From contig NC_088922.1 in NCBI RefSeq assembly GCF_038396675.1, forward strand, positions 9,416,001-9,480,000: a DNA stretch of 64,000 nucleotides, written 5' to 3'. The position numbers were made by a program, and so were the translations under genes. Positions 1 to 64,000 of the stretch are shown one piece after another. This DNA is from Hydra vulgaris. Lineage: Eukaryota > Cnidaria > Hydrozoa > Anthoathecata > Hydridae. Below the pieces are notes generated by a model that saw nothing but the letters and a program-made list of their open reading frames with translations, had not been told where the DNA came from and did not search any database. Within the stretch, counting starts at the first letter, position 1. The number at the start of each line of letters is the position of its first letter.

Positions 1-298
1 TAAAACTCAGTTTTATGGTTCTGAGGCCGGCTGGTAGTCAGGTTTCCCGAACTCTGTGGTAGCTCTCAGAGAGGCTGATTCCATCAACAGCTGAAAAATA
101 TCAAAGTACTAACAGTGCCATGTTGCGCATGGATGGTGTCCCTGTTTGTACTTTTGGTGTGCATTGCGGAGGCCACATTTGGAGCCCTTTGTTACGGCTT
201 AGGGTTTATTAGTAGTAATGAGGCAATTGCTTGGGCTATTAAACGGTGTTCTGAGTACTATCTATGGTTTGAGTCAAGTTCTTCAATCCAATTTAAAA

Positions 299-2035
299 AT
301 GAATAAAGTACCAAAAACTATAAAACACAAAAAACCATCATCATCACCAAGTCCTCTAAACCTATCATTCACTAATATTCGTGGTCTTCGAAGTAACTTT
401 TCTTCTGTTGAGTCTTATCTCTTGCAAAGTTCACCAGACCTACTTGCTCTTTGTGAGACTAATTTAAGTTCAGCTGTCTCATCTTGTGATCTTAGTGTTG
501 ATGGTTATCTTCCTCTGATTCGTAAAGACTCCAATAGTCACATGCTTGGCCTGGGCATTTACATTCGTAAGAATTCACCTGTTTGTCGTGAAACTAGGTT
601 TGAATCCACAGACTATTCTTTCATGTGCTTTCGTTTAGCACCACTTCACTCTATTGCCTTTCTCTTTGTTCTATATCGCTCTCCTTCATCTCAAGACTGC
701 ACTCTTTTTGATGTTATTTCTGATCATATTGACCAAGCCCTCTCTCTTTATCCATCAGCTAATATAGTTGTTGTCGGTGACTTTAATGCTCACCACTCTG
801 AATGGCTTGGCTCTAGTGTCAGTGACTCTGCAGGCATTAAAGCCCACAACTTTTGCCTTTCTCAATCCCTGACTCAAATAGTCAACTTTCCAACTCGCTT
901 TCCTGACAACCCTAATCATTTACTTTCTCTACTCGACTTATGTCTTGTTTCTGATCCTAGTCAGTGCTCAGTTTCTCCGCATTCACCCTTAGGTTCTTCT
1001 GATCAGAGTTTGATCTCTCTAAAACTAATATCTCATTCTTCTTCATCACCTGAATCCCCCTATTACCGAACCTCTTTCAACTACAGTAAAGCTGACTGGG
1101 ATTCTTTCCGTGACTTTCTTCGTGATGGCCCTTGGGTAGAAATCTTTCAACGTCCTGTCGACAAATGTGCTTCTTACATAACTTCGTGGATTCAGGCTGG
1201 CATGGAATCTTTTATTCCCTCTCGACGATTCCAGGTCAAGCCTCACTCTCCTCCATGGTTTTCTTCACACTGTGCTGCTGCGATTGCCAATCGAAACCGT
1301 TACTTCCATATTTATCAGCAAAACAATTCTCCAGAAAACAGACGTCTGTTTATTACTGCTAGAAACAACTGTAAAAAGGTTTTGTCTAACGCCAAAACCC
1401 GCTATTCTCAGGTCATGAAATCTCGTATCTCATCTCAAAAATTAGGCTCTCGTGACTTCTGGAGAATCTTTAATAATATCAATAATAAGGGCAAATCTAT
1501 AATTCCACCTCTCTTGTATGGTTCAGACTTTGTCACCTCACCTAAAGACAAAGCCGAACTGTTTGCTAAAAACTTTTCATCAATATCATCTCTTGATTCC
1601 ACTAATTGCGTTCTACCTGATATTGCCAACAAACAGGTTGATCCATTGTTTGACATTCATATCACTCCAGCATCTGTATCTAAAGTGATTTCCTGCCTAG
1701 ACTCTTCTACAGCTTGTGGCCCAGACAACATACCTGTTATTGTCTTGCAGAAGTGTTCTCCGGAGCTGTCGTCTATACTCTCAAAACTATTCAACAAGTG
1801 CTTATCAGAGTCTTGTTTTCCAGCCTGCTGGAAAGCCGCATCTGTTATCCCTATCTTCAAAAATTCTGGAGAGCGATCTGATTCGTCTAACTACCGTCCC
1901 ATAAGTCTTCTTCCTATCATAAGCAAGGTTTTTGAATCTTTAATTAACAAACACTTAATTTCTCATCTTGAATCTAATAACTTTCTGACCATCAGTATGG
2001 GTTTCGATCTTCTCGTTCTACAGCTGATTTGCTAA
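299..2035 (+). pseudogene. LINE ORF2, 5' part: APE endonuclease and start of RT
   Basis: The frame is open from 218, but ATG at 299 gives the more natural start (MNKVPKT). An APE-type endonuclease follows: TNIRGLRSNF, ALCETNL (catalytic Glu), VVVGDFNAHHSEW (Asp/Asn) and LLDLCLVSD (Asp). The terminal motif that is normally Ser-Asp-His reads SSDQS at about nt 998-1009, so the catalytic His appears replaced by Gln. The RT domain starts near nt 1690 (STACGPDNIP, NYRPISLLPIISKVFE). The frame then runs out at 2035 because about one base is missing between roughly 1975 and 2000; the protein resumes in the next frame. Together with the following part it would cover the usual ORF2 length for this group. 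Confidence 0.85.
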
Positions 2036-3201
2036 CAGTAATAACTGACAGGTTTTATCGTGCATTAGATGAAGGTGGAGAGGTTAAGGCCATTGCTCTT
2101 GACATTTCAAAAGCGTTTGATAAAGTTTGGCATGCTGGTCTTCTCCATAAGCTTTCTTCTTATGGTGTATCCGGCAACATCTTTAAGATCATTGAATCCT
2201 TCCTTTTCAACCGTAGCATAAAAGTTGTCCTCGATGGACAACACTCTTTTTCTTATTCTGTATCTTCAGGGGTTCCTCAAGGTTCTATCCTTGGCCCTAT
2301 ACTCTTTTTAATTTACATTAACGATCTTCCAGATATTCTCACATCTAAGGTGGCATTGTTTGCTGATGATACTACCATTTATTCTTGTCGTGATAAGAAA
2401 CCAACACCCTCTGATTGCTTGGAGGGGGCATTTGAACTTGAAAAGGATCTCACTTCTGCTACAGCATGGGGCTCACAGTGGCTGGTGAACTTTAATTCAG
2501 ATAAAACTCAATTTTTTTCAGCCAATCGTTATCGCAATAATTTAGATCTTCCTATATTTATGAACGGTGATGTACTCGATGAGTCACCTACTCTTTATCT
2601 TCTAGGATTAACTCTTACTTCCAATCTTTCTTGGAAACCATATATCAAATCAGTTGCAAAATTAGCATCTGCTAAGGTTGCATCTCTTTATCGAGCTTGC
2701 CACTTTCTTACTCTGGATTCTATTCTCTATCTCTATAAATCTCAAATCCGGCCTTGTATGGAATACTGTTGCCATATCTGGGGCGGATCTTCTAATGATG
2801 CCCTTTCTCTTTTAGACAAGGTGCAAAAACGCATTGTAAACATAGTTGGACCTGCTCTTGCAGCCAACCTTCAACCATTATCACATCGTCGTAATGTTGC
2901 TTCTCTTTCTCTTTTCTACAAATACTATAATGGGCACTGCTCTAAAGAGCTAGCGTCTCTTGTGCCATCTACTAAAATTCATTCTCGTGTTACTCGTCAT
3001 TCAATTAAGTGTCATCCTTTTTCTGTGACTGTTCCTAAGTGCTCCAAAAACGCTTATTCTTCTAGTTTTTTTCCTCGAACATCAGTTCTTTGGAATTCGC
3101 TTCCTTCATCTTGCTTTCCTGATTCGTATAATTTGCAATCTTTTAAATCGTCCGTCAATCGTTATCTTGCTCTACAATCTTCATCTTTTCTCTTACAGTA
3201 A
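2029..3201 (+). pseudogene. LINE ORF2, 3' part: reverse transcriptase core and C-terminal region
   Basis: This frame carries RT motif A (ALDISKAFDKVWH, with Asp), motif B (SGVPQGSILGP) and motif C (LFADDTTIY), so the polymerase triad is intact. A C-terminal region with the LINE block LSWKPYIKSVAKLASAK and a Cys/His-bearing stretch (CMEYCCHIWGG) follows, ending at a stop at 3199-3201 about 50 bases before the poly(A). The upstream frameshift is the only obvious break, so the copy is probably young. A decayed relative of the same C-terminal block lies at about 61.1 kb. Confidence 0.88.
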
Positions 3202-3250
3202 CTTCCAACTTTAATTAGTGGCTGCTTGCAGCCTTGTTGGAAGCGAAGAT

Positions 3251-3283
<33 letters not shown>

Positions 3284-3285
<2 letters not shown>

Positions 3286-3693
3286 AAAAAAATTTAATAA
3301 ACAGACTCAATAAGCTCAGAATTAATGGATAAGTTTTCAAAAAAACTTGGAATATGGTAATAAAAACCCTAAAATGATGGCCCTAAATATTATCAAAAAA
3401 CTATTAACTACGTAAAGTTTCCAATCCCCATAAATTTTATATAGTCGCCTTTCGATTTCAACTCCAAATTACTAAAAATTTTGTAAAGCAAAATCCTTTT
3501 TTGATAAATTAAATTGATTGTAGAAAACCTTTTCTAATGAAAAGAAAACAAATTAATAAAAAACTAGTATTATATAAACTGATACTACAAAATATTTTTA
3601 GTCATTTGTAGCTATGAAATAGCTGTTTTAAAAATTGAGATAATATCAGATAATTGTTTCCGATTGTCAAATGTGAAATTAACATATCGCTGA
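3284..3693. other. AT-rich sequence, no gene seen
   Basis: Between the LINE tail and the TA array I see only AT-rich sequence with short homopolymers; no open frame, splice pattern or inverted repeat stands out. Confidence 0.6.
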
Positions 3694-3807
<114 letters not shown>

Positions 3808-3829
3808 TTATTAATAAGTACTCTTTTTT

Positions 3830-4306
3830 TAAGTGAAGTTCGCAGTGACTTGGACTTAAGTTTTTGAACATTAAGTTTGTTGGCCTGTAGATTTTCCTTG
3901 ACATAGAAAAATATCCTTGCTTTCACATACAAGTTCAAGATGTCTTTAAGAACATTTAAACAAAACTCTTTATTAACAAAAGTATCAGTTTCACTTCTAA
4001 TCTTTGAAAGATTTAAAAAAAAATTTGTATCTTCAAAAAGTGAGGATAGAATATCTTTGCTGCCAATTTTATTGATAGACTTTTAAGTCTATAAATCTTA
4101 GTAAGCTTACTAACCATATTCTTAAAGGTTGTTTCAGCAGTAATAAAAATACATATTGCCTCAATTTTTATTTTCCAAAAGCCTGATCTGTTAAGCATGT
4201 TAAAAAGTTTGTGTTCAGGCAAATCATCGCTTTCTTGATATTGAGCAGCAAATAAAATAGATATATACTGTTGATAGTATTCTTCCTTATAAATATCTGA
4301 AAACAT
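3830..4306 (-). pseudogene. Degenerate 3' end of an unidentified, probably transposon-encoded protein
   Basis: On the minus strand two frames abut near 4013: the first (4306 to 4013) contains LFNMLNRSGFWKIK and AETTFKNMVSKL; the second continues with [17 protein letters not shown] and ends in a basic segment [13 protein letters not shown] just before the TA array. Read together they look like the C-terminal part of one protein with a single frameshift. The Lys/Arg-rich end and the pattern remind me of repeat-encoded transposase-like proteins common in cnidarians, but I cannot name a family. Upstream (4310-4640) the minus strand has further short open pieces that may belong to it. Confidence 0.35.
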
Positions 4307-4710
4307 GATGCAACGATATAATGTGCTAAAAATATACCTACATAAATAGGCAATAACAGATCAATCCCTATCTGAAACAGAAGTGTTCCCAGATGAAATT
4401 GTATCCCTCTAAACTGATTGACCAGAAAGATGCGACAACACATGGTTGAATACTTCAAATCCGAGTAATGTGGAAATACCTAGAGCTTAAACATTTTTTG
4501 TTACAAAATATACAGAAAAGTGTTATTTGTGGTATATCTGAAGCATGTATTTTTTCAGCAACAACATTCAAGAAAATCCTGGTCAATAACTGTAAAAATA
4601 GTATCAAGCTCATATTGATGCAACTCAAAAATGGGTTCAAAATGATTCAAATCTTCTGAATTTTCAGCCATCATTAAAGTTTGTTTTGCACCTTATTTAC
4701 GCGGACCACC

Positions 4711-4712
4711 TA

Positions 4713-4804
<92 letters not shown>
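4711..4804. repeat. (TA)n microsatellite
   Basis: About 94 bp of nearly uninterrupted TA. Confidence 0.97.
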
Positions 4805-4806
<2 letters not shown>

Positions 4807-6546
4807 CTTAAATATTAAAATAATATAATATAAAGATTAATACTTACAAAAAAAAAATCTGTTCAAACAATTATAAACAAATAACACAATGTTACAAATT
4901 TCTACAAAATTTTGTCCCTCTTTAAATTTTTAGTTTATTAATTTTTTCTGCTAATTCCAAAAAAATGTAAAATATTTTTCTGTATCTTCCACTGATATGA
5001 AGTTATGTTTTTAGCACCAACAGGCAACTGACAGCCCATACATCATTAATGCTTCATAAAAGATTTTATGGGAGGTTGGTTACTTCTCTCACAGCCTAGG
5101 CTTAGATAAGGAAACCAAACCATAGTCTATTATGTGATATGTGAAGTCTGTCAAACTACTTTTGCAAAATGGTTTCAAGGTATAAAAAAGGTAATACTTT
5201 TTTGCCATTCCTAGAGTATGGAGAGTATCACAATGACTATTACTTTTGTATGATTGATATTATAATGTATAGAAAAGCTAAAGAGAGACAAGCTCTTCAA
5301 TATCCAAAGATACTTTACACAGCATCTGTCCCACATAATAACAGCCTACCAGCACCACAACTACCACAATTATAAGTATATTTGTCATCATATTCTCCAA
5401 AAGAATTTTGTACACTGTGTACACAAAAATGAAGACTATGTTAATGTCAAAAAACCTCTTGACAAAATTAATTATACTAAATATGGGATGTTTGTGGTGA
5501 TTTCATCAAAACTATTTGAACCAAAAATTTCAACCAAAACTATTTGATGCAAAGATCAAAGATGGTCTATTCATTAAAGTAAAAGCAATACTGTATTCCG
5601 AAAAACTTAAAAGAGCAATATGTAGTTTGTGGATTTTTAGAAAATCATAAGGAGCCTAGTTAGAAACAACTGGTTGCATAGCTAATTAAAAATTCAAGAA
5701 ACTGGGCTGTCATGTTCATGAAAGTTCATTCGCTGCATTCACACCTATCTAAATTTCTATCACAAATACACTCAAGAAAGTCGCGATAATCAAAGTAATT
5801 CTTTCATTATCACAACTCTCTTGAGATTTCAACCACCTATCTAGGATAGTTATCAAGCCTTTGACACAACTGTCTAATGCATGTGATTGTCTCACTTGCT
5901 AAATTGGAAAGCTTAAACTTAATGAAAAACATCATTTAAGACCAAAAGCACACAATATAAATCCTAATGATAACATATTTTCCAACCCTTGAATTTTTTA
6001 TCAACAAAAAAAAGATGTATGCATTGTTTATCTATTATAGCTAGAGGTTCCAATCATTCCTGTACGATTGCAATAAGACGCTGAAACTTGCATGATTTGG
6101 TTAAGGAAGATCAAGTCGGAGCAGAGCAAATTGCATCTGCTGTGATAAAGGCAAAAGATTTTTCTCCCAGAGAAAAAGTCTTGCTTAGCCAAGCAAAAGA
6201 AGGAAGATTGTTTCCAGTAATACCAGAAAATTATACATTTTTTATAATTTTAAAATTCAACAATATTAGGCAGCGAAAATTATTTTATTACACTTTATTA
6301 AAAACCTCCATCAAAAGTCACCAAAATCAAAAAGCCATATACTTACAGCACAAATGCTATTAAAGGTGCAGTTAAACACTGAACTAACACGGGAATGAGA
6401 AAACTTGCTTTCGTTCTCAAAAAAAAAAACAATGGAATCTCAACTAGTTGAAAAAGGATCATTTTTGAAAATGAGCTTAGCTGTTATTAAAGTAACTGTG
6501 ACAAAACAAGTAATTCTCAACAAAACAAAAAAACGTTACAAACAAT
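4805..6546. other. Unassigned AT-rich stretch with two weak plus-strand ORFs
   Basis: No convincing gene. A plus ORF at 5169-5375 and another at 6088-6363 are open. The latter begins with a composition that looks protein-like (MHDLVKEDQVGAEQIASAV, then AKDFSPREKVLL) before decaying into AT-rich sequence, so it may be a relic exon of a mobile element. I cannot identify it. Confidence 0.3.
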
Positions 6547-9500
6547 CAGGGATGCGAAGTCCGGAGTCGGAGTCCAGAGTCTTAGGAGTCCATAAAAATT
6601 TTAGGACTCCAGGACTCTATTTTTTTTTTTTTTTGAGTTAATAATATGCCTTAAAAAGACCTTGTCACAAAGCACTAAAAAAGAGCATTTGACCGGGAGG
6701 CTAACCATCTGTTTTCCCGACTTTATTTATTTGGCCAGATTGAGTATCGGTTCGAATGTCGCGCCTTGTTAAGAAGCGTTACGCAGCTCGCATTTTACGT
6801 GCGAAATGGCCATTTGCCTACCCGTTCAGTAGTTTTACGTTAAACCAAAACTTTTATCGTTTAGAATATTTAAATTATCTTTTGATATTGTTTATGTGAC
6901 GTTTATTCAGAAAATATAAAATAAAAGCAATTTGCCGCAATTGTGATCTAATAGGTTTTTTGTTAAAGAAACAGTTTGTTTAATAATTTTTTTTTGTTAA
7001 AATTAGTTAAAGAAAATAAAGTGTTTCAAGTTAAAATTTTTCATCATATTTCATTATAAGTTTTATATTTCTTAAATATAAAACTACTAATGAAACCCTT
7101 AATGTTTGTTTTATATTTTTTTTTATCCCATTAAGATAGAAGTTATGATGAACTGTTTATTAAAGTATTTCCTCGTCATCAATTGTTTAGACCAAGGGGC
7201 GATTTCACGGGTTGTATGGAAAGGGGGTTGTTGCCCCCTCCTCTAAAAAGAGAGGGAGTTAACATTTGACTTACAGTTCAATATTTTTTATAAGACATTC
7301 GTCGCTTTTGAAGGACTCACCCTCCTTGTTTTACTCAAAAAATCTCTCCCTGGCTAGACCTGTAGGTAATAATATGTTTGAGAATTTATTTACTCAAATT
7401 TTTTCAATTTGTACCAATTTTAAAAATAAATGATATTTTAGTTTAGAAGTTTATTTTTTTGCTTAAGTGATTCCGTTATTATTAAATTTTTTAGATTTAT
7501 CATAGAAAGAACGTCGATTAGAAATGATGAACTAGTTTATGAGCAGTAAAGGAATATTTTACCAAAGTAAAGTTCTTTAAAAATAATTGTCAATTGAATT
7601 TGTGCTTTGTTTAAGTACTGTTTAAAACTGTTAAATAGTGTGAAACTATAATTATAAATAGATAAAACTTGTAACTACTTTTATTAAGAAAAAAATTGTT
7701 TCTTTTAATTTAAACCCAAAATGTTGTGAGATAATAGAATTATGTACATTGCTTTTCGGTCTACTCTCCTAAAAAAATGAAATTTTTTATTTTAATAACG
7801 CTTACTAAAAAAATTGCAATGAAAGTGATAAGGTTTAGATACGAAAAGCTATCAAATTTAACTCACAAATTAATTATACGCAATAAAAAAAAAAATTCAA
7901 ATGTCTGTAAGTTTGCGCTATTGAGCCAAACTAACGATCTAGACTAATGGTAAAAAACCTACCATCTAAATCAGAGAGAAGCCTAAAAAAAGGCTTATCA
8001 ATTCGTCATCAATTCGTAACTAGTCATGTTAACAACTTTCCTAACGATGTTTTCGAGAGTTGTTATACAGATAACTAATTTGGTGAAGCATATATAACAG
8101 AGAGCAAATACTTTGCATGTTCACAATAACTTGCAATAACAACATTTTTATTTATAATAATATTTGCTGTTTACTCGTGAGCAACAATCTTGACTAGTAA
8201 TGGCCGCTAACTATGCATCAGATACAATCTACAGACATTTTCATCGTACAAATAAAATGTTGAATGGATGTAAAGTAGTATGCTTCAAATGTCTTGTACC
8301 CGAAAAAAGTAAAAGTAATGAGTTATGCGGTAAAGAAATTACTTGTGCCGCTAAAGCTCACATTAGCAACCTTATACGACATTTATCTAGAAAACACGCG
8401 GAGCTCGTCATTACGTTAGAAAAAGAAAAATTTGAAAAACAATTAGAAGAAAAGAATAAGAAGCAAAAACATACAGCCATCAAAGGCAGCACTTCACAGC
8501 AATCCATATCAAAGTGTTTTGTACTGCAGCAAATTAATTTGCATATAGCAAAAGATGAGTTTTTAGAAGCCTTAAACCAGCTGGTTTTGATTGAAGGTCT
8601 TTCATTCCAGGTTCAAATTATTTTTTTGTTAATATTTATTAAGTAATTTCAAAAAAAATCTAAAAAATTATATGTTTTTTTGCCATTTTTTAATAAAAAT
8701 GTATTATTCTAAAAACAATTTCTATAGGCGTTTGATCAGGAACCTATTTAAAAGATTTGTGGAAAAGTTGCATCTCATTTTGGATTTAAAATGAATAGAG
8801 ATAATATGAGAATTCAAATTAGTGATCTTGCCAAAAAGCATCGCGAACAAATCAATAACAAATTATCAGAAATGCTAATTTATTTAAAAGTCGATTCTAC
8901 ATCTAGGCATATGCGCCACTACCTCGGTATAAATGTGCAATACTCAAACAATAATGAAATTGTTGTCATCAATCTTGGCTCTATCAATACGAAAGGAAAA
9001 CAAACTGCGGAATACACTGAAAAAAATTATTGAGAAGTGTTTAGATAAGTTTGGAATCAATAAAGTTAATATTTTAGGCCTCAGTGTTGACAAAGCAGCA
9101 GTGAGTAACACATTTTAAAATTCACCTATATTTTTTTAAAATGAAGAGCATTGTATATTAAATTGATATTAAAATTAATATTTTAAATAAAAACATTTAA
9201 AAAATAAACTTTTTTAATATATACGTATATTCACTAAATTTTTAGTTAACTATTGAAATCATAATTAATATATTTAGGTGAATATAAAGTTGGTGCGCGA
9301 CTTCGGTATCAGCGCCATTAAGGAAATCGAAGATGACGAAAGCGATCTTTCAGTTGAAACTGATGAGTTTGACGAAGATGGTCAAAATAAAGCAGACAAT
9401 GCGGCAGCAGTCTTGGCAAGTGGAGTTGCCGGTAGAATGAATGTTATACATCTTCAAAGATGTGCTGTCCACACTTTACAGCAAGCTGTGAATGATGCAT

Positions 9501-10782
9501 TGAAGATGCCCACAATAAAAAAATTCCTCAGCCATGCAAGAGATGTTGTCAAAACTGCGAGAAATTCCAAGTGGATTGACTTCTTCAGAGACCAAGCTCC
9601 ACATCTTGTTCCAATACTAGATCAGGCTACCCCTTGGTCTAGTCAGTTCAATATGATCGAGAGGCTAATTCAGGTAAGTTATAGTTTATAACTTTTAAGT
9701 TTTAATTAAAGTGTATAAACCAGTTTTCCAACCGCTATAGTATAAATCCAATTAGTTCAATGTTAATGACATTTTCATTATTTAATAACTTGTAAAATTT
9801 AGTTTATGTAAATATTTCTTTAATAATCCTCTTTACTTAACTAGTTGAAAACGTAATACATATATTTAATGAATTCTTCTGTTCTTCTAGATTCAACCAG
9901 TAATTCAAAACCTGAATATGCAAAAAGAAGCTCCTAAAGAATTTAATGTGCAACCATATTTTTGGGGGATGTGGGAAGAACTGAGAGATGTATTGCATAT
10001 GGCACGCGATCTAACTATCCGTCTACAGCGTGAAAATATTACCGCAGGCGAATTCCTTTTTGATTAAAATTCAATAAAGTGTGAACTAGACGGGAAAGAC
10101 AGTGACTTAGCTAGAAATTTCCAAATAGGAATGAATAATAGAGAAAGCGCACTACGCGAAAATTCATTGTTTCTTGCAGCAGTTTACGTGGATATTAGGC
10201 ATGGCTGTATGCTAACAGCAACTGGTTGTTTTTTTTATCAAAATGCATTTATATATATAGTTTTGAATATTTAACTTTAAAAAATACATATTCAAAAACT
10301 TATTAATATTTCTATAGATAGCTGCAGCTGATGGACTTTGGAAAATTAATTACAAACTGATTCAACTGGCTAATAAAAATAAGAATGATGAACTTGACAA
10401 AATTAAAAACGCAGTAGCGCGCAACTCTTTTTCAGTTCATGTTGCCGAATCTAGTTCAGAAAACGAAGAGGATGCTTCACCAGTTGCAAAGCGAGGACCA
10501 AATTTATTTATGCTATGTTAACAGGAGATTGAAAAGTATTGTTCAAAAGAACAAATGCAGGTTCAACTAGACGTAATTGAAACGGAGTTTCGACAAGCTC
10601 TAAAAACAATTCCGGAAATTCGATCAATGTTTAAAGATACCTCCTCCAACTTAGACGACTTTATAAAACTTAACCCATTTAAAGCAATTAAACAGTTCCC
10701 TGAGGTTTTAAGAAATGCTTGCCGAGTCGCTTTGTTGCTACCCATATCCCAAGTCAGTGTTAAGCGACTGTTTTTTATTTGA
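6547..10782 (+). mobile_element. hAT DNA transposon (BED-finger type), 3' end not located
   Basis: A candidate 5' terminus starts at 6547 with CAGGGATGCGAAG followed by repeated GGAGTC/GACTCC units, a layout typical of hAT ends with subterminal repeats. The region up to about 8170 is non-coding, and the transposase relic follows. I could not find the reverse complement of the 5' terminus after 10782, so the right end is lost, diverged or separate; linking 6547 to the transposase is inference. Confidence 0.5.
8200..10782 (+). pseudogene. hAT transposase, five exons, inactivated
   Basis: Exons can be laid out as 8200-8610, 8728-9100, 9278-9673, 9891-about 10224 and 10318-10782; the first three introns have clean GT..AG ends and the last donor is weak. 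Exon 1 encodes a BED-type zinc finger (CFKC early, then HISNLIRHLSRKH). Exon 3 holds RCAVHTLQQAVNDAL and later TPWSSQFNMIERL, blocks expected in the RNase H-like core. Exon 5 ends in a hAT dimerisation-like segment (FPEVLRNACRVALLLPISQ, then SVKRLF). Inactivating lesions: in-frame TAA at 8749, a frameshift in the A-run near 9020, TAA near 10065, TAA at 10519, and a truncated dimerisation end. DNA of this kind normally stays in the nucleus as a cut-and-paste enzyme; this copy cannot encode one. Confidence 0.85.
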
Positions 10783-10833
10783 ATAATTTATCCCAAGTCA
10801 GTGTTGACGAGTTTTTTATTTGAATAATTTTTG
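10745..10833 (+). repeat. Imperfect tandem duplication at the hAT transposase C terminus
   Basis: The segment ATCCCAAGTCAGTGTT..TTTTTTATTTGAATAATTT occurs twice in a row (from about 10745 and about 10789), with small differences. The duplication falls on the dimerisation motif and brings in the stop at 10780. Confidence 0.75.
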
Positions 10834-11103
10834 ACAATGTAGATACTGTAATATTTTGTTCTTGTAACTTTATAATTTAGAGTGTAATTAATGTAAATAA
10901 ACATTTAAATCTTTTTAAAATTCTATGATCATATGTTTTCAAATAAACTGAGAAATTGAGAATTCTGTGCATGCAGCAATACAAAATTAATAAAAGTTAT
11001 CTTTGGAGTTGTATTATTCTTATTAAGCATTGGTTGCGCTCGGCTGTATAAACCCACGGATCCCTTATTTTTCCTAAAAAGTAAGGGAACCGTAGTTTAA
11101 AAT

Positions 11104-11215
11104 TACTTTTGGGCAAGTTTTGTGACATCGGTTAGGAAGGAGGAGTGAATTCCTGTTAATTACTTTTCCACGGTGTTCTGCGATACGACCGAATAGACTA
11201 CTTAGGGAACCAAAA
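11104..11215 (+). mobile_element. SINE fragment, same family as the copy at 17.04-17.24 kb
   Basis: From GGGCAAGTTTTGTGAC to AGGGAACC the sequence matches the body of the 17-kb SINE (shared blocks GGAAGGAGG.GTGAA, TTCC.CGGTG.TCTG.GA and GACCG) with scattered substitutions. Its tRNA-like head is missing or unrecognisable, so this is an older, 5'-truncated copy. Confidence 0.72.
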
Positions 11216-11226
11216 AAACATATATT

Positions 11227-11229
<3 letters not shown>

Positions 11230-11289
<60 letters not shown>
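11230..11289. repeat. (TA)n microsatellite
   Basis: About 60 bp of TA directly after the SINE fragment. Confidence 0.95.
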
Positions 11290-11293
<4 letters not shown>

Positions 11294-11739
11294 CATAATA
11301 AAAATACTACTGGTACCCTATCACTTTTCTGGCATTTAAACATAAAAACTCCAGATAATATTTTCGCATTCCTGCATACAATACCTTAAGACACCTTAAA
11401 TGTCAACTCATTGCTGCCATTATTGAAAATCTACCCGAAACATATAAGTATCTCAAAGTGTTGATGTATATTATTTAAGTAAATGACGTGGCATTTTACA
11501 TTTCATGTGATCTAAAAATAACCAATATTATTTCTGGAATTTAATCCCATTCAAGCAAGCATTCATGCTGCTGGCGCAATGTCAATTCCGACAACCTATC
11601 TGAGTGTATTTTTTTGCACATTGAAGGAAAGATATGCCGGGTTTGTTGCTAATGACTCATATTTAAATTTGAAAAAATTTGCAAATGTAATTCCGTATAC
11701 TGTTGATCAATATGGACAACTCAGTGCTTATTTTAGAAG

Positions 11740-12350
11740 TTATTCATCTAATGAAACTTAATCTTTTTCTTGGAACTGTTAATCATCTTTTCAAAAATCT
11801 TTTAGACTTGTGGCCTGGAGCCAAAGAATGACCAGCTGAACTACATATTCATCTCCAATCATACCATGGTGGACACTTCAAAGATAATGATTGCCATATG
11901 TTTTTGAATAACATTTTCCAATAAAAGGCTGAAAAAGCTTGTGCTTATGAAGTCTTTGGTTTTATTAAAACTCTAAGACATTTCAAAGAAGTTGTTTCTT
12001 TATGTGTTTAGAGAACAATACTAAAATAAAAATGTTTGAGTAAAAAATCTGAAATATATTTTTCTCCTAAATTTGCTTTTAGCTGAGTTGTTTCAAAATT
12101 TTTTTCCAAACTTTTAATAATTATATATGAGTGATGGGTGAAAAAGCTTAAAAACAGATATATTACAGAACTATATACCTAAACTTATATGTATGGAAAA
12201 TGTTTTGAATATGCAGAAAAACTTAAAGTTAAGAAAAATATCCAGAAAAAGATAATTCCTATAATATCAGTCACACCATAGGTCCATGCTGTCTAGCAAG
12301 TTGAAGAATTTGTGTTAAAGCATATATCTTCACTAGGAATCTAAAACTGA
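11740..12350 (+). pseudogene. Relic of a repeat-encoded protein (same family as 32.0-33.1 kb)
   Basis: In one frame I read LLDLWPGAKE, stop, PAELHIHLQSYHGG and, further on, GFIKTLRHFKEVVSLCV. The order (an acidic head, YHGG-like block, then a Phe/Lys block ending in VV-x-Cys) parallels the better preserved minus-strand relic at 32.0-33.1 kb. Multiple stops and frameshifts make it non-coding. Family name unknown to me. Confidence 0.35.
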
Positions 12351-13881
<1,531 letters not shown>

Positions 13882-14152
13882 CAATAAAGGAAAATCTTTT
13901 ATTTGAAAATTATAAACAACTTTAAAAACATTATTCAAAAAAAAAAAAATTATTATTTAATGTTGTTTTTTCTTAAAAAGTACTTAGTTGATCTTTTAAA
14001 GTAATTTTGGAAGGGCGGGGGCAGAAAACTTCTTCTTTTGATTTAGTGTTTGAACCAAACCCCTCTCCCAGGGAAAATCTTATTTACGGTAATGCTACAA
14101 AGTTAAGTTTGTAGGAAACTATAAATTAAAATTATGTGAAAATTTGAATAAA

Positions 14153-14391
14153 GGGGAAAGTATGTACCCTTGATCCTAAAATCCAGGGGAAAAAAACTAA
14201 ACAAAAATTTACGAAAGACAAAGTTATAAAACTATTGTAGAGTTTTCTATATTCATGGTTCTAATAAACTTTAAGAAAGTATATACATTTTTTTTATAGT
14301 CAATATTAGTTTTACAATTATTATTAATTTAGGAGAATGTTATTAACATAATGCGGTCTGGATTTTATGATCAAGTGTGCACGCTTTCCCC
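14153..14391. mobile_element. MITE with about 35-bp terminal inverted repeats
   Basis: The left end (GGGGAAAGTATGTACCCTTG, continuing ATCCTAAAATCCAG) and the reverse complement of the right end (GGGGAAAGCGTGCACACTTG, continuing ATCATAAAATCCAG) differ at only a few positions. The 170-bp interior is AT-rich and non-coding. I could not fix a target site duplication, so the superfamily is open. Confidence 0.78.
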
Positions 14392-14947
14392 TACATACTT
14401 AGCTAAATTGGAAAAATAATTTTGGCCACCCTTTTGGATGTAACCGTCCTACTGTGCGCGGTTTTGATTTCTTCTTTTTTTTTCGCGCTACTTTTTTTCA
14501 ATATCAACAATAAAAATGGCAGCAACATGTTCACGTTTGCTGTTTACATTTGTTGCTACGTTTGTTGTACGTTTACGTTTGTATGTTTAACTAAAAGCAG
14601 TTATTACTTTTTTTTTATACTTTCTACTTTGAAACATGTAAAAATTTATTTTCATGCATTGATTTTAACATTTCTGTCTTAGTAAGATATAATACCATTT
14701 AAAATGATATGATTCATTTATTAATAATATTAATAAATTGTTATATTATTCTTATTCTATTATCATAAGAGTAATAACTTTTATAAATATTATCTCACTT
14801 AAAAATTACGGTAAATTATAGTAACTGCGTTTGTTTTCCAGAGCACTAACTATACAAAATAAAAAGCATGAGATACAAATTACAATGTTGCGTATGCAAA
14901 ATAGTTTTTAATAACGACTATAAAGCCAGTTATAAAAGGTCTGTTCA
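14392..14947. other. AT-rich stretch, no gene supported
   Basis: A plus ORF at 14422-14682 is hydrophobic and Phe/Cys-rich as expected from T-rich DNA; I do not treat it as a gene. Confidence 0.5.
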
Positions 14948-15137
14948 TGGCATGGGCGCCGGCAGAATTTTTTTACAAGGGAGGATGGGGGGGGGGAAGT
15001 AAAATTCAACAGTGATATTTCAAAATCGACATTAATGCATCAATGCATCAATTAATCAAGTCATTTTATTAAACCAGTGACATTAGAAAATTAAAGATGT
15101 AATATGTAAAAATAAAAACACAAGAATTAAATCATTG

Positions 15138-16880
15138 TTATTCAGCAAATAGAAATTTTAGTCGTCTGCGTTCACTACCAAACTTATTTACAATTTGTTC
15201 CATAAATTTAGATTTTTTGGAGCGTATTTTTTCACGATGCACGCTCAACATGCAAAGCCCAGACAAACGCTCATTGAACATGGTTGATCGTAGCCAAGTC
15301 TTTACGCGCCGCAATGTACTAAATGATCATTCTACAGTATGTTATAGTTGGCAGTGTTGTTAAAATGAGCAAAACTTCACGAACTGCAGGGCAGAACACA
15401 ATCTTTGGTGGTAAATCTGTGATTGTTGTAATGTTGTGTTTTGAAAAGATTGAATGCCCCAAAAATCAAATCAAATTACACTATCGAGTTTAAAGTTATC
15501 AATTTTGTATACTTCATTGACAGTTGAGGTTTTCTTAATGAATTTTTCACGAGTTAAAGTTCTCATCTTTGCAGGATGAAGTAAACAAAGGTTAAAATGA
15601 GCAATGTTATCTTCTGAGAACCGCGTTTGAAGCAAATTGATTAATGAATCGAGATAAGGGATATACATAGCCTGGCGACATTTGTATCCGTTGCTCCACA
15701 TATGTTTTGGTATAACTGCCTTGAACATTCCCTTGATGGTGTTAGTTGAATGTTCAACTTTCCAAACAACTGAATTACTCTCTTGTAGATATCTGCACTG
15801 AAATGCATATCTGCCTTGTTACGATGTAGATTTAAAACCAAGAGCAATTCGTGAATGTGCCTCTGTACTTGTGGAAGGTCTAGTTGAATGGCTTGAAGTG
15901 CTTGAGTACAGGGCTCCATGAAAGCTGAGTAAAATGAAAAGATTATTAGTCCAGATAAAAAAGTTGTTGAGCTGAATGCTAACAACAACTGATGTGCCGA
16001 CGTGTGTTTCCGTTTGCTTCGTTAGATAACACATCCAACTGGGTAAATATTTAATCAAAATTATTACAAAACACTTGTATGTTCTTAAACTTTGCAGTCC
16101 ATCAAGTCTCGCAGAGAAGTGGGTACCATTGATCTTCTCTTAGGACTTTCACGGAAAAACGCAATAATTGACTTAATAGTACCAATTGTATTGCGAATTT
16201 GCGGAAGTACACTCAGATCATTTACAACCAAGTTCAGTCTATGTGTTGAGCAATGAATAAAAGCCGCGTTTGGATATTTCATTCTGATTCTTGATTGGAC
16301 GCCGTTATCCTTTCCTGCCATGGTTGAGCAACCATCGTATCCCTGACCAAACAGACGATCTAAATTGAGGCCTAATGATAAACACTTGCTTAATATGGCG
16401 TTGGAAATTAAAGCTGCAGACATGTCATTCAGTGGAGCAAATCCAAGGAATTCTTCCCAAACCATTTGCTCTTTTGTTGGGTCGACAAAGCGTATTCTAA
16501 TGGATAATTGTTCTGTCCCTGAAATATCGGCTGTTTCATCAGCTAATACTGAGAATCCAATGGAGTTATTTGCAGCTGACACATCATTTACCAGAATCTG
16601 TTCAGATATTTTGATCAATTCTTTTTCGGATCAATTCATTTTGGATTTCTTCTCACTGCCATGAAGTTTTCAGCATCTTGTTGAGAACACATATGCCATG
16701 ACGATGACATGTGGTTATGACGATGACATGCATTAAAACCTCTAAATTTTCTAAAGGCTGTAGTAATAAATGCACCTTTAAAACCTCGATGTACTTTTTG
16801 TGGGAAAAGAATGCAATATATACAAATAGCACCTTTTAGTTTTGAAGACAACGCCAGCCAAGGAGCATATTGAACCAACC
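15138..16880 (-). pseudogene. hAT transposase of ZMYM1/DUF4371 type, inactivated
   Basis: Reading the minus strand: 16878-16636 gives a TTF-type zinc finger block (CIYCILFPQK); 16618-16085 gives the conserved core start, including FSVLADETADISGTEQLSI and FGQGYDGCSTMAG, then NAAFIHCSTHRLNLVV; after frame changes at about 16080 and 15690 the chain continues (KADMHFSADIYKRVIQLFG; AMYIPYLDSLINLLQTRFS). The C-terminal dimerisation segment (SFSTLRRVKTWLRSTMFNER) ends at 15138, with the Arg codon of the usual ERSFS motif changed to TGA. At least two frameshifts and this nonsense change make it a pseudogene. ORFs on the plus strand here are shadows. Confidence 0.85.
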
Positions 16881-17038
16881 ATGCATGTCTAAACCGTCAC
16901 TTTCCAGCATCATGTTCTGGCACATCTTTTTTGAAATCATAAGTTTCAAGGGGCTTGAATGGTTCAGTTAGTATATGATACTTGAGATCATCATTTATTC
17001 CAGCTGTTGCCTGAATATAAAGTTCAACATCGAAAACT

Positions 17039-17238
17039 GCGGCCGTGGCGCAGTGGTTAGAGCGGTTGCTTTATAAGCAGGAGATCCAGGTTCGAAACGA
17101 GCTCTGGACAAATTTTCGCGTCACGGTAAGGAAGGAGGCGTGAACTTCCTGGTTAAATGCACTTCCGCGGTGCTCTGTGACAAGACCGTTAGGACTTCTT
17201 GGGGCACCTAAAATAAAAATTGAAAAAAAAAACAAAAA
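17039..17238 (+). mobile_element. tRNA-derived SINE with A-rich tail
   Basis: The 5' end GCGGCCGTGGCGCAGTGG contains a pol III A-box (TGGCGCAGTGG) and, 40 bases on, a B-box (GGTTCGAAAC), in the spacing of a tRNA. The anticodon-like loop would read TTTATAA, but the acceptor stem does not close, so this is not a functional tRNA gene. An unrelated body of about 110 bp and an A-rich tail (17210-17238) follow. The tetranucleotide-rich flank GAAAACT before and AAAACT after the tail may be the target duplication. A second copy of the body lies at 11.1 kb. Confidence 0.8.
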
Positions 17239-17400
17239 AAAAACTGAGTTATCGTTATCATTTCTACATTCTGATGATTTATCTGCAATCATAACTTCTC
17301 ACGTTTTCTGCATGTTTCCGTTGCATGCATCAACATCTTGTTACTGTCTTGCATCACAATGGTTTTCACTTAGTGCCACTACCGGTTAAAGATAAATTGA

Positions 17401-18097
17401 AGAAACTTTTTTTCAAAAATTTTTTTATTATATCAATCATATATATTTCTGAATAAAGATTTTATATTCATGGTTGTTTACAATTAGTTAAAAAACTAAT
17501 GTGAAGTTAACACCTAATAATGCTAAATTAGCAGAAAGCAACCCGTAATACGGGTTACGGTCGGTCTGTTACTTAATTTATAGTGGCTGTTTTCCACAAT
17601 TTAAAGTTGCGAAACCTTAACTGGTAACCTGTAAGAAAAACTCCTTCAAATTAAAAAATTAAACTATCTGTAAAATTAAAATAAATTAATTTACCAATTA
17701 TTTAACGTTATTTGAGTAATTTACAACTGACATAGGTAATATCAGTGTATGGCCGAACCATTTTCCCAGACATTACTAAGTTCAACACAATACGTTTTTA
17801 GTTACTGACACAAAATAATAACACTTCATCATGCCTTAAATTGACGAAAGATTAAAGCTAAATTCTTGTTATATTTTTTATAACATGAACTTTAATTGAT
17901 AAGATTAATATGAAGTGAACGTAAATTATTTATGAGTTATTAATTTTTTGGTATCCCCTTGAAACATGTTTCTTTAAAAAAGGAAATTGTCTTTAAAACG
18001 ATAAATGCACACAACTAAATAAATTTATTATAAATAACTAAGCAGTTGAGTACAAATACGTTTCAAACAAAAAGTCGATTTACAATCAAACGTGTAT
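17401..18097. other. Non-coding stretch with a palindromic motif
   Basis: No gene seen. A short motif described separately lies at 17533-17562. Confidence 0.6.
17533..17562 (+). repeat. Copy 1 of a palindrome-bearing motif
   Basis: TTAGCAGAAAGC is followed by AACCCGTAATACGGGTT, a perfect 8-bp palindrome around one base. The same string in the same orientation occurs at about 22743. Possible transposon terminus (Helitron-like ends carry hairpins), not proven. Confidence 0.7.
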
Positions 18098-18733
18098 TAG
18101 GGTGGAGCGATTTTCATGGCAAAAAAAAGAGTTTAAAAACCAATATTACTGAGACACGAATCAATGTCTATTAATTATAAGATAAAAGTAAAAAAATATT
18201 TTTTGATTTTGATGAGATCTTGAGGGTCCTCTTTGGAATTTAAATTCTTGACAGGTCCTAATATTTGTGAATTTTTTTTTTCTAAACCATATCAACCTTG
18301 GACTCAAAAAAAGCAGAAAAAAAAATGCTTGTTTCATAAATAATAATTTTATTATTTATGAAAAAATATAATTATAAATTTTTTAGTGAAAAAAATACTT
18401 GCAAAAATATACCTTAAAACCCCCGTTTTGTTGAGGTCGGGGGTTTTTGATGAAAAAAAAACAACTCTACTTTTTTAATTTTTTAATAAAAACAAATATT
18501 ATTTTCAAAATCAGTATATTATTTTGCTTCTTTTAAGTATCAAGTTGATATAGTTTAGAAAAAAAAAATTTAAACAATATTAGGACCCCTAAAAAATTTA
18601 GAATCCAAAGAGGAACCTCAAGAACTCATCTAAACTAAAAAAAAAAAGAGTAAGGTTCTTTTTTCACCAAAAGATATTGATTTGCTGCTCAGGCAAATCA
18701 AATTTCAAAAATTTTCAAAATCGCTCTACCCTA
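18098..18733. mobile_element. Foldback hAT-type MITE, 636 bp
   Basis: Termini are TAGGGTGGAGCGATTTT and its complement TAGGGTAGAGCGATTTT (16 of 17). The inverted repeat extends inward for over 100 bp on each side (for example the blocks around CCTCTTTGGA and GGTCCTAATATT). Flanking octamers ACGTGTAT (18090-18097) and ATGTGTAT (18734-18741) match at 7 of 8, an 8-bp target duplication expected of hAT (or P) elements. No coding; a small GC-rich hairpin-like core (CCCCCG..CGGGGG) sits near 18421-18446. Confidence 0.85.
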
Positions 18734-18741
18734 ATGTGTAT

Positions 18742-19368
18742 AACAAATTGTAAAAAATATGTAAACTTTGATCTTTCATATTGCATTAATGCGTCATATG
18801 ACAAACCTAAAATAAAAATTGTAACAGATAAGTAGACATAAAAGAAAAACAAAACAAAACAAAAAAAACAACTGGAATTCAATTTACCTGCTTTTCGGTA
18901 GCCTGTTGTCATACTTAAACGGTGTTGTTTTATGACGTTATTTCACGTTGGCTTTTAGTAAACTTTAGTTATATTTAATAGACATTACAATAGATTTAAA
19001 ATATTTTAATTAAAAAGAAAAAAAAAATGCTTCAAGGAGCCAAACTAAAAACATTAAAGATAAAAAGTCAAATAGATATAAATAAATTGCATTTATATAG
19101 CTAAATAGTCTTGGCTTATTGTAAATTTTAAAAGCAGTGTTTTCAATAAATTAAACTACCAATTAATAATTTTTAACAAATAGAATGTAGCATCCTATTA
19201 TAATGATTGGGTAGTGAATCAATTTAACTATATTTAAGTTTAATTGGTAAAAAACAAATAAAATTTCAATTAAAAAAGACAAAAACAAACCAAATACAAA
19301 CAATAGTATATTATAAAAAATTACAAATTAAAAAAAAAATTACAAAATTAAAAAAAATAAAAAAAAGT
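18742..19368. other. AT-rich stretch with a weak match to the micro-exon family 3' segment
   Basis: No gene seen. At about 19155-19195 the minus strand weakly matches the terminal segment shared by loci at 25.46, 27.87 and 49.23 kb. The rest is A-rich with long A runs next to the structured segment. Confidence 0.4.
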
Positions 19369-19574
19369 CACCGAAGAAAAAACGGCAACAAAAAAGTTAT
19401 AAATATCTTCACGGATAGGAGACATTTACAACCTTTTGGTTGCTGTTTTTTCTTCGGTGTCTCCCAACACCCCGTTATGGATGAGCCCTCCATTTGAAGG
19501 ATGGCTCATCCATACCGCCATTACTTTGCCACTTATTGAAGGACCTCTCCGAGAGAGACCCTGGGTGTTGGGAG
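19369..19574. ncRNA. Candidate structured RNA or foldback element (multi-hairpin)
   Basis: Two adjacent stem systems are visible. Stem A pairs 19369-19389 with 19439-19459 (21 positions, one G-U) and extends about 9 more pairs inward. Stem B pairs CTCCCAACACCC (19461-19472) perfectly with GGGTGTTGGGAG (19563-19574) and encloses stem C, TGGATGAGCC (19478-19487) with GGCTCATCCA (19503-19512), and a small CTCT..AGAG hairpin near 19545-19555. The segment is much richer in GC than its surroundings and is flanked by long A/T runs; on the minus strand a T-run follows, as at a pol III terminator. No known RNA family recognised; it may equally be a foldback transposon. Confidence 0.5.
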
Positions 19575-19897
19575 CGATATCTTTTGTATTCTTCAAATGT
19601 TAACGACTCTAAAATTACAAATAGAAGGATATAACAAAATTTAAAAATATTTACAATTTTTTTAAATCAATATATAAAGCATAACCTCACCATTTTCACA
19701 GGATGAAGAGGATGCTAAAAATAAATTTAAAAAAAATAAATTAGAATAGTTAAACTTGTGAGAAATTTAACTTTAATAAAAATATGAGCAAAACGCAAAC
19801 AGTTTAAAAATGTCATATTTATATTAAATAATTCTTTCACCTATTGCACATATTTCTCCGTAAAAAATATATAAAACTTAAAACACAGCCCTACCAG

Positions 19898-22441
19898 TTA
19901 TGCTTCAACCAGACACTAAAGACAAAAAATATACCTCAGAATAATTGATAGAATTATATTTACATATAAATATTTAACTATAATTTTTTTACCTATTCCC
20001 CTCATTTCTTCCATGAAGTTGTTTAAAGTAAGATAAAAGATAACTGAAGCTAAAACTAATTAAAACTAAACTAAAATTAACTATAAACTTAACCAAAACT
20101 AAAAAAAACTTTAAATTTTAATATCTGTACCTCAGAAGACAAAGGTTGGTTATCCAGTTTTTTGTGAAAATGAGTTATGTATGAGACCTTTTTAGTTTTT
20201 TCAGTATCTACATAGGTATAAAGACTGTTTTCCTGCAACAATGTGAAACAAAGTTTGGTCAATATAAAGGGTCTGGTGTCCCCACAATGTTCAAAGGAAA
20301 AACGTCTGTAGTTCAGAAATGACTTTTCACTTTTTTTATTTAACTTTTTATTATTGTCAAAATTATATTTCATGTGCCTCAAGACAAATTAAATAAGACA
20401 AATTAAATAAAACATAAATTTAACCATCAAGAATAAAAAAGCCAATAAAGACTAATTATTTTACTATTTACTCTCTCCTGGACAATTTCTAAAATGTGAC
20501 AACTGACTTGGACTACTGAGTGTACAGATATAAATGCTTTATTTAACTATACTAATCACATAATTTATACTTAGTTTTTTTTCCAACTCTCCTAAAAGAA
20601 AAAAGAAAATAAAGCTTTAGTACTTGAAGTTTTAAAATTCCAGTTACAGTACAAATAAACCAATTCCTATAAACAATTATTTTAACAGCAAAAACACTGA
20701 CTTATTTCAGTCTTCAATTCTGTGTCTAAACAATAAATGCACTTAAATGTATAGACGTTAAAATATCTACTTAACTTTTTAAAAATAAATTTACTAAACT
20801 AATGTAACTAATACCTTTATTAGCTCTTTCTTGATCAACTAAAGAAAATAAATTTTAATTAAACTAACTTGATGTAAAATAATAAGCTGTCTTACTGAGA
20901 ATTTTAAATTTTTTCTCTATTATTGACAATATAATTTTAAGTATTACCTTAGTTAAGCCCAAGAACTATAAGTTCTTGGGCTTATTGTATAAAAATATAA
21001 AAACCTACTGTTTTACTTTAAAATATTGCTGTTGACTTAAAACTTACTGTTTTAAGTCAACAACAATATTTTAAAAAACATTTTAGTTACTTTATAAAAA
21101 AATAAAAATTCTTTTAAACATACTACCTCTCTCTTCATTGTTGTCAACTAAACAGAAAAACAAACAAACAACTGATAGTAAATTTTCCCTTTGGTAGTAG
21201 GTTATTAAATAGATTAAATAGATCAAAGATCTATAATCTGCTCTAACAGTCTACAACATTATCATTAAACTATAACTATTTTCGACAACCTGGTGTAATT
21301 TAACACAGATATATTTTTTTCAAATGACAAAAATTATTAAAGTACATTATATAAACATAGAACAAATGTAGTGATAGTGGATTTAATCCAAAAATAGAAA
21401 GAACCTTTAGAAAAAAGTTTACTGTTTTTAAATCTACAAAAATTTCCAACTTACATTTTTTTATCTGCATTTATCTATAATAAAATATGAATTAATGAGT
21501 TACCATTATTTAAAGTTGATCCAGAAGCAACTAAAATAAATTATCAAATAAAAAGTTTATTTATACAATCTTGACGATAATGTTGAAATAAACAATATTT
21601 ATTGCTTGAAAAGTTAAGTAACAAATGTAATTCAAGTATATTAAAATAAATGTACGAAGTTACCTGTTGTGGCTGGTGCAACTGAAGTTATAACTAAATA
21701 AAAAAATATTAAATAAAAAAGCTATTTTATCTATCTTATCTATTTTATCCTGATGATTATGTTTAAATAAACAATATTTATTGATTCTTTTTAAAATAAA
21801 TTAAAAAACATTACTATTTGCTGTAAAATAAAATAAAAGACATTACTACCACTTGCACCAACTGATGATGCTACCACACCTAAATGACAAAATTTATTAA
21901 AATATTTAAAACATATTCAATGCTTTAAAAGAATATTCAAAAGAAGTTTTTAAATCTACAGAATCTAAGTCCTTACTGAGTTCTACCTGTCTGTCTAAAA
22001 ATAAAAATTAAGATAAAATTATATACAATAAAATTGCTAATGCTACATTTGTACTCAAATAAAATCTAAATGATAAAACTTACTTAAGTCGCTGTCAGCT
22101 AGCCTGTCTAAAAAAAAATTAATCCTAATCTATAATCTATAAATAAACTTACTAATATAAACGATAAATAAACTTGAACTAATATAAACTATAAATAAAC
22201 TACTATATACTATGTAAACTAATATAAACTATAAATAAACTAATATAACTATGTTACTAATATAAACTATAAATAAACTACTATACACTATATACTTACT
22301 AAAAAAGCCTTCAGCTCCTTTTAACTGCTCTAAAAAAATGAAACAATACTTGCTTAAAATGATCTAAAAAGACTGAAGACAAAACTGAAACACTTTACTA
22401 AAAAAAAAACATTGTACTAAAAAAATTTTTTTACCAGTCAT
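19898..22441 (-). CDS. Micro-exon gene 1: 14-exon gene model, unknown protein of about 130 residues
   Basis: Exons on the minus strand: 22441-22435 (ATG ACT G), 22329-22300, 22107-22084, 21994-21977, 21879-21850, 21693-21664, 21530-21504, 21147-21127, 20838-20815, 20725-20702, 20591-20571, 20488-20472, 20232-20131 and 19915-19898 (stop TAA). Internal exons 2-11 are 18-30 nt, all multiples of three, all entered and left in phase 1; acceptors are T-rich ending TAG and donors are GTAAGT, GTAACT, GTCAGT and similar. The joined frame has no stop over 130 codons. Peptide pieces in order include EQLKGAEGFF, RLADSDL, VVASSVGAS, ITSVAPATT, ASGSTLNN, DNNEER, DQERANK, TELKTEI, RELEKKL and IVQER; the larger exon encodes ENSLYTYVDTEKTKK and on to QPLSSE. 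The second half is charged and could form a coiled coil; no signal peptide is evident. First and last exons are the least certain. I recognise no family. Confidence 0.55.
20954..21074. repeat. Two adjacent hairpins in an intron of micro-exon gene 1
   Basis: TAAGCCCAAGAACT (20954-20967) pairs perfectly with 20971-20984 across a 3-base loop. A second inverted repeat (21018-21043 with 21049-21074) has arms of about 26 bases with one mismatch. Both lie between exons 8 and 9. Confidence 0.85.
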
Positions 22442-23574
22442 TTTAGTTTTAACTTCTTTTAAAAAAAAAACAGAAAAATAAAAACAACGAACAACAAACA
22501 AATTTTAGTTTTTAAACAATGAACAACATCAGTTCCACTTAAAACTAAAAATTTATCAGCTCTAATCGGCTGGAAGACCTTGCTTGAAAGACCGCGTGGA
22601 GTGAAGAAACGCTTTTAGAAGAGTCTAGAAAGTTCTTTATTAAAAAAGAAAGTGAAACGACACTAGCACTATTGAATTAGGCGAAACATTAGGCGTAACT
22701 ATGCGCACTATTCATTACCGTATTAATATATAGATTATATAATACTAGCAGTAAGCAACCCGTAATACGGGTTATTAGTCATTTAATCATTGCTTATAGT
22801 TAACGAAAAAAAAAGACTACATTAACATCGTTAAGTTCTTTTTAAAATCTTTTACACACAGCAGGTATTATAAAAAGAAAGTCAAGTAAAGCCTGCCTAC
22901 ACCTAAAAAAAGAAATGAAAAGTAATTACAATTTACAAAGTAATTACAAAATACAAAGTATCGTTTGCATTGTATTGTTAGTAGAGTATAACAGATAATA
23001 ATATAACAGAAAATATAAAGAATTAAAAAAATAGCTATAACAGCCCAGCTCTATTAACACAAAACACAGAAATAATAGCGCATAGCATAAGATATTTGTA
23101 AGCACACATTACTATGTTTCTCAAAATAATTAAAAAAGAAAAGGTTATCGAAAGGCTAGACAACTTAACTTAAAAACACGGCTAAATAACACCACAAATT
23201 TATAAGATATTTTATCAACTGAAATATTTGAACTAAAAAGATTTTATTTGTTTCAAAATTGAACAATTATGGTTAAACAATTTGAATAATTATATCATAA
23301 AATAGCAAGCAACTCGTAAAATATTTTATATACATGGTCTGGTGTTTTATATACATGTTTTATATACATGGTCATGGTGTGGTATTAAGAAATACGTAAG
23401 AGCTCAGTAATTACATGTTTTATTGATGTACTAATTCTCATTTAACTCTCATCTAAGTGAGAGAGGGAGAGAAAGAAAGTGTTTCCAAAGCAGCATATTA
23501 AAAAAAGTAAAAGACACACAATAAATAATATCAACTGGTTTAATTAAGTTACCAGTAAACAAAACTATTTTTAC
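22442..23574. other. Stretch upstream of micro-exon gene 1, no gene seen
   Basis: This is the 5' side of gene 1 (minus strand). A slightly GC-richer segment at 22560-22640 could hold its promoter, though I see no clear TATA or Inr. At 23090-23175 a block resembles those at 25.66 and 27.95 kb (shared AAAGGCTAGACAAC). Confidence 0.4.
22743..22772 (+). repeat. Copy 2 of the palindrome-bearing motif
   Basis: CTAGCAGTAAGC then AACCCGTAATACGGGTT, as at 17533. A decayed form (TAGCAAGCAACTCGTAAAAT) lies at about 23303, and an inverted relative (CCCGTATTTTACGGG) at about 52227. Confidence 0.7.
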
Positions 23575-23999
23575 CTAAATTATTAGAAGTTCCAGCTTCT
23601 CTCTTACTGTTGACTAATGACTAATAGAGTAAATTTCATATCATTAAAATTTACAAAATTAAAACCATGTTTCAACAGTAAGGAAACTAATCAAGTGATG
23701 ACAAAGACAACTAAAAAAAAAGAACATTGAAAAACAACAGAATTATGTTTGAATTTATAAAAAAATTTAAAATCATTTTAATTTAATACTGTTATCAACT
23801 GTTACTGTAAATAGTAAAATTCATTTTTAGTATTGTTCTAAAGTGTTTAAAATCAAATAAAAAAACATTAACACTGCTTGACACTGAATTCTGGCAAGTA
23901 AGTTTTCTGCTTGCCGAGCAGCATATTTTACATTTCAACTATGACTAATTTTACCTTGCCTAGCTCTATCTCTTTCATTTGGACAACAATTATTTTTGC
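23575..23999 (-). pseudogene. Two further micro-exon-like segments, relic or partial copy
   Basis: Minus-strand segment 23999-23955 (45 nt, acceptor AATAG, donor GTAAAA) reads KNNCCPNERDRARQ in phase 1, and 23613-23575 (39 nt, acceptor ATTAG, donor GTAAAA) reads NSKREAGTSNNL in phase 1. Lengths are multiples of three and the content resembles exons 7-9 of gene 1 (ASGSTLNN, DNNEER, DQERANK). No complete gene could be assembled around them. Confidence 0.35.
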
Positions 24000-24422
24000 C
24001 TATTAGAATTTACAAAAATAAATTCTTCGCTTATTAATAGCCATTTCAATTTCACTGTATTCTTTAAAAATACTACCAGTAATATTACTATTGTTACAAT
24101 TGGATAATAAAAAAAGTAAAAGAATCTTACAAATTGTGATCTTTTTTAATTAAAGACTATATTTTAACTTAAGATTAATTGAAATCCATGTTTTTTTTTA
24201 AGTATATTAACAGAAAAGCAATGATATAAACAGAAAAGCAAAAAATCTGGAACAAACATTTCTTTGAATAAAACTACTGTATTTAAATGAATTAAATTAA
24301 ATAAAGCTCTAGAACTTCCCACATTGTTAATGGCAAAACTACAACACGTCCTGATCTAATATTATGATCATTTCCAAGGTTGTTTACATGTTTGTGTAAG
24401 GCATCATACTGCTTCCTTCTGT

Positions 24423-24960
24423 TTAGGTTAATTGTCTAACTGAAAGTCTATAATTGTAATACTGAGATAATGTAACATGATTTCTAACCAATGTAGCACA
24501 GTCAGGGTTGTGAACCATTTGATTATGCCAACCAGCATCACCCCTTAGAAAAAATAGAGAATAAAGCATAGAATCTATGTTGACAGACATACTTGATATA
24601 GTTTTAAGAGGATGACCTCTTGGGTAAATAACAACTTCCCTGGAAGCAGGTGAAGCACCGTCTTTGCCAACAAATACAACTGCAACATCATGTGAAAGGA
24701 GATTATAGCAAAGTTTATCTTGCCCTTCAAGTAAAGTCATTTTTATAACTGAGACTGAGCAACCTTCTATAGCTGTTGGGCGAATTTCTTCATCTTCCAC
24801 TTCAGCTATGTTTTTAAATGCAGGAGAAATTGGGTTCTCTTCACTAATAAAATTTTGCAATCGAAACATTAAACCATTTAAGCAAAGATCATTACCACAT
24901 TGCCGTATTCTAAAAATTACTGCTGCAAGTGGATCATAGATGTATAGTTGTCAATGTCAG
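24423..24960 (-). pseudogene. Helitron fragment: N-terminal helicase-like domain
   Basis: The minus frame is open from about 24955 to a stop at 24423-24425. It contains the conserved blocks VAVVFVGKDGASPASREVV, MLYSLFFLRGDAGWH and RNHVTLSQYYNYRLSVR, which match my memory of the Helitron-like N-terminal domain that precedes Rep in Helitron RepHel proteins. Upstream, YIYDPLAAVIFRIRQ fits the region ahead of it. Rep and helicase domains are absent, so this is a fragment. It lies among the micro-exon copies on the same strand. Confidence 0.75.
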
Positions 24961-25076
24961 TGGAACATCTTGATTTGGCCTAAGATTACATATATAAACA
25001 ATACTCTTATGACTTAAAAAATATATATATATATCAGTTTGGAGATGTTTGAAAAAAAATTAACTTAGCTTTAGAT

Positions 25077-25132
25077 TTATCAGATAATGTATTATGTACA
25101 ACATAGATACATCATCTGATAACTCTAAAAGA
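25077..25132. repeat. Inverted repeat (hairpin)
   Basis: TTATCAGATAATGTAT faces ATACATCATCTGATAA (15 of 16 pairs) around a loop of about 20 bases. Confidence 0.8.
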
Positions 25133-25355
25133 AAAAATGTAATGAATAAGTAAATAAATAAGAAAAACATTACATACAAAAAATGAAAGTCAATGTACTT
25201 TATAGAGAAAAGCTGTTGCAGTAGTTGTTAAATATTTTTATTTCATGTTAGCTTTTAGAAAATAATTTATGCTGGTACATCATGATTCCAAAATATTTAT
25301 AGCAAAATCATATAATAAACAATGCTAAATACAAAAAATCAAATTGAGTAAATAT

Positions 25356-25395
25356 CAATTGCATATATGGCAAAATAATGCCATATATGCAATTG
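25356..25395. repeat. Perfect 17-bp hairpin
   Basis: CAATTGCATATATGGCA pairs perfectly with its complement across the 6-base loop AAATAA. The stem is long enough for a MITE core or small-RNA precursor; no other evidence. Confidence 0.9.
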
Positions 25396-25444
25396 GGATT
25401 ATTTTGCTATATATGCAACATAGGCAGTGATTTTTTATAATAAA

Positions 25445-25870
25445 ATTACCTATTTATCATTTTTAACAATAGACACCAAATTAAGGTGAGCCAAATGTCT
25501 ATTAACTCAAAAGATAACAAAAAACAACATCACAGCAACAACACACAACAATAGCACACACCATAAGTTAATATAATATGCATATAACATAACTTAAGTA
25601 ACATAACATTCATATATAACAGAACATAAGTAACAACATTATACAAATTGTTATTAAAATACATTATTATGTATTTTTAGAATAATTAATAATAAAGGCT
25701 TGAAAACACCTTGACCTTTTTTTTTTTTTTTTTTTTTGCAGTAACACCTAAAGCAGTAACAGCTTGACACTAAATACTGATGTGTAACCCTCTGTTATAA
25801 GTACATCACTTGGCTGGCAAGGTTGTCACATCTTGCTCTACACATTTACCAAGTCGCAGCACTTTGAAAA
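25445..25870 (-). repeat. Family block B (copy near 25.5 kb)
   Basis: Shares with 27.85-28.05 kb, and partly with 23.1 and 49.2 kb, an ordered set of short matches: the terminal segment (minus GGTGTCTATTGTTAA), TTATGTATTTTTAGAATA, AAAGGCTTGAAAACACC, and GCTTGAC..GGCAAGGTTG..TCTTGCTCTA. I read these as decayed copies of a repeated unit that includes the 3' end of the micro-exon family. A 22-T run lies inside. Confidence 0.55.
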
Positions 25871-27849
25871 CATAGAAGCAACATAATATAAACATATGTA
25901 CCAACTATACATGTATAAATGTGTTTATATATGTTTAAGGTTAAACATATACCTTATATACATATTTAAACACATTTATAAAACAATTATATAACACATA
26001 TTAACACATACACAAACAATAAAAAAAACACTTTACGTTATTATAAAAAAACATTGATAAAACAACTATAAAGCACATATTGCCACATACACATCCTTAT
26101 CAAAAAAGCAAACAATAAACATGTGCAAACAAAAATTTTTTAAATGACGCAAGAAATTTAAAAAAAATTTAAAGTAAAAAAATAGTTATATACAAACAAT
26201 ACTCTTTACCTTCATTTTTTTTTTCATAAGAACTGTAATCCTCATAGCAAAATTTAACCTTTACATACAATAACATGTGACATGCCATGTCAGTGTTGGC
26301 ACAAAATTTTAATTTATTTTTCTAAATTTTCTAAAAAAGAACAAAAATAGTTAAGAGCATCACCGAAATTTCAAAGTAGTAATAACCAATTTTATGGAAA
26401 TAACATAAGTATAACTTTTTTGTTGCATAAAAAATAATTAGGCCTCATCCATGCCCCTATTTTCCTTCTAAAAAATAAAATATAAGCTCGATAACAAAAC
26501 TGCTAAAAAAAACAACGAAGCTAAGAGAAAAACTAAAGCAAACAAAATGTAAACGATTTTAAAAATTAAAAGAAGTGACCCTTTCTACTTTATATCTAAA
26601 AAAATGTTATATACAAATTGCTATTTTCTATACTTACTTCAATTATAATATGATCTTAATGATAATTATTTATCTTAATATGATTCTTTACATAATATTT
26701 TTAAACTAATAGATAATAATTAAATTCCATAAGGTAAAAAGTTTTAACTCGCTTAAGAGATCTTTCTCCAATGACCGCGTGCATTTGGAGAACGCGCTCT
26801 TTCAAAGCCTAGTAACTAATAAAACGACGTTAAACATTAAACGCTTCTGTAGCAATTAGATTATAGATATATATACATTTATAAATCCTCGGAGTCGCGG
26901 ACAACGCCATAGTTCATGTGTTGGGAGAAAACATTGAACAAAACGCATGATAAAACTTATAAACAATACAAAACAGGTTACTAACGCGGGTTTGTAAACC
27001 CCCCCCCCCCCTCCAACACACAAACTATGATGCTGTCGCAACTCCAAGGATATATATATATATATATATTGAACTATTTATTAGTGAAAACATATGAAAA
27101 TCAAAATTTTCTTTATAATATAGTATATTTTATAAATAAACCTCTTCAACTTCCTTAGTACAACAACTCAAATATGATTAATAACAACTCTGTAAACATG
27201 AATTTTTTAATAATCTAAATCTTAATAATTTATAAACAATTAAACTTAAATAAAAATGTATGAAAATGATTAATGCTATATTAAATATAGAAAAACAAAA
27301 CATATAATAACACAATTATATCCTAAACCACAATTCATTCAAGTAAGAGAAATTATATACATTTATTAAAAAGCCAGAAACATTTTTTTCAAAAAGCAAA
27401 GGTTTTAAAAATAGAGAATTTTAAAACCTTAAAAAAAGAGAATTTAACAATACTATAGTGAAAGCATGAAACTACCCATAAATATCTTTTAACGCATCTA
27501 AGAATTATAGCAATTAAATTTAAAAGTACAATTTAAAAAAAAATTACAATAAATTAATTACTTAATAAAATTTTAAAAAGATTTTATATTACCTATCATT
27601 TCAAGTTACTAAACATTATCTACCTAATATCTACTTAAACACTTTGAACTTGTACCATGAAAGGTCGTGACTTCTTTAAGAAAACACTTGGTTAAGAAAA
27701 GTCCGAAAACTACTTAAAAACTAAAAAATTGTGCATTTTACAGAATACAGAACTGTAACTAATATCAAACAATAGGCATAACTATGTGCACTAATAATAA
27801 TATTCACTGTGCTATTTATATTAGGAAATAAAAGCAGTGAGTTCTAGTA
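25871..27849. other. Long AT-rich stretch, no gene assembled
   Basis: Minus-strand acceptor-like TTTTAG sites followed by short non-AT pieces occur (for example near 26465 and 26600), as in the micro-exon genes, but I could not join them in frame. A C13 run lies at about 26999-27011. The minus ORF at 26856-27047 covers it and is not convincing. Confidence 0.4.
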
Positions 27850-28050
27850 ATTTAACTACCTATTAATCATCTTTAACAACAGACACTATCATAAAGATAA
27901 GCCAAAGGTAACAACATTACGCAAAAAATTATCAAAGATAATGTTATGTATTTTCAGAATAGTTATATTGAAGGCTAGACAACACTTAGACCTAAAGCAG
28001 TAACACCGCTTGACTGGTAAGGTTGACGAATCTTGCTCTAGATCTATAAA
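27850..28050 (-). repeat. Family block B (copy near 27.9 kb)
   Basis: Contains minus AGTGTCTGTTGTTAA, then on the plus strand TTATGTATTTTCAGAATAG, GAAGGCTAGACAACAC, ACCGCTTGACTGGTAAGGTT and ATCTTGCTCTAGAT in the same order as block 25445-25870. Confidence 0.55.
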
Positions 28051-28055
28051 TCAAA

Positions 28056-28098
28056 TATATTGTGTTTTATAGTTTTACTAACTATAAAACACAATATT
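28056..28098. repeat. Hairpin with about 18-bp stem
   Basis: ATATTGTGTTTTATAGTT and AACTATAAAACACAATAT are perfect complements separated by about 5 bases, directly beside family block B. Confidence 0.88.
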
Positions 28099-28739
28099 TT
28101 TTTTAATGTTATATAACATATAAAAACACCTCTTTTAACAATCATGTACACATTAGATAAAATACATTTCATACTATTATAAAAACATATTTATATAAAC
28201 ACATTTATAAAACAACTATATAACATATATCACCACATACACGTATTTATCAAAAACTTTTTAACTTTGAGCATAATATAAACATATATGCAAACCTTTA
28301 ACAATATAAAACAACATTTATTAGCATCAATTATTTTTAATGTAACAAAGAATGCAGACTACAATTCACATCATTGGAATGAAAAAAATGAAAATATTTA
28401 AGAACAAAATTAAAAATTTCTAATAAATACATATTCAGATACCTTGAAATGAAGCATAACACAACATTCTTTTGACAAATTCCAGAAGAATTTTTTTAAT
28501 TTTTCTATTTCTCATTATTTTTCCTAAGAATATAAAATATACATATAGATATAGAGAAATATAAAATAGATTAAAAGAAATGCAAACTTATGTATATAAA
28601 CTTACATGACCACAAACAACAGTTTTATTTTATTTAACTTTCATAATAAATACATAAATAAAATAGATCACCTTATTGATAAATCCAAGAGACTTGATAG
28701 AAGAGCAAAATATAGAGGTGTAGAATAGAAAAACTGTCG

Positions 28740-29110
28740 AAATTCTTATCGATACATGCACGACTTTGGGAAGCCAAGGGCTGGCGTTTAGGGAGTCTGG
28801 CAGTGCTCACCAAGGTAACTTTTTGGCACTAATGAATCTTATTAGTCGCCACACCCTCACGCGAAAGTCCGGATTGAAGATAGAGCTTTTCATCCATATA
28901 GAGTTACATTCACATGTCCATAATCTCTAAATGAAACGATTAGCCTAATTACAACTGAATTGAAGAGTCAGATCATTGATGAAATTAACAGCTCCAATAT
29001 TTTTTCTGTGATAGCCGACACTACTCACGATATGTCACACAAGGATACACTGTGACCATTTTCCAAAGGCGCATGTGGATTATGTCTTAAAAACGTACCT
29101 ATCTTTATTT
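28740..29110 (+). pseudogene. ZMYM1-like hAT transposase, first fragment
   Basis: Frames near 28775-28890 read QGLAFRESGSAHQGNFLAL and MNLISRHTLTRKSGLK; near 28975-29060 ELKSQIIDEINSSNIFSVI then ADTTHDMSHKDTL. This order (Gly-Leu-x-Phe-Arg, Gly-Asn-Phe-Leu, then the Asp-x-Thr-x-Asp block) is the start of a DUF4371/hAT core. The chain resumes after 30698, with a Tc1 element between. Confidence 0.7.
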
Positions 29111-29297
29111 TTATTGTGTATTTCAATAAGTTATAAATAAAGTATAAAAAAATAATGAAAATTATCAAAAAATAATATCAAATTTGAAAAGAGGTCAATC
29201 ATAAATGAATTAAAATCAAAAGATAGCTGACTATTTTCTATAGACGCAGTTCATATTTTTTAACAAAACTATCAAAAAGAATGTTTTTATCACACTT

Positions 29298-30362
29298 TTA
29301 GAACTCGATTAGACCTCCTTTGCGCTCAATTACTTGATAAATTCGTTTTGGCATACTTCCCACCACGTTTTCTAGCACTTTTGGCTCCATATCCTCCCAG
29401 CATTCTGATACCGATACTTTTAACTCTGCCACAGAGTTATATTGCTTCTAGTCAGCATAGATGTCTTACAATGATTCCCCAGATGTTTTCAACAGAATTC
29501 AAATCTGGACCTCGAGCAGGCCACCACATTTGCTTGATTTTTTTACCTTCAAGCCAAGCTTTAGTCTCATTACTATTGTGAATGCTGGCGTTGTCTTGTT
29601 GAAAAACAAACTTTTTGCATCGATATTTGTTTTTAAATGGAATTAAACATAACTTTAGCACATCAATGTAATCAGAACTTTTCATTTTGCAAGATGCAAA
29701 TGTTAAATTTAACTTTCCTGTTGCACAAAACCCAAGTCAAATCATCAAAGATCCATCACCGAAACTCCTTGTCGAAAAATATTTGGGTTCTCTCCTCAAA
29801 TCACGCCAGTAGTCACTAAAACTATCAGGCCCATCAAGATTAAACTTTTTCTCGTCCGAAAAAATCACCTGGTATTGAAAACAAAAATATTTAACTATTT
29901 AGATATCTTACATATTCATGAGAATTTAATCTAAAATTTCTTACTTGCTGCCAATCGCGTGCCATGTTTTTGCAGGCGAATTCCATCTGTTTCTGTTTGC
30001 GAACGGGTTTTCAAATTTGGTGCTTTATTCATTTTTGATCGTACAATGTGTGGGCTGTCTTTAAGAACTTTCCTAATCGTCTCCTTGCGAGCATTAAAAC
30101 CCAAATATGACTTAATTGTTTTTAAACTTTTTGATGAATTTAATGCGAGTTGAACAATTCTGCGTTTTTCACTGCCTGAAACCTTAGATTTCTTTGGTTT
30201 CCTCTTGATTGTTGCATAATCTGCTGGATTTTTCAAGAAATTACGGATAACGTGATCTGATCTCTTTAATCTTCTAGTAAAATCTCGATTTGGAACTTTT
30301 TCTTGATGATAAGCCAATATTTGACCTTTTTCAATACCGGTAAGGGCCTTTCCTTTTGGTAT
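29298..30362 (-). pseudogene. Tc1-family DD34E transposase, intron-containing, inactivated
   Basis: From about 30362 the minus strand encodes a helix-turn-helix N-terminal part (KGQILAYHQEK, then KRSDHVIRNFL; SEKRRIVQLALN) and, after a one-base shift near 29995, CKNMARDWQQ at a GTAAGA donor. A 72-base intron ends in ACCAG, then VIFSDEKKFNLDGPD (first Asp), QQDNASIH (second Asp) and PDLNSVENIWG (Glu); 34 residues separate the last Asp and Glu. TGA replaces a Trp codon in SLMI*LGF. Stop TAA at 29300-29298. Catalytic residues remain, but the frameshift and nonsense change disable it. Confidence 0.88.
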
Positions 30363-30430
30363 TTGGTTTAGTTCAACTTAATTTCGACTCACAAAATAAA
30401 AATTACTGCAGATTATAAGAAATTTGCGAC

Positions 30431-30513
30431 AAAGCTCGTAAAAACTTTAGTGCGTCTATAGAAAATTGCTCGTCAAAACTCGTCAAAACTTTAGTGAGTC
30501 TATAGAAAATTGC
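30431..30513. repeat. Duplicated inner copies of the Tc1 terminal motif
   Basis: CTCG..AAAACTTTAGTG.GTCTATAGAAAATTG occurs twice in tandem (ending near 30468 and 30513), and a third time at the true right end (30672-30695). The extra copies may be transposase-binding direct repeats or a local duplication. Confidence 0.7.
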
Positions 30514-30697
30514 CACGTGAATATTAAAAATTTAATTATTTTAATACAATCAAGACAATTAATAATCAGATGCATAATGCAATGTTGCTTTCTTACATAT
30601 ACTTATTCAAAAGTACCGTTAGAACAATTTTATTACCACTGTAACATTATAAATCCGCTAAATTTTAAATGAGTCTATAGAAAATGGTCGCAGTGTA

Positions 30698-31175
30698 TAA
30701 TGAGTATAGTTGTGAGAACGGCCAGTGAAAACGGTGAGATTCGGGAAAGGCTTTTGAAATCAGTCGAATGCACTGCTAAGACTGGAAAAGAGATGGCTGA
30801 GCTAATTTTATTTTCTTTACATAAAGAAGGCATTGACGCATAAAAGATAACCTTGCAGTCGTATGACTATGCAAGTTTTATGTCTGGACAATTTAAGGGA
30901 GTATAAAAGTATATAAAAGAAAAAGTTGGCCATAATGTGTCCAGCATACCTTGTCAAAAATACAGAATAAACACTGCTCTTGAACACGCTTGCAATGTTA
31001 ATACTTTAAAACGGGAATATTTTAATGTCCTCGAATAGCTGCATTTTTTCTTCGCATCATGTACAAAAAGGTTTAGTTTCTTTAAGGTAAAAACTTGAAG
31101 ACATTAACAATGCAATACAGCTTGTAAACCTGTCTAGAATAAGATGGACCGCACTAGCAAATTCTATTCTGATAA
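30698..31175 (+). pseudogene. ZMYM1-like hAT transposase, second fragment
   Basis: One plus frame reads NGEIRERLLKSVECTAKTG, MAELILFSLHKEGIDA, stop, KITLQSYDYASFMSGQFKG, stop, KYIKEKVGHNVSSIPCQ and TALEHACNVNTLKREYF. This follows directly, in the expected order, the Asp-x-Thr-x-Asp block found before the Tc1 element. Stops at about 30841 and 30903. Confidence 0.75.
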
Positions 31176-32019
31176 TTGACAATTATTGAGTTTGAGTGCT
31201 GTGTAGATAATTATTTTTAGCTTTTAAATAGGACAGAAATTGATTTCTTGAAATAAAAAAACAGTTGGGAAATCTATGTTAAGCAGTTGGGAAAATTGAG
31301 GTCTTTCTCCCCTTCCCGCCCTCCTTCCTGGAACTTTAGCACGCAACGCCACTGGTCTTGCATGGTAGTCGAAAAATTTCTTCCATAAACTGTAGTTTTA
31401 AAGAGAGAGCTAATAAACCAGACCAGAAAAAGTTTAAAAACTTAAATAATTTTTTTTTTCTTCTTAAATGATAGATTGCCAGCCCAAATAAAACCCTCAG
31501 TCGATGTAGCAGCACTCCTTTGCGAGTCAGGCTATTAGATAGTCGATGTAGCAACACTCCCTTGTAGCAGGAGGCTGTAAGCACACATGCCTGCAACCAC
31601 TTTTTAGTTTTGCGATTTGACCCCGGACATTGTCATACATCGTTGGATTCGTTACAATGAGTAGATTTAGGTTTGATATGTTACCGAAATCATAAAATTC
31701 CTTTTAGTAAAATACTTACGTTTTAGGCAAAAAGGGCCCAATTTAGGAATATTATCCCAAATTCGCGGAATTTTTTAATTTTTTTTTAAATAAATTTATT
31801 AAACAAATTTATCAATTATTTAAAAGTTATAGTCATTTAATTTGTGAAAATAAGTCATGAATAGAATATATCGTTTGGGTATGACTGTCATGGATATGTC
31901 ATTTATAAAATACAACTACATATATATGCAAACCATTGACATTAACTAATGTTTTATACTATTAAGATTCTGTTTATTAATAAACATATTTTTGTGACAT
32001 TATCATAAAAAAGTTATAA
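31176..32019. other. Unassigned stretch with a small tandem repeat
   Basis: No gene supported. TCGATGTAGCAGCACTCC and TCGATGTAGCAACACTCC occur 42 bp apart (31500 and 31542). Confidence 0.5.
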
Positions 32020-33100
32020 CTAAGCAAAGTTAAAACATAGATTCCCATTTGCAATATTTACAAGGTTTTTTCCTTTAAAACTGATAAAATCTTTTTTCAA
32101 ATGTTCAGAAAAGGAGCTGTTACTTTTGGAAACTTTGAGTGTATTCCAAGATTCATTAACAAAACTGTAAATGAATTGCTTCAACAGCTTGTTCAGAGTA
32201 GCAGCCTCATCCACGCCCCCTTACTGCACAAAAAGCACCTATATGTTTTATAATAAAATGGATTTTCAAAGAAACAGTTATTCCATAGTCTTCAACAAGT
32301 GCTCTGTAGTGATCTTCAAAGTTTTTAATGTGTTTGAAAATCGTTATGAAGTTTTTGTCCAAAACAAGACTCAACCAAATTGTTTAAAATTTTAAGCCCC
32401 TCTGCCAATGGCTTTAAATTAATTGGCAATGCACGCATGTACTTATAATAATTTTTAAGAATTTTACGGGAGGCGTTGCCATTAAAAGCATTATTCTGGA
32501 CCTCTTTTGAAATGTTTAAAATCATTGATACTTCGGCCAATTCGTTTTCACACCACTTTTCTCTATATGATTATAAATATGATTAACAGCTCCCTCCATT
32601 AGGTGTAGCTCTGGCGGAAAAGATAATCTGCCACTAAGTGGTCGCTTGTTTCTACGTGTATCAATGGAAGATTAATAACATTCTTTAGCATTACGTTTTA
32701 TTGCACCTGATTGAAAAAGTTTTGTGTAATGTTCCTCTAAAGAACCAAAAGTTCTAAGCTTCTCTTCTTTAAATGGTTGTATTTGATTCCATTCACATAT
32801 ATTGTAAGGTTGTGTAGCCATAGCACTTGGAGATAAACCACGCATTATTTGACAAAGCTTAAGATCAGCTACAAATGAGTGTTTTATTTTATCTAAATTT
32901 AGACAGCTCATTAATATAGAAACAGTGTAGTGACTTTTAGGAACATTCGGAACTAAAGCAAGTAAAAAAGAAGCTTTTACAGACACTTCTTTATATTTTG
33001 AATTCTGAGGTTCTTCATATGTACTCATTGTAGCTTTATCTTCATGATTGTATTTGTCAAGTTCTAAACCTTCGCTCTCACAATCTGACAATAGGTTCAA
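32020..33100 (-). pseudogene. Relic of a repeat-encoded protein of unnamed family
   Basis: Minus-strand blocks in order: EVSVKASFLLALVPNVPKSH; SFVADLKLCQIMRGLSPSAM; LSFPPELHLMEGAVNHIYNH; FNGNASRKILKNYYKYMRAL; LNNLVESCFGQKLHNDF; EDHYRALVEDYG; SEQAVEAIH; then KKDFISFKGKNL. They sit in at least three frames with stops between. I have seen this order of blocks as a recurrent repeat-encoded protein in invertebrates but cannot name it. A weaker copy lies at 11.7-12.4 kb on the other strand. Confidence 0.5.
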
Positions 33101-33529
33101 ACAGATCTAAAATAAGATATTTTTTATTTTTACAATTTTTCTTTAGTTTTGACTGAACCATAGTTCTCATAAACATATTTAGAATGAAATTATTTACCTT
33201 CAGAAAGCCTCTTCCTCCTCAATACCGAGCTTGACTGTTTGATTGCTTAAATTCACCTCTTTAAACACAATAAGCAAGTTTACAAACTCCTTAATATTTG
33301 TGCACTTTATAATAGGGAGATTTTCCTTTACTTTTAAATTTCTTTTTTAAAATTCTTTTCCTTTTTTCCTTTACTTTTAAATTTCCTTTTTTAAATGAGG
33401 GTTTGGCATGAGGCAGCAACCTTTGGATTAGTAATTCTTTGATTTTTTGTTCTTTTTAAAAAAAAGCCGTATTGATTAAGATAAGCAAAAAAAGTGATTA
33501 AATGCTTATATAAATATGCTATAGTAGAC
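33101..33529. other. AT-rich stretch, no gene seen
   Basis: CCTTTACTTTTAAATTTC occurs twice about 40 bp apart (33327 and 33368); otherwise nothing stands out. Confidence 0.5.
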
Positions 33530-35616
<2,087 letters not shown>

Positions 35617-35639
35617 ACTAAAAAACTGAAAATTCCTCA

Positions 35640-36745
35640 AACATAACCTATTTGTCACAGGATTCGTCTGCTTTTTAAAACCTTTTTAACTAAACGATTT
35701 TTTTCTGTCATTTTAAAACAATACACCTTCATTAGCTGAAACAAAGCATTCTAAACATTGATAATTTTAAATTGTAAACAGTGTCTCATTGCAATAGCTA
35801 CTAATCCATCAAAATGAGGAATACTAAACTTCTGTTTTTCTCCTTGTACGTGTTTTTTTGAGCAACCCTTTGATCTTTGAACAAGCTTTTTTAATTTACC
35901 TGAAAAAGTTTCGTATTTGAACAAGGGACACCTATCAAGTACTTAAAATTTAACTGTATTATTTCCTATATGGATTAAAGAATGGACATTGTAAACTAGT
36001 TGATCCTTACCATAAAATTCAACAAATGACTGCACAAAATAAGTGAGTAACTGACAAGCAAAATCAACATATTTTTTCAACAAAATAAAACATTATAAAG
36101 CTAGAACTGCAACTGAAAGATCTAAAAAGTTTGAATAGATTTTTGGCTAATTCATCCCCTTTAAACAACTAGCCCAGTGTATACTAGAAAAAGTCTAAGT
36201 TCAGTTGCTTTCCATTTTTTAATATATAATTAAAAATTAAATAATTGAAATTGTTTTGGAATGTAACGATGTATCTTGAACAATACGCCAGATAAAGTAT
36301 TGTAATCTGAGACAATTTACAACATTTGAGCCATTTAACAATAAGTTGATGAGTCTCCGCATACTCCTAAGCATACTTGATGCATAAAGTCTAAAAGAAA
36401 CTTTGTCAGCATGTCACAATTTACTTCAATTTGACACACCACTAAGATGTTCAGAATGCTTTTGATGACAAAAATCTGAACCAATGCTTAAAATTGATGA
36501 AATATGTGGGAGTATTGTCTTGCCACACCACTCTCTTTTCTGAACACAGGCTCACATCAGTTATAACCATTGTGTCCCTTAATACACTTAACAAATGCTC
36601 TTGCTGGTGCATCACATATAACATCAAGATTGATTTCGTACTCAATATTTTCATAGATAAAACCATCTTTTTGAACTTTGAACTCTACCAAAAAATTATA
36701 TAGATAATCAAAAATAAAATTAGGTTTTTGAGCACCGCTTTTCAA
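35640..36745 (-). pseudogene. Relic of a second repeat-encoded protein family
   Basis: Minus strand, in order: LDVICDAPARAFVKCIKGH then GYN, stop, CEPVF; FMHQVCLGV; YFVQSFVEFYGKDQLVYNVH then SLIHIGNN; FKYETFSGKLKKLVQ. The set ICDAPARAF / MHxVCLGV / YNVHSLIH is one I associate with transposon-derived proteins common in cnidarian and insect genomes. Several frame changes and stops break it. Confidence 0.6.
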
Positions 36746-37880
36746 ATATCTCTAAAAACTCAATTTGAATCCCCAAAAATGCAACTGACAGCAACATTTA
36801 TAAACATTAAAAACTTTTGGCAAATTTTATTAAAAATTATACATTTTTAATAACGTTTAATTTTCGTCACTATTTTAGATTTTCATTGAATTATTTCCTA
36901 GATTTTTTAAATATAAAATATTTATGGAGTATTATTATCTTTTACTATCAGCTATCATGCTGATTAAACGGACTTGATCAGCTTCAGCTTTAATCTGAAG
37001 CTAATGAGTTATAAGCTGAAATATCAGCTGCAACCTCTACTTTATTGACAACAGTTAATGTGATGCATGCATCACATTAACATTAATATTAAACATCGCT
37101 TTATCATAATACATGTATTTTTTTTCTGTACATGAATATTTATTTTTTTATTTTACAATACATGTTTTTTTTTTAATATGTGCTTTTTTATATTTAATAC
37201 TTAAGAAAATATTGACTTTTTCCCAACATTTTTTAAATAAAAATAATATTTTCTTACATTACTCTAATTGTGGTTATAAACAAAGGTAATATTTACTCCA
37301 ATCATTATATTTGTCCCCAAAGTTCATGCAATTCTATCATATATAAGACTCTAATTCTAATAAACAAAAGTTATTACCATTATAATTATAATTATATTAC
37401 TAATAATTACTGTCATTACTTAAATTTATCAAAAATACATTCTGGTTGGTGAGGTCACTTTTACTCATATCAGTATGCAAATATTGTCAACAGTCAGTGT
37501 GCACTAAGCAGAAATATTCTTAAACATGCTGCAAAATATTAGACATACATAAGATACTATATAAGATCTATTTGTGTTCCTTTAACCTGGAACTTAACAT
37601 TTTTATCCCAACATTTTAAAATTAAGTTATGAAAAAGAAAAACGGTGTTTAACTTAATATAACTCAGTTATAATAAATAAGCATATAGTCACGATCTATG
37701 TAATAACTATTACCTTTTTTTAAAGTTATTGTTATTTATGTTAAATTTATCAAGTTTAAATAAAGTTTTATAATTAAAGTTTGAATGCAAAAGTTAATTT
37801 CAATAAAAATATTATCAGTATTGTAAACATAAATTAAGTATTAAAAGTATAAGCATTGTAAGTACAAGTTATCATAATAT

Positions 37881-37885
<5 letters not shown>

Positions 37886-37970
<85 letters not shown>
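37886..37970. repeat. (TA)n microsatellite
   Basis: About 85 bp of TA flanked on both sides by TCATAATATTATAT-like sequence. Confidence 0.95.
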
Positions 37971-37974
<4 letters not shown>

Positions 37975-38799
37975 CTATCATAATATTATATATAGTATAT
38001 AAGATATTATTGTTAATATTACAAGCATACAACTTGAAATCAAATTCAAAAAATATCAACGATTAAAAAATCCACTTGATGCATAACAATGAAGCCATTT
38101 TTTGCATTTATATGTAAACACTTAATATTTATATCTGATGGTGCGTAAACTTTGTTAACATCAGTCATTTGGCTTGAATAAAATATAGAAAAATCAATGG
38201 AAAGGAGTGGATCTGTAAAAACGATTTAAAAGATTTAAACTCCCTAAATATAACCTATCCATTACAACATTCGCCTATTTGGTCTTTTTAAATGTTTCTG
38301 ACTAAACCAATATTTTGATCAAGCTCAAAGCAGTTATTAACATTACTAACAGAAACAATACTTTATATTTTATAGTTTCTCAATCAATAGTTACTACATG
38401 TTTAATCGTTATTGGAACATGTTAAACATATATGTTTGTAAATTCATTAAAAAAACAATAAAAAAAGCTCTTTTATAATGATAATAAATAAATGAAATTC
38501 TAAAACATTCTTTTTAATGGAGTTTCAAAGTGAAAAAATACACCGAAAAAACAATTTCTCTTTAATTAAAATGTAAATATAATGTATACAAAAATACAAT
38601 GCATAAAAGTTAAATTTTTAATTTTATTGCTCGCACAATACGAATTATAAATAGCAAGTTTTGTAATGGCTTTTTGAATTAACATTTTAAACTTTTTGGG
38701 AATCTTGTGGGACTTTTTTGGAACCTTAACATTTTAAACTTTTTGGGAACCCGTCAAATCCAAAGATCCTTCGGCCCTGATAATACCCAGATAAAACCC

Positions 38800-38821
38800 A
38801 ATCAAGCAAATTTGCTTGATT
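38800..38821. repeat. Perfect 22-bp palindrome
   Basis: AATCAAGCAAATTTGCTTGA followed by TT is its own reverse complement with no spacer. Could be a dimeric DNA-binding site or a MITE core. Confidence 0.9.
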
Positions 38822-39544
38822 TATTTACCATATGGGACCCGTCCAAAAACCAAAACACTTACCCGTAAGGGTCTGCGTCTCATTATTTTTTTTAATAGAG
38901 ACGAAACGATCCTAAAAGCTTTGTCCCAATTAGCGATTAAAATCGAGACAATTTTCAGTCGAAATCCGGTGTCGCGTTAAATAAGTAGCTCGTTAAATAA
39001 GTAGACAAAAAGTAGAAAAAACGCTGAAACACTTAAAACTAGGGTCCTAAAACCCAGCGTTAAATAAGTTAACATTGCTTATAAACAAAAAAGATGGCTG
39101 ACCACGATTACTCTGTTGAAGATGTTAAAAATATCTTTATGATGGCACAATTAAGAAATGTATGGGTTTAAAATAGCGTAAATCATTTCTAAAATGTGCT
39201 AAAAAATTTCTATTTACTAGTATGTATTAATATTAAGAGTAATTTTGTATTTGGACTTTTTTGAAGATTTAGAATTTAATCTGAGATAAAATGTAAACAT
39301 TGTATACAAATGTAAACATTTGCGTATAATTTATATACGATTGTAAAAATTGCAGTTATAATTCTGCAAATGACTAATCTTCAAATGAACATATACAAAA
39401 GTAACAGTTGCATACACGTTTTGCATACACATGTCATATGTGTTTACCAATGTTTACATGTGTTGTAAACGTTTGCATATAATTTATATACGATTCTAAA
39501 CATTACAGAAATAGTTCTGCATTGAACAATATTGCATAAACTTA

Positions 39545-40883
39545 GGGGTCGTCCATAAAGTACGTACGCTCATAGGGGGGAGGGGGGGGGGGGTCTTCAA
39601 AAAGCGTACGCAAGCGTATGGGAGGGGGGGGGGGAGGGTTCAATTTAAAAGTACGTACTTCGATTTTCTAATTTATCACAATTAACCAGCTAATCAATAG
39701 AAAAGTTACATTCTGACTAAAGATTCTAGTTTGCCAACATAAAAAGATGTATGGTATATGAAGTAGAGGGTATAGTTTTCCTCTATGCACACACATGTAT
39801 GGGCGCCCTCAGAATTTTTTGATGTTCCAGATAGGACACTTTCATACATCGTGCAAACTCATAACTTAAGTATGTTTATACCTATGCCAAATGAGGAGGC
39901 CTTGCAAAATATCGGGATGGCGGAGGCCTGTGAACAAAAAGCCTTAAAACGCTTACCCTCCCGACCCCCAAAATGAGAGGGGTGTAAATTTTGCATGGTT
40001 ATAACTTTTAGATTTGGAAAAAAATTTGGATGGCCTCCGCCATCCAAATTTTTTGCAAGGCCACCTCATTTGGCATATTAACAAACTTAAGTTTGCACGT
40101 TGTGTGAAAGTGTTCTATCATCAAAAATCAAAACATCAAAAAATCCTGAGGGGGCCCATGCACACATGCCCGCCCTTATATACTGGCCCTGAGTAAGACC
40201 TGAGGGCCGTGGTTGATGGGACGGAGTCACCCCAAAAAAAACGTGTCAATGGCGTCTCAAAGACCGCTAGGTTTTGCTAAAATAAAAAGTTTCTTAAAAT
40301 AGCAAAAGGGCACAAAATTTGCTGTTGCTCCCTCCCACTGGGTTTTACCCTTTGTTTTCAATATTACTGATCTCACCTTAGACTCGTTTTTTACTTACTA
40401 AAGAGGGGTGCCTGAAAAAAACGTCCACCTTAAGTATAGTTTATTTACATTTGATTCGTTAAAAAAACAAAAAAAGTTTTCCTAGATTTCACCGAGAATC
40501 GAACCCGTATCTCCGTTGACTATTGCCGCCACATAAACCTTTCGCCCAAATATACACTTGCATTTGTAAATTTTAAATTTATTTAAATTATTATTTGCAT
40601 TTATACTTTAAGACGTTTTTAAAATGCGTAAGCAAAAAGCTTTGGGGTAGTATAAAGTATCTAAGGTACCCTCCGTCTTTTTTTTTTTTAATTAAACTTT
40701 TTAATTAAGAAAAAAAAAACAGGAGGGATGGGGGGGGGATATTTGAGGGAGGGGGGGGAGTACTTGAGAAACGTACGTACTTTTAAGGGGGGGTGGGGAC
40801 ATAAAAGTACGCATGGCAACAGGGGGGAGGGGGGGGGGGTCAAATTTCAAAATTTTTTGCGTACGTACTTTATGGACGACCCC
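39545..40883. mobile_element. PIF/Harbinger-like non-autonomous element
   Basis: Termini GGGGTCGTCCATAAAGTACG and its exact reverse complement, both continuing TACGC, flanked by TTA on each side (39542-39544 and 40884-40886). A 3-bp TWA duplication and GGG-starting ends are PIF/Harbinger traits; the name is inferred from these alone. Long G-tracts on the plus strand follow the left end and precede the right end. No transposase; a foldback element is nested inside. A related end (GGGGTCGTTCATAAATTACG) lies near 52478-52487. Confidence 0.78.
39790..40172. mobile_element. Foldback MITE nested in the Harbinger-like element
   Basis: Arms of about 170 bp are inverted copies: outer CATGTATGGGCGCC.CTCAG, then ATTTTTTGATG, CACTTTCA, GTGCAAACT, and inner CCAAATGAGG.GGCCTTGC and GGATGGCGGAGGCC. 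The right arm extends outward to a CAGGGCCAGTATATAAGG end near 40193. ORFs on both strands here are products of the symmetry. Confidence 0.8.
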
Positions 40884-41004
40884 TTATACAAACACCCAAA
40901 AGTAACCGGCGCTACGGCAGTTTCCCCCCCCCCCCCTTTTTTTTTTTTTTTTTGCTGATTATGATAGAGAATTTTATGCTGATTAAGAATCGTATAAAAA
41001 CATA

Positions 41005-41648
41005 GGTCTGAAAACCAACAAAAAGTGCTCAAAATTGCTGTTGAAGTTTAAAAAGTTACACTAAAAAACGCTAATATTCGCCATTTTTTCATACTCGGTT
41101 ATAAATAAGATTCTTTTCAAAGATGAATTTAAAAAAGCCTGGTTTTTATCAAATATGTAAAGCAAAACTGTTAAAAAATGCTGAGCGCATCATTTTCTAA
41201 TTTATCTCTGGCCCAAACCCTAACCCTGTCTCAAATCATGTACTTTTAATCGCGCCTATCCCTATTTGTCAGCCGATGTATGTACATTCAATTGCGCCAT
41301 TCCCTATTTTTCAGTCGATGCATGTACATTTAATTGTGTCAATCCCTACTTGTCAGTCGATTAATGTACATTTAAAAAGCAAAATCCTAAATTAATTTTT
41401 AAAAAATTAATTAAAAATATATAAAATATATTAATAAAAACATTTAATTTAATCTAAGTATAATTTAATTTTGACGACAATAAAAACCGGGTTGCGTAAT
41501 TAAAAAAAGATTTTCTAAGCGATTGATTTCAAAATGTAAACTTTGATGTAAAACGTTTTAAAAAAATGGCGAATATTAGCGTTTTTTAGTCTAACTTTTT
41601 AAACTTCAACAGCGACTTAGAGCACTTTTTGTTTGTTTTCAATAGACA
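41005..41648. mobile_element. Foldback MITE with 85-bp inverted repeats
   Basis: Left arm (AACAAAAAGTGCTC, TGCTGTTGAAGTTTAAAAAG, AAAAAACGCTAATATTCGCC) reappears as reverse complement at 41566-41645. The interior holds a 42-bp tandem repeat. Exact ends and target duplication not determined. Confidence 0.8.
41238..41373 (+). repeat. 42-bp tandem repeat, about 3.2 copies
   Basis: Units begin ATGTAC at 41238, 41280, 41322 and 41364; each holds a TCCCTA.TT.GTCAG.CGAT core. It lies inside the foldback MITE. Confidence 0.88.
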
Positions 41649-41792
41649 TTATACATTATAACCATCATTGCTTTCAAATTTAATAGAAAAGTAGCAGAAC
41701 TTAACAATTTTAAGTTTATTTAATCTTATATAATAAAAAAACAAAACATTATAAAAATAAATCTAAGTATAAATTGTAAGAATACTACTAAC

Positions 41793-41951
41793 CAGTGCAA
41801 TGAACTGTTCTTTTGCTCGCATCAGCAAGAAACCATATCACAGATAAACATCTATTGGATGTTACTATTGGAAGACCCCAAAAACTAAAATAATAATAAT
41901 TATGAAACGCTTTAACTCAGTTTACAAATAGATTAGCATTTATTTGAATGC

Positions 41952-41998
<47 letters not shown>

Positions 41999-42926
41999 TG
42001 TGTGTGCTTCAATTTTAGCATTAGATGCAACTGATGATGTAATACTGATTTAGAGAGCTATGAGGGCTTTAATTTGAGGGCATCCAAAACTGATTTAATT
42101 AGGAACTGTTTAGCTCGCATTAAAATTGATATCACCTCAATAAGTAACAAGTTATTTTCCTTTTTCTTCAATCAAAGCACATTTTTTAGAATTAAAGCGT
42201 AAAAATAAATTAAGAAATTGTTACCTTATATAGCATTTATTTAAATAAATTTTTCATTAAAAAAAAACTTTCTAGTCAATAAATACAATGCCATAGAAGT
42301 GGATGGGTCTCTATCCCATCAGTTGTCTGACTCATGCTTTTGAAAAAAGTACTTCCATCAATTTAACTTGATAAATTTTGATGCTTATTTGTGTCCTATT
42401 TACATAAGTTAATAAAAAAATTGTTTCAGAACATTTTGGAATTCAGTTACAATAAGAAAAAAGAATATTCAAATAAAAAAAGTATAAAAATACATCCTCT
42501 TCTAAAACTTCAGAAACAGAGCTTTGTTTTAAAAAGTTATTTATTTTTAAATGATTTGAAAAAGTCGAATCTTCAATAAATAAAATGTTAAAGGAGGAAT
42601 AGTACGGGCTGAAGCAAGTGTCTTTTTTTATTATTTACAACTTTTTTTTCTTTTTAGTAACTGTGGAGTGTCAGTTTCTGAACTTAAATATAGAAATTCG
42701 TGATAATATACATCTCTGTGAAATAATGAAAGTAAACCAACATCATCATATGATGATGATCATCTAAATTACATGTGACCATCATAATTACGTAATAATA
42801 TCATCATCACAATCATCATGATCATTACCTGGTAGGACAAAGACTCCTCTGAAATCTGTTTTCTTCTAAATTTATCAGATCTTCACCCTTGTTAATTGAA
42901 AAAAACTCTGAAGAAACTTTCGCCAT
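41793..42926 (-). CDS. Hypothetical gene, first two coding exons (unknown protein)
   Basis: Exon 1 CDS 42926-42829 starts MAKVSSEFFSINKGEDLINL and ends at a GTAATG donor in phase 2; upstream there is a strong acceptor-like TTTTTTTAG at about 42960. Exon 2, 41884-41793, has acceptor TATTTTAG, donor GTTAGT, enters in phase 2 and leaves in phase 1, reading FWGLPIVTSNRCLSVIWFLA then DASKRTVHC without a stop. Both are richer in non-AT codons than the flanks. Whether they belong together, and what follows after 41793 where a MITE lies, is unknown. I recognise no family. Confidence 0.4.
41955..42006 (+). repeat. (TG)n microsatellite
   Basis: About 26 TG units with one GA interruption, the only long TG array in the window; it falls in the putative intron of the hypothetical gene. 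Confidence 0.95.
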
Positions 42927-42961
42927 AGCTAATTTTTCTCTTGTTTAGTCATATGTCACTA

Positions 42962-44095
42962 AAAAAATCCAAATAGTAAAAAATTGTTAGAAAAATCCTT
43001 CAAAATAACAAACAAACAAAAAAATTATATGCTATAGAAAATATATATTTGTAAAAATATACATAAAATAAATAACCAGAGTTATACAAAATACTTATAT
43101 CATAATCAATCCAATCATCAGCATGTCCATCCACAAATATCATTTGTCATCCATTTTACAGGAAAAACAGCAACTGAGTTTTTTTCATCAACAAATTTAA
43201 CAGTATGATAAAACTTATTCATGGCTCTCATAAAAATAAATTATATGCTAAATGTAGAAATAAACTACATCAAAAAGAGTAATTATAGGCATTAAGTATA
43301 GTTACAATTAATTATTTTATTATACCTGATAATCAAAAAAAAAACTTAAACTTGTGAAATGTTAAAATATAGAGCAATAAAAAAATACCAAAAGTATTTC
43401 AGAAAATAAAATGCAAATGAATGATGAAAAAAAAATTTATAAAACACATTAGATGACATTCAACAAAAGCATTTTATATGATGTCATTTATATGATCAAA
43501 GTCATTTATTTAAATTGTTTACTATGGAATGTATTATTACAAACAATATTAATATAATATTGTTATTAATAAAAGAAAACACTTGAGATACAACATATTA
43601 AAAATTATAATAAATAATGAGCATTTTTGTTATCAAGAATAAAATTCAACTATGTACAAATTTTAACAAACTATAATATGTGCAGCAAGACAAACTTGAT
43701 AATTGCGACATGTTTAACTTTTTCTAAATTTGATGCTAAAATTATTACTAACAGACTTGAATCATAACGAAAAGTAAAAAAATTTGATTTTGTCAAAAAT
43801 GACTTGAATACAATATAGGTAGTCTTGTCAAAAACACAAATACTTTTCACTAAACAAATTTTATTGCATAACATAAATATTGCCACATGTTGCTTCAAGA
43901 TAAAAATTTGGTAAGTAAACATCACTATACTGTATTAAAAATCTTAAAATATCAGGGTCCTTTGTTATGTCGGTTTATAAACCTAATTTTTTGATCAGGT
44001 AAAAACTTATTTACTACAGCATTACATTTATACTGCCTACAAATAATCTGAACTAAAGGGTTTTATTGTTTCTATTAAATTTTTTTTTAATGTTG

Positions 44096-44097
<2 letters not shown>
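42962..44097. other. AT-rich stretch, no gene seen
   Basis: A minus ORF at 43671-43925 is hydrophobic and AT-biased; not supported. Confidence 0.5.

Positions 44098-44178
<81 letters not shown>
44098..44178. repeat. (TA)n microsatellite at the LINE 5' junction
   Basis: About 80 bp of TA running directly into the truncated LINE. Confidence 0.96.
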
Positions 44179-44180
<2 letters not shown>

Positions 44181-44181
<1 letters not shown>

Positions 44182-45282
44182 GCGAAAGCGTTTCATAAAG
44201 TTTCTCACCGTAGACTACTTCATAAATTAAAAGCATATGGGATTAATGGCAATGTTCTAAAATGGATTGAGTCATTTTTGATTAGTAGAAAACAGCGAAC
44301 TGTTTTAGGTGAACACTCTAGCGACTGGACCGATGTTCTAAGCGGAGTTCCCCAAGGGTTTGTACTTGGTCCAGCTTTATTTATCATTTATGTAAACGAC
44401 TTAACGGATAAGTTAAAATCAGTTCGTAAAATCTATGCTGACGAAACTAAACTATTACAAGAAATAAGACCTGAGTTTCACGATGCAGATCGCCTGATCC
44501 TACAAAATGATTTAAACATTGTCACAGAATGGTCAAAGGAATGGCTGATGGAGTTAAATGTTCCAAAATGTAAAGTTATGCACCTTGTTTATGGAAATAG
44601 TAATCATGAATATGTAATGAATGATGGAAATACATCACTTACTCTTGAGGCAACGGATATTGAGAGGGACCTGGGTATCTTCATATCTAATGATCTAAAA
44701 TGGAATTAACACATACAGGTTGCAACACGTAAAGCGAATATGATACTTGGCTTATTAAAAAAAACATTTAAATCAAGAGATATGAAAATTTGGAGTAAGT
44801 TATACACTACGTATGTTAGGCCGCGCCTGGAATTCGCTATTCCGGTATGGCGTCCTTACTTAAAAGGTGACATCAAAGAAATCAAAAAAATTCAGCACAA
44901 AGCAACAAAAGTACCTCATGATTTAATAGGATTACCTTACGCTGAAAGGTGTTGTCGGCTCAATTTTATTACTTTGGAAACTCGCAGGAGACGTGGCGAC
45001 TTAATTCAACAGTTTAAGCTAGAAAACGGTTTTGAGAGTATCAATTGGCATAATCCATCAATTCGCAGATCATCTTCCAACGTCCTAATGCGTGAATTCA
45101 CATATAATAATGCTCGTCACAATTTTCTTACAAATCGTATTGTCAATAATTGGAATAACTTGCCGTCAGCATGCAAAAAGGTTCCGTCAGTTAACGCATT
45201 TAAGAATAGAATTGACAAGTATTTTTTTTCTCCAGCTGCAAACAGTACATCTTTTACTGAAGATGAGCTGCACGTTTATTAA
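44181..45282 (+). pseudogene. 5'-truncated LINE reverse transcriptase
   Basis: Starts inside RT motif A (FAKAFHKVSHRRLLHKLKAY, with the usual Asp of KAFD now His), then motif B (SGVPQGFVLGP) and motif C, where the polymerase Asp-Asp reads YADE. An in-frame TAA at 44707 interrupts the chain before the C-terminal part (RPRLEFAIPVWRPYLKGDI, stop at 45280-45282). Sequence is distinct from the 1-3.3 kb LINE; the style (VPKCKVMHL, RLNFITLETRRRRGDLIQ) is that of a CR1/jockey relative. No poly(A) follows. Confidence 0.88.
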
Positions 45283-45552
45283 TTAATTCGTGCTTTAGCA
45301 GCTACAATTGGGTTTTTAGATACTATTTGTCATAGATGTAAACTTTAAATAAATGAAAGCAATCTTTTTTCCCTTTTCCCAATTTTGATATCAACTTACT
45401 TGCTATGAATAACAATTGCTTTTTTTTTTTTTTACTTAAAGTTTATATTTCACAAACCATAAATTTTTGTATAATTTGTTGGTTTTGTTTATTTGGTTTT
45501 TAATTATTTGTCATTTTATCTACGAGGACTTATTTAAATATATTTTTATTAT

Positions 45553-45668
<116 letters not shown>

Positions 45669-46147
45669 ATACTTATATATCTTAAACTAAATTAAAAAAG
45701 TTGTACATTCTTTATTTAGTCGATGAAATTGCAGTTCTTGAGATTAAAATAATTTATTTATTATAATAAATAAAAAGTTTCTATCACAGTTAGATATATC
45801 TAGCCTAATAAAAACTTTAGTTTTTTATTAACCATGTTTTATATACAGTATTGGACAAAACATTTGCAACCAACATCGAAATATGCTAAAAAGTGTTCCT
45901 AATTTTACATGTCTTAAAAACGAAACGAACTATACTACCACAGCAAACAGTTCAGGAGTCAGTTTTCAGAGTCAGGAGTCATAGCATGCCATGACATGAG
46001 CAATCAGCTGACAGGTGACAGCACACAGGCAGAATTTCGTTGACAAGTGCCATTTTGCAGCGGACAAAACAAGTGCAACTTTTTTGGTTTGTTTCATTTT
46101 CTTAAGTCTGGTCCGTGTCAACGTCACGGAAGTTTTTTAATAATTAA

Positions 46148-46369
46148 AGGAAGTATCCAGAAGTTTCCAGAAGCATGCAGAAGTTTCCAGAAGAAGCATC
46201 TGGAAGCATCCAGTAGCATCCAGAAATATCCAGAAACATTCAGAAGCATCCAGACGCATCCAGAAGCTTCCAGAAGCATCGAAAAGAAGCATCTAGAATC
46301 TTCCAGAACAGGTTCACACAGGTTCATTTTACTATATAAGAGACATGTAAATCGACATGTAATTCAGTC
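46148..46369 (+). promoter_or_regulatory. Heat-shock-like promoter: HSE array, TATA box and initiator
   Basis: From 46148 to 46310 a 10-11 bp unit near CCAGAAGCAT repeats. It includes four exact TTCCAGAA dyads (46165, 46185, 46268, 46301), matching the heat-shock element TTCnnGAA, and many one-off variants. TATATAAG follows at 46333-46340 and TCAGTC, an initiator match, at 46364-46369, about 33 bases downstream. The transposase ATG is at 46607. The combination is what an HSF-responsive pol II promoter looks like; activity is inferred. Confidence 0.65.
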
Positions 46370-46606
46370 AGTATATGCAAGTCAATCAGTCAGTATTATC
46401 AAGACAGTTTATCGAAGTGAGTTTTATCAAAGTGTTTTATCGAAGAACATCAATACAAGAAGTGAAATACAACAAGTGTTTAATTACATCAATACAGTCC
46501 ACATCCAACCAAGATGTTGTGTTCCACAGAGCATTATTGGTTCATCACAAGGTAAATGTAACACGGTAAGCCTTGAGAAGCGTGATTATTTTTTATTTTT
46601 ATTTTT

Positions 46607-47632
46607 ATGACTTCAAGTGCAAAAATGGCTCACGACAGTCTTGGATTGGAACTAAGAAAGAAAATTATTTGCGATTACGTAAGTGGAATGTCACAAAAAA
46701 GTATTTGTGATAAATATCGCGTGAAAAAATGGACCGCATCAAGACTATATTCCAAAAATCGTTCTACGGAGAAGTTGGCAGTAGATAACAAAGGTGGAAG
46801 ACCGCGTTCCACCACTTCTAGAGAGGATTCTATGATTGTCAGATCCGTCAAGAAGGATCCCTGGATATCATCAGTCGAGATAAAAAAGCAATTAGAGCTG
46901 CCTGTATCGGACCGAACAATCAGACGACGTGCTATTGAAGCTGGATTGTTTTCTCGGCGCCCTGCAAAGAAACCGCTGATTTCACTAAAAAACCAGAACA
47001 AAAAACTCCTGTTTGCTACATCTCATATTGACTGAAATGTGCAGAAATGGCGAACTGTTCTGTTCAGTGATGAATCGAAGTTCAACATCATTGGGAGCGA
47101 TGGCATATGCCGTGTACGTCGACCGGCCGGAAAACGCCTCGATTTACGTTACTGCCATAAGACCGTGAAGCATGGTGGAGGCAATGTAATGGTCTGGCGG
47201 TGTTTTTCTGCTAACAGCCTCGGTCCAATTCATCGAAACGATGGAATAATGGACCGTTTCATGTATAAAAATATCCTGAAAGATGTTATGTTACCTCATG
47301 CTGAATGGAATATGCCAATAAAATGGGTTTTTCAGCAAGACAACGATCCGAAACACACTGCAAAAGTAGTCAAGCAGTGGTTTCAAGACAACCGCCTATC
47401 GGTAATGGATTGGCCGCCTTAATCTCCGGATCTCAACCCTATCGAGAACCTGTGGGAGATCGTCAACCGCAGAATTAATTTTGAAGGTGTTCGTAATAAG
47501 GATCAACTGTTTGAGCAAATCCAAAAGGCCTGGGCAGCTAATCCACAAAGTTTCATTAATCACCTGATCGAATCTATGCCTCGAAGATGCAAGACTCTGA
47601 TCGACAACAAAGGATTCGCCACGAAATATTGA
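46607..47632 (+). pseudogene. Tc1-family DD34E transposase with two nonsense mutations
   Basis: One frame runs from ATG (46607, or 46625 for MAHDSLG) to TGA at 47630-47632, about 341 codons, the normal Tc1 length. It has a paired-type DNA-binding region (KKIICDYVSGMSQKSICDKY; then NKGGRPRSTTSRED, the GRPR hook), the first Asp in LFSDESKF, the second in FQQDNDPKHT and the Glu in PDLNPIENLW, 34 residues apart. Two in-frame stops break it: TGA at 47033 and TAA at 47420 (in WPP*SPDLNP). No frameshift, so it is a recent copy. Confidence 0.93.
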
Positions 47633-47886
47633 TAGCGAAATACAGCTTGGTCAATACTTTGTCGAGATGCACTTGTTTTGTCGAGAAGGAAATCAACTTT
47701 TTTTAATACTTTTGATTAATTTATTAATTTTTGTGTACAAATAATGAACTTTGTGATGAATAAAACTTGAAGAACTTTGTCTCTAAACAGTTACATAGTT
47801 ATTTCTCTAAATTGAAAAAATGCAGCACTTTTATATAAAGAAACTAAATTAGCATTATTTGGTTGCACTCGTTTTGTCCGATACTG

Positions 47887-47897
47887 TATATATATAC

Positions 47898-47966
<69 letters not shown>
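47887..47966. repeat. (TA)n microsatellite at the Tc1 right end
   Basis: TA array starting at the element's TA target duplication. Confidence 0.95.
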
Positions 47967-47970
<4 letters not shown>

Positions 47971-49211
47971 CTAAGCACAGGGTGTATCGGATGGACAAAG
48001 GGGGCAGCAAACCCCCACCTCGCCCGTATAAAACTGAACACTTTTTTCAAAAAAAATGTTTTTTTTAAAGACTTAAGCAAAATAAATATGCAAAAAAGTT
48101 GTTTTAAATTTATAGTAAATCACTAAAATATACGAGAGGTGTATGATAGCAATAGAGGTGGGTGTGGTGGCGATGGTTTAATACACCCTAGCATCAAAAA
48201 CGACTTGATTTTATAAATATTTATATCTTTACTAAAATGAGAAAAATTAGAACACAATATAAAATTATGTTGTATAATCTTACGTATGAAAGTGGTCTTT
48301 CTATTACGGAAGGGGCGTATGCCCACCACCTACCCACCCCCTTACCCACCCTGTAAAAATTTATTATTTTTAAAATTTGAACAATAAATTTAAAAAATAA
48401 ATATTTATGAAATTGTTAATGAATTGAAAATAAATTAAAAAACAAATTCATAAAAAATTATTGTTTTCAAAAATTATTATTTTCAAAAAAATTATTATTT
48501 TCAAAATTTGAACAATAAATTTAAAAAATAAATATTTATGAAATTGGTAATGAATTGAAAATAAATTAAAAAATAAATTCATACCAGACAACCACAAAAT
48601 ATGGGAGATAAATGTAAAACTCACAGTAGATATGTTGATGATGTTTTAGAACTATAAAATCAAAAAATGTTTCAATTCTTGAAATATCTGAGTATTTAAA
48701 GTACAATAACAAAGAAGTAAAAAACATATTCCACTAGATTAAAAGTTACATTAGTGATGCATCCATGGTCATAAGAGAGTGGAGTATAAGGGAAGGCGTA
48801 TACAAATATGTCATAAGAAAGGGGCATTCTAACGGCCCTTCCACTTCTGACCAAAAATTATTATTTAATTGGATATATATTACTAAAAAAATTATACAAC
48901 TACTATTGTGGGGCTATAAGTCAATCGGCTGTAAAAAACAAGTCATCTTTCTAACCAAGTATAGCAAAAGCCTATAATAAAGTCTTTCATGTGATTTTTA
49001 CATTAACAGAAGTAAGGACCATACAGTATAGTTAACGACCTAGCCATTTTGTTTGGTTAACAAACAAACTTCCTGTTTCAAAATAAATAATAAATAAAAT
49101 GTTAAAAAAAAAAATAAAGTACAACTTTTTTAAAGATAATATAATATATTTTTGTCTTGACTTTTAGTGAATGATTAAATTGATTAATTTCAGAAATGAA
49201 ACTATGTTTTA
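47967..49211. other. Non-coding stretch with a 131-bp tandem duplication
   Basis: No gene supported; the ORF at 48765-48977 shows no recognisable features. Confidence 0.5.
48369..48582 (+). repeat. Tandem duplication, 131-bp period
   Basis: AAAATTTGAACAATAAATTT and the following 60 bp recur at 48372 and 48503 almost unchanged. Confidence 0.85.
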
Positions 49212-49218
49212 ATCATTT

Positions 49219-50690
<1,472 letters not shown>

Positions 50691-50699
50691 TTTGACAAA

Positions 50700-51358
50700 A
50701 AAAAAATTTCTAAATGCAATATAAAATTTAAGTCCTATTTTTATGATTTACTGAAAATCGTTTTAATAAAACACTTACTTTTAAATTTACAAATGTTTTA
50801 ATCATATTTTCATTCTAAAGTATCTAGGTTTATAATATCAATTTAAGACATAAGTTAAATATTGCTAATAATATTAGTAATATGAATGTTATATATAAAA
50901 AATATATATATAAAAATTATCAATGGACCCCTCTGTCTCCCGCGCTGACATCAGGGAAAATGTAAATTAGGTAACAAAAGTGCAGCAAGAAATAGGGTGA
51001 CTGCTACATAATATTTTCAACAAAAATTGGCAGGTGCATAGATAAATGAATAACTTAAAAATAAAAATTGAATAGAAAAAAAAGGACTACATCCTGGACA
51101 CTAATTTCACCACAGAAGTACGACCAAAACTTTGACATCAATAAACTCGTTAATATATCAATTGAGTATAATTAAAACCAAATCGAAAATAAGCTTCAAC
51201 TATTCTTCTTTCTAAAAATAATCTATGTTGATAGCGAATACTAAAAAGTTATTCCAGAAAGCCTTCCTCAAGCACACTAACTTTGAAGAGACTACGAAAA
51301 TCGTCGCACAAAATTTCAGCATAAAATTCGGTTACGTAAAACGCAATTGTCACGTACC
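50700..51358. other. AT-rich stretch 5' of micro-exon gene 2
   Basis: No gene seen. A TTTAG acceptor-like site lies about 20 bases upstream of the putative ATG of gene 2. Confidence 0.45.
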
Positions 51359-51537
<179 letters not shown>

Positions 51538-51644
51538 GCTGCAATAACAAAATATATCTTGTAAACGTTTAGTTTTGCTTTTATAGTATCATCATCGATA
51601 ACGAGAAAAGTATTTAAATAAAAATGCAATTATGGTAAAACGAT

Positions 51645-51912
51645 ATTTGGTCAAAACTCTGTATCCAACGCAATCGGGCCAGCGCTAGCCCAAAATCCAA
51701 TGCCGTTGCAATGGCTTACGACTAATAGCCAGAGTTCTGGCATTTCGTCGCACGTCGCTGCGACTCTTTGCGATGATTTACCATACGTGAAAAAGTTGCT
51801 TGAGTAGCTTAATAGTCGTAACGGCGTGCCATGATTTGCTAGAGTTCTGGCCCGGAGTCGTGTGCTGTGGGTTATAAGCTGCGAATGGTCTGGAAAAAAA
51901 AAAAAAAAAAGA
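51645..51912 (+). mobile_element. SINE-like retroposed sequence with poly(A)
   Basis: A 250-bp segment much richer in GC than its surroundings ends in a run of about 17 A at 51896-51912. Such an isolated GC-balanced block with a 3' A tail is typical of a SINE or short retrocopy. No clear tRNA A/B boxes and no similarity to the 17-kb SINE were seen. The minus ORF over it is a shadow. Confidence 0.55.
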
Positions 51913-53160
51913 AACATAGTAAAGAAAAAAAATGAAAAGTCTGTACCGGTTTCTTTTATAGAAGTTTACAATTTCACAATAAGAAGTTATAAAGTATTGA
52001 GCATTAATTAGATGATTCAAAACGAGGATTTGACAGATTTTTATTTTCTACCACTAAATAGCGGTTTGCACAACGACTACTGAAGCGTTTAAAATTTTTT
52101 AACAAACTATTTTTTTATTCATAACTTTAAAGGGTAAACAATATGTATGTTTTTCTACCGCTTACTAAAAAATATTGAAGTAAGGTATAAGTATAGAAAT
52201 GATCGGTGTATCATAGACTTACCAAGACCCGTATTTTACGGGACCAGAATGCTAGTATTACTAGTTACATATGCACATGAATAATTAAATATTTCTTATT
52301 TTAAAAATTAAAAATGCATATGGCATTTTTAATTTTTAAAATAAGAGATATTTCAATATTCCCCCCCCCCCCATCCTTTTCACAAAGTTGTTACACTTAA
52401 GAAGTAAGTTTTGTATAAGTCGTCATAAAACCAATAACCCCCCTTCCCCTCCTCCTTATAGCATGACGTAATTTATGAACGACCCCTATGGTGCATTCCA
52501 TAAAAACTTTGAAAAATTTGTGATTTAAAAAATCTTTCTTTAACTGTTTATGCTAATGGGATTTTGATAATATATACTTTATACGTTTTAAAATTAATAT
52601 AATTATAAATTCAAAATTTAGCTGAGACACCTTTACGCTGTCAAGGCTTGGAAATTTTCTCATTTTCTAAAACCAATAAATACATTTAATGTTATACTTT
52701 AAGTAAATGTGATTATAATTTTTCAAAAGTTTTTCGTTACGTATAGGGAGAAGGTAGATGCACTATTTCATAGCAAAATAGATTTTTAGCCAAAAGTTAA
52801 TAATTAATAAAAAATATATAAAAACTCGATTCTTACAGTAAAAATTTTAAATTATTAACATTTATTTTTAATAAAATGTAACTCTTGATTATTTAAAACA
52901 AGACTTTATTATTATTTTCCTATCAAAGAAAAATTGATTCCAACTTTTATACTTAAAGTTGCATTACGTAGTCAGTAACTACTTTGAAAACGCGATTAAA
53001 GCGATGTTATTGACGTAACGCAACTGGAATTACATTACCACAGAATTTTTATTTTTTTATAATTTGAAAATTGTACTTGCAAGCATTAGATTTACTTTTG
53101 AAAAATTAAACTACCATGCCGCCAGTTTTTTTTTTTAAACTGTTTAATAATCAAGTCGCT
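51913..53160. other. Non-coding stretch with a hairpin and a solo Harbinger-like end
   Basis: No gene. A minus-strand GGGGTCGTTCATAAATTACG end sits at about 52468-52487 beside C-rich sequence, and a palindromic CCCGTATTTTACGGG at about 52227. Confidence 0.5.
52292..52342. repeat. Perfect 23-bp hairpin
   Basis: CTTATTTTAAAAATTAAAAA then TGC pairs with its exact complement across a 5-base loop. Confidence 0.85.
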
Positions 53161-53207
53161 CAAGTTACTTAGTATATATATATTTTATATATATACTAAG
53201 TAACTTG
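53161..53207. repeat. Perfect 22-bp hairpin
   Basis: CAAGTTACTTAG plus TA repeats faces its exact complement with a 3-base centre. AAGTAACTTG-like pieces recur to 53235, next to the TA array. Confidence 0.85.
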
Positions 53208-53255
53208 ATACTTGATTTATAACTAAGTAACGTTTATTGCAATATCGATATAAGT

Positions 53256-53385
<130 letters not shown>

Positions 53386-53585
53386 TAAAAAAAGTAATAG
53401 TGTTTTTATCATATAGTAAGACACCATAAGAAAAGTCTGCAAAATGGAGGAAACAGAACTCAGAGCAAAACAAAACTCTTAATACAGGTTATTCAAAACT
53501 TATAGACAAAGATTAAAAATTTCACTCAATGATGAGCAAAGGAAAATAAGAAATACAAAAAATAGCAAAAGTCAAAAGTAAGTTA

Positions 53586-54600
53586 ATGAAAAAAGTAAAA
53601 AATGCCTTAGTTGGATCTCCAGAACAGAACACTTTCATTGTGAAAACATTATTAACTAAAAACCAACCGTTTAAGTTAAATCGCAGCAACTGTAAAAATG
53701 TATCAGATGATACTATAAAATTAGCGCAAAATTTTTATCTTAGCGATGATATAAGTACAACATCACCAAACATTGTGAAGGCGGAATTAAAAAAAAATTA
53801 GTGTTAAATATTTGATCTATCATATAAAGGAAGTTTATAGAATATTTAAAAAACAGTATTATTATCGGATTAACAAACTTTTTTTACTTAAGACCATGTA
53901 ATGTTTTGTCAATCACAAAAGTACCACATAACGTTTGTGTTTGCGCTATTCATGAAAATATACGTTTTAAATTTGTAACTTTAAAAATGTCATATCCCAT
54001 ATTTGATTAATTGTTGACAGACAATGACATGCACTTAAACTTCACTTGTAAGAATCCGCTTATTGAGTGTTCCATGAACCATTGCGAATATTGTATGGAT
54101 GCACTAAACATTCAAATATTAGAGTATGAAATTTAGAGTTTAAATAATCAAGTAACTTGGCAAAAATGGGTTAAAACTGAATTAAAAAAGAATCGTCCTA
54201 ACGTTTATTGCAATATCGAGAAACTCTCTAGGTCTGGGCCGATAAGTGAATTATTATATGAATTATACGAAGTGGCTCCTGATTTTTTGGATCATGCATA
54301 TGTAAAAATTAATCAAGCGAAACTATATCGTCAAATAACTGATATATTTGTATAACAAAATTCTAACGAAGCTGTCGTAGGATTTGATTTTGCAGAAAAC
54401 ATTAAATGCATCACTCAAAACGAACCACAAAGCGCTCATTAGTTGATGTTGATGAAATTAAAAAACGCAATGAAGAGATTGGATTGTCAAAACTAAATTC
54501 TTCATCAAAATCGTTACCAGGATTAAAAAAAAAGACATTTCGAAGTTCAAACTATTACCAAAAGAATGTTATTGAGAAAATTATTGGCAAAAGATTCGCA
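53586..54600 (+). pseudogene. Relic of a third repeat-encoded protein family
   Basis: Plus-strand blocks in order: KVKNALVGSPEQNTFIVKTL; VLSITKVPHNVCVCAIHENI; CKNPLIECSMNHCEYCMDAL; NEAVVGFDFAENIKCITQNE then PQSAH; DEIKKRNEEIGLSKLNSSSK. The VPHNVCVC / CxYC / DFAEN..QSAH series is one I associate with a widespread repeat-encoded protein of cnidarians and arthropods. Frame changes and stops (for example after QSAH) show it is dead. Confidence 0.5.
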
Positions 54601-54619
54601 CCTTGTTTGATTTAAAATA

Positions 54620-57605
54620 TCTATTTGCTTATTAACTAACTAAAGTTTATATTATGAAACCGTGATTAGAGCGGAAAGAGAATTAATTCATCTATATAGC
54701 TTATATGTACAACAAGTCATCTTCATATATGTAGAACAAATCATCTACATATATGAGTCTTTAATTCAAAGTAATTTTTCAGTTGATTTTTTTTTTTTTA
54801 ACTTTCAGAGAAACTTGAAGTATAATATTACAAAAATAGCATTTGAATAGCATGCAAAAATAGCTATTTGAAAATATATACGAATAGTCTGGAAATTATG
54901 CATATACACCAATGGTTTTTCGAATTAAATCTTCTTCCTTTACGCATTTGAACATCTAAAAAAAACCATTAAAACATCGAAACGACGCATTTAAACATCG
55001 AAACATCCGTTACGTCGCGGTCGTGACAAAAAAGAAATTGCATTTTACTTTTTTTCAGACAAGGATTTTATAAATTTTTTTTTACATATATGTTTATTTC
55101 AACTAAAATGCTTTGGCTAAATACTTTCTAATTAAAAAAAATTAAATTTAGGTTGTATAAAAAAACTAAAATTGTTATAATAGTCGCGGTCGTGACGGTG
55201 AAAAACGCCCTTTTTTCTTTTCTAGTAAGATACCAACTAATAATTGATATAATAATAATATCACTTATTATCAAACTTATTTAATTACTAATGTTTAATC
55301 TGAGAATTAAAAACCAAAAAAAAAAAAAACGTTTAACACAACTCGATGTTAGGAAATCCATGCTTTTTATATCATAAAATATTAAAAATGGCTACGAAAT
55401 TTTAAACATCTTTTACACGTGCATAAAAATAAATGACGAAATATATCTTTTTTTTTAGATGCACTAATGTGTCTATTAATTTAATTTAAAACAATTCTAA
55501 TATTCAGTTTAAATATTTTTTGAATATGACGATCTCATATGGAATGACCCTATCATGTTTAAGTCTTTCTGAAATAATCTTTCTAAAATAATCTGAATTT
55601 AATATCTTTCTAAATCAAGAAAGAAAACTGTCATTTTACAGATTAAGTTGCGCAGATTAAACTAATTGATTACGTAAACACATAGCACAAGTATTTCTAA
55701 CATAGATGTGCGACATTTCCTTTGTCGTGTTTTCAAATTTAAGGCTATAATAAAATGTCAACTTTTCATCAAGACTATATTTATTTAAAAAGCAAAAAGA
55801 GATTTCTTGATGATCTTACAACGCATTTGGAACAAAAGAGAGCCGAAATAATCTAGAGCTAAAGCTGCAAGACGTGCCTGAGGTATTTCCACATTGTTAA
55901 ATGACATGCAACAGATCAAGTTTGTTCAAGCTGCTTTATGTTTTGATATATCCAAAAGTATTCAACCCAGTGCATCAACATGTGAAAGATATACCATTAA
56001 ATATCCTAATAAAAGAAAAAATTCAGCTCAGTATTGGAAATAAAAACTTAATAATAAAAAAAAAGTGTTCAGAGAAAAAATATTAAACTTGAAGTTCGTT
56101 GACCAATTATAAAGTTATACCAACCAATCATAGGGTTACACGAATTAATGATAGAGAAAAATGTTTTAGAAATGGAAAAGATTATTCAAGTTAAAAAAGA
56201 TCAAGAACTATAATTACTTTTTAAGATAAAGAAGAAAGAAAATGCAACAAGAAAAAAAGAAAAGTTTTTTTATGATATAAAAAGAAGATCAACTGTGGGC
56301 AATGCCATAAAACTACATCAGTACTCTTTATGCCAAAAAGTACAAAGGTCAGCTCGTGGAAAGTTGTCTTGTAAAATGGATAAAGAGAAGCAAAAACATT
56401 TTTTAGCTGTTGCAGTCATCAACAATTCACTCAAATGTAAAATTATTAAAGATAAAATGATAAAGATGCTAGCAGTTAAAAAGAATACGCCGGCAAATTA
56501 TCAGATAGTACTTGTCCATATCACAGATGATATTCCTAGTCCATTACTTTTTATTCCACAAGGAATTCAAAGTCAATAGCTATAACGATGTGCAAAAATA
56601 CTTTAACCCTTTCTCAAACACAAATAAAGCAGATATAGGTTGAACACAATGAAATTCAACACCCTTTATTCGTTCTTTACTTAAAAACTACTTAACAAAT
56701 TTAAAAGATTAATTTGCACACGGTAACTATCGTGTTGTTATTTCATTGTAATGATATTAGTTATGGGTAATTATTTTTTATATTGTTATCGGATTTAATC
56801 CTCAGTTGATTTTTTATGCGGCAATAGAAACCCAATCTATGGAAAGAAAAGCTGGAATGGTAGAAAAAAAGGATTAATAGACAAATATAAAACAAAACCT
56901 ATTATTCCCTCCATAAAGCAAGCCCCTGTCATTTGCAGAGTGGTCTTGAAAAAATTTAAAAATTTAAATGCGGCCAAGCTTGGATAGGAAAAATATTTAT
57001 ATCTCAAGAATATGAAGCATATCATAAAAAAAGTTCCAAAGCGATTCATTGATGGAGAAGTTAAAGCAATTCATCGTTCAAAAAAGCTGTACAACCTTTT
57101 ATACAAAACTTATTTGAAGGCTTATTTGAAGGCTTATTTGAAGGCATTGGAGCTTTTTTGCTAAAAAAACTTTTCACAATTACCAGGCCAGCAAAATTGT
57201 TATCAAGCGAAAGGTTTATAGTTATAATATAGTAATAGTTAACAAAAACTTAAGTATTATTATTGAGAGGTTTATAATTAGCAAACTTTCAAACGGAGAA
57301 AATTAAATTTACATAAAGTAAATTTTACTATTCCATGAAGTAAATAAATTTAAAAATGTTCCCCATAAATTACTGAAAGTTACAACTATATGCACATTTA
57401 TGGATTCAATATATTTTAATAGAAAAATAAACAAATAAGGATAAATGTAATGTACGTGTATATGTGTGTGAGCTATATTTTAGATGTTCTAAAAACATTT
57501 TAAATAATAAAACTCTAAGCTGAATTTGGAATCAATTTTTTCTTTAATATTGCTTGAGTTTTGACTATAAATCTTCGATTTTTAATGCATTTTTACAACA
57601 CTTGA
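54620..57605. other. Long AT-rich stretch with weak coding relics
   Basis: Short plus frames at 55757-55853 (MSTFHQDYIYLKSKKRFLDD) and 56295-56579 (KVQRSARGKLSCKMDKEKQK, then HFLAVAVINN) look more protein-like than the background but I cannot identify or join them. GTCGCGGTCGTGAC occurs twice (55012 and 55183) and AACAA.TCATCT.CATATATG twice (54710, 54736). Confidence 0.35.
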
Positions 57606-57694
57606 ACATCACGCGTTAACATACGACGCAAACACGCAACAACACTAGTACATCATGCGTTCACATACGACGAAAACACGCAACGACATTTGTA
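57606..57694 (+). repeat. Tandem duplication, 45-bp period
   Basis: ACATCA.GCGTT.ACATACGACG.AAACACGCAACAACA occurs twice head to tail with a few changes. Confidence 0.85.
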
Positions 57695-57835
57695 CAAGTG
57701 TTGTCATAACGACTGTCAAGTGCGTTTTACAATGTTGTAGAGTTTACTTTTTAAGTAGGTCAAATAAGTTTTTACTTGAAGTTTATCATTACTTGGTGAA
57801 TATAAATGTCATTTCCAATTATTTCATATATTTAA

Positions 57836-58336
57836 TTAGAGCACTCCATCTATAACATGAATAACACCATTTCTAGCAAGAATATCTTTTTCCACAACCT
57901 TTACTCTATTGTCAATTCTTAAAGTATCTGAGTCCACACGTCTCGCGGTAAGCAATTTAGGTATATGGTTCATTGTTTTTAGTCGATATATTACTCCTTG
58001 CTGAAAATTGTTAAAATATAAAACACCAGGTCCAATCATATGATTTCGAATGAAGTTCTCCCTAACATTTACATTTTCCGACAAAATATTTATGTTTTGT
58101 TTCAGCAAAATGGAAGTAGCAGGAAGAAACAAAGTGTAATAAAATGTATTCTTTATTAGATTCTTTATTGTTGTATTTCTAATGATATACGAATACATTT
58201 GAAATCTTGGATCAGCGTTTATTATTTCCAGTAAGGTACTTTTCTCGAAAAACAAAACCTTATCGACTATGTATATCAATGTATTGTTGGCATGAATAAA
58301 TCCATCAATAATGTTTGCCGATTGAACAGATATTGT
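57836..58336 (-). CDS. Terminal exon of a FAS1 (fasciclin)-domain protein
   Basis: Acceptor AATTATTTTTAG precedes 58336; the exon is open for 166 codons and ends GVL then TAA at the low-coordinate end. It begins with the tail of one FAS1 repeat (NIIDGFIHANNTLIYIVDKV), then a near-complete repeat: LLEIINADPRFQMYSYI, an H1-like YTLFLPATSILL, ENFIRNHMIGPGVLYF, TARRVDSDTLRIDNRVKVVE and the H2 motif DILARNGVIHVIDGVL. FAS1 proteins are usually secreted or membrane-tethered adhesion proteins such as periostin/TGFBI and fasciclins. It has no lesions, unlike nearby transposon ORFs, so this is probably a real host gene. Upstream exons should lie at higher coordinates, but I did not find them. Confidence 0.88.
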   Translation of the reverse strand, partial: TISVQSANIIDGFIHANNTLIYIVDKVLFFEKSTLLEIINADPRFQMYSYIIRNTTIKNLIKNTFYYTLFLPATSILLKQNINILSENVNVRENFIRNHMIGPGVLYFNNFQQGVIYRLKTMNHIPKLLTARRVDSDTLRIDNRVKVVEKDILARNGVIHVIDGVL

Positions 58337-58344
58337 CTAAAAAT

Positions 58345-59816
58345 AATTAGAAAAATTGACCTGAAAATAAAAAAATAAAAACTTTCTATAAAATTATGAA
58401 TGTATAGAGAAAGCAATTGTAAGCAATTGAATAAACCTGAATAAGTTTATACTGTACTTATTTTATAACCAAGGGGCCAGAGGGCACTACCCCCTCCCCC
58501 TCCCCCCCTCCTTACACACACACTTTTTTTAAAAGATCTTATTTTTTGTTTTTTATTTAGAAGCTTCTAGATATAGAAGAGTTTTTTTTATAAATTGATG
58601 ATTGTGCTGTTCCAAACCCGTTTCACGACCCTGCAACCTGAACATCCAGCTACTGGTAACAATTAATGCAGTTTAACATGAGCACCCAGCAACTGGTAAC
58701 ATTTAATGCACTACAACTTGAACACATATTTTTTATGACCTTTTTTTTTCTCGTGTAAGTCACTAACACAAGATTTTTAGTTAAATAGTTTGTTATAATA
58801 GAGACCCTCCTAATTAAAAAATAATAAGTAAATGTAAACCTTTGTTACGTCGTCTTCTATCTAAGATGGTGAGCGCTAAGTTTTCTTGAGTATACTTAAC
58901 AATTTTGCTTTTGTCTCCTTGATAGTGACAATGATTATGAAATTTCTGCTTTTTTTTAATGATATTACAGGTCTAAAACTTAGTTTAACAGTCCTGTTTT
59001 GGATGGTAAAGTTTCCTAAATTCTCTAAAAGCTCTTGGAAAGAGTAAAGTAAATAATATTTGCAAAATATTGGAGACCTCAATCCACTCTCAAACATATA
59101 AGAGATGAAACGATCCTAATTAAATTACTTATCCCAAGTGATAATTATGTGATTTTCACTTGAATTTTTTTTTTAATAAAAAAAAAAGATTTTAATTTCT
59201 AGTTGTGCAATTGCAATGAGAAAACTACGATATTATAGATATAGGTAAAGATATTATAGATGTAGGTAAATTTATTGACAACCGAATCACTCTTCTATTG
59301 CTCTAGTTATATTTTATTTAAACTCTTTTAAAAGATTTCTCTTACACCTTCGTAATCTATAGAGATTTCTCAGACACGTTCCTAACAGGAAATTAGCTAG
59401 TGACCAGAAGCAATATCAATTACAATAAAGACAGAAAATTGGTCACGAGGATCGCTAGCAAAATAAGCTAGCAATTAGTTGGAAAAACTCTCAACACATA
59501 ATATAACTTTATTCATATATTTATACATGCCATATACTGTTGCTTTAAACTATTCACTTTTTTACATACTCTTTCTTGGACGGCTTTCTAAACCTGATAT
59601 TTTGGTTTATCCTTCTCGAACTAATTGCCATATAAAGACCCCGAAGATGAGTTTAGCTCACTAAAGAGCATCATAACGCGCTTCAGCGGACCTAAAGTAA
59701 GCGAGTTTAAGAAAAGAAAAGAATAGTAGAATGAGAAGTCAGAAGAAGTTGAGTTAGATAGATAGCATAAAGAAAGCGGACAGATATTACACTATGCTTT
59801 AAAAAGTGCAATTCAA
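58345..59816. other. Probable intron or flank of the FAS1 gene
   Basis: No further FAS1 exon is evident. A C-rich tract at 58490-58510 and a direct repeat AACATGAGCACCCAGC/AACCTGAACATCCAGC (58674, 58637) are present. The minus ORF at 58876-59097 is open but unrecognised. Confidence 0.4.
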
Positions 59817-59844
59817 GTTCATATCAAGTACACTTGATATGAAC
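59817..59844. repeat. Perfect 13-bp hairpin
   Basis: GTTCATATCAAGT and ACTTGATATGAAC flank a 2-base centre. Confidence 0.9.
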
Positions 59845-59867
59845 TCTTTATCAACTTTTTTTTTCCT

Positions 59868-60028
59868 ATCTAAACCTTTCACAACCTTTCTAAACCTTTT
59901 ATAACCTTTCTAAATCTTTCATAACCTTTTTAAACCTTTCACAACTTTTCTAAACCTACACATAACCTTTCTAAACCTTTAACAACCTTTCCAAATCTTT
60001 CACAACTTTTCTAAACCTACATATAACA
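59868..60028 (+). repeat. Minisatellite, about 20-bp unit
   Basis: Eight or so variants of CTAAACCTTTCACAACCTTT; some units end in CTACACATAAC. Confidence 0.88.
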
Positions 60029-60944
60029 CCCGCACGGTTTTCTGTCAATTTCTTTTTATACCAACCAAACTTGAACCATTTTTAGCTTGTGTTTATATAT
60101 TTTTTTAAGTTTTCAGTTGTTTTATCTTAAACAATCTCGCCGATAGCTGCAACGATACGATATTTAGCTATCAAGTAAAGACAGACTTTTCGTTTTGTCG
60201 TATCTAAGCTATATCGTTACTAAGCTACAATAATATAGTAATAATAACATTTAATAACTAGTAACTGCAAGTAATAAGCTGTGATGTGTTTACGCACCGT
60301 AGCTCTTTAGTGAGCGATATATTTAATTGTTAATAATATTTAATCGCTTACTAATACATACTCTTCAATCGTTAACTAAAAGCCTGTGGCGTGTAATCAC
60401 ACAACAACTTTTTAATTAGCAATATCGACTACTTATAGATTTATTATCTTTTAGCAAGTTACAAAGCTACGATATGTAGCTAATGATATACGAATTTGCC
60501 AGTACGCTTTTTAATAATATAGTTTTTATTATACTAAATGTTTTAACTTTTTCTTTAAAATTTTTCTTAAGCAATATAAAAGTAAAAAGTTAAAGTAGGA
60601 CAATAGAACCTATGATTTTTATTTATAAATTCTTTAGAAAAACTTTTTATATTATAGAGTATTACGATTTTTAATTTTTGTTACTTTATATTTACGGTAT
60701 AGATTAAGGCTTGGTGACAAGACAAACTACGTTTTCTTTTTGCCCCTGCAATTTGTGTTTATATTATGTTTTGCGATTTGAATAAATTTATACGGGAAAA
60801 AAAACAAAAAAAATTAAATATTTACAATCAGTAGCAATTTATATCTGCAATAAAACAATAATAAGATAAAAAAAATTGCTTAAAAATTGCTGTAATGCTA
60901 ACGATTCGCTAGCTCATTTCCCACCGGGTTTCTAATGCTAAATA
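60029..60944. other. AT-rich stretch, no gene seen
   Basis: Repeated GCTACGATAT/TAGCTA-like words occur at 60140-60490, without clear period. Confidence 0.5.
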
Positions 60945-61335
60945 TCTTTTTCAGTATCTTCTGGTTTCGTCCTCTGTTGTTTTTCATTTAATTCTTCTGA
61001 TATTCTTAAAACTAAATTGATTTTATTTTCTTGATTACTCAACTTAATTCTTCTTGATTACTCAACTCCATATTGATTCCTGGTCATTACTTCTGATCGG
61101 ATTACCTTTTATTATTGACCTATCATGGAAACCATATTTGCAGCCTGTCTCAAAGTTATCATCTGCTAAGATTGTTTCTCTGTATCGTGCTATTCATTTC
61201 ATTATTTCCAATTCCAAACCTATTTTTATTAATCTATTGTTCGTTTTTGTATAAAATCGTTATCATGTTTTCGCTAGTTCTTCTAATGATGTCCTTTCTC
61301 CTTGAAAAAATGTCTAATAATACATTGTAAATATA
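60945..61335 (+). pseudogene. Decayed LINE RT C-terminal fragment
   Basis: One frame reads DLSWKPYLQPVSKLSSAKIV then SLYRAIHF, matching the LINE at 1-3.3 kb (LSWKPYIKSVAKLASAKVAS, LYRACHF); downstream SSNDVLS and a Lys-rich piece match SSNDALSLLDK. Stops and indels throughout. Confidence 0.75.
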
Positions 61336-61977
61336 GATATATCTTCCTACCTTTTTGGTTTGAGCTTTTTTCCAATCACCAAAAAGTTCTGCATGAAATA
61401 TTAATCGTACATGGCTTTTTATTTAGTAAATTTGCATTTACTACTCTTTCATGATTTGAAAAGTTTTGTTCATTTACTCTTTTTCTTAGCACACCAATGC
61501 TTTGAAATTTGTTTCTGATTTATACCATTTGAGTTTTTTGAGGGAGAAATACCCATTAAAATAGTTTACAGTTTTTAAAGGAGAATTTTACTATTTTCTT
61601 AGTTATAAACCTATTTTTTACATGTTTTATGTTATTAATATTAATTCTAAATAGAAACTAAAACTGCACTTGCCTATTGTAATATTTCCAAAAAATAAAT
61701 GTTATGTTTGCAACAAAAAATTTAAATGTATTATCCATATAGGTCAAATAAATTTATTTAACAGAAAGTCTGAACTAATTTCTAAATGCAGACAAGGAAA
61801 TAAATACCTTTTAAAAAGTTATAAAAACAAATGAACAAGCTAAAATTATTTTAATTCTAAAGAATTCTTTTTCACCACAATTTTTTTGAAAAACAATGCA
61901 GCTAATGTAACTTTTTGGTTGCAACATAACTACAATTTTTATCAAATTAGTTATACCAATTCCAAACTTCCGGTGAA
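61336..61977. other. AT-rich stretch, no gene seen
   Basis: Nothing recognised between the LINE fragment and the TA superarray. Confidence 0.5.
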
Positions 61978-62940
<963 letters not shown>

Positions 62941-63654
62941 ATACACTCTAAAAACAATCCGTTAGAAAAAGCAACGGTTTTCTTTTATCCGTTAAATTAA
63001 CGAAGTAATTCGTAACCAAAAATCACAAAATTAATGGAGTAAATTAAACTATTAACAGATGCTTCGAAATTTCGTTAATTCAACGGATTAAATATTCAAA
63101 TCCGTTGAAAAACAACTGAACTTTTTATTAAAAAGGGTTTCTATTAGAAATTTTGAAGTGCTTTTTCTGTAGATTATATTTTTAAGCCTTGTTTGTTTGA
63201 TTTAGATTTGTCAATATATTATAGTTCTTTATCTATAAATGATAAAGTTTTAAAAGGCGTTTTTCTTAAACCACAATTAAGTTGTAGATAAAGGTTTTTT
63301 GCAGTAAGTTTAATTTGCCATTTTTTAAATAGCTTCATATTTCGACTAAATGTGAAACTATTTAAAAAAAGCGTAATTTAAATTGGGTTTATCCATTTGC
63401 TTTTCTTACTTAATTTATCAAACTTAAATGTTTACTTACATTTATTTTAATGGGTGTTTATTTAGGCTAGTTATAGAAAAGTTAATATATGGGTTGTTGT
63501 AGTTTGTATATTGAAGTCTATATATGCTTTTATAATTTGCTATTTTAGACACGTGTCATGCTATATTACACAGTAAGTTTAAATTAGTTGTAAAACTTTT
63601 TTTTTTTTCTTGCAATTTTTTTATGTTAGTTACAAATAAGTTTATATATTGCTT
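62941..63654. other. AT-rich stretch with repeated CCGTTA/TAACGG words
   Basis: Between 62950 and 63110 ATCCGTTA, AACGG and CCGTTG recur in both orientations, suggesting a decayed MITE; no gene. Confidence 0.4.
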
Positions 63655-63752
63655 GTAACCATGAGCGAGACTAGGTTTTTTCAAACCGAGACGAGACCGA
63701 GACGAGAAGTTAGTACTTCTCGTGAGACCGAGATTAAGACGAGACGAGAAGT
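63655..63752. repeat. GAGAC-rich repeat with hairpin
   Basis: GAGAC/CGAGACGAGA units repeat, with the inverted pair ACGAGAAGT..ACTTCTCGT at about 63702-63723. Similar GAGACGAGAC arrays occur at ends of some DNA transposons; the element would extend past the window. Confidence 0.65.
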
Positions 63753-64000
63753 TTAACATTTTTTGAAAACAAGTTTATTAAAATCCAAAAAAACAAAAAA
63801 AAATGTATATTCATGGTTTTGACAAATAGACACAAATGACATTTGTCAAATGTAAACAACTTTTTCAAATATTAATTCAGAATTTTTTTGCCAAACCTTT
63901 CCAACAAGACGATGTTTTCTCTGATTAAGATGATTTGTTCTATTTTTTCTGGGTGTAAGTTGTGCCTGGATGATCGGACGACATTTCCACGTGAGCTAAA

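Follow-up and report, generated by a model that had tools for sequence, protein, structure and literature searches.

The window, by which we mean the whole 64-kb stretch of DNA analysed, contains on its minus strand, between 22441 and 19475, a predicted gene whose single open frame is assembled from an ATG exon of 7 nt, twelve internal segments and a terminal exon. The gene lies inside an element with the ends of a Helitron, and a second, decayed Helitron remnant (H2) adjoins this element, 10 bp upstream in the window. The features are as follows.

17528..22734, minus strand: Helitron with the micro-exon gene, length 5207 bp, termini 5'-TCTATATATT and 3'-CTAA, limits common to the aligned copies
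17528..17560, minus strand: Helitron 3' terminus with palindrome, from the terminal comparison of copies
22435..22441, minus strand: exon 1, ATGACTG, followed by the donor GTAAAA; predicted start codon
22300..22329, minus strand: exon 2, micro-exon of 30 nt, phase 1-1, in the chain search and the translated model
22084..22107, minus strand: exon 3, micro-exon of 24 nt, in the chain search and the translated model
21977..21994, minus strand: exon 4, micro-exon of 18 nt, in the chain search and the translated model
21850..21879, minus strand: exon 5, micro-exon of 30 nt, in the translated model; pattern with splice sites at 172 places
21664..21693, minus strand: exon 6, micro-exon of 30 nt, in the translated model; pattern with splice sites at 228 places
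21504..21530, minus strand: exon 7, micro-exon of 27 nt, in the chain search and the translated model
21127..21147, minus strand: exon 8, micro-exon of 21 nt, in the translated model
20815..20838, minus strand: exon 9, micro-exon of 24 nt, in the chain search and the translated model
20702..20725, minus strand: exon 10, micro-exon of 24 nt, in the translated model; outside the chains, as the donor rule bars GTC
20571..20591, minus strand: exon 11, micro-exon of 21 nt, in the chain search at threshold 1 only and in the translated model
20465..20488, minus strand: exon 12, micro-exon of 24 nt, in the chain search and the translated model
19691..19714, minus strand: exon 13, micro-exon of 24 nt, in the chain search at threshold 2 and in the translated model
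19475..19608, minus strand: exon 14, terminal, coding part, with an early TAA in the window copy; other copies continue to ...NVFYQ
22745..27860, minus strand: second Helitron remnant H2, with its 3' end at 22745 and an approximate 5' limit set by eye
24423..24950, minus strand: RepHel remnant in H2, resembling Helraiser (PDB 7lcc_A, E 2.3e-13)

The twelve internal exons measure 30, 24, 18, 30, 30, 27, 21, 24, 24, 21, 24 and 24 nt. All have a length divisible by three and are in phase 1-1, and T-rich TAG acceptors and GT donors flank them on the minus strand. Their final boundaries were our choice, guided by the frame; an automatic chain search set some of them elsewhere, found a few extra segments and passed over one or two exons of the model. 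A sequence-only reading of this DNA had reported such acceptors and donors around tiny in-frame segments, and these are indeed present. It had counted ten symmetric internal segments; the symmetry and the common phase held, while the number rose to twelve. It had also proposed 17-nt exons, of which the model has none, its internal exons being 18-30 nt long, and a 3' limit near 19898, which proved too early, as the coding part reaches 19475 in the window and extends further in other copies. The segment 19915-19895, tried as an exon, was dropped because of an in-frame stop in phase 1.

Joining of the exons gives 145 amino acids in the window copy, the frame of which stops 22 codons before the end of the 167-amino-acid copies. 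The latter length is reached in 12 of 29 copies, some of them with a splice defect, and 7 of the 29 keep every splice site and every exon length with at least 125 codons. Other features were observed within or next to the gene. An intron holds, at 20147-20375 (minus strand), an open frame of at least about 76 codons, present as a 99-amino-acid version without a Pfam match in the copy L014; the terminal exon holds nested inverted repeats (by eye); and an imperfect 43-nt inverted repeat with an 11-nt spacer follows it at 19366-19462.

The DNA is AT-rich and this strand T-rich. We considered the possibility that the exons are a chance run of splice-like motifs. The chain search collected in-phase chains of 15-33 nt segments at donor thresholds 1, 2 and 3. 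The longest run in the element comprised 14 segments at threshold 1, where 300 dinucleotide shuffles reached at most 8, and 13 at threshold 2, where they reached at most 6. The difference was small at threshold 3, the strictest: the element gave a run of 6, and one shuffle in 300 reached 5, thus coming within one exon. When tiles of the window were searched on both strands at threshold 2, 42 of 46 had runs of at most 2; the remaining four corresponded to the micro-exon locus (12 and 11) and to a second locus within 45.8-53.6 kb (6 and 5). Twenty fetched copies gave runs of 14-18 on the element strand and of 0-3 on the antisense strand (in three of them, L011, L015 and L017, the chain starts in the flank); in 80 approximate flank-by-strand pieces, 162 kb in total, no run exceeded 2. 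The micro-exon run exceeds chance. Chance would suit the base composition, and splicing is itself a prediction here, but such runs were reached by no shuffle, other tile or flank at the two looser thresholds, and a frame of 167 amino acids stays open in the 12 copies mentioned above; we regard this explanation as very improbable.

The limits of the element were fixed by aligning the window with 20 copies. End counts were made by eye on 21 sequences, namely the window and L009-L028, among which L015 and L016 have common flanks and represent one insertion. The 5' end was readable in 20 of the 21 sequences and began with TC in 19 of these 20, the preceding base being A in 17 of the 19. At the 3' end, readable in 17 of 21, the palindrome was followed by CTRR in all 17 (CTAG in 16 and CTAA in one, the window), and the next base was T in all 17. 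The 3' terminus of L014 folded better than its shuffles (z -2.8), 3 of 200 shuffles being equally good. The comparison of ends points to insertion between A and T, with no duplication of the target. In L014, the one copy read in this respect, the longest frame listed inside the element is 103 amino acids long, hence no intact Rep-helicase; as this copy has no RepHel-sized frame, the element is filed as a non-autonomous Helitron. Inside it, at 18092-18739 (minus strand), inverted-repeat ends about 650 bp apart were seen by eye, and this segment may be a nested small DNA transposon.

In the genome searched (911.5 Mb, 15 contigs), 84 matching pieces were grouped into at least 40 copies, including that of the window (best 40 of 1231 candidates). 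These copies sit on 14 of the 15 contigs, and the exon 6 pattern adds a place on the fifteenth. This pattern, taken with its splice sites and allowing up to 3 mismatches, occurred at 228 places, and the corresponding exon 5 pattern at 172; controls gave 0 in both cases. The protein sequence of the terminal exon had at least 150 matches (best 150 of 1231 candidates). If the locus were a micro-exon gene of the host, present once, this would account for the exon architecture, yet such a single-copy gene is refuted by the multi-copy state, with at least 40 copies spread over the contigs. The Helitron ends and the fact that the window copy is shorter than others also speak against it; we give it hardly any weight at all. 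The proposal of an undescribed micro-exon gene, made from the letters alone, is thus upheld for the symmetric micro-exon architecture, which goes beyond chance by shuffles and flanks, and fails for the single host gene: judged from its ends and copies, the locus is the cargo of a multi-copy Helitron.

The neighbouring remnant and other relatives connect this element with RepHel-bearing Helitrons. The last 30 bases of H2 and L014 have 29 in common, and the 5' part of H2 is 74% identical to L014 over 130 nt. The Helitron_like_N domain had at least 150 matches in the genome (best 150 of 857 candidates). At one locus, L042, a Rep frame of the H2 type is joined to the 3' module in which exons 13-14 lie, with 92% identity over 500 nt; including this one, four pairs of a terminal exon and a Helitron_like_N match on the same strand and within 5 kb were found by eye among the 150 + 150 matches listed. 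L038 and L039 have kept the 5' end and the 3' module around a different middle, and L038 has, near its 5' end, a degraded counterpart of the region of exons 1-2. Two other candidates for related frames were rejected: frames of 143 amino acids at two loci represent intron read-through in Helitrons with another middle, and a long frame fused to the terminal exon (a 1787-amino-acid open frame) consists mostly of a masked run.

The gene has probably been a long resident of this Helitron lineage, for exons 13 and 14 belong to a 3' module that also occurs in Helitrons with other middles, including one with RepHel. The alternative is a recent capture, in which a Helitron would have copied a host micro-exon gene together with its introns, the copies being passengers and the host original working elsewhere. 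Helitrons are known to take up intron-bearing genomic stretches, L014 is devoid of a RepHel-sized frame, and the copies drift with no selection seen, which all agree with a capture. Against it, the gene spans the element, from exons 1-2 near its 5' end to exons 13-14 in the common 3' module, and no copy of the gene outside a Helitron was identified at the places where the sequence was read, some 30 of the 172-228. We consider a recent capture possible, though we lean towards long residence.

Variation among the copies was compared between the parts of the gene. A variant present in at least 3 of 29 copies was seen in 7 of the 273 columns of eleven micro-exons, in 8 of the 132 of the terminal exon and in 60 of the 2320 of the remaining sequence. 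Rare variants were synonymous in 12 cases and not in 56, the expected synonymous share being 0.30. Between pairs of 31 copies, micro-exons differed on average by 2.8%, introns by 3.1% and the terminal exon by 4.9%; the expectation that exons would be better conserved than introns was not borne out by these values, which gauge decay after insertion and not conservation of the source gene. Among the 29-31 copies there was no sign of purifying selection and no synonymous bias, and their variation looks like neutral drift and decay.

These data also bear on the possibility that the gene serves the Helitron as a working accessory gene, selected in active source elements, the product of which would help transposition. 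In the majority sequence of 29 copies, no stop interrupts the eleven micro-exons, and gaps common to at least 3 copies are found in 0 of 273 micro-exon columns versus 51 of 2320 in the remaining sequence. Such gaps are, however, equally absent from the intronic open frame (0 of 228) and from the terminal exon (0 of 132), so that gap-free micro-exons are weak evidence. A subfamily (L027, L040 and L041) has another exon end and another donor at the segment matching 21879-21850; by our reading, this 3-nt donor difference leaves the exon 30 nt long and in frame. Consistent subfamily differences, taken from two copies, are too few to decide the matter: exons 1-13 have none at 295 positions, the terminal exon has 1 at 191, and the introns have 12 at 2101. 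With synonymous bias also absent, a selected accessory function appears doubtful.

By inspection, the stretch ELKTEIRELEKKLKIVQERVN of the predicted protein displays the 3-4 spacing of hydrophobic residues, and the C-terminus is basic. Searches with the joined protein gave nothing over the curated cut-offs of Pfam (best match FBF1, E 0.0011) and no convincing relative in the PDB (two matches, E 0.14 and 0.72). With a 304-nt query of joined exons, no retrocopy spanning a junction appeared among the best 40 of 166 candidates, where the matches were of at most 34 nt and each covered about one exon, give or take a few bases. As no retrocopy across a junction was seen, splicing is one of the points that we infer.

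Taken together, we consider it likely that a gene of 14 exons, the twelve internal ones being phase 1-1 micro-exons, is the cargo of a non-autonomous Helitron of about 5.2-5.6 kb, and that many copies of this element are drifting passengers. The RepHel protein of relatives would move the element in trans. An intact copy that came to lie in a transcribed place would give an mRNA that, once spliced, could encode a coiled-coil protein of about 167 amino acids with a basic C-terminus. Skipping of any internal exon would keep the frame at the cost of 6-10 residues, and the length of the coil could vary in this way. Many copies, probably including that of the window, would be passengers that drift apart.

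This arrangement resembles known systems in part. MEGs, which the portions of PMC8293314, PMC7653826 and PMC10526429 drawn on here define as genes with runs of short symmetric exons, are described there in parasitic flatworms. The counting rule, as worded in the part of PMC7653826 that we used, calls for at least 7 exons, of which at least half are micro-exons (<70 nt, divisible by 3), with a run of at least 4; the present gene has 14 predicted exons and a predicted run of 12. It is like the MEGs of schistosomes and tapeworms in its long run of very short symmetric exons, and unlike those of schistosomes in its polar N-terminus, such as MTEQLEGAEGLFNRLADSDLN, which on inspection does not look like a signal peptide. 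For want of the signal peptide reported for schistosome MEGs, we call it MEG-like in design and do not file it as a MEG. It further differs from flatworm MEGs in being multi-copy, on a transposon and in a hydrozoan-like genome. Transcripts of schistosome MEGs show skipped exons, a trait that the present gene may share.

The element itself is like other Helitrons, with Helraiser as the RepHel reference, in its 5'-TC, its palindrome with 3'-CTRR, its insertion between A and T, and its kinship with RepHel-bearing elements that have an almost identical 3' end or a common 3' module. It differs in having a predicted 14-exon micro-exon gene aboard and, in L014, no RepHel-sized frame. The gene-capturing Helitrons of plants and bats are multi-copy and carry gene pieces, including introns. 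Here, by contrast, an entire predicted micro-exon gene is carried, which starts close to the 5' end of the element and extends into its 3' module. Judged from literature listings, nothing was found that joins micro-exon genes with Helitrons or Hydra; in the passages of PMC8293314 drawn on here both topics are named, with no link drawn between them.

Elsewhere in the window, Pfam matches were obtained for a Tc3-type transposase (29931-30377, minus strand), a hAT dimerisation region (34532-35218, plus strand), DUF4371 (16085-16630, minus strand) and Fasciclin (57836-58336, minus strand). Within the 64 kb, no Rfam match exceeded the thresholds and no tRNA was found. A second repeat at 47965-51360 (minus strand), with limits near 51360 and 47965 and flanked by TA arrays, has its own run of symmetric micro-exons; the chain within 50163-48330 is the only other one in the window longer than 2 at threshold 2. 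This repeat is also multi-copy, most of the long matches being 83-96% identical (best 40 of 234 candidates). In L043, the one copy of it that was read, two exons of 21 nt in phase 1 have GTAAGT donors; the window copy has lost both of these donors and has ATAAGT.

A broader reading is that Helitrons here spread working modular coiled-coil micro-exon genes, which would land by host promoters and yield many in-frame isoforms, and form a dispersal route for the MEG architecture outside flatworms, the second repeat of the window, with its own symmetric micro-exons, hinting that such cases recur; we think this reading rather unlikely. If the same architecture does travel as transposon cargo, this would be one way in which micro-exon genes can be moved and multiplied. 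The copies offer natural material for experiments on how very short exons are spliced, and some of the genes counted in such a genome may be Helitron cargo.
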